Shown here piece after piece: positions 1 to 40,435 of a stretch of DNA of 40,435 bases (position 1 is its first letter; each line of letters begins with the position of its first letter). The translations under genes were made by a program, and so were the position numbers. Under the pieces are notes generated by a model. That model saw nothing but the letters and a program-made list of their open reading frames with translations. It was not told where the DNA came from and ran no database searches. Source of the DNA: a virus; the IMG/VR virus record IMGVR_UViG_3300003323_000149, positions 1 to 40,435 of that record; one strand, written 5' to 3'.

Positions 1-359
1 ACCTCGCGGACGCCAACCTCGCGGGCGCCAAGGGTTCTGAATTGGTCATCGCCATGACCCGCATCCTTCCCGAAGGCGAGCTGATTGGTTGGAAGAAATG
101 CCGAGACGGCGTGATCGTCAAGCTTTGCATTCCTGCTGCAGCAAAGCGCTCGCACGCGTTTGGCCGCAAGTGCCGGGCCGAGTTTGCGGACGTGCTGGAG
201 GTCATCGGCGCCGAGGTCGGCATCAGCAAGCACGACGGCAAGACCGAATACCGCGCTGGGCAACGCGTCACCCCCGACAGCTTTGATGACAACTGGCAAG
301 ACGAGTGCGCCCCTGGCATCCACTTCTTCATCACCAAGGCTGAGGCCGAGGCTTACTGA
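1..359 (+). CDS. Pentapeptide-repeat protein, 3' part (continues from window end)
   Basis: This is the C-terminal part of a gene that starts at 40287 near the other end of the window. The frame is open from base 3 and begins with A(D/N)LxG-type pentapeptides (LADANLAGAKG). A conserved-looking domain follows, with a KCRAEFADVLEV core, a YRAGQRVTPDSFDD segment and an EC..GIHFFI..AEAEAY ending. That layout (short pentapeptide stretch plus this C-terminal domain, which I recall as DUF5758) is common in phage early regions. No catalytic motif is visible and the function is unknown. An internal TTG at 42 could only give a truncated product, and I do not favour it. If the genome is circular, this is the first gene of the PL-like operon. 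Confidence 0.8.
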   Translation, partial: LADANLAGAKGSELVIAMTRILPEGELIGWKKCRDGVIVKLCIPAAAKRSHAFGRKCRAEFADVLEVIGAEVGISKHDGKTEYRAGQRVTPDSFDDNWQDECAPGIHFFITKAEAEAY

Positions 360-374
360 TCAGGGGGCGCAGAG

Positions 375-710
375 ATGGGACACGTTGACCCCGTGATTCA
401 CGCCGGCCGAAACGGCTCCCGCATCGAGCGCAAGGACGCTCTGCGTGATCTGGCCTACGGCACGCTCATCTGCGAGTTCATGGCCGGCTCCCTGAAGCCG
501 CTGAGCCCGATCCCCACGCCCGATTTCGCCAAGCCTCAGACGCGCTTCATCGATGTGCTGTCGGACCAGATGGCCGGCCGCGACAGCGATCAGCGCTGGG
601 TCGAGCTGACCAACATCCTCGTTCAGTGCGACGCCGGCCGTGGCTGGCTTCGTGAGCGGGCCAAGGAACACGCCGATTGGCACGCCGATGTGGCTGCTTA
701 TGGAGGCTGA
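375..710 (+). CDS. Small early protein, unknown function
   Basis: A 111-residue protein starting at ATG 375, 15 bases after the preceding stop, with a purine-rich ribosome site (agag) just upstream. It is soluble and rich in charged residues, with no membrane segment and no motif I recognise. It sits second in the + strand early operon and is closely followed by the next gene, whose ribosome site overlaps its 3' end. Real-gene status rests on the tight operon packing and normal codon use; no function can be assigned. Confidence 0.65.
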   Translation: MGHVDPVIHAGRNGSRIERKDALRDLAYGTLICEFMAGSLKPLSPIPTPDFAKPQTRFIDVLSDQMAGRDSDQRWVELTNILVQCDAGRGWLRERAKEHADWHADVAAYGG

Positions 711-711
711 T

Positions 712-1029
712 GTGAACACCGCACACGAAGGCACTGACGACATGTTGGACTACCTCGACGCCAATCCGCAGATCCTGCGCCGCTCGGCCGCTCACCGCGC
801 CCTGCCGCTGGCTGACAACTGGCCGACGCGCCGCGCATTCATTCCGCAAGGCTGCGATCAGCAAGGGCGACTGACTCCGACCATCGAGGCCAAGCCGCTT
901 ATGCCCGCTGAGGCTGCAACGGAGATTGGCTCCGAAGACCAGAGCGAGTCCGCTGATGGCGTGTTCTGGATCTACATGGCCACGATTGGAGCGGTCATCG
1001 CTACTGCTTTGCTGGCGGTGTGGGCATGA
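712..1029 (+). CDS. Small early protein with C-terminal membrane segment
   Basis: I chose GTG 712 because a full GGAGG (702-706) lies five bases upstream; ATG 700 and ATG 688 in the same frame are alternatives with poorer ribosome sites. The product has about 105 residues. The N-terminal two thirds are polar. The last 25 residues (VFWIYMATIGAVIATALLAV) form one clear transmembrane helix, so it is probably a tail-anchored inner-membrane protein. Its stop overlaps the next start (ATGA at 1026). Function unknown. Confidence 0.55.
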   Translation: MNTAHEGTDDMLDYLDANPQILRRSAAHRALPLADNWPTRRAFIPQGCDQQGRLTPTIEAKPLMPAEAATEIGSEDQSESADGVFWIYMATIGAVIATALLAVWA

Positions 1030-1376
1030 GCAAGCGCGCCATCTTCGACTACCCGAACACATGCCCACAAATTGACCGGGCAATGCGGGAGGCCGAGTCG
1101 CAACTCAGCGATGTTCTCGACGCGCTTCTTGAAGAGGCATGCCCGCTACTGGTTGGCGGCATCCATCGGCGAGACATCCTTATTGATTGGGCGAAGCGCG
1201 GGTTTGAAGCGGTGGAGGAGTCGTTCGAGTCTGTGCGCTCGACGAACGAAGACATGCGCCGCGCGGCTGAGAGTCAGATTGAGAGCCTTGCTTCTGAGCT
1301 TAGTGATGCGGATGCAGAAATCGAGGCGCTGAAGCAGCGGATTCACGAGCTTGAAGCCGAGGCCGCAAATGCGTGA
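1026..1376 (+). CDS. Coiled-coil early protein
   Basis: A 116-residue protein starting at ATG 1026, coupled to the previous gene by an ATGA overlap. The middle (HRRDILIDWAKRGFEAVEES) is helical. From about residue 65 to the end there is a long heptad-rich, acidic coiled coil (SQIESLASELSDADAEIEAL, KQRIHELEAEA). No catalytic motif is visible. The architecture suggests a homo-oligomer or an adaptor. It lies between two small membrane proteins, which hints at, but does not prove, a shared membrane-associated role. Confidence 0.6.
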   Translation: MSKRAIFDYPNTCPQIDRAMREAESQLSDVLDALLEEACPLLVGGIHRRDILIDWAKRGFEAVEESFESVRSTNEDMRRAAESQIESLASELSDADAEIEALKQRIHELEAEAANA

Positions 1377-1491
1377 CCCCTGGCCGTTCGGCTCTTTCCT
1401 GGATCGCCATCCGCGCATTGCGCTGGCTCTGCTGGTGGCGGTGATCTTTCTCTGGACTGGACTTGATGGCCTGTTGGCCGGGAGCAAATGA
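1369..1491 (+). CDS. 40-residue single-pass membrane protein
   Basis: A short gene starting at ATG 1369, eight bases inside the 3' end of the preceding gene. The product has a short basic head (MRDPWPFGSFLDRHPR) followed by one strong hydrophobic helix (IALALLVAVIFLWTGLDGLL) and a short polar tail. The stop at 1489-1491 is two bases before the next start. Close packing on both sides supports translation. Function unknown. Confidence 0.5.
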   Translation: MRDPWPFGSFLDRHPRIALALLVAVIFLWTGLDGLLAGSK

Positions 1492-1492
1492 G

Positions 1493-1789
1493 ATGAAAAC
1501 AAAGACCGTGACTGTTGCCGGGTTCATTCACTTCGACCCGATGCGCGCACGCCATGCCGACATTTGGCAGACGCCGTTTGTCTTCCGCGAATACGAACCG
1601 CAGACCGGGAGCGAAAGCGTTCTGGTTGGCGAGCAGACCATCACCCTAGAGGTGCCGGAGGAATTTGATCCGCGGCCCGGCATGGTCAAGGCGCTGGAGG
1701 CCAAGAAGGAAAAGGCCCGGGCCGAGTTCGCCGCGCTGGTCACGCAGATCGACCGCCAGATCAACGAGCTGTTGGCGCTGGAGGCGTGA
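1493..1789 (+). CDS. Early protein upstream of the recombinase, unknown function
   Basis: ATG 1493 is preceded by GGGAG (1479-1483) and gives 98 residues. The N-terminal half looks like a small beta-rich domain (TKTVTVAGFIHFDPMRARHA). The C-terminal third is a helical, charged stretch (EAKKEKARAEFAALVTQIDR) of coiled-coil character. It shares one base with the ERF gene start, so the two are probably co-translated. Similar small proteins sit just upstream of recombination genes in other temperate phages, but I cannot name a family or role. Confidence 0.6.
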   Translation: MKTKTVTVAGFIHFDPMRARHADIWQTPFVFREYEPQTGSESVLVGEQTITLEVPEEFDPRPGMVKALEAKKEKARAEFAALVTQIDRQINELLALEA

Positions 1790-2379
1790 TGAGCAAGATC
1801 CATGAAGCAATGGCCAAAGCCATGGATGAAATATGCCGCCTCGGCATCGCCAAGACTCAGAAGAACGCCCAGCAGGGCTACCACTTCCGAGGCATCGACG
1901 CCGCCATGTCGGAGATGAGCCCGATCCTTGTGCGCAATGGCATCACCGTAACGCCGGAGTATTCGGAGGCCTCCTTCGAGTGGCGCGAGAAGGACGCTGG
2001 CAAGTTCCTGCGGTTCGCGCTGGTAAAGGGCGCATTCACGTTCGCCGCTGATGACGCCTCGTTTGTTCGATCTGTGGTCTATGGCGAAGCCATGGACAGC
2101 GGCGACAAGGCCCTGACGAAAGCTCAGTCGGTCGCATTCCGCACGGCCTTGTTCCAGACCTTCGTCGTGCCGTTGATGGCCATGGACCCAGAGTCCGACG
2201 AGTACGGAGGCCCGCAGGAACCCAGTGAATTGGACACGGCCCGCGAGAAGGCCATGCAAGGTGTCGAAGCCTTCCGAATCTGGTGGAAGTCCATCGGCTC
2301 TCCTGTCCGCACCGAGCTGGGCAAGTACTTGCCCGAACTGCAGGCGGCCGCCAAGGCTGCCGATGGAGATGCGCAATGA
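1789..2379 (+). CDS. erf: ERF-family single-strand annealing protein
   Basis: A 196-residue protein matching the ERF family of phage recombinases (P22 Erf type), which bind single-stranded DNA and anneal complementary strands during homologous recombination and genome circularisation. Family signatures are the N-terminal KTQKNAQQGYHFRGIDAAM segment, the central region on to VYGEAMDSGDKALTKAQSVA, and AFRTALFQTFVVPL. ATG 1789 overlaps the previous stop by one base and is preferred over GTG 1786. It is followed, with an ATGA overlap, by a YqaJ-type exonuclease. This is the usual two-component annealase and exonuclease pair, which would process linear ends after injection. Confidence 0.9.
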   Translation: MSKIHEAMAKAMDEICRLGIAKTQKNAQQGYHFRGIDAAMSEMSPILVRNGITVTPEYSEASFEWREKDAGKFLRFALVKGAFTFAADDASFVRSVVYGEAMDSGDKALTKAQSVAFRTALFQTFVVPLMAMDPESDEYGGPQEPSELDTAREKAMQGVEAFRIWWKSIGSPVRTELGKYLPELQAAAKAADGDAQ

Positions 2380-3041
2380 AACCGCTTCTGATCTGTTGCT
2401 CTGCTCTGTCCAAGATCATGACGGAGCCCAAGACGAAGGCCGAAGGCATCCTGTCCATCGGCGCCAAGACTGCCATTCGCGAAATGGCCGCCCAGGCGAT
2501 CTTCGGTGTTGACTTCGAAATCAAGGATCGCAAGATCGAAAAAGGAATCTTGTGCGAGCCTGATGCAATCGCGCTGGTCAACGGCGTCAAGGGCCTGATG
2601 CTGTCCAAGAACACCGAGCGCCGCTGGAACCAGTGGCTAACTGGTGAGTGCGACCTGATCGACACTGCGGCGATGCGCGGGCATGACACCAAGTGCTCAT
2701 GGTCCATTCAGACCCACCCTCTCTGCCTGGAGGATATCGAGTCCAGCCAGCGCAAGAGCTACGAGTGGCAGGCTCGCGGCTACATGATGTTGTGGCCCGG
2801 CATCGACGAATGGGAGTTCGATCACTGCCTGGTCAACACGCCCGAGCACCTGATCGGCTACGACAGCCCGGCGCTGCATCGCGTGGACCACATTTCGCCC
2901 GAGCACCGACTGACCAGCTGGACCGTGAGGCGCGACGCAGAGGCGGAGGCGCTCATCAAGGCCAAGTGCGAAGCCGCGCAGGAGTACTACGTCGATTTCA
3001 TGCGGTCGTTCGACATGTCGCGCGAACCGCTGGCCGCCTAA
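2376..3041 (+). CDS. YqaJ-like PD-(D/E)xK exonuclease
   Basis: A 221-residue nuclease of the YqaJ/lambda-exonuclease type. Visible active-site elements are E61 (KGILCEPDAI), D93 in TGECDLI and the D104-T-K106 triad element in GHDTKCSWS. A conserved helix follows with Q and Y positions (SYEWQARGYMMLW). Such enzymes resect double-stranded ends 5' to 3' and load the partner annealing protein. The ATGA overlap with erf (2376-2379) indicates coupled expression. ATG 2376 is the first start after the erf reading frame; the same frame extends upstream inside erf, but that would be a long antiparalogous overlap. Confidence 0.85.
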   Translation: MKPLLICCSALSKIMTEPKTKAEGILSIGAKTAIREMAAQAIFGVDFEIKDRKIEKGILCEPDAIALVNGVKGLMLSKNTERRWNQWLTGECDLIDTAAMRGHDTKCSWSIQTHPLCLEDIESSQRKSYEWQARGYMMLWPGIDEWEFDHCLVNTPEHLIGYDSPALHRVDHISPEHRLTSWTVRRDAEAEALIKAKCEAAQEYYVDFMRSFDMSREPLAA

Positions 3042-3140
3042 CCCTTTCACGCCCTCACACGCGCCGCACCGCTTTTCCTCCCAAGCACAAGGGTTGGCGC
3101 GCTAGGGCCTTCTATACCCGCCGGTCGCACATAGGAAACC
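3042..3140 (+). other. Short intergenic stretch before the accessory block
   Basis: Ninety-nine bases without a gene separate the recombination pair from the long accessory block. I see no convincing terminator hairpin followed by T residues and no clear sigma70 promoter. A TATA-like heptamer (tctatac, 3111-3117) lies about 25 bases before the next start, without a good -35. Confidence 0.4.
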
Positions 3141-3641
3141 ATGACCACCACTCCGACCATCCTGGACCCGTGCTGCGGCAGCCGCATGATGTGGTTCGAC
3201 CGCCAGAACCCGGCCGTCGTCTTCGGTGACCGTCGCAGCGAGACGATCACCGTCACTGACCGCAGCCACGGCAACGCCAGCGGCACGCGCACCATCCAGA
3301 TCGAGCCCGACACGCTGATGGACTTCCGGGCGCTGCCGTACCCCGATGGCGCCTTCAAGCTCGTGGCCTTCGACCCGCCGCACCTCGTCAAGGCCGGCCC
3401 CAAATCCTGGCTGGCAGCCAAGTACGGGAAGCTCAGCGAGGACTGGCGTGACGACCTGCGCAAGGGCTTCGCCGAGTGCCTGCGCGTGCTGGAGCCCGGA
3501 GGCGTTCTGGTCTTCAAGTGGAACGAAACCCAGGTCAAGGTCGGCGAGGTGCTGGCACTGGCGCCGCAGCCGCCGATGTTTGGCCACGTCAGTGGCCGCA
3601 AGGGCCTGACCCACTGGCTCGTCTTCATGAAGGCCGCCTGA
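3141..3641 (+). CDS. Phage class I SAM-dependent methyltransferase (DPPH type)
   Basis: A 166-residue Rossmann-fold methyltransferase. Motif I is LDPCCGSRMMWFD (D9-P-C-C-G13), the acidic motif II is VVFGDRR, and the catalytic motif IV is VAFDPPHL (residues 75-82), a variant of the DPPY motif of N6-adenine methyltransferases. The C-terminal LRVLEPGGVLVFKWNE is the usual post-motif strand. Small DPPH enzymes like this are frequent in phages of Proteobacteria and are usually annotated only as class I methyltransferases; DNA modification is a plausible but untested role. Restriction evasion would suit its place in the early operon. Confidence 0.8.
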   Translation: MTTTPTILDPCCGSRMMWFDRQNPAVVFGDRRSETITVTDRSHGNASGTRTIQIEPDTLMDFRALPYPDGAFKLVAFDPPHLVKAGPKSWLAAKYGKLSEDWRDDLRKGFAECLRVLEPGGVLVFKWNETQVKVGEVLALAPQPPMFGHVSGRKGLTHWLVFMKAA

Positions 3642-3672
3642 ACGGCTTTCCCATCCCCCATTGCCACACATC

Positions 3673-4170
3673 ATGACGCGCAAAATCTTTGACCGAATGG
3701 AAGACGGCCGCCATGCCGCCATCGAAGCAGAGAACGCCATCGGGGAAATCCTCGGCATTGAGCTTCTTGGCCTGGGCTTCGATGACTACGACGCGAGTTT
3801 CGAGATTTACCCGGACCGCGATGTGGTCGATGTGACGCCCACCGATGAGCAGCACGCCGCCATCCTGGCGATGGGCTGCTCTAGGTACTGGATCAACTTC
3901 AGCGACGGCACCGAGCGCTACGGCCGTGGCGAACGCAAGAAGTCCACCAGCAACCGCTGGCAGGCTCACAACAACTACAAGGATCGCCCGCGCAGCGAAG
4001 AGGTTGATGCAGCGCGCTATCGCAAGCTGCGCCAGGGCGGGCAATACATCGTGCGCTGCGAGAAGGCCACCTTCCACTGCGGCGGCCACACGATGCAGCC
4101 CGGCAGTCGCGGCTACCCGGAGGCGTTCGACGACGCTGTGGACGCCATGCCGGCCCTGCTCGACGCCTGA
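3673..4170 (+). CDS. Accessory-block protein, unknown function
   Basis: ATG 3673 is chosen (165 residues) over TTG 3661, which would add only four residues. The protein appears to have two parts. An N-terminal acidic region runs to about residue 85 (VDVTPTDEQHAAILAMGCSR, FSDGTERYGRGERKK). A C-terminal part contains RYRKLRQGGQYIVRCEKATF and HCGGHTMQPG, with two Cys and two His that might bind a metal. No family is recognised. There is no Shine-Dalgarno sequence; the leader is a C-rich sequence (tcccccattgcc) related to the CCCCTGCC motif seen before other genes here. Confidence 0.6.
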   Translation: MTRKIFDRMEDGRHAAIEAENAIGEILGIELLGLGFDDYDASFEIYPDRDVVDVTPTDEQHAAILAMGCSRYWINFSDGTERYGRGERKKSTSNRWQAHNNYKDRPRSEEVDAARYRKLRQGGQYIVRCEKATFHCGGHTMQPGSRGYPEAFDDAVDAMPALLDA

Positions 4171-4177
4171 AACCCAT

Positions 4178-4185
4178 CCCCTGCA
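4178..4185 (+). promoter_or_regulatory. C-rich start-associated leader motif (copy CCCCTGCA)
   Basis: CCCCTGCA lies seven bases before ATG 4193 in a 22-base intergenic gap that has no purine-rich ribosome site. It is one of several related leaders in this block; see the finding on start-associated CCCCTGCC sequences. Confidence 0.4.
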
Positions 4186-4192
4186 CCCGAAT

Positions 4193-4438
4193 ATGACCAC
4201 CGAAAACAAGTTCAAGTTCTCGCCCGGCGATGCTGTCGTTGTGCTCAACCCTGACCGGTTTCTCGTCGCACTCGCCAAGCGCATTGCCGGACGACCGGCC
4301 CATGTTGTCCGCACCTACCAAGTGCAGGGTTGGTATGCGAGGCCGCGGGTAGTCGTCCGCTTCGGGCTCAAGGACGGCCGTGGGAAAGAGTTTGAGGAAA
4401 CGTTCGATGAGCGCGACCTTGCCCCAGCCACGGCCTGA
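4193..4438 (+). CDS. Small basic accessory protein, unknown function
   Basis: An 81-residue protein starting at ATG 4193. The sequence (FKFSPGDAVVVLNPDRF, GWYARPRVVVRFGLKDGRG, FEETFDERDLAPA) reads like a small beta-barrel with a KOW/SH3-like feel: a G-D-x-V-x-V opening, a central pair of strands and an E/D-rich end ahead of a DL(A)P-type close. That is a fold impression, not a family assignment. It is separated from neighbours by 22- and 24-base gaps that both carry the C-rich leader. Confidence 0.55.
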   Translation: MTTENKFKFSPGDAVVVLNPDRFLVALAKRIAGRPAHVVRTYQVQGWYARPRVVVRFGLKDGRGKEFEETFDERDLAPATA

Positions 4439-4447
4439 CTTTCTCAG

Positions 4448-4455
4448 CCCCTGCC
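4448..4455 (+). promoter_or_regulatory. C-rich start-associated leader motif CCCCTGCC
   Basis: CCCCTGCC is followed seven bases later by ATG 4463. The whole gap (ctttctcagcccctgccgac onward) lacks any Shine-Dalgarno match. Confidence 0.45.
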
Positions 4456-4462
4456 GACGCCC

Positions 4463-4684
4463 ATGACACGCGAACGCCTTGACGCCCTTCTCGCCGGTCG
4501 GCCGCGCCCCAGCGGCGGCATGTGCCTAGCTTGCCTGCACAAGCACTCTGACTGCTCGGGCTTGCCGTTTCGAGACATGCCGGTGATGCGGCGCGACAAG
4601 GATGGCACTCCGGTCGTGCGCTGCACGCGCTTCGCTCATCAGCCCGTGTCCGACACCGAACACGCCATCTTTACCACGGGCTGA
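4463..4684 (+). CDS. Small Cys-rich (possible zinc-binding) protein
   Basis: A 73-residue protein starting at ATG 4463. It has a CxxC...C...C pattern (MCLACLHKHSDCSGLPF and VVRCTRF) with His residues between the first cysteines, suggesting a small zinc-binding fold. I recall similar short proteins with the signature DCSGL.F..MPV....DG...VRCT.F in other phage accessory blocks, but no function is known to me. Start choice is limited to this ATG, and no ribosome site is visible. Confidence 0.6.
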   Translation: MTRERLDALLAGRPRPSGGMCLACLHKHSDCSGLPFRDMPVMRRDKDGTPVVRCTRFAHQPVSDTEHAIFTTG

Positions 4685-4692
4685 TCTCAAGC

Positions 4693-4700
4693 CCCCTGCC
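4693..4700 (+). promoter_or_regulatory. C-rich start-associated leader motif CCCCTGCC
   Basis: CCCCTGCC ends nine bases before ATG 4710 of the HAD phosphatase gene. The 25-base gap contains no purine-rich ribosome site. Confidence 0.45.
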
Positions 4701-4709
4701 GAACACATC

Positions 4710-5261
4710 ATGACCAGACCAATCATCTTTCTCGACTTCGATGGCGTGCTGAACAGCATGGCCAGCATGCTCGCCACCGGCCGCGGCGGCAGCGTCTGCC
4801 CCGACACGATGTCGGTGGGCCTGATGGCGCGCCTGGTGCGCGAGGCTGACGCCAACGTCGTCGTGTCATCGGCCTGGCGCATCGGTGCATCCATCGAAGA
4901 CCTGCAGGGCACGCTGACGCGCTGGGGCGGCATCGACATCGCCGCCCGCTTGATCGGCAAGACGCCATCGCACGGCGAGTGCCGCGGCGCCGAGATCGCC
5001 CAGTGGCTGGCCGAGCACCCCAACGACCACGATGAGCGCTGGGTGATCGTCGATGACGACGGCGACATGCTGGACGGTCAGCTCTCGCGCTTCGTCCAGA
5101 CCCTGCACCGCGACGGCTTCGGCGTGCGCGAGTACGTCAAGTGCATGCAGATCATCGCGCCGCAGCACAAGGACTCGACGCACCTCGCTTGGTACGCCGA
5201 GGACCGCCAGCCGTCCAGCGTGCAACGCCAGCGCCTGCAATGGGAAGGAGAGCCCGCATGA
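4710..5261 (+). CDS. HAD-superfamily phosphatase of the RNA-repair (HAD_SAK-like) type
   Basis: A 183-residue HAD protein. Motif I is IFLDFDGVLN (D9xD11), motif II is VVVSSAWR (S53/S54, R57), then TP (85-86), CRGAEIAQWL (91-100) and the acidic motif III WVIVDDDGDM (D115-D117). The SSxWR, TP, RGxEI and DDD order matches the HAD domain family that Pfam describes from Swiss-army-knife RNA-repair proteins. In multi-domain relatives that domain removes phosphates from RNA ends. Here it stands alone. A probable RNA ligase lies 3.5 kb downstream in the same operon, so an RNA-end healing role is an attractive inference. The next gene overlaps by ATGA. Confidence 0.8.
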   Translation: MTRPIIFLDFDGVLNSMASMLATGRGGSVCPDTMSVGLMARLVREADANVVVSSAWRIGASIEDLQGTLTRWGGIDIAARLIGKTPSHGECRGAEIAQWLAEHPNDHDERWVIVDDDGDMLDGQLSRFVQTLHRDGFGVREYVKCMQIIAPQHKDSTHLAWYAEDRQPSSVQRQRLQWEGEPA

Positions 5262-5473
5262 GCACCGAAAACCAATCCCCTGCCCCGGCACAGCCGGCGC
5301 GCGAGCGCTTCGAGGCCTACTTCGCAGCCAGCCGCAAGAGCAAGGGCGCCGGCAAGCGGCCGACCTTCGAGCGCTTCCCTGACGGCACCTACAAGGACGA
5401 CCACACACAGCGCCACTGGTGGACTTGGCAGCAGGCCATCGTCCAAGCCCCTGTCACTGGAGATGCCGCATGA
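5258..5473 (+). CDS. Small basic accessory protein
   Basis: A 71-residue protein starting at ATG 5258, overlapping the HAD gene by four bases and preceded by a strong ribosome site (GGGAAGGAG, 5242-5250). The N-terminus is Pro/Ala rich. The rest (RFEAYFAASRKSKGAGKRPT, FERFPDGTYKDDHTQRHWWT) contains a compact aromatic and basic patch typical of many short phage early proteins. Function unknown. It is coupled to the next gene by another ATGA. Confidence 0.6.
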   Translation: MSTENQSPAPAQPARERFEAYFAASRKSKGAGKRPTFERFPDGTYKDDHTQRHWWTWQQAIVQAPVTGDAA

Positions 5474-5793
5474 GCGCTCTCACCAACACCGGCGGCCCGG
5501 CTTTTCCAAATGGCCGCCCTGTAGGCCGCGTTTTTAAAGGTGCCCTGATGACGGAAAACGGGCCCCAAGAGTTCTGGCAAGACTCGGACGGCTCCAATGG
5601 CATGGACCTGCGCGACTACTTTGCGGCAAAGGCGCTGGGCTTCATGTGCGCGTCCAACGTCAACGCGACCGGCACGTTCTCCACGCCTGACGGACGCGCC
5701 GCCGTCGCCCAAGTCTGCTACTTGATGGCCGACGCCATGCTGAAGGCGCGAGCAATCCCAGCCCCTGGCGCCGCACAGGAGACCCAGCCGTGA
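5470..5793 (+). CDS. Conserved phage accessory protein (GGPAFP...LRDYFAAKAL)
   Basis: A 107-residue protein starting at ATG 5470. It contains the recognisable pattern TGGPAFPNG, then GMDLRDYFAAKALGFMCA, then a helical end YLMADAMLKARA. I recall this combination from many small hypothetical proteins in phages and prophages of Proteobacteria; none has a function known to me. ATGA/GTGA overlaps on both sides place it in a translationally coupled run with the HAD gene upstream and the Acb2-like gene downstream. Confidence 0.65.
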   Translation: MSALTNTGGPAFPNGRPVGRVFKGALMTENGPQEFWQDSDGSNGMDLRDYFAAKALGFMCASNVNATGTFSTPDGRAAVAQVCYLMADAMLKARAIPAPGAAQETQP

Positions 5794-6317
5794 CAGAACG
5801 CACCTTTGAATGGGCCGGCGAGCACTTCGCAGAGACGCCCGCCCCCGATCCGGGCTTCTGCGATGGCTGCGCCTTCTGGTCTGACGGTACTGACCGCTGC
5901 GAGCGGGTCACGCGTCGCACGATCGATGTTTTTGGCGGCGACTGCCAGTCCCGGCAAGTCGTCTACGCACAAGTTCTCCAACCGCCCGAAAGGCAACCCA
6001 TGACCGCACAGACCGAGAACCCCCGCAGCGACGCCGCCGCGATCCCCGAGATCAAGGCGCGCATCACCGGCTACCGCCAGCTCAGCGCCGAAGAGCAGGC
6101 CCTCATCAACGAAGGCAAGGCCCTCGCCGAGCAGTGCGGCGCCTGGATCGCCAAGCTGCGCACGCATCCGCAGGCCAAGCCCGAGCAGGCCCCGAGCGAC
6201 GGCTCGGCCGACCGCCTGGTGCCGCTCGATCAGCGCTGGGTGTCCATCGGCGCTACCGACCTGCAACGCGGCTTCATGGCCGTGATCCGCGGCATCGCGC
6301 AGCCGACAACCTTCTAA
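5790..6317 (+). CDS. Acb2/Tad1-hairpin protein (anti-CBASS sponge) with N-terminal Cys4 extension
   Basis: A 175-residue frame from GTG 5790 (GTGA overlap). Residues 1-62 form a four-cysteine module (C24, C27, C37, C52; ending FGGDCQSRQVVY). Residues about 88-175 match the Acb2 helical-hairpin family: ITGYRQLSAEEQALINEGKA, then after a loop DQRWVSIGATDLQRGFMAVI and GIAQPTTF. Acb2 proteins sequester the cyclic di- and trinucleotides that activate CBASS effectors. The ligand residues I recall for the PaMx33 protein, Tyr and Lys 15 apart, are present here as Y95 and K110. ATG 6000 (residue 71) has its own AAGG ribosome site and could give a free 105-residue Acb2. Confidence 0.82.
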   Translation: MTERTFEWAGEHFAETPAPDPGFCDGCAFWSDGTDRCERVTRRTIDVFGGDCQSRQVVYAQVLQPPERQPMTAQTENPRSDAAAIPEIKARITGYRQLSAEEQALINEGKALAEQCGAWIAKLRTHPQAKPEQAPSDGSADRLVPLDQRWVSIGATDLQRGFMAVIRGIAQPTTF

Positions 6318-6327
6318 CGGACTTCGA

Positions 6328-6335
6328 CCCCTGCC
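6328..6335 (+). promoter_or_regulatory. C-rich leader motif CCCCTGCC in the 63-base gap after the Acb2-like gene
   Basis: CCCCTGCCGGCCCTGCCGGC at 6328-6347 holds the motif and a second CCTGCCGGC in tandem, so it can also fold on itself. ATG 6381 follows 45 bases later after gagccgatcc, which is only a weak ribosome site. Confidence 0.4.
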
Positions 6336-6380
6336 GGCCCTGCCGGCAGCAATCGACGCCCACAACACCGGAGCCGATCC

Positions 6381-7628
6381 ATGACCCAAGAATTCCAAGC
6401 CCCTCCTGGCGCAGATGCGCCGACCAATGGCCGTACACGGATTCCGGTCGGGACGCTGATCTCTCACGACCACGGCTTCTACCGCTGGCCTGAGTGCGGA
6501 AACGCAGAAGACGCAGACCCCAAGACCGAGTTTGATGTTTCCGTGGCCGGAGACACGGTCGCGCTCACGGCGCCCGGCTTCGGCGGAGCTCCGTACCGCA
6601 ACGGCAGCATCCTCGTGAAGCTGAGCCACTGGCGGCAGGCTTGGGGCGTCCAATCCCCTGTTCCTGCACCTGAGCCGGTGGCTTGGCAGGTTCGCTGGAC
6701 GAACCCAGGAGACAACCCGAACGTCAGCGAAGACGAGACGGCTTGGAAGCCCGTCGATACCTCGCTATCTCGTGGGCAAACGATGGATGAGCGCCTGAAC
6801 GAGCTTCGTGGTTATCGGTTCAACGGGCGGCCGTCCTACGAAGTCCGCCCGCTTTACGCGGCGCCGGTTCAAGCCCCAGCAGAGGGGGATGCAAACCTGA
6901 CCGAGCTGAAGATGCTGCGCGCCAGAGTCAGGGCTCAGCGCGACGAACTCGCCAGCTACAAGCAGCAGGACGAGTGGCAGGCCAAGCGGTTTGGCCGCGA
7001 ATACGAGGTATACCGCGATGAAGTGCGCGTGGCCGCGAACTACACCTTGCAGGAAGCTCAGAACTTCGCTTCTGAACTCTACGCACGCGGCGGCACCGTG
7101 GAGGTCTTTGAGCGGACGCGCCGCCGCATCTCGTGGGCCAACAAGGACGGCTACGCAGCATCCGTGAAGCAGGCCGAGGCTCGGGCCGCCCAGCCCCAGC
7201 CCAAGGGGACGAGCTACAGCACGACAGACGGCGTGCGCTGCGATCACTGCCGCCAAGTGTTGTCCGCGCACGATGGCGGGCGCACTTGCCCACCCCCCGC
7301 GCCTGCACCTGAGCCGGTCAACGAGCGCAAGCAAGCCGAGCACCAGTACAGCATCACCGCGTTCGACTACGTCAATCAGCCGGTCGGGTCGCGTGACTGG
7401 TGCCTGTACTGGGATGGTTGGCGTGCTCGCGCAGCAATCGCAGCCCCCGCAGTACAGGATGGGCTCGACTATCGCGGCGCCCTCAAGGACTTGGTCGCGG
7501 AGTTCAAGCGCGTCTTCCCAATCTACTACTACGCCGAGCCGTGGGCGCACGACCGCAACGAGGTGCTAATCAACGCAGAGCTGTTGCTGTCGACTTCGAA
7601 GCCCCCGGTACAGGGGAGCCAGCCATGA
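6381..7628 (+). CDS. Large modular accessory protein, unknown function
   Basis: A 415-residue protein, the longest in this block, starting at ATG 6381. It appears mosaic. Pro/Ala linkers (PVPAPEPV, APVQAPAEG, PAPAPEPV) separate three or four modules: an N-terminal beta-rich part, an EPVAWQVRWTNPG...YEVRPLYAAP module, a helical middle (LRARVRAQRDELASYKQQDE), a CDHC...C segment at about residues 283-306, and a C-terminal EHQYSITAFDYVNQ... WDGWRARAAIA module. Such phage proteins vary by module shuffling between relatives. No catalytic motif is visible and the role is unknown. Confidence 0.65.
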   Translation: MTQEFQAPPGADAPTNGRTRIPVGTLISHDHGFYRWPECGNAEDADPKTEFDVSVAGDTVALTAPGFGGAPYRNGSILVKLSHWRQAWGVQSPVPAPEPVAWQVRWTNPGDNPNVSEDETAWKPVDTSLSRGQTMDERLNELRGYRFNGRPSYEVRPLYAAPVQAPAEGDANLTELKMLRARVRAQRDELASYKQQDEWQAKRFGREYEVYRDEVRVAANYTLQEAQNFASELYARGGTVEVFERTRRRISWANKDGYAASVKQAEARAAQPQPKGTSYSTTDGVRCDHCRQVLSAHDGGRTCPPPAPAPEPVNERKQAEHQYSITAFDYVNQPVGSRDWCLYWDGWRARAAIAAPAVQDGLDYRGALKDLVAEFKRVFPIYYYAEPWAHDRNEVLINAELLLSTSKPPVQGSQP

Positions 7629-7744
7629 AGCGGGACGGCATGGACCCGTGGCTGACTGCGGCGGGCGTCTTGTGGGTCGTCAACCTGATCGGCTGGCTCG
7701 CCTACTTCATCTGGCTTGCGGTACAGCCTACGGGAGGCGCGTGA
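7625..7744 (+). CDS. 39-residue membrane protein
   Basis: Begins at ATG 7625 with an ATGA overlap and has one transmembrane helix (LTAAGVLWVVNLIGWLAYFI) with short polar ends. The stop shares one base with the next start at 7744. It is one of several tiny single-pass proteins in this operon. Function unknown. Confidence 0.5.
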   Translation: MKRDGMDPWLTAAGVLWVVNLIGWLAYFIWLAVQPTGGA

Positions 7745-7974
7745 TGCTGAACTGGGGCGACACCACAGGCTGGCCGCCGGCCTACCCGACGCACGGGGCC
7801 TACCCTGCCTGCCTGCACCCTCTGATTGCCAATGGCCGGGAAGTCAACACCTTTGCATCTTCGCGCGGCGAGCGCTGCCCGAACTGCGGCGCCTACGTGG
7901 TCTTCAAGTGCGCCCCGGAGAACGAGCCGGCCGGCGCCACCTTTTGCATCCCCTCACAGGGTCCATCGACATGA
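7744..7974 (+). CDS. Small zinc-ribbon-like protein
   Basis: A 76-residue protein from ATG 7744. A central CPNCGAYVVFKC motif and another Cys near each end (PACLHP, ATFCIP) suggest a small zinc-binding fold. The N-terminus is rich in Pro, Tyr and Trp. It has one-base and four-base overlaps with its neighbours. No function can be given. Confidence 0.5.
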   Translation: MLNWGDTTGWPPAYPTHGAYPACLHPLIANGREVNTFASSRGERCPNCGAYVVFKCAPENEPAGATFCIPSQGPST

Positions 7975-8330
7975 GCCGGCCCGACTGGTGCCCTGTGGCA
8001 AACCACCCATGCGCCGCCGGCTGCGAAACGCCGTGCAGCCTGAGCAACGGCGGCATGCTGATGGAGATGCAGCAGGCGCTGGACCTGCTGGCCGGCCTAC
8101 ATCCGTGTCTGACCACCGACGACCCGGCCGAGATGGCGAAGCAGATCTTCGACTCCGTGATGTCGGAGCGCTCCGCGCACGCCCAAGCGGTGACGAACTG
8201 GGCGCGCAACCTGGATTTCCGCGACGAGTTGATCGCCCGGTGGCGCGCCGGCATGCGTGAACTGATTTCTCAGCGCATGGGCGCCGAAGCCATCAGGGAG
8301 CGCCTGCAATCGCTTCTGCGCGGCGCCTGA
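7971..8330 (+). CDS. Accessory protein with Cys-rich head and helical body
   Basis: A 119-residue protein from ATG 7971, coupled by ATGA. The first 25 residues carry four cysteines (DWCPVANHPCAAGCETPCSL), which could bind a metal or form disulfides. The rest is predominantly helical (MEMQQALDLLAGLHPCLTTD, AMRELISQRMGAEAIRERL-like). No family is recognised. Confidence 0.55.
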   Translation: MSRPDWCPVANHPCAAGCETPCSLSNGGMLMEMQQALDLLAGLHPCLTTDDPAEMAKQIFDSVMSERSAHAQAVTNWARNLDFRDELIARWRAGMRELISQRMGAEAIRERLQSLLRGA

Positions 8331-8339
8331 ATCTCATAC

Positions 8340-8347
8340 CCCCTGCC
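8340..8347 (+). promoter_or_regulatory. C-rich start-associated leader motif CCCCTGCC
   Basis: CCCCTGCC ends five bases before ATG 8353 in a 22-base gap (atctcataccccctgccagg). Only a weak AGG could serve as ribosome site. Confidence 0.45.
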
Positions 8348-8352
8348 AGGAC

Positions 8353-8772
8353 ATGACCATGATCCGCTTCGTTGACATCCGCGGCCAGGACATCGGCCAC
8401 CGCTTCGCCTTCTGGGACACGATCCGCCAAGAGTTCTGCACCTTCTCCGGCTGCCAGGCCTGGGACGATGCCGACGACTTTGCGCGCGACTACCGCAGCC
8501 ATGGGCAGGAGTTCTTCGGCGGCCTGGAGCGCTTCACGGGCCTGATGCCCGCATGGGCGTCGCAGCCGGCCACCGACGCCGAGCTGATGTCGCCGGACGA
8601 GCCTGCGGAGTCCCAGCCCCAGGATGCGGACACGGTGCGCGACGCCGAGCGGTATCGGTGGCTTGCCAAGGAGCACGGCTGGTGGCTGCTGAAGCACTTC
8701 CCCGCGCAGTCGCCCTACGTTGACGCCAGCGAGGTGATCGACGCCGCCATTGACGCCGCCCGAGGCGCCTAA
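8353..8772 (+). CDS. Two-part accessory protein, unknown function
   Basis: A 139-residue protein; ATG 8353 and ATG 8359 are both possible. The N-terminal half (VDIRGQDIGHRFAFWDTIRQ, FCTFSGCQAWDDADDFARDY) is alpha/beta. A Pro/Glu-rich linker follows at about residues 75-95. The C-terminal half has the pattern RDAERYRWLAKEHGWWLLKH...VDAAIDAARG, which I recall as a frequently shuffled ending in small phage proteins. No function is known. Confidence 0.6.
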   Translation: MTMIRFVDIRGQDIGHRFAFWDTIRQEFCTFSGCQAWDDADDFARDYRSHGQEFFGGLERFTGLMPAWASQPATDAELMSPDEPAESQPQDADTVRDAERYRWLAKEHGWWLLKHFPAQSPYVDASEVIDAAIDAARGA

Positions 8773-8797
8773 CCCCATCCACCGCGAGGGAACATCC

Positions 8798-9370
8798 ATG
8801 AAGAAGACAATTTCCCTGTTTCAACGCAATTATGACGGCGACCGCTTGGTGCGCGATGAACTCGTGCCCGGGGCCGAGTGGGTCGCGGCCGGTGAAGGCG
8901 TCGCTACTCGCAAGTGGGACGGCACCTGCTGCCTGATTCAAGACGGCAAGCTGTTCAAGCGCTATGACGCCAAGGCCGGCCGCACGCCGCCGCCCGACTT
9001 TATTGCTGCGCAGGATCCTGACCCGAAGACGGGCCACTGGCCCGGCTGGTTGCCTGTGGGCGATGGCCCCGACGATGCCCGCCACCGTGAGGCGTTGAGC
9101 AACGATCCATGGGTGCGAGCTGGCCTCTCATTGGCAGACGGAACATACGAGCTTTGCGGCCCAAAGGTTCAAGGGAACCCTGAGCACTTCGACAAGCATG
9201 TATTGATTCGCCATGGTGAAGCGGTGCTTGAAAACTGCCCACGTACCTTCCTGGCGCTCGGCCACTATCTGGCCGACCACGACATTGAGGGTGTCGTCTG
9301 GCATCACCCGGATGGCCGCATGGTCAAGATCAAGGGCAAGGACTTCGGTTTGAAGCGCCGCGGCGCCTGA
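8798..9370 (+). CDS. RLIG1/DUF5565-like RNA ligase (nucleotidyltransferase)
   Basis: A 190-residue protein with a full set of covalent nucleotidyltransferase motifs: motif I RKWDGTCCLI (K39 as the adenylated lysine, K-x-D-G), motif III TYELCGPK (E118), motif IV DIEGVVWHH (E164) and motif V MVKIKGKDFGLKR (K177, K179). The spacing and KxDGT variant resemble the RLIG1 (C12orf29)/DUF5565 family of RNA ligases rather than DNA ligases. It lacks any OB domain, which is normal for short RNA ligases. It is the only gene of the loosely spaced set here with a clear ribosome site (GAGGG before ATG 8798). The likely role is sealing cleaved tRNA or other RNA; substrate untested. Confidence 0.85.
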   Translation: MKKTISLFQRNYDGDRLVRDELVPGAEWVAAGEGVATRKWDGTCCLIQDGKLFKRYDAKAGRTPPPDFIAAQDPDPKTGHWPGWLPVGDGPDDARHREALSNDPWVRAGLSLADGTYELCGPKVQGNPEHFDKHVLIRHGEAVLENCPRTFLALGHYLADHDIEGVVWHHPDGRMVKIKGKDFGLKRRGA

Positions 9371-9378
9371 CTTTCAAT

Positions 9379-9386
9379 CCCCTGCC
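9379..9386 (+). promoter_or_regulatory. C-rich start-associated leader motif CCCCTGCC
   Basis: CCCCTGCC ends ten bases before ATG 9397. The gap (ctttcaatcccctgccggta, then tacacc) contains no Shine-Dalgarno sequence. Confidence 0.45.
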
Positions 9387-9396
9387 GGTATACACC

Positions 9397-9522
9397 ATGA
9401 CCCCAATCCAACTCGCACGACTCAACCTAGCCGCCTGGCTTGCTCAGCAGGCAGAAGCACTGGCGCGGCTGCAGGGGCGACCTGCGGCGAATGATCCGCA
9501 GATGAAGGACAAGCAGGGATGA
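9397..9522 (+). CDS. 41-residue helical peptide gene
   Basis: ATG 9397 to TGA 9522 encodes a short amphipathic helix (LARLNLAAWLAQQAEALARL) and a polar tail. It overlaps the next gene by ATGA at 9519-9522, which argues that it is translated, at least as a leader for the Xis-like gene. No ribosome site; it has the C-rich leader instead. Confidence 0.45.
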   Translation: MTPIQLARLNLAAWLAQQAEALARLQGRPAANDPQMKDKQG

Positions 9523-9701
9523 TGGACCGCAAGCAGATTGCCGAGCTTCTGGGCATCCAGCCGGCGACCTTCAGGAAGTGCGTGGAGCCAAAACCAGGCT
9601 TTCCCAAGCCAGTGCTGCGCCTAAGCCAAAAGCTGGTGCTTTGGGATGACCGTGACATTGAAAGGTGGATGAGCCGCCAGAAGCAGCTAGCCCAGGCGTG
9701 A
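9519..9701 (+). CDS. AlpA/Xis-like DNA-binding protein (probable excisionase)
   Basis: A 60-residue winged-helix MerR/AlpA-type protein: DRKQIAELLGIQPATFRKCV is the helix-turn-helix, followed by the PGFPKPV wing and LVLWDDRDIERWMSR, the usual AlpA ending. It lies tail to tail with the integrase gene (ends overlap at 9687-9701) and is the last gene of the PL-like operon, the position of xis in lambdoid phages. ATG 9519 or ATG 9522 may be used. Directionality factor for integrase is the likely role; a transcription factor is the alternative. Confidence 0.75.
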   Translation: MMDRKQIAELLGIQPATFRKCVEPKPGFPKPVLRLSQKLVLWDDRDIERWMSRQKQLAQA

Positions 9702-10652
9702 CGCGATAGTCTTTGCCGTGGCGCGATAGTAGACCCTTGCAAGCAAGTTCACGTCCTTGTGCCCGGAGATGCGGGACAGTTCCAATACGTCAACGATGCG
9801 CGACAGCCTAGTCAGCGCCGTGGCTCTGGCGTCGTGGAAGGTGAATCCCTCCAAGCCCGCACGGTCCCTGGCTTTGCGAAACAGCGCATCAAGGCTTGGT
9901 CCGGTGATGGTGAACCGTGGGCACAGTGTGGCCATGTGCGCCGCCCCTCTGGAGAGGGGGACATCGCGCCGCGTGCCGTTCTTCGTGTCGTCCAGGCGGG
10001 CGACGTTGCCGCGATAGTGCGCCTTCAGCACCTCGCCGGCTCGCATTCCCGTGCTCATCGCCATGAGGAACGCAAACCCCGCTTGCTGCTGCAGCGTCTC
10101 GGGCGGCGCTTTCCTCCACCCAAGCATTCGTAGCACGCTACGCATTTCCGGGCCGGTGATAAGCCTGTCCCGGGCCTGCGGATTCTGCGGCCGGCGCACG
10201 TCGGCGAACGGGTTCACCTTGGCATACCCCCACTCCTTGCAGCAAGTCGTGAACACCGCCGAGAGCAGGTTCATGTCTCGATTGATGGTGCTGCCCTTCT
10301 TGCCCTTCAGCATCAGGTCGCGCCACTTGCCAATGTCCTCGGCGGTCACGTCGTCCACGACCTTGTCAACGAACGGCAAGGCAAACTCTTCGGACGTGAA
10401 GTAGGCAACCCGCGTCCTCTCCCAACGCTCGTTCTTCTTCGTCGGACTCACCTCGTCCGCGTACCGCTCCAAGGCGTGGCGCAGAGGCTTGCGCACAACC
10501 TGGCCGCGCTTGCGCGCTAGGATGTCTGCTTCCAGCTCCGTGGCCCACGCCACAGCCTGCGCCTTGGTCTTGTGGGCCATGGACTGGCGCACGCCCAGCT
10601 TGAACACCTCGGCGAACCACAGGCCAGAGGGCAGCTTACGGTACGAAGCCAT
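9687..10652 (-). CDS. int: Tyrosine site-specific integrase
   Basis: A 321-residue tyrosine recombinase. There is a core-binding SAM-like domain at about residues 55-140 and a catalytic domain with R204 (STGMRAGEVL), K224 (DDTKNGTRRDVPLS), H273xxR276 (FHDARATALTRLS), H298 (ISGHKD) and the nucleophile Y308 or Y309 (RVYYRAT). The arm-binding domain is short. It catalyses integration and excision at att sites. ATG 10652 is the first start in frame; there is no strong ribosome site, and three CATTCGTG-type repeats cover the start region, suggesting autoregulation or integrase binding. It converges on the Xis-like gene. Confidence 0.93.
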   Translation of the reverse strand: MASYRKLPSGLWFAEVFKLGVRQSMAHKTKAQAVAWATELEADILARKRGQVVRKPLRHALERYADEVSPTKKNERWERTRVAYFTSEEFALPFVDKVVDDVTAEDIGKWRDLMLKGKKGSTINRDMNLLSAVFTTCCKEWGYAKVNPFADVRRPQNPQARDRLITGPEMRSVLRMLGWRKAPPETLQQQAGFAFLMAMSTGMRAGEVLKAHYRGNVARLDDTKNGTRRDVPLSRGAAHMATLCPRFTITGPSLDALFRKARDRAGLEGFTFHDARATALTRLSRIVDVLELSRISGHKDVNLLARVYYRATAKTIASRLG

Positions 10653-10686
10653 TCGTGAACCATTCGTGATGACGGGGCCACGAATG
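10649..10686. repeat. CCATTCGTGA direct repeats plus one inverted copy at the int start
   Basis: CCATTCGTGA occurs at 10649-10658 and 10660-10669, with start points 11 bases apart (one helical turn), and the inverted form CCACGAATG at 10678-10686. The first copy contains the int start codon. Such phased short repeats fit binding sites for integrase arm domains, excisionase or a regulator. Confidence 0.45.
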
Positions 10687-11083
10687 TGCCATAAGGGCCA
10701 AATCAGCCGCTTCGCGATTTCACGTATGGCGCCGGAAAGATTAGGCGTGACGCGGACTTGCAGCGAATCCGTCAGAAATCGGCAAACGTCGCATTTATTC
10801 CGATTTCCCTGTCGGAGGGACCAACGTCACAGGGAGGTGCCCAAGCCATCAGTGATCTATACGTGATGGCTGCCGACTGGTAGCATTGCGGCGTCAGCGG
10901 CGGCGGAGAAGTTCCGCAGCAAGCGTGGGCGATCTTGGGGCAACGTGCCGTGTGCGACCCTGCCATGCCCAGGGCTGAGGAAGGCTCCACACGGCTCGTC
11001 CTCTGCCGGTATCCAACCCGGCCCGCTGACACCCCTCTCCTACAGCCTCCCGGCAGTAAGCCCCTTTTACAGCCTCTCGGCTG
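10653..11083. other. 431-base non-coding stretch between int and the lysis genes
   Basis: No convincing gene is seen on either strand. The stretch holds the phased CATTCGTG repeats next to int, a perfect 8-base inverted repeat at 10844-10871 that could be the attP core, a single GCATTGC at 10885-10891 resembling the repressor half-site, and two tandem hairpins ending at 11084 next to the last late gene. I see no tRNA fragment. Confidence 0.5.
10844..10871. repeat. Perfect inverted repeat, candidate attP core
   Basis: AGCCATCA (10844-10851) and TGATGGCT (10864-10871) flank a 12-base AT-richer centre gtgatctatacg. Two inverted arms round a short centre near the integrase gene is what a tyrosine-recombinase crossover site looks like. 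Without the host junctions this is only a candidate. Confidence 0.3.
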
Positions 11084-11084
11084 T
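11042..11084 (-). terminator. Two tandem hairpins after the last late gene
   Basis: On the - strand ACAGCCGAGAGGCTGT (11084-11069) is a perfect 6-base stem with a GAGA loop that touches the holin stop codon. A second related hairpin, TACTGCCGGGAGGCTGTA (11059-11042), follows. Neither ends in a T run, so these could be mRNA-stabilising or attenuating stems rather than classical intrinsic terminators. Confidence 0.4.
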
Positions 11085-11488
11085 CAGCTCGCCACACCCT
11101 TGACCTTTTCCACGCTGCGATAAGCACCAAGTCCGAGCATGCCGAACAGCAGCGGCATCATGGTCGCCATGTCCATCTGCGGAAACTTCACCGGATGGCC
11201 GGCAAGCGCAGCGCCCCACTCAGCCAGCGGGCCAACGACGAACTGCACTGCAAAGCCAGTACCGCAGACCCAGCCCACAAAGGGCCGCCACCCCGCAACG
11301 AAGGCATTGCTGCTCGCCGCTTCCTGCTTGTTGATATCCATCTGACCAGCGATCTGCGACAGCTCGCCCTGCTGCTGGAGCTTGAACAGCTCCAACTGCG
11401 CTGCGGCCTTCTGGGCTGGATCAGGGAACAGGCGGTCAATCACCTTGCCGCCGATGTCCAGGATTGCAGTGACGGGATCGAGCGCCAT
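11084..11488 (-). CDS. 3TM-type holin (gene-transfer-agent holin family)
   Basis: A 134-residue protein, start at ATG 11488 with GGAG nine bases upstream; GTG 11500 in the same frame lies inside the endolysin gene. The N-terminal half is an amphipathic helix (ILDIGGKVIDRLFPDPAQKA, then a Gln-rich helix). Membrane segments follow (WRPFVGWVCGTGFAVQFVVG, and MMPLLFGMLGLGAY). This matches the layout of the Pfam family described as holin of 3TMs for gene-transfer release. It lies directly after the endolysin gene at the end of the late operon and would permeabilise the inner membrane for lysis. Confidence 0.8.
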   Translation of the reverse strand: MALDPVTAILDIGGKVIDRLFPDPAQKAAAQLELFKLQQQGELSQIAGQMDINKQEAASSNAFVAGWRPFVGWVCGTGFAVQFVVGPLAEWGAALAGHPVKFPQMDMATMMPLLFGMLGLGAYRSVEKVKGVAS

Positions 11489-11490
11489 GG

Positions 11491-11910
11491 TTAGCTCCAC
11501 ATCGGGCGCGTGCCCGTCTTGTCGATTTGCAGGTATTGGCCGCGAGGCTTCTCAGCCCACGAGATATGGACCCATCGGTTGAATTCCAAGATCGCTTGAT
11601 CCAGATCAATGCCTGAGTCTTTCAGGGCGGAGATGACCGTCGTCGGGGTGCCAAAGCCTGGGCAGATGAAGTCCACCGCCTGGCCGGTGAGATGCTGGCT
11701 GTTGGGCTGGCCGCCGACCGCCTTGTTCAGGGCTGGTGAGCGGTAGCCGCTGCTGATGATGATGGGCGCCCCGAGGCGCTGCCTCACCGACTCCAGCAAG
11801 AGTGCCGTGCGCTTGAGGTTGGCGACGATCTCCAGCGGAGGGTCGTTGTCGATATCACGATGTTGGGTCGCGATCAGCTCCTCCAGCGTGAAGTGCGGGC
11901 TGAGGTTCAT
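11491..11910 (-). CDS. Endolysin, peptidase M15_3 (D-Ala-D-Ala-type carboxypeptidase)
   Basis: A 139-residue zinc peptidase of the M15 family. It shows the expected ISSGYRSPALNKAVGG and SQHLTGQAVDF segments, which contain the metal ligands H73 and D80, and WVHISW with the second His ligand (H115). Small M15_3 enzymes of this length act as phage endolysins that cut the peptide stems of peptidoglycan. No signal peptide is present, so export depends on a holin. It overlaps the upstream gene by ATGA (11907-11910). Start ATG 11910. Confidence 0.88.
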   Translation of the reverse strand: MNLSPHFTLEELIATQHRDIDNDPPLEIVANLKRTALLLESVRQRLGAPIIISSGYRSPALNKAVGGQPNSQHLTGQAVDFICPGFGTPTTVISALKDSGIDLDQAILEFNRWVHISWAEKPRGQYLQIDKTGTRPMWS

Positions 11911-12128
11911 TTGTCCCCCAGCGGCATTGCTGAGCTATCCAGCGGCCGGCCCTTGCGCTTGCGCTGGATGGCGTCGTATAGCTTCAGCGCCGTCAGCGCG
12001 ATGGTCAGCACTGTGGCCAACACGGCAAGAGGCGATGCCCCGCCAGTCACCCAAGTCCACGCTGACACGCACCAGCCGAACGCGGTGACGGCGCCGCCAC
12101 CTTGCACCAAATCCTGATGAGCGCTCAT
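11907..12128 (-). CDS. Small single-pass membrane protein, holin candidate
   Basis: A 73-residue protein from ATG 12128 with a strong ribosome site (GGAAGGGG). One long hydrophobic stretch (FGWCVSAWTWVTGGASPLAV, then LATVLTIALTALKLYDAI) could form one or two helices. It ends in a basic region (QRKRKGRPLD), typical of small holins or antiholins. It lies immediately upstream of the endolysin. With the 3TM protein after the endolysin, the phage may carry two holin-like proteins or a holin and antiholin pair. Confidence 0.6.
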   Translation of the reverse strand: MSAHQDLVQGGGAVTAFGWCVSAWTWVTGGASPLAVLATVLTIALTALKLYDAIQRKRKGRPLDSSAMPLGDK

Positions 12129-12130
12129 CG

Positions 12131-12301
12131 CTACGCCCCTTCCACAACGACGGTGGCGCCGGTATCTGCGCTCAACGATGCGGCACAGGAAACCGCCGCT
12201 GCGTAGCTGCTCCAAACCTCCGCATCGCGGATGTCAGATCGCCACGCACCACGGCGGCCACGGTAGAGATTGGTGTCGGTTCTCTTGAGGACGTAGTACA
12301 T
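12131..12301 (-). CDS. 56-residue late protein between tailspike and lysis genes
   Basis: ATG 12301 to TAG 12131. The sequence (YYVLKRTDTNLYRGRRGAWR, SDIRDAEVWSSYAAAVSCAA) resembles the short proteins that often follow tail-fibre genes in phages. It begins three bases after the tailspike stop and ends two bases before the next start, so it is well packed in the operon. Role unknown. Confidence 0.55.
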   Translation of the reverse strand: MYYVLKRTDTNLYRGRRGAWRSDIRDAEVWSSYAAAVSCAASLSADTGATVVVEGA

Positions 12302-12304
12302 GGC

Positions 12305-14059
12305 TTAGGCAAGCTCGATGTCGGCCGTAATGCCGAAGGTGATGGCCGCGCCACTGGTGAAGTTCGTTCCGTCCGCCTTGTAGATCTTGAGAAGGTTGGC
12401 GGCCGAATCGAAAACAAAGCGGGCGGGGGTGGGGGTCGTGTTGACGGTGAGTCGGCCGGCTGCTTCTTCATCCGCGCCAGTGCGCAGCGTCCAGCCAGGC
12501 GGCAGGCTGACCGACAGCCAAGAGGGCGTCACTGCGATGAGCTGTAGGCCGATGTTCAGGTCAACGCGTGGCGTGCGGCCCTGGGCCTTGTATCGCGCCC
12601 GCGTCTGTGTCGGAGACCCTGAATAACTGGCGCCATAGTTGCCGACAGAGCTGGCGAAGGTGGGCGTGTAGTCCTTCATGTAGCCATAGACGCCCACGTC
12701 CAGGCCGGCCACGTCCTCGGAGACGACCGAGTTGTAATCCATGTACGGCAGCCAGTCGGAGATTTCCCCGTAGGCGCTGTTCTGGCGCCGGATGGCAGCG
12801 GCCAAGCCAGAAGCCAGGCGGGGCGCCGACAACTTGAAGCCCGCCACCTCGGCGCCGTCGAAGATCATTGACTTCGCTCGCGTGCCGCCGCTGTTGGTAT
12901 CGAAGTAGCAGTGCAGCAAGATCGGGCGGATGGTGCCGACGCCGCTGTTCGTGCCGAAACGGGCGTGGTATTGGGCGCTGCTGTTGCCGTAGTTGGCCTC
13001 AAACCAGCAGGTGTCCAGCACCAGGCCTTCGATGGTCGAACCGCTGGAGCTGTCGCAGTAGAGGCCCTCTTCGCCGCTGGATTCAAAGTCCCAGTTCGTG
13101 AAGATCAGGCCATTGGCATCGATGATCTTTGCGCCCTTCGTGGTCGCGCCAGTGCAAACACCGCTGTCGAAGTGAATCGTCGTCGGGAACCCGCCAGACG
13201 TTTTCTGAACCAGCAGGTTGATGCCGTTCAGCTCCAGGTAGGCGTTGATGTACGCCTTGAGGACATCGCCCACCCGCATGCCGGTTGCAAAACCCTTCGC
13301 GCGCAAGTTCTGGACGCGGATGTCGCCGATGGAGGAGGCGTCGCCGAGATAGACGCCCGTCGTCCCCACGGCCACCGTATGCAGCAGCTGGAAGTCCCGC
13401 AGAACCTTCGGGTAGTTGGCGCCCCCAATGCTCAGCAGCTTCGTGACCGATGCGCCGGCCTTGATGATGGAAACCGAATCGTTCTGGCCGACGATGCCGG
13501 CGCAAGTGGGAGCGGGGAGATTGGTGTTGCAGACGAACGTGCCCGTCTCAACCTCAATGATCTTGCCCAGTGACGTGACCGCGTTGGCGATCTTGGCGTA
13601 GTCGTCCGTTGTGCCGTCACCCGCAGCGCCGAAGTTGGCCTTGAGGCCCTTGACCTTGAGATTGAGGAACGGGCCAACGGTCGTGTCGACTTCCCCGGCG
13701 CCAGACAGATGCAGTCCTACCAAGTCCGCGCCCTTGCCGCTGGAGGTGCTGGACAAGTCAGAGCGCAGGGAATTCGCCGAGTAGTCGCCCCCAGCAACCT
13801 GATCAGCGGTCCACAAGAGATTGCCGCTCGCATCCTTTGCCAAGATCTTGTAAAGCAGGCCAGTGGCCAGCCACATCACCACCTCGCCACGGCTGTTTGC
13901 GGTCACCGGATTGGTGTTCGGTACAGTCTGGCTCGCGTCGGTGTAGGTCGCCTGCGGCGTTGACGTGCCGGCTACATAGGTGTAAACCTGCGCGCCGATG
14001 GCGAGATTCCCGCTGTTGTCGTAGAGGCGCAGGACTGGGATGGGTGTTAGTGCGGTCAT
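12305..14059 (-). CDS. Tailspike with right-handed beta-helix (pectate-lyase-like)
   Basis: A 584-residue receptor-binding protein. The N-terminal roughly 100 residues (PVLRLYDNSGNLAIGAQVYT, TYTDASQTVPNTNPV) are the virion-attachment module shared by many podoviral fibres. From about residue 135 (LKANFGAAGDGTTDDYAKIA) it has the opening signature of pectate-lyase-superfamily beta-helix spikes, followed by repeated beta-rungs. A jelly-roll-like C-terminal part covers the last 130 residues. It probably binds and may cleave a host surface polysaccharide. Catalytic residues cannot be read with confidence. It has its own upstream terminator and follows the ejection-protein genes. Confidence 0.85.
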   Translation of the reverse strand: MTALTPIPVLRLYDNSGNLAIGAQVYTYVAGTSTPQATYTDASQTVPNTNPVTANSRGEVVMWLATGLLYKILAKDASGNLLWTADQVAGGDYSANSLRSDLSSTSSGKGADLVGLHLSGAGEVDTTVGPFLNLKVKGLKANFGAAGDGTTDDYAKIANAVTSLGKIIEVETGTFVCNTNLPAPTCAGIVGQNDSVSIIKAGASVTKLLSIGGANYPKVLRDFQLLHTVAVGTTGVYLGDASSIGDIRVQNLRAKGFATGMRVGDVLKAYINAYLELNGINLLVQKTSGGFPTTIHFDSGVCTGATTKGAKIIDANGLIFTNWDFESSGEEGLYCDSSSGSTIEGLVLDTCWFEANYGNSSAQYHARFGTNSGVGTIRPILLHCYFDTNSGGTRAKSMIFDGAEVAGFKLSAPRLASGLAAAIRRQNSAYGEISDWLPYMDYNSVVSEDVAGLDVGVYGYMKDYTPTFASSVGNYGASYSGSPTQTRARYKAQGRTPRVDLNIGLQLIAVTPSWLSVSLPPGWTLRTGADEEAAGRLTVNTTPTPARFVFDSAANLLKIYKADGTNFTSGAAITFGITADIELA

Positions 14060-14067
14060 GGCGGCAA

Positions 14068-14092
14068 CAAAAAAGCCCGCACGAGGCGGGCT
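14068..14092 (-). terminator. Intrinsic terminator before the tailspike gene
   Basis: On the - strand AGCCCGC-CTCGT-GCGGGCT (14092-14074) is followed by TTTTTTG. The hairpin is identical to the one at 25828-25846. It would end transcripts coming from the ejection-protein genes unless antiterminated. Confidence 0.85.
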
Positions 14093-14097
14093 GGGGG

Positions 14098-14280
14098 TTG
14101 AGCTTGGAACTTCTTCTTCTAATCTGGCTGGTGACCAAATCCTTCAAGTGGGTCGAGAAGCGCGACCGCATGCTCTACACGAAGGAGGAGTACGAAGCCA
14201 TGTGTAGAGAGCATGGCTATCCCCCGCGTCAGTCCGGGGGCGACTTGACGATTTCTGACAAGCGCACAAAGCGTTTTTGA
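14098..14280 (+). CDS. Doubtful antisense ORF with membrane-like start
   Basis: A frame open on the + strand from TTG 14098, or ATG 14170, reads ELLLLIWLVTKSFKWVEKRD then MLYTKEEYEAMCREHGYPP. The sequence looks protein-like and occupies a 136-base gap with no - strand gene, but it overlaps the end of the convergent ejection-protein gene and lacks a good ATG with a ribosome site. It may be a remnant or chance. Confidence 0.2.
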   Translation: MSLELLLLIWLVTKSFKWVEKRDRMLYTKEEYEAMCREHGYPPRQSGGDLTISDKRTKRF

Positions 14281-16376
14281 ACCTTCTTCGCGGCTGAAGC
14301 CTCGGCGGCTCTCGCCGCGACCGAATCGCCTACTGCGCGCCCACCAGCGGCGCCAGCGGCACTGCCCACCGGGCCAAGAACCGACCCAAGGAGCGCGCCG
14401 GCTGACGTGGCACCATGCGTCACGACAGACCCAAGCATCCCCGCCTTTCCAAGGTTTTGGGCCTGCACGGCAGCGCCTGGATATGCGCCAGGTCGCGCAA
14501 GGATCTGCCCAGCATCCGAGATGTTGCGGAAGTTCGCCATCTCTTCGGCGGTGAAAACTTTTTGCATCACGGCGTTGTGCTTGTTCAGGTATTCCCGAAC
14601 ACCGCGCGCGTTCCACTGATCGGCCGTCTTGTTGCCAACCGTCTGGATTTCGTTGGCAAACTGAGCTTTGATTTCCTTGATAGCGTCGGCCGCAGCGGGC
14701 GCCACTTCTTCCGGCGCCTCCTTGAGCGTTTTGACGATGTGGTTGAACTGGTCAACCTTCATGTTCGTCACGCGCGTGGGGATGTCCTCGTGCGCTACAG
14801 CGCGGTTTATCCCACCAGGCCCCTTTGCCGAGCCAACCTGAGAGATTCCCTTTGGGTTGTCCAAAGTGTCTTTTTTCCACGCCCACAGCTTGCGAGCAGC
14901 GGCGTATACGTCCTCGCCAGCGGACGAAAGAACATCCTTGTCAAGCGCAGACTTCAGCTCGCGTATGTAGTCACCCAGAGCTGGGTTTTTTTGCGAGTTC
15001 AGCCACTTGCGCATCGCCTCGGCTTGCAGACCGTCCGAGAACACAGACCCATCATCACGAATGATGTTGAGCTGCTTCGCTTTGGCTTCTGCCGCCTTGC
15101 GGAACTGTGCGGCGTCAGTATTCGTGACATGCGAGTCATCGCCAAGCACAGTGCGGAACTGGTCTAGCTCGGTGGGGATGCCTTGTGCCTTCTCATTCGC
15201 GGCGCGGTACAGCTCTGCGGCCTTTGTGTCGGCCCACTCGTGCATGGCCTCTACGGCACCGCCGATGGCCTCGCCGCGAGTGCGTAGGTGCTCCTGAGTA
15301 ATGCCCTTCGTGCCGCCTGTTTGGTCAATCGCTTTGTCGGTTGCATCCAGCAAAGCCTGGCGCTCCTCGGAAAGCTTGTCTCGCATGAGGCGACCGGCCG
15401 AGTTGTCCAGTTTGGCCGTCTGGTGATCCGTTGATGCTGCCAGTGCGTCGCCATCGATGGCGCTTTGCCGAGCTTCAGTCAGGCCGATTGAAGCAAGAAC
15501 CTTGGTGCGACGCGATTGCTCTGCCGCTGGCAGCTTGCCGCTTTCTGCGACAGTCTGAACCTCAGGGAACGCCTCTTGGGTCTTCTTAGGAGACTGCTGA
15601 ATCGTTGCATCCCAATCAATCGGAGCCAGCCCATCACGCGGCGCTTTGCTCGGCGTCGTGCCGCCCTCAATGATGTCGCTGAGCAAAACCGGCTTGCCAT
15701 TGACAAGCTTGTAACGCGGCTTCGCGGGCTCCTGGACCATTGAGGGTTCAATGCGGGCGGCGGGAGTTTCCGTCTTATCGCCCGGCTTGATGGCGTCGCC
15801 AATCGCGTTTCGCACGCCCTTGAAGCCCAACAACATTGGGGCGGCGGCGCCGGCCCCGGCGGCTATGGCGCCGGCCGCTGGGGCGCCCGCGGAATTGAGA
15901 ACGTCCCCCAGTTTCTGGCCAGTCCAAGCCGCGCTGTTGGGAATCCAGTTGAGCGGGTTCCAGCCAGAAGTGAATGCAGCCGTGAACTTCTGGCCCATCT
16001 CGGTTCGAGGCTCGTAAGTGCCGGCCCTTTGCGCGCGTTCAATTGCCTCGGATGCCGCTATCGGATCGCCCGTGGTAATGAGCTTGCCCAACCCATAAAG
16101 ACCGCCGCCAATAGTCGATAACAAGCCGGTGCCGACGTGCGCTACCGTTTCAATGAGCGGGTCTTGGCGCATCGTCTTGACGCGGCCATCGGCCAACCGA
16201 ACTTGCGCGGGGTCTCCGGGACGCCACCCTCGGGGCTCTGGAATGCTATCCGCTACAGCGGATGGCGAAACCGCCTGCTGTGAAGAAGCCTTGTCGAAAG
16301 CCGCCAAGACCCCGCCAGAGCTCGCCGCCGGGCTTGCCTTGTCGGCTGCGTCGAATGCGTCAAGAACGGAAGGCAT
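14229..16376 (-). CDS. Large ejection (internal virion) protein, P22 gp16 position
   Basis: A 715-residue protein with low-complexity Ala/Ser-rich ends, long helical coiled regions (residues about 290-620) and two glycine-zipper or hydrophobic tracts: APAAGAIAAGAGAAAPMLLG at about 165-185, and SAGALLGSVLGPVGSAAGAA near the C-terminus. That is typical of proteins ejected with the DNA that form a channel through the envelope. It is the last of three such genes, matching the gp7-gp20-gp16 order in P22. No lytic transglycosylase motif is visible. ATG 16376 directly abuts the previous stop. Confidence 0.7.
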   Translation of the reverse strand: MPSVLDAFDAADKASPAASSGGVLAAFDKASSQQAVSPSAVADSIPEPRGWRPGDPAQVRLADGRVKTMRQDPLIETVAHVGTGLLSTIGGGLYGLGKLITTGDPIAASEAIERAQRAGTYEPRTEMGQKFTAAFTSGWNPLNWIPNSAAWTGQKLGDVLNSAGAPAAGAIAAGAGAAAPMLLGFKGVRNAIGDAIKPGDKTETPAARIEPSMVQEPAKPRYKLVNGKPVLLSDIIEGGTTPSKAPRDGLAPIDWDATIQQSPKKTQEAFPEVQTVAESGKLPAAEQSRRTKVLASIGLTEARQSAIDGDALAASTDHQTAKLDNSAGRLMRDKLSEERQALLDATDKAIDQTGGTKGITQEHLRTRGEAIGGAVEAMHEWADTKAAELYRAANEKAQGIPTELDQFRTVLGDDSHVTNTDAAQFRKAAEAKAKQLNIIRDDGSVFSDGLQAEAMRKWLNSQKNPALGDYIRELKSALDKDVLSSAGEDVYAAARKLWAWKKDTLDNPKGISQVGSAKGPGGINRAVAHEDIPTRVTNMKVDQFNHIVKTLKEAPEEVAPAAADAIKEIKAQFANEIQTVGNKTADQWNARGVREYLNKHNAVMQKVFTAEEMANFRNISDAGQILARPGAYPGAAVQAQNLGKAGMLGSVVTHGATSAGALLGSVLGPVGSAAGAAGGRAVGDSVAARAAEASAAKKVQKRFVRLSEIVKSPPD

Positions 16377-17954
16377 TTAGCGGCCAAACATGTGCATGGC
16401 TTCAAGCTGCTCGATCTTTGAGCGTAGCTCGGCGCGGTCTTTAGACGTGAGACGCTTGAGCATCTCGGCTTGTTCAGCTGGCGAATAGTTCGCAAACTGG
16501 AAGGCTCGCGGGTCCGCAATGCTTTCCAGCTTCGCCCGCATCTTGCTGTAGCCTTCGGCATCGCCGACCAGCTTGAGCGGCATCAACATGTTGCGCATGG
16601 CGACGTTGGCGCGGATTTGCCCTGCCACTTGATCGGCTGCCTCGTTAATTGCCTCCGGCGACATGTGCGAGTTCGGGCGGGCGGCCTGCACCAGAGCGCG
16701 CGCCGCGTCGGTGCCGCCGCCTGATCCAAGATTCAACTGCGCCATGTTCTTCTCTAGCAAATCGGTGGCCGTCTTGAGGTCTTCAGACTTGCCAATACCA
16801 AGTTGCGCCAGAAGGCCGTTTGCAAATGCAAGCTTGTCGTTGTTCGTGCCGGTGATCGCTTTATTCGCAAGCGCTTTGATGTTGCCGGTTAGGCCTGCAA
16901 CCAACTGAGATCCGGCCGCTTGGTCTTGAAGGCCGCCGAAATGGCGGTTCATTTCTTGCAGGTTGTTGGAGATGTTCTCCGCTTGCCCAACCGGCAGTCC
17001 AGAAGCCACAAATCCCGACGCTCGTGGCGCTCCGCCAAGCCGCTTCATCTCGCGTTGAATGGCGTCCTTGTCGGCTTGGTTTGTGGCCTTGTTGTACTCG
17101 TCCTGAAGAATGGCCATGCGCTCTTGATTGCGCGCGGGGGTCGCCTCTGACCCCCTTGCCTCTGGAGAGCCTGGGCGGCCTGGCTGGGGGCCGAGATAGC
17201 CTGGAGTCGGATTCCCGGCCTCGTCCCGACCCATGACAGGGGTGCCAGGCGGAAGCTGCTTTTGCACGCGCGTTCCGGGGAGCGCTTGCCCAACTGGAAC
17301 CATCGTGCCAGGCTTGGTACTGACGACTGCCGCCTGTTGCCCGTTGTCCACCTCGACACCCGCAGGCGTGTTCATGTTCTGCTGGATGTCCTGCGGCAAC
17401 ACTGCGCGGGCAAACGTCTTGAAAGTCTCGCCGCGCTCCTCCTTGGGGGTGTTGTCGTACAGATGACGAGCCAGCTTGATGGCGTCGCCCAGCTCGGGGT
17501 GCATCTTGCTGATCACGTCCAGGGTCTTGTGCGCAACCTCTGGATCGGCGCCATCCACGGACGTAAGGATGTTGCCCACTGCGGAACGCTTGGCCGTGTT
17601 CAGGCTCATGATGCTGTTTTGCGCTGTGGTCATGGCCTGCTGCATCTGCCCAATCTGGCTGATGCGCTCCGCGCCCGTCGTGGGGGCCAGGCTCATGATG
17701 CCCTGGTACAGCTTCGCCTGATCGACGTTGCCGGCCTCATCGGTGTAATTCCGATGGTCGGCCAAGAACGGTTGCAGCGCCTTGGTTTCGTTGAGCTTGA
17801 TAGCGCCCGCTTCGTTCTGCTGCTGTGCGCCCTGCATCTGCAGCTTCTGCGCCTGCAGGTTCTGCTGCTGGCCCTGGATGTTCAGGACGCTGCTCAGCGA
17901 CTGCAGACCGTCCGTAGGCTTGTAGCCAAGCGCGATACTTGCATCGATAGGCAT
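16377..17954 (-). CDS. Ejection (internal virion) protein, P22 gp20 position
   Basis: A 525-residue, Gln- and Ala-rich helical protein. The N-terminal coiled coil (SVLNIQGQQQNLQAQKLQMQ) and a Pro-rich middle at about residues 235-290 are followed by long amphipathic helices to the end. It overlaps the upstream gene by one codon-scale overlap at 17954. Composition and position between the small glycine-zipper protein and the large 715-residue protein identify it as the second ejection protein. The assignment is by context and composition, not by motif. Confidence 0.7.
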   Translation of the reverse strand: MPIDASIALGYKPTDGLQSLSSVLNIQGQQQNLQAQKLQMQGAQQQNEAGAIKLNETKALQPFLADHRNYTDEAGNVDQAKLYQGIMSLAPTTGAERISQIGQMQQAMTTAQNSIMSLNTAKRSAVGNILTSVDGADPEVAHKTLDVISKMHPELGDAIKLARHLYDNTPKEERGETFKTFARAVLPQDIQQNMNTPAGVEVDNGQQAAVVSTKPGTMVPVGQALPGTRVQKQLPPGTPVMGRDEAGNPTPGYLGPQPGRPGSPEARGSEATPARNQERMAILQDEYNKATNQADKDAIQREMKRLGGAPRASGFVASGLPVGQAENISNNLQEMNRHFGGLQDQAAGSQLVAGLTGNIKALANKAITGTNNDKLAFANGLLAQLGIGKSEDLKTATDLLEKNMAQLNLGSGGGTDAARALVQAARPNSHMSPEAINEAADQVAGQIRANVAMRNMLMPLKLVGDAEGYSKMRAKLESIADPRAFQFANYSPAEQAEMLKRLTSKDRAELRSKIEQLEAMHMFGR

Positions 17955-18742
17955 CAGAGCCCCCCGCCCAGACCGGTGCCGTTAATGAGGTCGCTCAACG
18001 AGAACCCGCCGAAGATGCCACCGCCCGATCCGCCGGAGCCGCCCGAGTCGAGGTATCGCAGCGCGCCGTAGTTGTTCAGGCCGCTGCTGATTGCGTTGGC
18101 GGAGCCGATGGTGCCCGCCGCAGCCGCATTGCCCGCGCCTGTGATGGTGTTGGAGATGCCATTGGCATAGCCCACGCCAGTGTTGCCGGCCCCGGCCGCC
18201 GCGTTCTCGCCCAGCTTTGCGATATCGGAAAGCTGACCGTACTTGTTCTGCTGCGTGCTTAGCCAACGGTTATAGGCGTTCTGGTAGCCAGTGGACGCCA
18301 TGCCCTGGTTGAACCCGATCAACGACTTGAGGGCCGCGCCAGACAGAGCGCCGTTGGTCGCCGCCTGCGAATTCATCAGCGCTTGCTGGCCCTGCTGAAG
18401 CTGGAAGTCGTAACCCGGGTCCTTGTTGGCTAGGTAGTCAGCGCCTGTGAATTGGCCGCCAAGTTGGCCGCTCTTGAACATGTCCAGTATGGACGACAGC
18501 GCCGAGGTGCCGCCCTGCATGTACGGGCTGAGATTGCGCTGGTTCTGCTCATACATCGCCTTTTGCAAGGCGGTGGCGTTGTTGGCAGCATCGACCTGTT
18601 GGCCAGCCGCGTCATGAGATGCATTAGAACCGGAGATTGCCCCGCCCAGCGCGGAGCCAATCATGCCTCCAACCGGGCCGCCAAGTATCGACCCACCAAC
18701 GGTCGCGGCGATTGGAAGAATGCTTTTGACTAGACCGCCCAT
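17954..18742 (-). CDS. Ejection / DNA-transfer protein, P22 gp7 position
   Basis: A 262-residue protein from ATG 18742. It opens with a glycine-zipper hydrophobic tract (ILPIAATVGGSILGGPVGGM, then IGSALGGAISG) suited to membrane insertion. A helical core (QKAMYEQNQRNLSPYMQGGT, DPGYDFQLQQGQQALMNSQA, NRWLSTQQNKYGQLSDIAKL) follows, then a Gly/Ala-rich end. The DPGYxFRLxQG-type and GxxxQxxxNRWL segments are characteristic of DNA-transfer proteins of P22-like phages. It should be released into the host envelope during infection. Confidence 0.78.
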   Translation of the reverse strand: MGGLVKSILPIAATVGGSILGGPVGGMIGSALGGAISGSNASHDAAGQQVDAANNATALQKAMYEQNQRNLSPYMQGGTSALSSILDMFKSGQLGGQFTGADYLANKDPGYDFQLQQGQQALMNSQAATNGALSGAALKSLIGFNQGMASTGYQNAYNRWLSTQQNKYGQLSDIAKLGENAAAGAGNTGVGYANGISNTITGAGNAAAAGTIGSANAISSGLNNYGALRYLDSGGSGGSGGGIFGGFSLSDLINGTGLGGGL

Positions 18743-18744
18743 CT

Positions 18745-19026
18745 TTACCGCCCGTAGATTGAAACGACGCCGCCTTGCAAAGAATTGGCGTCTTGAACAT
18801 GCTGAAATCCCATGAGCGCCAGAAACTTTGCGTGCTTCTTGCATCCCTCATGGAGGGCATAGACCCGGCCGAACGGGGCGAAGAGTTTGGGCGCGAGCGC
18901 GACCATTTCGCGCGCCAGCGAGACGCCCCACTTGCGCACATCGCAGTGCACCCAGAAACACCCGGCGAACTCTTCAACGTACACAGTGAAGGCCGGCGTC
19001 TCGTGGATCACGCGCTTGTCGTCCAT
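18745..19026 (-). CDS. Small protein with acetyltransferase-like C-terminus, gp14 position
   Basis: A 93-residue protein; ATG 19026 is chosen, and GTG 19029 would add one residue and create a GTGA overlap. The order FTVYVEEFAGCFWVHCDVRK ... YALHEGCKKHAKFLALMGFQ resembles the C-terminal half of GNAT folds found in small podoviral late genes, where LHEG..KHxKFLxxMGF is common. It is too short for a full GNAT domain. It lies just upstream of the ejection proteins, where P22 has gp14. Function not established. Confidence 0.5.
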   Translation of the reverse strand: MDDKRVIHETPAFTVYVEEFAGCFWVHCDVRKWGVSLAREMVALAPKLFAPFGRVYALHEGCKKHAKFLALMGFQHVQDANSLQGGVVSIYGR

Positions 19027-19391
19027 CACGCAACCCCGATTTCGCCTTCGGCCTCAAACGTCAGCGCGTTGGCGGCGCTTGCCAATCCGGTGAGGTAGTC
19101 CGCGCTGTCCAGCCGCAGCATCCCGTACCAATCAATGGGCGAGTTCGCGGCGATAGACTGCGCAGCTGACATGAATTCCGTACCGCCAGCTGAGCCGCCA
19201 GTAGCGCCCACAAACAGTGATGCGGTCGCGGCGCTGCCCGTGCGGTTCACGATGCGGATGTGCCTCAGGATCATGTACGTCGCCGTGGACGCCGAGCCCA
19301 CACCGCCAGTAAGCGTCGGCGGGTTTGCCAGATTCGCAGCCGACGTGCCAAGCGATGTCGGGCCGATTCGAATGATCTTGTTCGCAGCCAT
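19026..19391 (-). CDS. Small virion-type beta protein
   Basis: A 121-residue Ala/Gly/Thr-rich protein (PTSLGTSAANLANPPTLTGG, YMILRHIRIVNRTGSAATAS, LFVGATGGSAGG). Composition and alternating strands are like head-decoration or tail-fibre accessory proteins. It starts at ATG 19391, two bases after the previous stop. I do not recognise a family; a structural role is inferred from its position in the tail gene cluster. Confidence 0.55.
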   Translation of the reverse strand: MAANKIIRIGPTSLGTSAANLANPPTLTGGVGSASTATYMILRHIRIVNRTGSAATASLFVGATGGSAGGTEFMSAAQSIAANSPIDWYGMLRLDSADYLTGLASAANALTFEAEGEIGVA

Positions 19392-19393
19392 GT

Positions 19394-19771
19394 CTACCTG
19401 CCGAGGAAAGAAATCACTTCAGACGCCACGTCAATTGAGTCGTCCACAAGAAACGCCAGCGCAGGCCCAGGGGCGCCTGGTTGACCTTGATCGCCTTTGG
19501 GGCCGGGCATGGGCCAGTCATCGCCGCCGCCACTCGTCTCATCGCCAACGAACACAGGGCGCGGCGACTGCGCAAGCTGTGTCAGCACGTCGTTGCTGAG
19601 CGCGTCTGCCCCGCCCATGCGGCGGAAACCGTTTTCTATGTACTGACGCCACGGCCTGGTGAGCCGGCCCTGAGCATCCACAAGCGGGACGCTCCAGTTG
19701 GGCAGGCTGATGTTGTTGTCTCCACCATCTCCGGCGCTGGGCGTGATGGAGTTGGCCCACGGTGATGTCAT
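19394..19771 (-). CDS. Small tail protein with collagen-like segment
   Basis: A 125-residue protein, ATG 19771, overlapping the gp10-like gene by ATGA. The N-terminal part (PNWSVPLVDAQGRLTRPWRQ, YIENGFRRMGG) is helical and conserved-looking. The C-terminal part has Gly-x-y triplets (GPKGDQGQPGAPGP) and a short hydrophobic end. In P22 the tail needle gp26 follows gp10. This protein is much shorter but could be a trimeric fibre or needle tip given the collagen-like repeats. That role is inference. Confidence 0.55.
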   Translation of the reverse strand: MTSPWANSITPSAGDGGDNNISLPNWSVPLVDAQGRLTRPWRQYIENGFRRMGGADALSNDVLTQLAQSPRPVFVGDETSGGGDDWPMPGPKGDQGQPGAPGPALAFLVDDSIDVASEVISFLGR

Positions 19772-21243
19772 GCGCCCAACTCCTCGGCAATCAACGACGC
19801 CCCAACGATGTCGCGCTTCACGGGGTCAGAGAAACGAACCTCATAGACCCGATCTCGGGCGATGCCCAGGCGCCGCCAGATACAACGGTTCTTCGTCTCG
19901 CCGATCTTGCCGATGGAACTCCAATGCTCGTTGCCCCAGGTGCGCCCCCCGTCGTTGGAGAAGCGGAGCATGGCCTGCGGGTCAGAGCCCTGGCCGGTAG
20001 GCAGCGCATCTCCCTGGACAAACTCAATCTGCAGCCGGTTGTGGCGAACACGCTTGCGATCGCTTCGATCCCACACATGAGGAGTGCGGCGCAGGCAGAC
20101 GATGTAATCGGAACCCTCGGTGTACGCGGTGCGGGTCATCCACCACACCTTGCCGTTGGCGGCGTCGCCGACGATCTGCATGCCCTGGAACGCCATCTGG
20201 CAGTTAGACCGATGCCGGCCCGTCACCGCTCCATAGCTCGCGCGCTGGTGCCAGAGGCCCGTAGTCAGGTCGAGAACCCACGTCACATTTGCCGTGGGGA
20301 ACGTGAGCACGTAGAACTCGTGGGAGTCTTCGGTGTAGATGTAGCCAATAGCGTCCGAGATGACGGGGTACTTGCTCAGGGCGTATGAGAACGCCGGGTT
20401 GCGCACCGGCTCCCATTCGTACCCCTTCGTCATGACCACCGCCACGCCGCCGCGTTCGGAGCGCCCCAACCAGATGAGTCCCGAGCCGTACCGGCACAGG
20501 CTGTTCGTGGCCGCGCACCCCACCTGCAGCAGCACACCCTGTTGACGCTGGAAAGGGAAGTAGTTCCCGCCCGCGTTGCTCCACACCTCTGTGGTGGATT
20601 CGCCCACCAGCCAGATTTCGCGGTTCTGCTCGATATGCGCGACGATGTTGTCGCTGAAGTTGTCTTTCAGCGCGAAGTAAGTGGCATCAAGCGCGGAAGC
20701 TCCATCCCAATAGTTCGGGGCCACATAGAACGTTTGGGAGCTCGGCTTGGCGAAGATCAGCCATCCGTCGATTTCAGCGATGCGGTAGGAGCCGAGAAAC
20801 GCTGGGTCGGAGATGGTGCGGAAGGTGTTGGTGATGAAGCTGTACGAATACAGGTTCGTCCCATCAACGATGGCCACAACACGCCCCGCTCCGGTATCGC
20901 GCGTACACACCTGGCCCGAAGAGCTGCTGAGAGTGCCCAGCAGCGCGTATGAGAACGTCGCCCTTGATGTCGCCGTCGCTGGCGTCGCCACGGTCATCAG
21001 CAGCACCTTGGAGCCGACGACAACGATTGCCTGCGTGCCGCCAGGGAGCGGCCATAGGTCGCGCACCTCCCCGGTATACACCGATTGCCCAAGATCAACG
21101 AGGCCGGGGCAGCCGAGCAGCGCCATCGGGGTTTTGGCGCCCTGGTTCTGATCCGTCTCGACGAACCAGTTGATCAGCTTCTGGTTGTCTTGAAGCAGGT
21201 TGGCTGCTTCGTAGGCGCCGCCGACGAAACCAAAGTCCGGCAT
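19768..21243 (-). CDS. P22 gp10-like packaged-DNA stabilisation / tail hub protein
   Basis: A 491-residue protein whose start (MPDFGFVGGAYEAANLLQDN, QKLINWFVETD) and beta-propeller-like body (NAGGNYFPFQRQQGVLLQVG, GLIWLGRSERGGVAVVMTKG, VWDRSDRKRVRHNRLQIEFV) match the family of P22 gp10, the tail hub that closes the portal after packaging. Length is close to P22 gp10 (about 470). It follows the gp4-like gene with a one-base gap, as in P22. Confidence 0.88.
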   Translation of the reverse strand: MPDFGFVGGAYEAANLLQDNQKLINWFVETDQNQGAKTPMALLGCPGLVDLGQSVYTGEVRDLWPLPGGTQAIVVVGSKVLLMTVATPATATSRATFSYALLGTLSSSSGQVCTRDTGAGRVVAIVDGTNLYSYSFITNTFRTISDPAFLGSYRIAEIDGWLIFAKPSSQTFYVAPNYWDGASALDATYFALKDNFSDNIVAHIEQNREIWLVGESTTEVWSNAGGNYFPFQRQQGVLLQVGCAATNSLCRYGSGLIWLGRSERGGVAVVMTKGYEWEPVRNPAFSYALSKYPVISDAIGYIYTEDSHEFYVLTFPTANVTWVLDLTTGLWHQRASYGAVTGRHRSNCQMAFQGMQIVGDAANGKVWWMTRTAYTEGSDYIVCLRRTPHVWDRSDRKRVRHNRLQIEFVQGDALPTGQGSDPQAMLRFSNDGGRTWGNEHWSSIGKIGETKNRCIWRRLGIARDRVYEVRFSDPVKRDIVGASLIAEELGA

Positions 21244-21244
21244 G

Positions 21245-21982
21245 TCAGAAGCCGCCCGTCAAGATGAACCCGGCATCATTTGCGCCGCGCGGCAGGATCG
21301 CGCCATCCATCGCCGCAATGCGGTCAGGCGTGGAGTTGTTGCCCTTGAGAATCTTCTTGTACTTTTCCGCTAGGCGTCTGGTGTCCGGAGGAACAGGGAT
21401 GCCGTAGTCTGCGCAAAGCACCTCAGCCAACGCGTATTGCAGGAACAGGTAGTAGCCCTGCGGGAGCGAGACCGTAGAGGTCAGCGACTCCGGCTGAAAC
21501 AGCATGTCGGTCCAGAAATGGAACTCGGCCGCTTGAGTCGGCACGGGCCACAAGTAGAGCTGGGCCAGCGGGAACGACGCGTTGTAATAGGCGCGCTTGG
21601 GCCAGGGGCCGGGCTGCTGCTTCAGGCCAATGGACGTGTAGCCGTCCGTGTCCACAAGGTCGCACGGAAAGTCCACCGGGCTGCCTGATGTTGTGAGACG
21701 CGAGTAGGCCTGAGTGATCCGCAGCGGGCGCTGAATGTTCACCTCGCCACCAACGCCAACCGTGTACGTGGACTTCCCGGGCGTCAAAGAGATGATGTTT
21801 TCGTTGTTGTTGTAAACCGCCAGATGCTCGTTGGAGAGTACGTCCAGCAGACCATTCAGCGAGTCCAGCGCGGCGTTGGCGTCTTCATTGCTGATCGGCT
21901 CGCCGGCCGCGTATTCGCCGGTCTTCCGGAGAGCGCCCGTGATCAGGTCAAGGGCGTTTTTGGTGGTCGGATCGGTAGCCAT
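21245..21982 (-). CDS. P22 gp4-like tail accessory / head-completion protein
   Basis: A 245-residue helical protein beginning ATDPTTKNALDLITGALRKT and containing ANAALDSLNGLLDVLSNEHL and YYLFLQYALAEVLCADYGIP. This matches the P22 gp4 family, which assembles under the portal as the tail adaptor. P22 gp4 is about 166 residues; this version has a longer beta-rich middle (residues 60-170), as in many environmental podoviruses. The original gp4 has muramidase activity; I cannot identify catalytic residues here. Confidence 0.82.
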   Translation of the reverse strand: MATDPTTKNALDLITGALRKTGEYAAGEPISNEDANAALDSLNGLLDVLSNEHLAVYNNNENIISLTPGKSTYTVGVGGEVNIQRPLRITQAYSRLTTSGSPVDFPCDLVDTDGYTSIGLKQQPGPWPKRAYYNASFPLAQLYLWPVPTQAAEFHFWTDMLFQPESLTSTVSLPQGYYLFLQYALAEVLCADYGIPVPPDTRRLAEKYKKILKGNNSTPDRIAAMDGAILPRGANDAGFILTGGF

Positions 21983-21984
21983 GC

Positions 21985-23178
21985 TCAGTAAACGACGTTG
22001 ACGCCGTTGACAGTGGCAGCAACGCGACCGTCACCGTTGGCGATGTTGCAGCCCGTGATCGGCCCAGAAAGAAGCAGGGTCCGTATCTCGTTCCATGCGG
22101 CGATCATTGATTGCCGCATGTACATCTGGTCGTTATCGAAGGCGTACCAAAAGTACCTTTCGACCCCAAGCGACGCTGCCAGCAAGAGAGCGCGCTTCAG
22201 CCATTTGGCGCGGATGGTGTCGTTGACACCGTAGCTGGGCTCAAGAATGCCGGTTTCTGTGTTCCAGATGCCTTGGGCCATGCTGCGGGCAGTCAGCGTG
22301 GCTTGGACGTTTGCGACCTGGTTTTGGTGAATCTGGAAGTTGTACTTCGGCGGGTACATGTGGATCCCGCACTTATCAATCCACAGCTTGCCGGTGCCGC
22401 TGGCGCTGTCGCTAGCGTCAAGGAACGACTGCAGGTATGCATTGCCGGTGCCGCCCGTCTCTGGTTCCTGGACGATGGGGCCGATGATCTGCGCTGTGGC
22501 GTCGATGCCGGCCAGGATTTGTTTTGCTCGGCGCATGAGCACCGCCAGCTGAGCGGCCGATCCCGACCAATACGAGGTGTAGTTGCACTCGTTCCACAGC
22601 TCGTAATACTTGATCTTGCCGAGGTAGCGGTTGAAAACCGCGGTGCAATAGTTGTCCCAGAAGGTCGTGCTGCTGGGCGGTTGGTTTGTCGCTCGCGCCG
22701 TGGTGCCGTTGTCGTATTTGCCTGTGTTCGGCGTGCTGGCGCTGGCCCAGTCGGGCGTGAACCCGAGCGTGAACATGATTTCCTTGCCTGCCGCGTTCAT
22801 CGCGTTGACCCAGGCATCGGAGTTGGTGAAATCAAACGTGCCGTTGGCTGGGTTCAACGTCACCCAGCGTTGACCACCCGTGCCGCCCGAGTCGTGCGAA
22901 CGTGCAATAGCAAATGGCACCTGAGCGATTGCCGCAGGGATGTTCGCCACCTGCTGCACATGCATCCCAAAAAAGCTCGCCGTGATCTGCCTGGAGCCTT
23001 GGAACACCGACGTAAACGCACTGTTCGGCGTGGTGGGCGCCGGATACGTCCAGAGGTCCGACGTCGTGTAGCAGGTGTAATTGCCGTTGCCAGCCACGAC
23101 CTCGATCACATCGGATGGAATCGGCGACGACGGAATATTCACCCCGTCTTTGACGGTGGTGGTGATGACGGTCGGCAT
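21985..23178 (-). CDS. Virion-encoded glycoside hydrolase, (beta/alpha)8 clan GH-A-like
   Basis: A 397-residue protein with features of a retaining clan GH-A glycosidase. KYYELWNECNYT carries the probable acid/base (W195-N-E197). CGIHMYP carries the conserved His/Tyr pair. GIWNTETGI carries the probable nucleophile E308, 111 residues downstream, within the usual spacing. The barrel start (ASFFGMHVQQVANIP, WVTLNPANGTFDF, EIMFTLGFTPDWAS) resembles GH39/GH5 enzymes. The first 60 residues look like a separate small attachment domain. It lies between the coat gene and gp4, not with the tailspike, so it is probably a virion-bound polysaccharide depolymerase or binder. Confidence 0.75.
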   Translation of the reverse strand: MPTVITTTVKDGVNIPSSPIPSDVIEVVAGNGNYTCYTTSDLWTYPAPTTPNSAFTSVFQGSRQITASFFGMHVQQVANIPAAIAQVPFAIARSHDSGGTGGQRWVTLNPANGTFDFTNSDAWVNAMNAAGKEIMFTLGFTPDWASASTPNTGKYDNGTTARATNQPPSSTTFWDNYCTAVFNRYLGKIKYYELWNECNYTSYWSGSAAQLAVLMRRAKQILAGIDATAQIIGPIVQEPETGGTGNAYLQSFLDASDSASGTGKLWIDKCGIHMYPPKYNFQIHQNQVANVQATLTARSMAQGIWNTETGILEPSYGVNDTIRAKWLKRALLLAASLGVERYFWYAFDNDQMYMRQSMIAAWNEIRTLLLSGPITGCNIANGDGRVAATVNGVNVVY

Positions 23179-23180
23179 CG

Positions 23181-23993
23181 TCAGGCGCCGTAGAAATGGA
23201 CGATGCGGATGCGCTGAAGGGTCGCCACGTTGCTGCCCGATCCGGCCACGGGGAACTGAGCAGTGACGGTCAGCTGCTGCGCCGTGCCAAAGTCCACTGT
23301 GCTGGTCGTGACCGCGCTAGCAGAAAACGTGTTGACTGAGGCTGCGTTGGCAGGGTTACTGACTTGCCCGGACTGGCTATTGCGGTTCGTCATCGGGAAG
23401 ATGCGAACCAACGTGGTGTTGCCCGTGATGGTCAGGTCATCCAACACAACGCCGCCGAAGCGCACGCGCAAGCGCACGGATACGCCAGTGGGCAAAGACC
23501 ATGTGCTCAGGATCTGCAGTTCGCTGCTGGCGCCTAGCGTGTTCGCCGGGATGTTCAGCGTGTACAGCGAGTTGGATTCGTTGGCGTCCGCGTCGTTCTT
23601 GGATTGAGCCGTGCCTTGCGCGAGCCCAAGCGTCACCACCGGAGGAAGAGGCATCAGGTACGCAGAAGGGTTGCTAGCCCGCGCCGTGACGCGATAGATC
23701 TGTCCGGCGCCCAAAAGAATGGATGCGGTATCGCCGTTGAGGGTTGCCGAGCCAGAGACAGCCAGCGTTGCTGTACCAGACGCGGGGCCGATCAGCGTCA
23801 GTCCCGCAGGGAGCGGGGCGACATTTGTCAGCGTGTAGGTAACGCCTGAGGCCAGCTCAAAGACGCCTCCGTTGTCGCCAATGTCCGCAGACCGAGAAGC
23901 AGACAACAGGAACGACGACCCGGAATTGGGCGCGGAAGTGATGACGACGTTAGGAGACGCTGCAACCGAAGGTCCGCCGTTGACTGAAGGCAT
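23181..23993 (-). CDS. Beta-rich virion protein (head fibre or decoration candidate)
   Basis: A 270-residue protein; ATG 23993 is preferred over TTG 24005. Composition is Ser/Thr/Ala/Gly/Val rich with no Cys, and reads as tandem beta-sandwich domains (ELASGVTYTLTNVAPLPAGL, GSATLNGDTASILLGAGQIY; then STWSLPTGVSVRLRVRFGGV). It starts just after an intrinsic terminator and is followed by the glycosidase gene. A head-surface or fibre role is inferred from its position behind the coat gene. Confidence 0.6.
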   Translation of the reverse strand: MPSVNGGPSVAASPNVVITSAPNSGSSFLLSASRSADIGDNGGVFELASGVTYTLTNVAPLPAGLTLIGPASGTATLAVSGSATLNGDTASILLGAGQIYRVTARASNPSAYLMPLPPVVTLGLAQGTAQSKNDADANESNSLYTLNIPANTLGASSELQILSTWSLPTGVSVRLRVRFGGVVLDDLTITGNTTLVRIFPMTNRNSQSGQVSNPANAASVNTFSASAVTTSTVDFGTAQQLTVTAQFPVAGSGSNVATLQRIRIVHFYGA

Positions 23994-24007
23994 GTGTTCA
24001 CCCAAAG

Positions 24008-24038
24008 AAAAAGCCCCTGGCCGTGAGGCGCAGGGGCT
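24008..24038 (-). terminator. Intrinsic terminator between two virion genes
   Basis: On the - strand AGCCCCTG (24038-24031) and CAGGGGCT (24019-24012) form an 8-base stem with an 11-base loop, followed by TTTTC. It lies after the 125-residue virion gene and before the 270-residue one. Confidence 0.85.
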
Positions 24039-24054
24039 GGTGGAGCGAGTCCGC

Positions 24055-24432
24055 TTAGATCAGCGGCAACGTGGTCGGGAGATTGCCGACGTACTGCGGC
24101 AGAAGACGGATCACGTTCAGCGCGTAGATCTCACTGGCAGTCGGCGTGATGCCGGCGCCGGTGTTATTGCCGAAGGTCAACGCCAAAGTGTTGGCTGCGG
24201 AGACGCGAGCACCGACCAACGACAAGCCGGCCTGAGCGGTGGGCTTGTACGCGGTGATGATGTCGCCCACTTGCAGGCCGGTCACGGTGAACGTTTGTTC
24301 TGCCGTGGTGTTGGCGGCGACGATGGCGGGTGAGAGGGTGGTGCCGATCATCACGTCGAACAGGTTGTTCGTGTAGCCGATGCCGGTCTGGTTGGCCGTC
24401 GTGACTGACGGTCCGGGATTGCTGTTAGCCAT
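24055..24432 (-). CDS. Small head protein after the coat gene (decoration candidate)
   Basis: A 125-residue, Thr/Ala/Asn-rich protein (TVTGLQVGDIITAYKPTAQA, GLSLVGARVSAANTLALTFG, NNTGAGITPTASEIYALNVI) with an immunoglobulin-like strand pattern. It directly follows the coat gene but is separated from it and from the next gene by intrinsic terminators on both sides, so its dosage may be set independently. Placement after the coat gene suggests a head decoration protein; no family is recognised. Confidence 0.6.
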   Translation of the reverse strand: MANSNPGPSVTTANQTGIGYTNNLFDVMIGTTLSPAIVAANTTAEQTFTVTGLQVGDIITAYKPTAQAGLSLVGARVSAANTLALTFGNNTGAGITPTASEIYALNVIRLLPQYVGNLPTTLPLI

Positions 24433-24450
24433 GGTTTTCCTTTCAGAAAG

Positions 24451-24473
24451 CAGAAAGGCCCCCGGAGGGGCCT
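24451..24473 (-). terminator. Intrinsic terminator after the coat gene
   Basis: On the - strand AGGCCCC-TCCG-GGGGCCT (24473-24456) is followed by TTCTG. It lies eight bases after the coat gene would begin on the template map, between the 125-residue head gene start and the coat stop. Its weak T run suggests partial termination. Confidence 0.7.
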
Positions 24474-24480
24474 AGCTTGA

Positions 24481-25809
24481 TCAGCCGGTGACGCGGCAGG
24501 ACAGTTCGCGGTACAGCGGTGCGACTCCGTACAGGATGTCGATACGCGTCGGAAGGGCGTCGTTGTTGATCGTGTACTGACGCACGATGCGCATCGACAC
24601 GCCAACGTCCTTGTGCGCCGCGCGAGCCGCCATGTCCACACCGCCAGGGAGCGGCAGGTCAGCGCTCACGAAGGTGAACGAGTCCTTGTGGAACAGCAGG
24701 TTCTGAGGGCCGGTCAGGGCGCCAGCGGTGCTGTTGGTCATGTTGATGGACGCGCCGTTGGTCGGGGCCTGCGACACGTTCTGGAACTGACCGCCGCTGA
24801 TGATCGCAACCGCGATGGTCACGCTCAGGCGGCCAGAACCGTCAGCGGTGTAGACACCACCGACCACGTTGCCGAACACGTCGGTCGTGGGCGTGAAAGT
24901 GCCGAACGCTGGGGTGCCGACAGGCGGAACCACCACGAACGTGCGCAATTGCGAGGTGCCTGCGCGGTTCTGCGGGTTGGCCATGTACACGGCAGTGGCG
25001 CCAGAGCCGATGGAGAACGTGTCGCCGACGTTCAACACGGCAGTGGAGGCCGTCCAGCCCGTGGTGTACAGCGTGCCCTTGTCGGCCCAGCCAGTGGTCA
25101 GCAGGGCGGTCGAGGCGTTGGCCGTGGAGAACACCGGAGTGCCAGCCTTCGCGGCGAAGGTCTGGTAGTTGATGTTCTGGTCCATGTACCAGTTCGCGCC
25201 CAGCGTCTCGCGAGCGACCATGCCCTTCTTGTACTGCTCGCCGATCTGCGCCTGGGGGTTGAACAGACCTTGCAGGCCGCCAGTCATGGAGGCGTTGGTG
25301 GTCTGGTCTTGCACCAGGTATCGGTCGCCGTCGCGCTGGGCGGCTTCGGTGTCCAGCACAGCACCGGCCTGCAGGAACGGGGCGGTGGTAGTGGGCAGAG
25401 TGCCGGCCGTGCCAACGATGTTGGCGGTGTTGTTCTTCATCGTCTGGGCGACGAAGTAGTCCACCGAGTTGGCCAGTGCGGCGATCTTGGGCTTCAGGAC
25501 GCGCTTGCTGAACATGTCCATGGACAGCAGCAGGTCCGAAGTGATGAACTGCGTGTCAACGTGCGCCTGATTGGTCAGCGAGACCGGCACAGAGGTTTCA
25601 ACGAAGTCCTGCACCGACAGCGCCGGGCCACCGGAGACGGTGAAGCGCGCGGGCTTGCGGATGTTTACCGTGTAGCCGATCTTGGCGCCGTCAACGCCGA
25701 AGCGGTCGTCGTACTCGCGGTTGATCTTGTCGGTCAGGACCAGTTCGTTTTCGAGGATCATCAGACCCTCATTCGTGATGTCGGAGATTGTGAGAAGTTG
25801 GTTAGGCAT
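24481..25809 (-). CDS. Major capsid protein, P22 coat family
   Basis: A 442-residue protein starting at ATG 25809 (MPNQLLTISDITNEGLMILE, NELVLTDKINREYDDRFGVD). This N-terminus and GYTVNIRKPARF are hallmarks of the P22 gp5-type coat protein with the HK97 fold; P22 coat is 430 residues. Positioned after scaffold, as in P22. A longer frame to 25836 is open, but that part is upstream leader containing the terminator. Intrinsic terminators flank the gene on both sides. Confidence 0.9.
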   Translation of the reverse strand: MPNQLLTISDITNEGLMILENELVLTDKINREYDDRFGVDGAKIGYTVNIRKPARFTVSGGPALSVQDFVETSVPVSLTNQAHVDTQFITSDLLLSMDMFSKRVLKPKIAALANSVDYFVAQTMKNNTANIVGTAGTLPTTTAPFLQAGAVLDTEAAQRDGDRYLVQDQTTNASMTGGLQGLFNPQAQIGEQYKKGMVARETLGANWYMDQNINYQTFAAKAGTPVFSTANASTALLTTGWADKGTLYTTGWTASTAVLNVGDTFSIGSGATAVYMANPQNRAGTSQLRTFVVVPPVGTPAFGTFTPTTDVFGNVVGGVYTADGSGRLSVTIAVAIISGGQFQNVSQAPTNGASINMTNSTAGALTGPQNLLFHKDSFTFVSADLPLPGGVDMAARAAHKDVGVSMRIVRQYTINNDALPTRIDILYGVAPLYRELSCRVTG

Positions 25810-25821
25810 GACGTGCACCAA

Positions 25822-25846
25822 AACAAAAGCCCGCACGAGGCGGGCT
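25822..25846 (-). terminator. Intrinsic terminator between scaffold and coat genes
   Basis: On the - strand AGCCCGC-CTCGT-GCGGGCT (25846-25828) is followed by TTTGTTT. The 19-base hairpin is identical to that at 14074-14092, and the bases just upstream (cccaac/ccc) are also similar. Confidence 0.8.
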
Positions 25847-25869
25847 GGGTTGAGTTGGGCACCTGACGA

Positions 25870-26703
25870 TCAGCGCTTGGCCAGCTCTGCCTTTCGACGC
25901 TCTCGGTAGGAGGCGAAGTCAGGCGCAGGGCCGGGGTTGTGCGACGTTGACCCCTTCACGGGGGTGATCGGATCGGGTGCCCGCTTGGGCACAGGCTTGG
26001 AAATCGGGGCGGGGCTGGGGTCTGCGGACAGTTCCGCTTCAAGTTCGGCGAGGGCTTTGACCGCTCGGTAGGGCCGCATTGCTGCGATCCGGCGGGCATC
26101 GTCCGGGTGCTTGGCGAGGTAGTAAGTCAACAGCGGGCCTTGCTCCGATTCCTTGATCGCCATGATCACGAAATCGGGAACGTTGACCGTTGCCGCAGAC
26201 ACCACCTCGTCAAAGTCGTCGATCTCTTTGCGGGTCTTGTCGAGGCGGGACAGGAAAGCGGTTTCGACTTCCTGCGCCTCTTGCTTCAGACGCTCCTGCT
26301 GCTCTTCGAGCTTCATCGCGGCGACCTTCCATGCGGCCAACGCGTCAAGGAAGTCATCGTCCGAATCGAATTTCGACCGGTCGGGCCTCTCGGCGTTGTT
26401 GATTGGGGATCGCTGCGAAGACTCCAGTCGAGACAAGCGCTCTTCCAGTTCGCGACTGCGTCGCTCGGCAGCTTCGGCTCTCGCGTCGGCTTCTTTGCGA
26501 CTGTTGATCACTTCCTGGATGCGCTCTGCCGCCGTCTTCTTCTTCGGCTGCGCCTCCTCACTGGTCTGCGACTCCGATTGCTCGGACGACTCTGACGCGG
26601 TCTCTTGCGTGGTCGCGGGCTTGGTGAGGTTTTCCAGAGTTGTCACCCTGGACATCGATGCTTCACGCGCATCAGTCGTCTCAGCCTTGTTTGGCTCTGT
26701 CAT
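25870..26703 (-). CDS. Scaffolding protein
   Basis: A 277-residue acidic, highly charged protein. It has a disordered Glu/Ser/Thr-rich N-terminus, a strong coiled coil (residues about 60-95: QEVINSRKEADARAEAAERR, SRELEERLSRLESS), further helices, and a short basic C-terminal helix (YRERRKAELAKR) of the kind scaffolds use to bind coat. Position between portal and coat equals P22 gp8, and length is near gp8 (303). Assignment is by context and composition. Confidence 0.8.
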   Translation of the reverse strand: MTEPNKAETTDAREASMSRVTTLENLTKPATTQETASESSEQSESQTSEEAQPKKKTAAERIQEVINSRKEADARAEAAERRSRELEERLSRLESSQRSPINNAERPDRSKFDSDDDFLDALAAWKVAAMKLEEQQERLKQEAQEVETAFLSRLDKTRKEIDDFDEVVSAATVNVPDFVIMAIKESEQGPLLTYYLAKHPDDARRIAAMRPYRAVKALAELEAELSADPSPAPISKPVPKRAPDPITPVKGSTSHNPGPAPDFASYRERRKAELAKR

Positions 26704-26769
26704 GGTTAACGCCCATTAGTCGATTGCAGAGAGGGTCTGCGGCCCTTGGCGATGACGTTCGCCAGAAAC

Positions 26770-26794
26770 GAAAAAGCCGCCTCGGTGGGCGGCT
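26770..26794 (-). terminator. Intrinsic terminator between portal and scaffold genes
   Basis: On the - strand AGCCGCC-CACCGA-GGCGGCT (26794-26775) is followed by TTTTTC. It lies in the 108-base gap between the two genes. Confidence 0.85.
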
Positions 26795-26811
26795 GTGATG
26801 GGTGGACTTGA

Positions 26812-28884
26812 CTACGTGTGATCGTTGTCGTGCTTGTCCTGACCCAGCATGAGGTCTGTGCGGGCTTCCAGGATCGATTCGAATCGGTCCTCGTTGACCC
26901 GCAGCGTGGTGTCGTGAATCTTGGTCTCGGCAACGAGGCGGGCGCGCTCGTCTTCGCCCAATTCCTTGATGTGCAGTCGGCTGGTCTCTGCGGCCTGCTT
27001 CTCGCGCTCGCGAAGCGTGATGGCGGCTTCCTTCTCTTGGAGGCCAAACACCTTTGCCTGCTTTTCCATCGATAGCTGCTGGACTTGCTTTTGGGCAACC
27101 TGCAGCTGGCCCATGAGGTTCGCGATGATCTCGCGGGCCTTCGGGTCCATGTCCTTCGGGATTTGCTCCTGAGCCATCGCCAGCGGATTGGCCATTTTGA
27201 GGCGTTCGGCCAGCTTGCGCGCCATCGGCCAATCCATCTGCCCGACCACGAGATCTCCTGCCAGCTCGGCGAGTTGCGGCATCTTGGCCACCAGTTCAAT
27301 CAGCATCGCGGCCGACTCCTGGCGCTTAGTGTCGTAACCAGGGCCGGTGTCCATGATCACGTCATAGCGGCCGACGCTCATGTCATTGAGCACCTTATCG
27401 GTCGCCTGCTCGTTGATCGTCACCGCATCGGGGATGCCGTCCTCACCGATGATCCGCACCACTTGCTGATGGTTGTACACATGCGGGATCAGGTCGAGGA
27501 TGACGATGCCAACCGCCCGTATGGAGCGGGTCAGGTTGTCATAGAAGTGGAAGTTCGACAGGTCGCTCTGCGCCTGGCGCTCGGCGACCATCTTCCCGGA
27601 GGTCTCTTGGCCCGGCGCACCCAATGCCGGGTCGAACATGCCGGCAACAGCTTTGAGGTCTTCGCTGGCCGCCATGGCAGCATTGACCGATGCCGCTGGG
27701 ACGGCCTGGGGCTGCAGGCGGTTCGGAGGCGGCAGCGCGTTACCGGCATCGTCCTGCACCGGCTTGTAAGTCAGCGTCGAGTGGTTCTTGACGTTAGCCG
27801 TAGCCCACTCGTCTTCGTGGTTCTCGGTCTGCCCTTCAGCCACCAGCCACGGCGCCTTCGGGGCCAGCGCGACAAACTCAGTCTCCTGGGTGCGCCAGAA
27901 GTTGTACATCCGCTGCGGGTCTTTCAACTGCCGGACCATGCCGTAGCGAATGGTCTTGCCGTTGTCGATCAGCTCGGCGCCGTAGACCGGGATGATCGGA
28001 ATGTACTTGCCAGGCCACTCGCGCTTCTCAAGCTCCTGGGTGGCTGTGACCTTGGACCAGCGAATGACGCGGCGCATGGTGCTGCGCAGGTCGATCACCA
28101 TCAGGTCGCCGACGACATCACCCTCCTTCGGGCTGGATAGCCCAATGGCCGACGCCAAGGCAGTTGACCCGTCCTGGAACCGAAGCAGCGTGTCCGGCTC
28201 TTCCTCGACGCGCCAGAACTCGGCAATCAGCGTCTCTTCGCGCTGGCTGTAGGCGTCTCGCTCGTCGCCCTCGCCGCTCTTGAAGTCGTTCAGCTTGGCC
28301 TTTGGGTACAGGCGGCGGAACTCATCCTTCTTGATGCGGTCGGTAACCACGGCCCATTGCATGTCCAGGCCATCGGGAGCCGTGCTGGACGGGTCGATGT
28401 AGATCGAGAACGGGTTACGCACCCGGTCGATGTAGATGTCCTGATCGAAGCTGGTTTCGTCGCAGTACCGATAGCCGACGCGGACATAGCCCCAGCCCAT
28501 GCGGGTCTGAAAGTCCGCTGCGGTGTCGTAAGCAGCGTCAGCGCCGCTCTGCACCTCAATGTGACGAATCAGGCCTTCAATGACCTCTGCGACATCCTGG
28601 TCAGCCCCACTCGAAACCGGATGCACCTTGATCCGGGGCCGCTGCTGGCGCATGTTGTTGACCACGGACCGCACGAAGGTGTCGGTCTTGTTGATGGTCA
28701 GGCATGGCCGGCGGTCCAGCAGCCGGGCCATCTTGATGTCGGCGGGCCACTGGTCCCCAGCACTGAAGCGAAGGTCTTCCAGGGCCGCAGCGCGGTTGCC
28801 GCCGTCAGCATCCTCCGCGAGACGGACGCAATGCATCGCTCGCTCCGCGACTGACATCGGAGCGGGTCTTTCGTTGCGTGCCAT
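26812..28884 (-). CDS. Portal protein, P22 gp1 family
   Basis: A 690-residue portal protein. Family features include the N-terminal RFSAGDQWPADIKMARLLDR, RPCLTINKTDTFVRSVVNNM and RQQRPRIKVHPVSSGADQDV, the middle QTENHEDEWATANVKNHSTL, TSGKMVAERQAQSDLSNFHF and YDVIMDTGPGYDTKRQESAA, and a long C-terminal coiled barrel (from about 560). P22 portal is 725 residues. It forms the dodecameric vertex through which TerL pumps DNA. Start ATG 28884, three bases after the terminase stop. Confidence 0.93.
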   Translation of the reverse strand: MARNERPAPMSVAERAMHCVRLAEDADGGNRAAALEDLRFSAGDQWPADIKMARLLDRRPCLTINKTDTFVRSVVNNMRQQRPRIKVHPVSSGADQDVAEVIEGLIRHIEVQSGADAAYDTAADFQTRMGWGYVRVGYRYCDETSFDQDIYIDRVRNPFSIYIDPSSTAPDGLDMQWAVVTDRIKKDEFRRLYPKAKLNDFKSGEGDERDAYSQREETLIAEFWRVEEEPDTLLRFQDGSTALASAIGLSSPKEGDVVGDLMVIDLRSTMRRVIRWSKVTATQELEKREWPGKYIPIIPVYGAELIDNGKTIRYGMVRQLKDPQRMYNFWRTQETEFVALAPKAPWLVAEGQTENHEDEWATANVKNHSTLTYKPVQDDAGNALPPPNRLQPQAVPAASVNAAMAASEDLKAVAGMFDPALGAPGQETSGKMVAERQAQSDLSNFHFYDNLTRSIRAVGIVILDLIPHVYNHQQVVRIIGEDGIPDAVTINEQATDKVLNDMSVGRYDVIMDTGPGYDTKRQESAAMLIELVAKMPQLAELAGDLVVGQMDWPMARKLAERLKMANPLAMAQEQIPKDMDPKAREIIANLMGQLQVAQKQVQQLSMEKQAKVFGLQEKEAAITLREREKQAAETSRLHIKELGEDERARLVAETKIHDTTLRVNEDRFESILEARTDLMLGQDKHDNDHT

Positions 28885-28887
28885 GGG

Positions 28888-30240
28888 TTAGCCCATCCAG
28901 CCGCCGACGCTGATCGGCTGCGCCACACGGGGCTTTTTCTCTTCGGTCTTGGACGAGGTGCGAACAAGGCTCGGGAACAGCTCCGCCAGCACCCAGATCC
29001 ACGCGTCAGCGCGGTTGGGCGAGTTCTCGCCCAGGTAGCCGTAAGTGCTGAATGCCGTCAATTCGTCTTCCAACTCAATGAACTGGCCCGCGTGCCGGAC
29101 CTTGCCTTGTTCATACAGGGCGCTGAATGGCTCAGCGCGCTGTACCTTGCCGCGCGATGCCGTCACCTTCTTGATGGTCGGCCGCACGCTCTCTGATGCC
29201 GCTGCGGAGCGGATGGTTTGCATCACCATCTCTCCGCCGTAGTTCGTCTCACCGACGATGGCGTCGCCGCCGTGTCGTTGCCATGCCTGCACCGCGATCC
29301 GGCCCCAGGTGGCGGGGCCGGCCTTGACGGTGCAGTCCTCTAGCAGGTAGGCGTTGCCATCCACACCCAGGCCGCCAACCACAATGCCTATGGCGTCGTT
29401 GTCGGCGTTGTCCACGTCGCCTGAGCCGCTGGGGTCAACCCCCACCACAATGCGCACCATCTCCGGCAGTTCAGTGCCTGCCCGCCATTTGTCGATTGAC
29501 TCCGGCGGGAATAGCTGGTTCGGCGTGGCGTCGCTGAATTCGCCCTTCAGGAAGCGCTTCTGAAGCCTGGCTGACATGCCTTGCAGCGTGGCCAGGTAGT
29601 TGCTGCTCAGGTTCTGCGCGTTGTCCCCAGGGTTGATCTGGAAACTCGCGTAGTCGGCTGGGTTCTGAAGAGCCCGGCCCGTCTCCGGGTCTCGCTTTTC
29701 AATGAAGCGCTTGTACGACCAGTGCGCCTTTGAGGGCGGGTTGCAGTCATAGAACGCCCGCACCTTCAGAGGCTGAGGCGCCCTGCCCTTGATGTCCGTC
29801 TCGACGTACTGCGCCAAGCGGGTCAGGGCGATGTCCACCGATCCCATGGGGATTTGCGAACACTCGTTGAAGTAAACCGTGCTGAACTCCTTGCCCAGCA
29901 CCTTTTCAACGCGCTCTTTGTCATCCAGCCCGGAGAACCAAATCTCGGAGCCGTTGTCGAAGCTCGCGTAGCCGTCGCCCTTGTGGAGCGTGTAGTTCAC
30001 CCCAGGGAACGCCAGCTTCATGACCTTCGGGAAGGTGTCCAGCACGATGGACTCGTGCACATGCAGCGCGCGGAATCGGAAGATGCCGTGGCGACTGCCG
30101 GGCGCCTTGAGGGCGCGAAATACGATGTTCCTGACGTGCAGGAAGGTTTTCCCGCTCCGCGACCCGCCAAACAGCATGCAGTGGGTAGCTGGACCGGAAA
30201 GGACCGCCTGCGCCTGTAATTGGCGCGCGGTGAGTTGCAT
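28888..30240 (-). CDS. Terminase large subunit
   Basis: A 450-residue packaging motor. Walker A is FGGSRSGKT (24-32), Walker B and catalytic Glu are VYFNECSQIP, and the coupling motif region is in AFYDCNPP. The C-terminal RNase H-like nuclease shows VGVDPSGSG, GETNYGGEM and NRADAWIWVLAELF as the acidic residues. It overlaps the TerS stop by one base. With P22-type head genes, headful packaging from a pac site is expected, which agrees with the circular permutation of the assembled genome. Confidence 0.93.
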   Translation of the reverse strand: MQLTARQLQAQAVLSGPATHCMLFGGSRSGKTFLHVRNIVFRALKAPGSRHGIFRFRALHVHESIVLDTFPKVMKLAFPGVNYTLHKGDGYASFDNGSEIWFSGLDDKERVEKVLGKEFSTVYFNECSQIPMGSVDIALTRLAQYVETDIKGRAPQPLKVRAFYDCNPPSKAHWSYKRFIEKRDPETGRALQNPADYASFQINPGDNAQNLSSNYLATLQGMSARLQKRFLKGEFSDATPNQLFPPESIDKWRAGTELPEMVRIVVGVDPSGSGDVDNADNDAIGIVVGGLGVDGNAYLLEDCTVKAGPATWGRIAVQAWQRHGGDAIVGETNYGGEMVMQTIRSAAASESVRPTIKKVTASRGKVQRAEPFSALYEQGKVRHAGQFIELEDELTAFSTYGYLGENSPNRADAWIWVLAELFPSLVRTSSKTEEKKPRVAQPISVGGWMG

Positions 30241-30626
30241 TACAGGTTCTCGTCGTGCTCCGTGGCGACGATCTGGACGGGGCCACCGTTAGCGCCGGTC
30301 AGTTCAGTAGAGGTTTTCTCGCGCCAGTCTTCGGGGAACCGTGCGGCCATGCTGCGCGACCACACCGACGCGTTGAAAGTGCCCGCCCCCTGCGGCATGA
30401 GCATGTAGGCCTGGCCTTGGTCTTCCCACCAGGCTTGCGCGTGCGCGCGTGCGCGCGTCATCGCGTCCAAGAACTCCGGATTGGCGTCGCACCAGTTGTC
30501 CAGCGTCTGTCGGCTGATGTCGAGCTGAGACGCCATCCATGCCTTGCTCTTGCCCTGCTTGCCCCACTCAATCACCTGTTCGCAATACTCGGGGCGGTAG
30601 CCACTAGGGCGGCCGACATCAGCCAT
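30240..30626 (-). CDS. Terminase small subunit
   Basis: A 128-residue protein with an N-terminal helix-turn-helix (EWGKQGKSKAWMASQLDISR, QTLDNWCDANPEF), a helical oligomerisation region (RARAHAQAWWEDQGQAY) and a C-terminal tail for TerL contact. It directly precedes TerL. It recognises the packaging start site; in P22 that site lies inside the small terminase gene itself. The coding sequence contains a strictly alternating purine-pyrimidine run (30436-30458). Confidence 0.85.
   Translation of the reverse strand: MADVGRPSGYRPEYCEQVIEWGKQGKSKAWMASQLDISRQTLDNWCDANPEFLDAMTRARAHAQAWWEDQGQAYMLMPQGAGTFNASVWSRSMAARFPEDWREKTSTELTGANGGPVQIVATEHDENL
30436..30458. repeat. Alternating purine-pyrimidine tract (GC/GT repeats) inside terS
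   Basis: Twenty-three bases alternate strictly between pyrimidine and purine, made of gcgcgt units. The run encodes Arg-Ala-Arg-Ala-His-Ala. Such tracts can adopt Z-DNA under supercoiling. It may be only a codon-usage effect, but its place inside terS is where a pac site could be. Confidence 0.5.
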
Positions 30627-30629
30627 GTC

Positions 30630-30704
30630 TCAGCACTTCTTCGCAGGCGGCGCCGGCTTCGGCTCAGGCTTGCGCTTCTTGAGGAGGCTGCTCAGGAGTG
30701 GCAT
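30630..30704 (-). CDS. 24-residue Lys/Pro-rich peptide gene
   Basis: ATG 30704 with a GGGAG ribosome site, overlapping the end of the GroES-like gene by 13 bases, encodes PLLSSLLKKRKPEPKPAPPA then KKC. It ends four bases before the terS start. The good ribosome site and tight packing support it, but it is very short; it may mainly couple translation to terS. Confidence 0.4.
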   Translation of the reverse strand: MPLLSSLLKKRKPEPKPAPPAKKC

Positions 30705-31000
30705 GAGTAGCTCCCCTCTTCCTCGACGCCAACCACATCCATGTCGGTGATGACAACAAACTCCACGCCGTCAACCTTGGTGGTGGGGTAGGCAATCTCG
30801 CTGAAGCGCACCACGTCACCCACTGCCAAGCCGTCAGCATCCGGACCCACATAGGCCACGGTGCCGCGGTTGTAGCTGTCCACTGCACCACCCTGGCCGC
30901 GCCAGCGGTTCACATCCGGGGGGATGACCAGGCCGTCAATGCCGGTGGGGATGGTTTCGTCCAGCTTGACGAACACGCGGTTGCCGATGGGCTGGATCAC
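30692..31000 (-). CDS. GroES-like co-chaperonin
   Basis: A 102-residue protein from GTG 31000 (GTGA overlap). It shows a Cpn10 pattern: PIGNRVFVKLDE as first strand, a mobile-loop-like segment TIPTGIDGLVIPPDVNRWRG (hydrophobic LVI as the chaperonin contact), RGTVAYVGPDADGLAVGDVV, RFSEIAYPTTKVDGVEFVVI and TDMDVVGVEE. This order equals GroES (RGEVLAVG, VKVGDIVIFN, EEVLIMSESDILAI). Phage co-chaperonins such as T4 gp31 and RB49 CocO adapt host GroEL for coat folding. Placement at the head of the packaging and head operon fits this. Coat dependence is inferred. Confidence 0.82.
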   Translation of the reverse strand: MIQPIGNRVFVKLDETIPTGIDGLVIPPDVNRWRGQGGAVDSYNRGTVAYVGPDADGLAVGDVVRFSEIAYPTTKVDGVEFVVITDMDVVGVEEEGSYSCHS

Positions 31001-31269
31001 AGTTCAGCGCTCCAGTAGAAGCCGAGCGTGCCTGACAGCGGCGCAACGGCGTAGGTGATGGTGATGTTTGTGGCGTCGGCGGTCAGGAAGAACAGGGCTG
31101 CGCTGAGAGTGTTCTTCGGTTGCACGCAGACAAACGACGGCGTACCGGCTAGGCCGTGGGCGATGGTGTATGTAGCTTGACCACCAGGCGAGTTAGGGGC
31201 CGAACTGCCACGCGACCGGCCTTGAATGGAGCTCGCCGGAACGGGCCCGTTGCCGACACTGGTTTCCAT
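30997..31269 (-). CDS. Small late protein, virion-type
   Basis: A 90-residue protein (QATYTIAHGLAGTPSFVCVQ, PKNTLSAALFFLTADATNIT, YAVAPLSGTLGFYWSAEL). The TIAHGL..TP pattern with a beta-strand ending is common in phage fibre and head-decoration proteins. It shares one base with the upstream gene stop. Probably structural; no family name. Confidence 0.55.
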   Translation of the reverse strand: METSVGNGPVPASSIQGRSRGSSAPNSPGGQATYTIAHGLAGTPSFVCVQPKNTLSAALFFLTADATNITITYAVAPLSGTLGFYWSAEL

Positions 31270-31568
31270 CAGTATTCGCCGTTGCCGTAGTAGGAGACGT
31301 TCAGCTTTGCCGATGCGGTCTGTTCGATGAATCGAATGGCCGCCAGGGCTGCGGCAGTGCCGGTGTAGCGAAGCTCTGAGCCAACGGCCAGCGGGTAGCC
31401 AACAGTGGCAGTGGGGGCCGTGCCATCGTCACGCCAGCGAACGGCCTGGGTCTCGGCCTGGATCAGTGCCAACTTGGTTCCGGCCGGGACCGTCAAGCCC
31501 TGGGCGCCCGAAAGGCTGGTGATTTGCTGATACCCGAGCGGCTTCTCATTGATGAAGTTGTTCTGCAT
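31269..31568 (-). CDS. First late gene: small beta protein, virion-type
   Basis: A 99-residue protein from ATG 31568. It resembles small decoration or adaptor proteins (SLSGAQGLTVPAGTKLALIQ, AETQAVRWRDDGTAPTATVG, LRYTGTAAALAAIRFIEQTA): the pattern VRWRDDGTAPTATVG..L..G occurs in many phage structural proteins. It is the first gene after the Q gene, 87 bases downstream of an intrinsic terminator, so it marks the start of the Q-dependent late operon. Confidence 0.6.
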   Translation of the reverse strand: MQNNFINEKPLGYQQITSLSGAQGLTVPAGTKLALIQAETQAVRWRDDGTAPTATVGYPLAVGSELRYTGTAAALAAIRFIEQTASAKLNVSYYGNGEY

Positions 31569-31653
31569 GCGGGTTCCGAATTGGTGCCGGGCGCAAGCAG
31601 CCCATTGATCAAGGAGCTTGGCAACTGCGAGAGCTGATGGCCCGGCGTGGAAA

Positions 31654-31687
31654 CGAAAAAGCCCGCCGATCTTGCGAAGGGCGGGCT
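31654..31687 (-). terminator. Intrinsic terminator at the start of the late operon (tR'-like)
   Basis: On the - strand AGCCCGCC (31687-31680) and GGCGGGCT (31667-31660) form an 8-base stem with a 12-base loop followed by TTTTTCG. It lies between the Q-like gene and the first late gene, as lambda tR' does. Confidence 0.88.
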
Positions 31688-31741
31688 GTGTTCGGTGGCG
31701 GCTGGGGCTGCCATTAGGCACCCCAACTCTGAACACCGCGT

Positions 31742-32179
31742 TCAAGTGCAAGCATTCTCTACCACAACAGACGACTTTGCAATAGTGGCGTTAGTAATAG
31801 GTGCAAACCCTAGCCATGTGCGCCAGAAGAGCTGCACGCCTTCAAGGTGGCGCTCCTGCATGTGGCGAGGCTTCAGGCCGTGCTTGCGGGCCATAGCCGG
31901 CACAGAGCCCGGGCGGACATAGAGCCATTGGATGATGCATAGCGTCATCATGGGCAGCCTGGCGAGCGAGCGGCGGACGCGCTCCACGTCAGCAGCGGGC
32001 ATGATGGGCTCGGTGGGCTGGCGGTCTTCGTCGTCTTGAGGTGCCCGGTAGGCCCCCTCGGCTGATCCGCAGCGTTCCGGGCCTGATCCACCGCGCGCCC
32101 AGCGTCCGTAACGCTTGAGGATTTCGTCGGCCTCGTGCAGCTCTTTGGGAAGGTCGGCGTATAGCTGGCGGTTGGTCAC
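31742..32179 (-). CDS. Q-like late antiterminator
   Basis: A 145-residue protein from GTG 32179, which has AAGGAG seven bases upstream. The N-terminal LPKELHEADEILKRYGRWAR-GG segment and the later RRSLARLPMMTLCIIQWLYV ... PAMARKHGLKPRHMQERHLE helix-turn-helix-like part match the pattern of phage antitermination Q proteins. It is the last gene of the PR-like operon and lies directly upstream of the late genes and a terminator, which is the classical Q position. It should let RNA polymerase read through the six terminators of the late operon. Confidence 0.72.
   Translation of the reverse strand: MTNRQLYADLPKELHEADEILKRYGRWARGGSGPERCGSAEGAYRAPQDDEDRQPTEPIMPAADVERVRRSLARLPMMTLCIIQWLYVRPGSVPAMARKHGLKPRHMQERHLEGVQLFWRTWLGFAPITNATIAKSSVVVENACT
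31754..31782 (-). promoter_or_regulatory. Candidate late promoter (PR'-like) in the 3' end of the Q-like gene
   Basis: On the - strand TTGCAA (31782-31777), a 17-base spacer and GAGAAT (31759-31754) resemble a sigma70 promoter. It lies about 70 bases before the terminator at 31687, inside the last codons of the Q-like gene. The location suits a Q-dependent late promoter; the boxes are moderate matches. Confidence 0.35.
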
Positions 32180-32204
32180 TGGCGCTCCTTGAGTAGCTGG
32201 CGGG

Positions 32205-32480
32205 TCATGATGTGGCTAGCAGCTGTCGCAGCGTCTCGTTCAGCACAGCCTGCTCGTCGAGTTTGTAGGCCGCCCAAATCCTGGCCTGGCCGTGGATGCC
32301 GTTGAAGCTGCCGCGGTGGCAATCGGCGCATAGTGGGATGCTCGTGAACCACTGGCCTTGCTTGAGTTCGTGGCACTCGCTCGGCCCCGAGGCTTCGCAA
32401 ACGCCGCACGGCATCTCCTTTATGCGCTCGATGTGGGCGCGTTCTGCCTTGGTGGGCGCGGCCTTGTTCTTACTCTGCAT
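32205..32480 (-). CDS. HNH/Ref-like nuclease-type zinc protein
   Basis: A 91-residue protein with CGVC (25-28), a conserved ECHELKQGQW and CADCHRGSFNGIHGQARIW, i.e. a zinc-binding beta-beta-alpha fold like HNH proteins and the P1 Ref (RecA-dependent nuclease) family. In lambdoid nin regions NinG or related HNH-like proteins occupy this place beside NinB and RusA. Action on recombination intermediates is a reasonable guess. It ends with ATGA into a 10-codon micro-ORF (32208-32176) that leads into the Q start. Confidence 0.65.
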   Translation of the reverse strand: MQSKNKAAPTKAERAHIERIKEMPCGVCEASGPSECHELKQGQWFTSIPLCADCHRGSFNGIHGQARIWAAYKLDEQAVLNETLRQLLATS

Positions 32481-32817
32481 GGCTCACCTCGATGCGGACG
32501 AATCCGCCGATTTCCTTGGAGACGGCCAGCGACAGGGACCAATGGCGGTCATCCACGCCCAGCACGTCAGCCAAGCCATCAAGCCCGGCCTTGCAACTTG
32601 CGAGCATGTTGTCCATGTCCCTGGCGCGGCGGTCAGGCGGGACGAAGGTGATCGCCACTGACAACGCTGATGCGTCGAGCTTTCGAGCGCCCTGCTTCGT
32701 CGCTTCCCAGGCCCAGGCGGCGCGAAGTGACTTCTTGGCACGCGCCTTCTGGGACCAGTGGACGCGATGGTTCGGGCTCAGACCGCGCGTGACGGGCCAT
32801 GGCATGGTGAGGATCAT
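32470..32817 (-). CDS. rusA: RusA-family Holliday junction resolvase
   Basis: A 115-residue RusA protein from ATG 32817 (ATGA overlap with ninB). The catalytic signature RARDMDNMLASCKAGLDGLA-DVLGVDDRH contains D67, D69, N70, K76, D80 and D89/D90 as in RusA enzymes, which cleave four-way junctions in a Mg-dependent way. It would resolve recombination and replication intermediates made by the ERF/YqaJ pair and the replication proteins. A longer frame upstream lies inside ninB and is not used. Confidence 0.9.
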   Translation of the reverse strand: MILTMPWPVTRGLSPNHRVHWSQKARAKKSLRAAWAWEATKQGARKLDASALSVAITFVPPDRRARDMDNMLASCKAGLDGLADVLGVDDRHWSLSLAVSKEIGGFVRIEVSHAE

Positions 32818-33266
32818 GCAAACGCCTCCTCTGGTGCCTCGCGCCCCAAGCTGGTCCGACTCCATCGAACGCCATGCTGATCACCAAACGCGTGCGCCAG
32901 CGTGATCAGCTCCGACATCTCCGCCACCGTCATGCGCGAGGTGCGCTGGCCCAGCATCACCCATCCGCCCTCGATGCCCTGGGCGACGCGCTGGGACTTC
33001 TTTAGGCCGGCGCTGAGGATGTCTTTCCATTCCTCCGGGTCCAGCTTCTGTGTCCGGCCGTCCACGGGCCAGTCCACTTGCTTGGACAGATCGGTCAGGC
33101 ATGACCACATGAGTGCGTTCTGCTCTGTGCTGCGGGTGGCGCGCTTCACCTCCAGCGTGAGGCGATGGCCAGCAAGCAGCATTGCTTTGGCCCATGACCA
33201 AGCGCGCATCAGCTCGGCGTGGCCGCTCTGTGCGTCATGGAGGGCGGCGGTAAAGCGCTCGCTCAC
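32814..33266 (-). CDS. ninB: NinB-family recombination mediator
   Basis: A 150-residue protein from GTG 33266 (GTGA overlap with the preceding mini-gene). It has the NinB signature: LTLEVKRATRSTEQNALMWS, CLTDLSKQVDWPVDGRTQKL, DPEEWKDILSAGLKKSQRVA, RTSRMTVAEMSELITLAHAF. NinB (lambda Orf) binds SSB-coated single strands and replaces RecFOR functions. It forms a recombination module with RusA and the HNH/Ref-like gene downstream. Confidence 0.9.
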   Translation of the reverse strand: MSERFTAALHDAQSGHAELMRAWSWAKAMLLAGHRLTLEVKRATRSTEQNALMWSCLTDLSKQVDWPVDGRTQKLDPEEWKDILSAGLKKSQRVAQGIEGGWVMLGQRTSRMTVAEMSELITLAHAFGDQHGVRWSRTSLGREAPEEAFA

Positions 33267-33343
33267 ATGCGCCTCGTGAAGTAGGCTGCAGCGATGAGCC
33301 AGATGGCCGGGATGGCGGCCAAGAGAATCAGGATTTCGGTCAT
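33263..33343 (-). CDS. 26-residue membrane peptide gene
   Basis: ATG 33343 to TGA 33263 encodes a single hydrophobic helix (TEILILLAAIPAIWLIAAAY) and a short basic end. It is coupled to both neighbours by ATGA and GTGA overlaps, the main reason to believe it is translated. Function unknown. Confidence 0.5.
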   Translation of the reverse strand: MTEILILLAAIPAIWLIAAAYFTRRM

Positions 33344-33558
33344 GCCGGCTCCCAAGCGCTGGACTTGTGCTCACGCTGGGCCAGGGCCTTCTGGTAGCGG
33401 TTGACATGTGCACGCAGCTCGGCATTCCTGGCTGCATGGCGATCCCGCTGCCGAGTCAACTCACGCACCCGGCGTTGCAGGTTCTTCACCTCGGCCTCTT
33501 TTGCCTCGTAGTGGGCTACGAGGTCGGCGAGGTATTTGGGGGCACGGGATGGCTTCAT
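33340..33558 (-). CDS. Short coiled-coil protein
   Basis: A 72-residue, Arg/Lys/Glu-rich protein that is a single long coiled coil (residues about 15-65: EAKEAEVKNLQRRVRELTRQ and onward). Start ATG 33558. It lies two bases after the SSB-like gene and overlaps the next mini-gene. No functional motif. Confidence 0.55.
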   Translation of the reverse strand: MKPSRAPKYLADLVAHYEAKEAEVKNLQRRVRELTRQRDRHAARNAELRAHVNRYQKALAQREHKSSAWEPA

Positions 33559-33560
33559 GG

Positions 33561-33860
33561 TCAGAATGGGATGTCGCTGTCGTCGTAATCGGCGGGCGGT
33601 GCAGGGCGGTTCTTCGGGCCGCCCGGCCTGTCGCCATGTGTGCGGCTTGATGGCGCCGGGGGCGCGGAGTGCTGCTTTTCCTTGCGCTTGACGCTCACGC
33701 TCAGGAACTGCTTGCCGCCCTGCGATGTCTTCAGCCAGCCATCAAGGAAGTACTCGACGCCCTCGACGTTCAGGGTGCCGGTGCGATCAGGCTGGCTGTC
33801 TCGCTGCTTGCGGTCGTTGACGAACAGGACGCCGCGGTTTGTGTTGTCGTACTCGGTCAT
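33561..33860 (-). CDS. Putative single-strand DNA-binding protein with SSB-type tail
   Basis: A 99-residue protein. Residues 1-62 look like a compact beta-barrel (NTNRGVLFVNDRKQRDSQPD, GTLNVEGVEYFLDGWLKTSQ, GGKQFLSVSVKRKE). A Pro/Gly-rich linker then leads to DYDDSDIPF at the C-terminus. Bacterial SSBs end in DDDIPF, the peptide that recruits replication and repair partners; the same ending here, after a disordered linker, suggests an SSB analogue. It lies between the primase/helicase genes and the NinB/RusA module. The barrel is not a typical OB-fold SSB by eye. Confidence 0.6.
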   Translation of the reverse strand: MTEYDNTNRGVLFVNDRKQRDSQPDRTGTLNVEGVEYFLDGWLKTSQGGKQFLSVSVKRKEKQHSAPPAPSSRTHGDRPGGPKNRPAPPADYDDSDIPF

Positions 33861-34173
33861 TGGGTTCCCCGGTTGGCGGGCGACACGGCCCGCGCAAAAA
33901 ACATTCATCTATCACCCAAACGCCCCCCTACCCCCACAGGAGTAAGAGGGGTTCGGACGTCACCCCCGTACTGGGATTCCCACCATGCAAGCCGCTCTAT
34001 GCTTGCCCCCGGCCGTGGGATCAACGTCAGCCGCCGCGTCGTTCGGGAACTGCCCCCTAGGCTTGCGCCAGCGCGGTGTCACTTGTTGACGGGGCGGTGA
34101 CTACCCCCGGTGTTTCTTGCCCTGTTAGCCCATGCAGGCCCATACGTTTGCGCGAGGCTCACGCTGCTTTGGG
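33861..34173. other. 313-base gap in the replication region
   Basis: No supported gene on either strand. It is the longest gap within the PR-like operon. Visible elements: an inverted pair GCAAGC (33987-33992) and GCTTGC (34001-34006), a second inverted pair gtcac/gtgac (34078-34101), C-rich and G-rich runs, and a hairpin with a T run on its upstream side (so not a terminator for the operon). An origin or a regulatory leader is possible but not shown. Confidence 0.4.
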
Positions 34174-35028
34174 CTATCCCATTTCCATCGCCGCCAAGAT
34201 GGCGGCCCTCATGCAGCTTGCGACCTTGAACAGACCAGCTCGCTTGTGCAGATCATTCGCGTCCTCGCCGACTTCGCCGCTCATGCAATACGGTCGGCCG
34301 GTCTCGATGGCGGCGCGCTTGCCTGCGCCGGATTCATCGTTGTCGGCGAACACGAACAGTTCGCCAGAAAGCTGCGTTGCGACGTGGATCAGGTTGCCGG
34401 CGCTGAAGCACACAACCACCGAATCGCGCATCGAAAGCGCCCGCAGAGCCGCCTGAACGCTCAAGCCGGTAGCGAACCCCTCGACCAGCCACGTCCGCGC
34501 ATCCTGGGGCGATCCAAAGCGGAACACGGCACCTTTCGCGCGCATGCCCGACAGCATCTTTTTCTCGAAGCGCAGTTCATCGCTAAGCCAACGAATCGTC
34601 TGCGCGCCCACCAGTTCATTGGTGCGCCAGTGACGCATCGGAACAATCAGCGCTTCGTCGTTGACCAAGCCGCGCATGTCGCCGAACCCCTTGTTGTGCA
34701 GGTAGGCGTGTTCGGTCGTGACGCTGCCGTCAATCAGGCTCTGCGCCCTCTCTGCGGCCCTGGCCCAGCCTTGCACCATGCGGCGCTCAAACTCGGCTGC
34801 CTTGTTGGCAATGGCCTGTGTGTCGATGGCCGGCGCATTCGCGTCAGGACGCCACAGCGACACCTCAACCTGCGTTGCGTGGTTCTGCACCCAGCCGATA
34901 TCGCCCAAATACTTGTAGGCGCCGTTCTTCTTGCGGGGATGATCAGTGGTCGAGACGCGCACCCAGCGTCCCGACTCCAAGTGATCCACGATCAGGCCGT
35001 GAGCACGGCAGAACTCTTGGAACGTCAT
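34174..35028 (-). CDS. Toprim-domain primase
   Basis: A 284-residue primase-type protein. The Toprim core shows the catalytic Glu in TWLVEGFATGLSVQAA (E183) and the DxD motif in LFVFADNDESGAGKRA (D229, D231). The N-terminal part (residues 1-60, KNGAYKYLGDIGWVQNHAT) resembles phage primases that lack a full zinc domain, with no Cys4 visible. It is coupled to the helicase by ATGA (35025-35028). Together they replace the lambda O/P or DnaB-loader strategy by a phage-coded priming and unwinding pair. Confidence 0.85.
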   Translation of the reverse strand: MTFQEFCRAHGLIVDHLESGRWVRVSTTDHPRKKNGAYKYLGDIGWVQNHATQVEVSLWRPDANAPAIDTQAIANKAAEFERRMVQGWARAAERAQSLIDGSVTTEHAYLHNKGFGDMRGLVNDEALIVPMRHWRTNELVGAQTIRWLSDELRFEKKMLSGMRAKGAVFRFGSPQDARTWLVEGFATGLSVQAALRALSMRDSVVVCFSAGNLIHVATQLSGELFVFADNDESGAGKRAAIETGRPYCMSGEVGEDANDLHKRAGLFKVASCMRAAILAAMEMG

Positions 35029-36569
35029 GCAGCCACCTTTGCCCGCGCCCTGGCGTATGCGATGTTCTTGGAGCGGATCTTGTTCAGCACGGGCTGACTG
35101 ATCGGCACGTTGGGCGTCGTCTCTACGCGCCAGCCTTGCGGCGGCCATTGGCCGGTAATGTCGTGATAGATGTGAGCGGCGCGGCCCTGCTGCTTCTCAG
35201 GCATCGAGTTGCCACGGGCATAGGCTGCGCACTGAGCCCACACATGAGCCCTGTCCTCGCCCATCTTCTTGCCGCCCAGCATCACGACTTCGCGCATGAC
35301 GCCGGCCTCAGCCTCGATGAGCGCCGATGCCTGCACCTCGTGGCCGCAAGACATGCAGCGCTTGACGAACGGCTTGTGGCTGCACACCGGGCAGGCCTTG
35401 ACGGTCTTCTCTTCGTCGTCGTCCTTGCGGATGGCCTTGTCCAGCTTCTCGCCAGAATCAAGGGCATCAAGGCCGTCGAAATAGATCGCCTCGAAGTCCT
35501 CGCGGAAGCGGATGATGTTGCCGCTGTGGTCAAGCAGGATGCAGTCCGTCTTGCCAGTTTCCGGCGAGCTGCGCAAGCCGCGGCCCCACATCTGGATGGC
35601 CGTTGACAGGCTCTTGCGCAGAGGCCGGCAATCGACGACGCAGCCAACGTCCGGCACGTCGAAACCCTTCGCCAGCGCTTCGACGGAAATCAAGACGCGC
35701 AGCGCGGAGTCTGGTTTCTTGTACTCGGCCAGCAGCGATGCCCGCTCGCCAGCCGTGGTATTCGACGTGAACACGGCCGACATCACGCCGGCCTCGTTGA
35801 ACTGACGCGCCAGTTCTTCGCAGTGCGCAATCGTGGCGCCGAAAACGATGGTCTTGCGACCCTGGCCGTGCGTCACCCACTCGCTGACGACATCGCCGAC
35901 GATACCCATGCCGCGCTCAGCAGCGGCGCGGTCGGTCCATTCGCCGCCAGAAGTCTCGGCGCCGGCCATGTCAGGCCGAGTGCAGGACAGAACGCGCATC
36001 GGCACCAGCACGCCGGATTGCGTCAGCTCGTGCATGGTCGTGGCGTTGATCAGGTTGGTGAACAACCTCCCCAGGCCGGCAGAGAAGGGCGTGGCCGACA
36101 GACCAACCACAACGGCATCAGTCGTCGGGATGTGATCGACCCAAGCCGCCATTTGCGTGTGGCACTCGTCAATCACGATCACGTCGGCGCGCGGCCACTC
36201 GCGGCGTGCAATGGTCTGCGCGCTGGCAATCTGAAACGGCATGGATGGATTCGCACGCCAGTGGCTGGCCTGCATCACTCCGTGAGCGCTCAGGCCGTAG
36301 CGGTCGGCAGCCTCGCTGGTCTGATTAATCAGCGTTGTCCGATCGCACACGAAGACGGCGCGCTTCCCGCGCATCAGCGACTCGTGAATGATCCGCAAAC
36401 CAAGATAGCTCTTGCCGGCCCCGGTCGGCGCCATGATGACCTGGCAGCGATGCCCGGCCCGCACACCTTGACGCAAAGCCTCGTGCGCGCTCTCCTGAAA
36501 TGGGCGCGGCGGCGGGAAGCACGCCGAGGCGTAGTTCGGCGCGTCCAGCTCAGGAAACAGGCCGATCAT
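35025..36569 (-). CDS. Superfamily 2 DEAD/DEAH-type helicase with zinc finger
   Basis: A 514-residue helicase, start ATG 36569 (ATGA overlap with the ParB-like gene). Walker A is APTGAGKSYLG (47-57), motif II is VIVIDECHTQM (DECH, 133-136), motif III is GLSATP, and motif VI is QMWGRGLRSSPETGKTD. A Cys4 zinc element CPVCSHKPFVKRCMSCGHEV follows the second RecA fold. This layout is typical of replicative or origin-opening helicases in podoviral replication modules, paired with Toprim primases as here. Confidence 0.88.
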   Translation of the reverse strand: MIGLFPELDAPNYASACFPPPRPFQESAHEALRQGVRAGHRCQVIMAPTGAGKSYLGLRIIHESLMRGKRAVFVCDRTTLINQTSEAADRYGLSAHGVMQASHWRANPSMPFQIASAQTIARREWPRADVIVIDECHTQMAAWVDHIPTTDAVVVGLSATPFSAGLGRLFTNLINATTMHELTQSGVLVPMRVLSCTRPDMAGAETSGGEWTDRAAAERGMGIVGDVVSEWVTHGQGRKTIVFGATIAHCEELARQFNEAGVMSAVFTSNTTAGERASLLAEYKKPDSALRVLISVEALAKGFDVPDVGCVVDCRPLRKSLSTAIQMWGRGLRSSPETGKTDCILLDHSGNIIRFREDFEAIYFDGLDALDSGEKLDKAIRKDDDEEKTVKACPVCSHKPFVKRCMSCGHEVQASALIEAEAGVMREVVMLGGKKMGEDRAHVWAQCAAYARGNSMPEKQQGRAAHIYHDITGQWPPQGWRVETTPNVPISQPVLNKIRSKNIAYARARAKVAA

Positions 36570-37372
36570 GCAGCCACCTTCTCTGCCTTGCCGCGCCACA
36601 TCTTGACCATGCGGATGGCCTGGGCCAGCTCGCCCTGTAGACCGCCGACGCGGGCGCGCAACGCAGCGTTTTCCGCCTGGAGTTGCTTGCACTTGTCGGC
36701 CAGCGCCTTCATGGCGTCGTCGGAATCCAGCATCAGGCGGACACGCTCCGCGTCCTCCAGCGCCGCACGCTCGGCATCGGCGATTTCCTCAGCACTCGGG
36801 CCGTCGTCATCGATGACTTCGGCGGCAGGCTGTTTCGCGCCGGGGCGCTTGCCGGTCAGTTCCTCAACGGCCTGGGGCAAGCTCTTGGTGCCGTGGGCAA
36901 CTTCGCGGGCCAACTCCGGGTCAGCCTTCGCCACTTTGTCGGCCATCTTCTGAGTGCGAACAGAAGCGCCGGATTCGGCTGCGCGCTGGGCCGTCGTTTG
37001 CAATGGTGCAAGATTGCACGATTGGGACTTGAACCCCGGATTGCCAACTGTCTGCGCCTGCGCCCAGTCTTGCGCGCTTGCCACGATGGCCGCCTGCTGT
37101 CCGGCGCTGAGGTGGCGGCGGTGCAGGTTTGCCGACAGCACGAACGACACCAGATTGCCGCCGTCAAACTCCCGGAACACAGGCTCAACACCGGCCAGCA
37201 GACAGGCGCTGTAACGGTTGCCGCCATCCAGAATCCGCCCCTCGTGCAAAGTGATCGGCTCGCGCAGCCCATTCGCCAAGATGTCGTTGGCCAGCGATTC
37301 AAGCTCGGCTTGAGCCAACCGAGGGAACAGTGTGCAGAGAGGGTGCAGTTCGTACTTCGTCATTTGCTTCAT
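36566..37372 (-). CDS. ParB-like nuclease-domain protein
   Basis: A 268-residue protein. The N-terminal ParB/Srx-like domain has YELHPLCTLFPRLAQAELES, NGLREPITLHEGRILDGGNR (the GGNR nucleotide motif, residues 50-53) and the helix-rich SANLHRRHLSAGQQAAIVAS. A linker leads to a C-terminal coiled coil (residues 195-250). No partner ParA is present, so partition is unlikely. Such phage proteins usually precede replication genes and may bind origin DNA or regulate transcription. ATG 37372 or ATG 37363 may be used. Confidence 0.78.
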   Translation of the reverse strand: MKQMTKYELHPLCTLFPRLAQAELESLANDILANGLREPITLHEGRILDGGNRYSACLLAGVEPVFREFDGGNLVSFVLSANLHRRHLSAGQQAAIVASAQDWAQAQTVGNPGFKSQSCNLAPLQTTAQRAAESGASVRTQKMADKVAKADPELAREVAHGTKSLPQAVEELTGKRPGAKQPAAEVIDDDGPSAEEIADAERAALEDAERVRLMLDSDDAMKALADKCKQLQAENAALRARVGGLQGELAQAIRMVKMWRGKAEKVAA

Positions 37373-37381
37373 GTGACTTAC

Positions 37382-37627
37382 TTAAATGCAGCCCAACCAC
37401 GCACGGCTGTAGGCGTCAAACAAGTCCAGCCCCTGCCACTCCTCCACCGCGCCGGGCATCACCTCGGCCTTCTTGCGGAGGGTGTCTGCGATGGTCTGCA
37501 CGGCCTTGTTCTGGTCGTTGATGTGCTCAAACTGCTTGATGGGATCGGGTGCCGCCGGCTTGGTTTGGCGGATCGGAGCGCCCAGGCCGCCGAGCGGGTC
37601 AAGAGGCAGGTCTTGCGTGGTCTTCAT
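37382..37627 (-). CDS. Small early protein upstream of parB-like gene
   Basis: An 81-residue protein from ATG 37627 (ATGA overlap with the upstream gene). It is acidic to neutral with Pro/Gly-rich start and a helical end (IKQFEHINDQNKAVQTIADT, LDLFDAYSRAWLGCI). No family is recognised. Confidence 0.55.
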   Translation of the reverse strand: MKTTQDLPLDPLGGLGAPIRQTKPAAPDPIKQFEHINDQNKAVQTIADTLRKKAEVMPGAVEEWQGLDLFDAYSRAWLGCI

Positions 37628-37974
37628 GCGGTCCTCCGAAGCAACATCACTTCGACTTCCTGGATGACCGACAAAGCGGCCTCCCGGGCTTGGAACTGGC
37701 CGATGGCTGCGTTGCCGCACCATGCTTGGAATGCCTTGACGTACTTGGCCGGCATGTCGCGCTGGTCAGGGTCGTCGCTGAGATAGCTGCTCATGTGCGA
37801 GACCTGGATGCCGCAATAGCGGGCGCATGCTGTCTGGGCCCCTGGGGCCTTATCACGCCGCTTAGCCCAGCACAGCAGCACGGCATCGCGGAAGGTCTTG
37901 ATGGCGTTGATCTCGTCGGGATGCACGACGCTGGGCGCATCGATCCGACAGAGGATCGGTAGCTCAAGCTGCAT
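37624..37974 (-). CDS. Helix-turn-helix-like regulator in cII position
   Basis: A 116-residue protein. ATG 37974 has GGAGA six bases upstream and is preferred over ATG 37986. The middle (TFRDAVLLCWAKRRDKAPGA, ARYCGIQVSHMSSYLSDDPD, QRDMPAKYVKAFQAWCGN) reads as an HTH domain followed by a helix, a form often found in phages just downstream of cro, where lambda has cII. A tandem 12-base repeat lies about 30 bases upstream. A regulatory DNA-binding role is inferred. Confidence 0.6.
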   Translation of the reverse strand: MQLELPILCRIDAPSVVHPDEINAIKTFRDAVLLCWAKRRDKAPGAQTACARYCGIQVSHMSSYLSDDPDQRDMPAKYVKAFQAWCGNAAIGQFQAREAALSVIQEVEVMLLRRTA

Positions 37975-38001
37975 GGCGGTCTCCATAGATAGAAATCACT
38001 G

Positions 38002-38025
38002 ACTTCCCAGTGGACTTACCAGTGG
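38002..38025. repeat. Two adjacent 12-base repeats (ACTTNCCAGTGG)
   Basis: ACTTCCCAGTGG (38002-38013) is followed immediately by ACTTACCAGTGG (38014-38025). They lie upstream of the cII-position gene (- strand) and of a short + strand gene. Tandem 12-mers are spaced like adjacent regulator sites. Confidence 0.5.
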
Positions 38026-38046
38026 TGGGGCGAACAAAGTGAAGCC

Positions 38047-38166
38047 ATGACGACACGACCCACACCCCACTCGCTATCAGCCGGACGGCTGGTGTTCATC
38101 CGTGCCTTGAGGGCGCTGGCGCAGGAGCTGTTGCTGCAGGCCATGGAGTTGGAGAGGGGGCTGTGA
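38047..38166 (+). CDS. 39-residue basic protein, + strand against the PR operon
   Basis: ATG 38047 to TGA 38166: TTRPTPHSLSAGRLVFIRAL then RALAQELLLQAMELERGL, one amphipathic helix. It runs against the PR-like transcript. I recall similar small proteins next to phage regulatory regions, but the ribosome site is weak (gtgaag). Confidence 0.4.
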   Translation: MTTRPTPHSLSAGRLVFIRALRALAQELLLQAMELERGL

Positions 38167-38241
38167 TGGCCGCGAAGGGCGGGTGCGCCGTCCCGAATTA
38201 CGCTTGCGGCTCCTACACCAGCAGGCCCGAGAGGCGCACCC

Positions 38242-38484
38242 ATGGAAAAATTCGTCGGACTCCTGAAAGTCGAATCCTTCGCGGGCTTCGTGCACGCGCC
38301 AGATGGCGACAAGCCATACGTAGAAGTGAAGTTCTGGACGTTCACCAACGCCACGGATTCAAGGGAGTGGCCGCGCGTACGCATGAGCCAAGCACAAGCT
38401 GCATCGCTCATAGACCACCTTCAAAAGGCGATTGCGGCCCCTGCGCTGTCGAAGAGCTCCAAACCTGCCGGCTCGGGCCACTGA
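38242..38484 (+). CDS. 80-residue protein, + strand between cro and the cII-position gene
   Basis: ATG 38242 with GAGAGG seven bases upstream. The sequence (MEKFVGLLKVESFAGFVHAP, DGDKPYVEVKFWTFTNATDS, MSQAQAASLIDHLQKAIAAP) has a beta-then-helix pattern and normal composition, so it looks real. Orientation against the PR operon suggests expression from its own promoter, perhaps in the lysogen. Its 3' end overlaps the opposite-strand gene 38408-38647. A GC-rich stem (38501-38518) lies just downstream. Confidence 0.55.
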   Translation: MEKFVGLLKVESFAGFVHAPDGDKPYVEVKFWTFTNATDSREWPRVRMSQAQAASLIDHLQKAIAAPALSKSSKPAGSGH

Positions 38485-38647
38485 CAAGCCATGCGGCACG
38501 CCCGGGGTTGCTCCGGGGGCTGCGAGGACGTGACCTCACAGAAATGCCGTCTTGGTCATCTCCCCCGCGCGGCGGCTTGCCATACGGCGATGGATGGCCC
38601 TTGACGGCAAACACCATCAGCAAGATTCCAAGCTCGCGAGGGCGCAC
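38408..38647 (-). CDS. Short gene coupled to cro, uncertain
   Basis: GTG 38647 starts one base after the cro stop and has a perfect AGGAGG six bases upstream, inside the end of cro, which strongly suggests coupled translation. The product is 79 residues: RPRELGILLMVFAVKGHPSP then a low-complexity Arg/Ser/Pro-rich tail. It overlaps the + strand gene 38242-38484 by 77 bases. No known family; the tail may be poorly constrained. Confidence 0.4.
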   Translation of the reverse strand: MRPRELGILLMVFAVKGHPSPYGKPPRGGDDQDGISVRSRPRSPRSNPGRAAWLVSGPSRQVWSSSTAQGPQSPFEGGL

Positions 38648-38648
38648 G

Positions 38649-38909
38649 TCAGGCCTCCTGCTGTTCTTCGGCGGGCTTGCCCTTGAGCCGCTTCTTGGTC
38701 AGCTCGGGCCAGATCAGCGCCCAGTCGTCGGGGCGAAGCTCTTGACGGGTGACTTCTCTGTTCGTGACCCTCTCAATGGCGACGGCCGTTGCTGGAGGAA
38801 CAGGCCGCGCGCCACTCAGGATCTGACTGAGAAAGGAGGCCGGAATGTCCGCAGCCTTGGCTAGCCACGATGTACGTCCGCGCGGTGCGCACCAATCCTT
38901 GAGTTCCAT
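38649..38909 (-). CDS. Cro-like repressor (YdaS-type helix-turn-helix)
   Basis: An 86-residue protein from ATG 38909. The HTH reads TSWLAKAADIPASFLSQILS followed by GARPVPPATAVAIERVTNRE, the layout of YdaS/Cro-type regulators, then a charged tail. It is divergent from the repressor, with the PR-like promoter between them. ATG 38909 lies seven bases after the -10 box, so its mRNA may be leaderless. It is expected to bind the TAGCAATGC operators and block repressor synthesis. Confidence 0.82.
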   Translation of the reverse strand: MELKDWCAPRGRTSWLAKAADIPASFLSQILSGARPVPPATAVAIERVTNREVTRQELRPDDWALIWPELTKKRLKGKPAEEQQEA

Positions 38910-38916
38910 GCAGCCC

Positions 38917-38954
38917 AGTTTAGCAATGCAAAACCGAGACTGCAAGCATTGCTT
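38917..38954 (-). promoter_or_regulatory. PR-like promoter with operator pair
   Basis: On the - strand TTGCAG (38945-38940), a 17-base spacer and TAAACT (38922-38917) form the promoter of cro. Operators: TAGCAATGC at 38921-38929 and its inverted form GCATTGCTT at 38946-38954, 16 bases apart, covering the -10 and the -35. The 38 bases match the PL-like promoter at 40185-40222 in 31 positions. Confidence 0.7.
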
Positions 38955-38966
38955 GCGTTCGCCTGC

Positions 38967-38983
38967 TTACGATTTAGCAATGC
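38967..38983 (+). promoter_or_regulatory. Repressor promoter and operator over the start codon
   Basis: An extended -10 (TG-c-TTACGA, 38964-38972) stands six to seven bases before ATG 38980. A third TAGCAATGC (38975-38983) contains the start codon. No ribosome site is present, so the repressor mRNA is probably leaderless, as for lambda cI from PRM. No good -35 is seen, so activation by bound repressor is possible. Confidence 0.5.
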
Positions 38984-39468
38984 ATATCGGGCAAACCCTC
39001 AAGGCTGTCATGAAGCAGCGCAACGTCTCCACGTCGGAGATGGCGCTGCATTGCGAGGTGACGCGGGGCGCTGTGTCAAATTGGTTCTCGACTGGGAGAA
39101 TCACCAAGGAGAATTTGGTCAAGGCAGCAGCCAAGCTAGGTGTTACCGTGGAGGAGCTCGTGATGGGCGGCCTCGGCGAGCGCACGACCCCGGCCCTGCC
39201 TCCGCTGCCGGTAGCAGATGCCGCTGACGAGACGTTTACGCTGCTGAGCCACTTCAAACAGCTCGACGGCGCCAAACGCGCTTTAGTGATCAAGTTTGCG
39301 GAAGATCAAGTTTTCGGACGAACGGCGAACACTGAAATCGTTGCCAACCCTAAATTGAAGCCGGCGCCGAGGCTGGTGCCGAGGGCAATCAAAGACGAGG
39401 GGGCAATATCAAAACGACCGAAAACTTCAGAGTTGTCGGGGGCACGCGGGCGGAAGGGGCGGAAGTGA
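38980..39468 (+). CDS. Prophage repressor (CI-like) without LexA-type peptidase
   Basis: A 162-residue protein. Residues 1-62 are an HTH_3 domain (GQTLKAVMKQRNVSTSEMAL, EVTRGAVSNWFSTGRITKEN). A helical middle (DETFTLLSHFKQLDGAKRAL, VIKFAEDQVFG) and a basic, disordered tail (RPKTSELSGARGRKGRK) follow. There is no S24/LexA Ser-Lys peptidase domain, so RecA-stimulated self-cleavage is unlikely. Position and direction (divergent from cro, same direction as PL) are those of lambda cI. ATG 38980 is inside an operator. Confidence 0.8.
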   Translation: MHIGQTLKAVMKQRNVSTSEMALHCEVTRGAVSNWFSTGRITKENLVKAAAKLGVTVEELVMGGLGERTTPALPPLPVADAADETFTLLSHFKQLDGAKRALVIKFAEDQVFGRTANTEIVANPKLKPAPRLVPRAIKDEGAISKRPKTSELSGARGRKGRK

Positions 39469-39704
39469 AGCCACCCTTTGCACTCGTCCCCGACTCCATC
39501 TCACACGACACGCGCGTTTGCCTTGAGCAGCTTGCGGCCCAAGCCAAAGACGGAGATGTGATCGGCATTGCCTATGCCGTCATGTACCGAGGCAGGCATT
39601 TCATCGTCAACACCGCCGGGGAGTTGCATCGCAACCCGACGTTTGCGCGGGGTGCCGTCGCCGCGCTGGATGACGAACTGAGTCGGATGGCATGGGGGGA
39701 TTGA
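39465..39704 (+). CDS. Conserved small protein downstream of the repressor (rexA-like position)
   Basis: A 79-residue protein from GTG 39465, GTGA-coupled to the repressor and with GGAAGGGG nearby. The sequence (ALVPDSISHDTRVCLEQLAA, DGDVIGIAYAVMYRGRHFIV, LHRNPTFARGAVAALDDELS) matches a family I recall next to repressor genes of Burkholderiales prophages; no function known. It is expressed with the repressor, hence in the lysogen. Confidence 0.7.
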   Translation: MKPPFALVPDSISHDTRVCLEQLAAQAKDGDVIGIAYAVMYRGRHFIVNTAGELHRNPTFARGAVAALDDELSRMAWGD

Positions 39705-40138
39705 TGAAGCGATCAATAGCTTGCGTTGCGATGATGACGGCAGTGGCCGGCTGCGCAACGCCCCAAAAGTTCCACCTCGTTATGAACCAATACGTGGGGC
39801 GCAGCGAGGCTGAATTGGTCGGCAAGCTTGGGCCTCCGCAATCCGTCTATGTGCTCGCGGACGGCACCAGGATAATGACCTACACGCGCGGCAGCACGAT
39901 GCTGCTACCTGGCGCCATCACGACAACACCTGTCACCACCAACACCACCGGACAACTCAATGTCACGTCTGGTGCGCAACAGGGCTATGGCACGTACACC
40001 CAGCGGTCCACAACCTATGTCCAGCAGCAAGCGCCAAGCACCGCCGTGAACGTGTACTGCACCGTCCACTTCACCCTGCACCCCAAGGGGTACGTTCAGT
40101 CTTGGCGCAGCGAAGGCAACAACTGCGTATCGACCTAG
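39704..40138 (+). CDS. Lipoprotein expressed with the repressor (lysogenic-conversion candidate)
   Basis: A 144-residue protein from ATG 39704 (one-base overlap, GGGGGGA ribosome site). It has a signal peptide with lipobox (MKRSIACVAMMTAVAGCATP; AVAG-C, Cys20). The mature part (KFHLVMNQYVGRSEAELVGK, LGPPQSVYVLADGTRIMTYT) has the pattern of small SmpA/BamE-like or DUF-type outer-membrane lipoproteins, followed by a Thr/Gln-rich stretch and a final Cys pair (NVYCTVHF, GNNCVST). It ends just before an intrinsic terminator. Superinfection exclusion or envelope modification is inferred from its rex-like position. Confidence 0.72.
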   Translation: MKRSIACVAMMTAVAGCATPQKFHLVMNQYVGRSEAELVGKLGPPQSVYVLADGTRIMTYTRGSTMLLPGAITTTPVTTNTTGQLNVTSGAQQGYGTYTQRSTTYVQQQAPSTAVNVYCTVHFTLHPKGYVQSWRSEGNNCVST

Positions 40139-40150
40139 GGTAATCCCAGA

Positions 40151-40172
40151 CCGCCTTCGGGCGGATTTTTTT
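40151..40172 (+). terminator. Intrinsic terminator after the lysogeny genes
   Basis: CCGCC-TTCG-GGCGG (40151-40164) with a stable TTCG tetraloop is followed by ATTTTTTT. It ends the repressor-lipoprotein transcript just before the PL-like promoter. Confidence 0.92.
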
Positions 40173-40184
40173 CGCCTTTCGGTT

Positions 40185-40222
40185 TAGCAATGCTTGCGCT
40201 ATTGGTTTTGCATTGCTATATT
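40185..40222 (+). promoter_or_regulatory. PL-like early promoter with operator pair
   Basis: TTGCGC (40194-40199), a 17-base spacer and TATATT (40217-40222). Operators TAGCAATGC (40185-40193) and GCATTGCTA (40210-40218) are a perfect inverted repeat 16 bases apart that overlaps both boxes. It drives the pentapeptide gene and the + strand early operon. Confidence 0.75.
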
Positions 40223-40286
40223 CCTCCCATCGACCCCACCAACAGCCTCCCATCCCGGGACGGCGGGTGGGGATAGGAGGTGGGAG
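40223..40286 (+). promoter_or_regulatory. Leader of the PL-like transcript
   Basis: The leader has a perfect ribosome site AGGAGG (40275-40280) six bases before ATG 40287. CCTCCCAT occurs twice (40223-40230 and 40246-40253); each can pair with the TGGGAG/GTGGGAG stretch next to the start codon, so the ribosome site can be hidden in alternative stems. Confidence 0.45.
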
Positions 40287-40435
40287 ATGGCAACTCAGAA
40301 GATCGTGAGTCGTTGGGACAGCAGCAAAGTGCTGTTTGAGTGCGAGGTGCCCGAAGGCCTGGATAGCGGCCTGGCAATGCGCCACGCGTTGGAGAAGGCT
40401 GTTGAAGCGCGCGCCAACCTCGCGGGCGCCAACCT
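40287..40435 (+). CDS. Pentapeptide-repeat protein, 5' part (continues at window start)
   Basis: The first 49 codons: a charged start (ATQKIVSRWDSSKVLFECEV, EGLDSGLAMRHALEKAVEAR) then ANLAGANL pentapeptides encoded by 15-base repeats (aacctcgcgggcgcc). The gene runs off the window end in frame and continues at base 3 of the window once the four-base overlap acct is allowed; the joined product is about 168 residues. First gene after the PL-like promoter. Function unknown. Confidence 0.8.
   Translation, partial: MATQKIVSRWDSSKVLFECEVPEGLDSGLAMRHALEKAVEARANLAGAN

Follow-up and report, generated by a model that had tools for sequence, protein, structure and literature searches.

Why does a phage with a P22-type coat protein carry a glycosidase gene between its coat and head-tail adaptor genes? 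The question arose from a viral DNA of 40,435 nucleotides (IMG/VR record IMGVR_UViG_3300003323_000149, positions 1 to 40,435), here called the window. A sequence-only reading had proposed a clan GH-A-like retaining glycosidase at this site and suggested that it could be a second depolymerase or adhesin, bound to head or neck. The open reading frame is real, and its position between the coat and adaptor genes is exactly that claimed (Table 1). On the minus strand, the order is coat, hairpin, P0003, hairpin, P0002, glycosidase, gp4-like adaptor and gp10-like closure protein. Gaps of only 2 nt each separate P0002 from the glycosidase and the glycosidase from the adaptor. The start of P0002 is most likely the ATG at 23993, not the TTG at 24005.

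Table 1. Positions of the glycosidase, its partner and other features of the window
Feature	Position	Strand	Remarks
Holin	11084-11500		phrog_3427
Endolysin	11491-11910		phrog_894
Putative tailspike	12305-14059	-	51% identity to PBR31 tailspike in an N-terminal stretch of 85 aa
gp10-like head closure Hc3	19768-21243	-	phrog_578, 4e-92; 56% to PBR31
gp4-like head-tail adaptor	21245-21982	-	phrog_12985, 7e-36; weak Ad3 match; 34% to PBR31 orf025
GH39/PslG-like glycosidase	21985-23178	-	397 aa from ATG; no signal peptide-like N-terminus
Codon of E308, predicted nucleophile	22255-22257	-	in barrel strand 7 (303-309); invariant
Codon of E197, predicted acid/base	22588-22590	-	after barrel strand 4 (191-195); invariant
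P0002, fibre-like anchor protein	23181-23993	-	270 aa; ends 2 nt before glycosidase start
P0002 C-domain, residues 119-270	23184-23639	-	beta-sandwich; stays with enzyme; conserved in all cassettes
P0002 N-part, residues 1-118	23640-23993	-	presumed virion-binding end; pLDDT <50
Terminator-like hairpin	24013-24029	-	after P0003, just before P0002
P0003, coat-adjacent backbone gene	24055-24432	-	125 aa; 38% to PBR31 orf023, same position
Terminator-like hairpin	24456-24473	-	after coat gene
P22-type coat protein	24481-25836	-	PF11651, 1.2e-33; 61% to PBR31; ATG start probably 25809

The AlphaFold2 model of the glycosidase (mean pLDDT 82, pTM 0.81) is a (beta/alpha)8 barrel. Most barrel blocks have a pLDDT above 90; residues 1-60 are weakly modelled. 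The motifs WNE197, GIHMYP (271-276) and NTE308 are all present, and E197 and E308 are 111 residues apart. In clan GH-A, the acid/base residue follows strand 4 and the nucleophile lies in strand 7. DSSP places E197 right after barrel strand 4 and E308 within strand 7 of the model. Fold and active site are thus supported computationally, and the proposed assignment to a clan GH-A-like retaining glycosidase, with both carboxylates in a barrel active site, stands.

A Foldseek search with the model returned the GH39 enzyme XynB1 at rank 1 and PslG at ranks 2, 5 and 6. VIA-align gave Z scores of 28.0 for 5z3k and 27.9 for PslG (5bx9; rmsd 2.7, 313 residues), and of about 24-26 for GH39 xylosidases. 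The best 13 VIA-align matches include PslG and many GH39 enzymes (Z 24-28), and unrelated GH-A folds score about 23; the closest solved folds are GH39 members. GH5 was considered as the nearest family and is absent among the top VIA-align matches, which does not by itself exclude it. A profile of 20 relatives matched solved structures of GH39 enzymes at 6e-21 and of PslG at 4e-17. The Pfam GH39 model PF01229 (cut-off 26 bits) did not match the window enzyme; the related enzyme of phage locus L002 scored 21.6 bits, below the cut-off, and Cr30 gp072 passed with 41.5 bits. The Pfam GH10 model gave the window enzyme 21.2 bits against a cut-off of 22.1, and PHROG and NCBIfam gave no family match for it. 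Because the Pfam cut-off is not reached, we call the enzyme GH39/PslG-like and do not claim strict GH39 membership.

Judged from the model, the closest functional counterpart would be PslG, an exopolysaccharide hydrolase of Pseudomonas aeruginosa (PDB 5bx9, 4zn2, 9g17). Its catalytic residues are E165 and E276 (PMC7237758; PMC9075953), a spacing of 111 residues that is identical to that of the phage pair. Fold and catalytic spacing are alike, but the two enzymes share only 14% identity, and the phage enzyme is set apart by a fibre partner and by an N-terminal extension that is weakly modelled. The GH39 beta-xylosidases (XynB1, 2bs9/2bfg; Caulobacter 4m29) are alike in fold and profile, but the window enzyme falls below PF01229 and carries no xylosidase evidence. 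A role as endolysin was rejected; endolysin and holin are separate genes, and the glycosidase has neither the position nor the family of a lysis protein.

Relatives of the enzyme on other viral contigs are 82% (locus L001) and 73% (L002) identical. E197 and E308 are invariant in two alignments (20/20 and 16/16 relatives), and R93, H95, N196, H273 and Y275 join them as invariant in the 16 phage-type enzymes. Against the L001 enzyme, Ka is 0.127 (about 0.13) and Ks 0.96; by this comparison, the gene is under purifying selection. Close relatives, structure-profile matches, invariant glutamates and Ka/Ks together indicate homology rather than a chance resemblance.

Which genes, then, were inserted? 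The sequence-only reading had counted three, partly bordered by terminators. The closest backbone found belongs to Xanthomonas phage PBR31 (portal 53% identical; coat, closure protein and P0003 in Table 1). There, a 75-aa gene and then the adaptor come after coat and P0003 homologue, and both P0002 and the glycosidase are absent. Since the P0003 homologue occupies the same place there without the other two genes, the inserted unit is P0002 plus the glycosidase. P0003 belongs to the backbone; its position, its size and the terminators suggest that it is probably a decoration protein. As to the borders, the two hairpins exist and bracket P0003; no terminator-like site was found on the minus strand between the glycosidase and adaptor genes. 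The region has 13 terminator-like sites, against 6.5 expected in shuffles. Such hairpins also follow the portal (26775-26794, minus strand) and scaffold (25828-25846, minus strand) genes, as one does the coat gene, and the head genes may be individually terminated. Between the closure and ejection genes lies a 121-aa gene (19026-19391, minus strand) that is 64% identical to PBR31 orf028, annotated as acetyltransferase; PHROG and NCBIfam gave no match for it. The earlier reading also named a beta-helix tailspike. Beyond its N-terminus (Table 1), the putative protein is unrelated to the PBR31 tailspike, and its beta-helix and pectate-lyase Pfam matches are below threshold. With this tailspike and the glycosidase, the phage may have two distinct depolymerases.

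The C-terminal part of P0002 is homologous to the corresponding proteins of L001 (57%) and L002 (52%). In the AF2 model, the C-domain has a pLDDT of mostly about 70-90, and its fold resembles carbohydrate-binding modules, lectins and phage fibre domains with moderate scores that do not fix its role. No match in named phages was found for P0002, its N-terminal part or one related anchor. The N-terminal part is poorly modelled, and Pfam and PHROG gave no cement-domain match for the window's P0002. Its N-terminus resembles that of P0003 (N-GPSV; shuffle p 0.006), without being the best of 2266 N-termini; this likeness in sequence is only suggestive.

The same pair recurs in other phages. In 16 compared phage loci, a relative of the P0002 C-domain directly precedes the glycosidase relative, and the N-terminus of the anchor differs. 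A scan with the L002 enzyme gave 14 more loci, each with a small open reading frame directly before the glycosidase (partial in L026). The C-terminal 150 residues of these small proteins are homologous from locus to locus; their homology to P0002 is more remote. A scan that used only the anchor brought up the lineages L043, L048, L053, L056, L057/L058 and L060, and in all six a glycosidase lies immediately downstream. Distances among the anchor C-domains correlate with those among the glycosidases (r 0.89 overall, in part an effect of two clades; r 0.52, p 0.001, in the distant clade by itself). The surroundings of the pair are P22-like, Mu/lambda-type or T4-like, and all are structural-gene blocks. 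Pairing, differing N-termini and spread among unrelated phages are supported computationally.

So is transfer of the pair. The L001 backbone is only 32-44% identical to that of the window, for all the closeness of the enzymes. L002 combines a lambda-family portal with a Mu-like head protein, and no backbone similarity to the window phage was detected. The window backbone is nearest to PBR31, which has no pair, while its glycosidase is 82% identical to that of L001 and 73% to that of L002; this supports mobility of the pair.

Relatives of either partner also occur alone. The glycosidase relatives of L003 and L004 are not in such pairs, a point against the module reading given below, and more distant anchor-domain relatives (L061-L067) have no glycosidase, so the anchor domain itself is more general. 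One of these lies next to an Hc3 gene (L061, 3480-3962) and another at 3105-3875 of L066; L066 and L067 are near terminase-like genes. Genome contigs gave no match with a close alignment and, in a second scan, only distant cellular glycosidases. The anchor alignment found no match in 369 class-level genomes, a search without positive control and hence uninformative. In 399 order-level genomes it found a single distant relative, whose locus looks Mu-like. In a genome of the order Burkholderiales (L069, reverse complement, about 6517-8585), a related glycosidase (~30%) follows a glycine-rich fibre-like open reading frame in surroundings that read like the structural block of a Mu-like prophage; the fibre partner used there may be another one. 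The cellular relative L014 lies within a run of genes that read, by eye and not by profile, like genes for making and exporting polysaccharide; this is in keeping with an exopolysaccharide substrate.

The N-terminal part of the L002 anchor is a domain of capsid-cement type (phrog_1731, category head and packaging, E 2.8e-14), paralogous to the decoration protein that L002 itself encodes (36% over 139 aa, E 3e-20). The first 34 residues of the L001 anchor match a coat-adjacent 132-aa protein of L001 (47%, E 2e-4). For L029-type anchors, homology of the N-terminus to a coat-adjacent 122-aa protein was unsupported (hhalign E 0.1). In the 17 kb examined, no gene other than the T4-like anchor showed the LTxEELDxNF motif of that anchor. 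With P0002 as mount and the glycosidase as payload, one would expect what is seen, a constant C-domain and enzyme with a differing virion-facing end.

We consider it reasonably probable that P0002 and the glycosidase form a mobile anchor-plus-enzyme module by which the virion carries an exopolysaccharide hydrolase, in this phage probably at the head or neck. Gene context and anchors suggest that the enzyme is present in the particle. The N-terminal part of P0002, which differs by phage type, would bind a virion protein, most likely on the capsid surface or at the neck. The beta-sandwich would be the constant part, and would probably hold the enzyme or bind the same sugar. No signal-peptide-like N-terminus was seen in the paired phage enzymes inspected, unlike most cellular relatives and L003, which have a hydrophobic N-terminal stretch. 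The phage enzyme should therefore act once released, either bound to the particle or free. Made inside the cell, it would join the particle. After release, E197 and E308 would cut beta-glycosidic bonds by a retaining mechanism. The substrate may be a bacterial exopolysaccharide or biofilm matrix, and cutting it would let the particle move through slime.

Mounting of the same module at the neck or tail, and not on the capsid surface, is somewhat unlikely. The next downstream genes in the window are the gp4-like and gp10-like genes, and the L001 pair lies between its gp4-like adaptor and gp10-like closure genes. On the 154-kb contig of the T4-like L037, the pair is about 5.6 kb before gp13/gp14/gp15-like neck genes. 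Since the pair is nearer tail or neck genes in L027/L043 and L037, a head site is not general. Yet the sole identified anchor domain is the capsid cement of L002, and in L029-type phages the pair sits between the P22-like portal gene and the scaffold and coat genes.

Alternatively, the glycosidase could be soluble, freed at lysis to dissolve the matrix round the dead host so that progeny spread, with P0002 an independent fibre. Soluble forms of depolymerases exist. The glycosidase is a separate open reading frame without covalent fusion to P0002, and it has no export signal. This is unlikely: in unrelated phages, the enzyme gene strictly adjoins a fibre-like gene whose product has a cement or structural N-terminus. 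An auxiliary metabolic gene, by which the infected host or lysogen would degrade environmental polysaccharide for carbon, is highly improbable. Viral GH39 genes do appear in a list of carbon-degradation genes of this kind (PMC8725595), and the signal-bearing L003 relative would fit better; the late structural-gene position, the fibre partner and the missing export signal argue against it here. A non-catalytic barrel used in lectin-like fashion, as an adhesin, would suit the lectin- and CBM-like C-domain, but with all inspected active-site residues invariant and the gene under purifying selection we give it hardly any credence.

The module reading, which we favour, has partial precedents. Caulobacter phage Cr30 gp072, a "beta-1,4 xylanase" with 30% identity over 72% of the enzyme, has a small gene directly upstream. 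That gene, gp071, has no significant similarity to P0002, the neighbourhood is mostly unannotated, and gp072 is located away from an identified structural block, which counts against the module reading. Gp255 of Bacillus phage vB_BpuM_BpSp is likewise a separate glycoside hydrolase, reported in the virion and interacting with a baseplate protein (PMC4870245); unlike the phage enzyme described here, it is a GH25 with a baseplate contact and acts on peptidoglycan. Hoc, SPP1 gp12 and phi29 gp8.5 are capsid-surface proteins that bind sugars or cells (PMC7602432), and the L002 anchor resembles such head decoration proteins and head fibres in its cement domain. That review of decoration proteins mentions no hydrolase or depolymerase, and phrase searches in a collection of open-access papers found none on a capsid-associated depolymerase, which does not prove absence.

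Particle-bound depolymerases are thus already known, mainly as tailspikes and tail fibres; the variation here would be a glycosidase with an exchangeable anchor. Tentatively, we propose a mobile anchor-glycosidase plug-in: by swapping no more than the virion-binding end of the anchor, unrelated tailed phages could mount a PslG-like exopolysaccharide hydrolase on the particle, some of them on the capsid surface. If true, a head- or neck-mounted glycosidase would offer a different route through biofilm matrix and would account for the use of one enzyme by phages whose virions are unrelated. Some viral GH39-type "auxiliary metabolic genes" would in that case encode particle-bound enzymes that cut biofilm.
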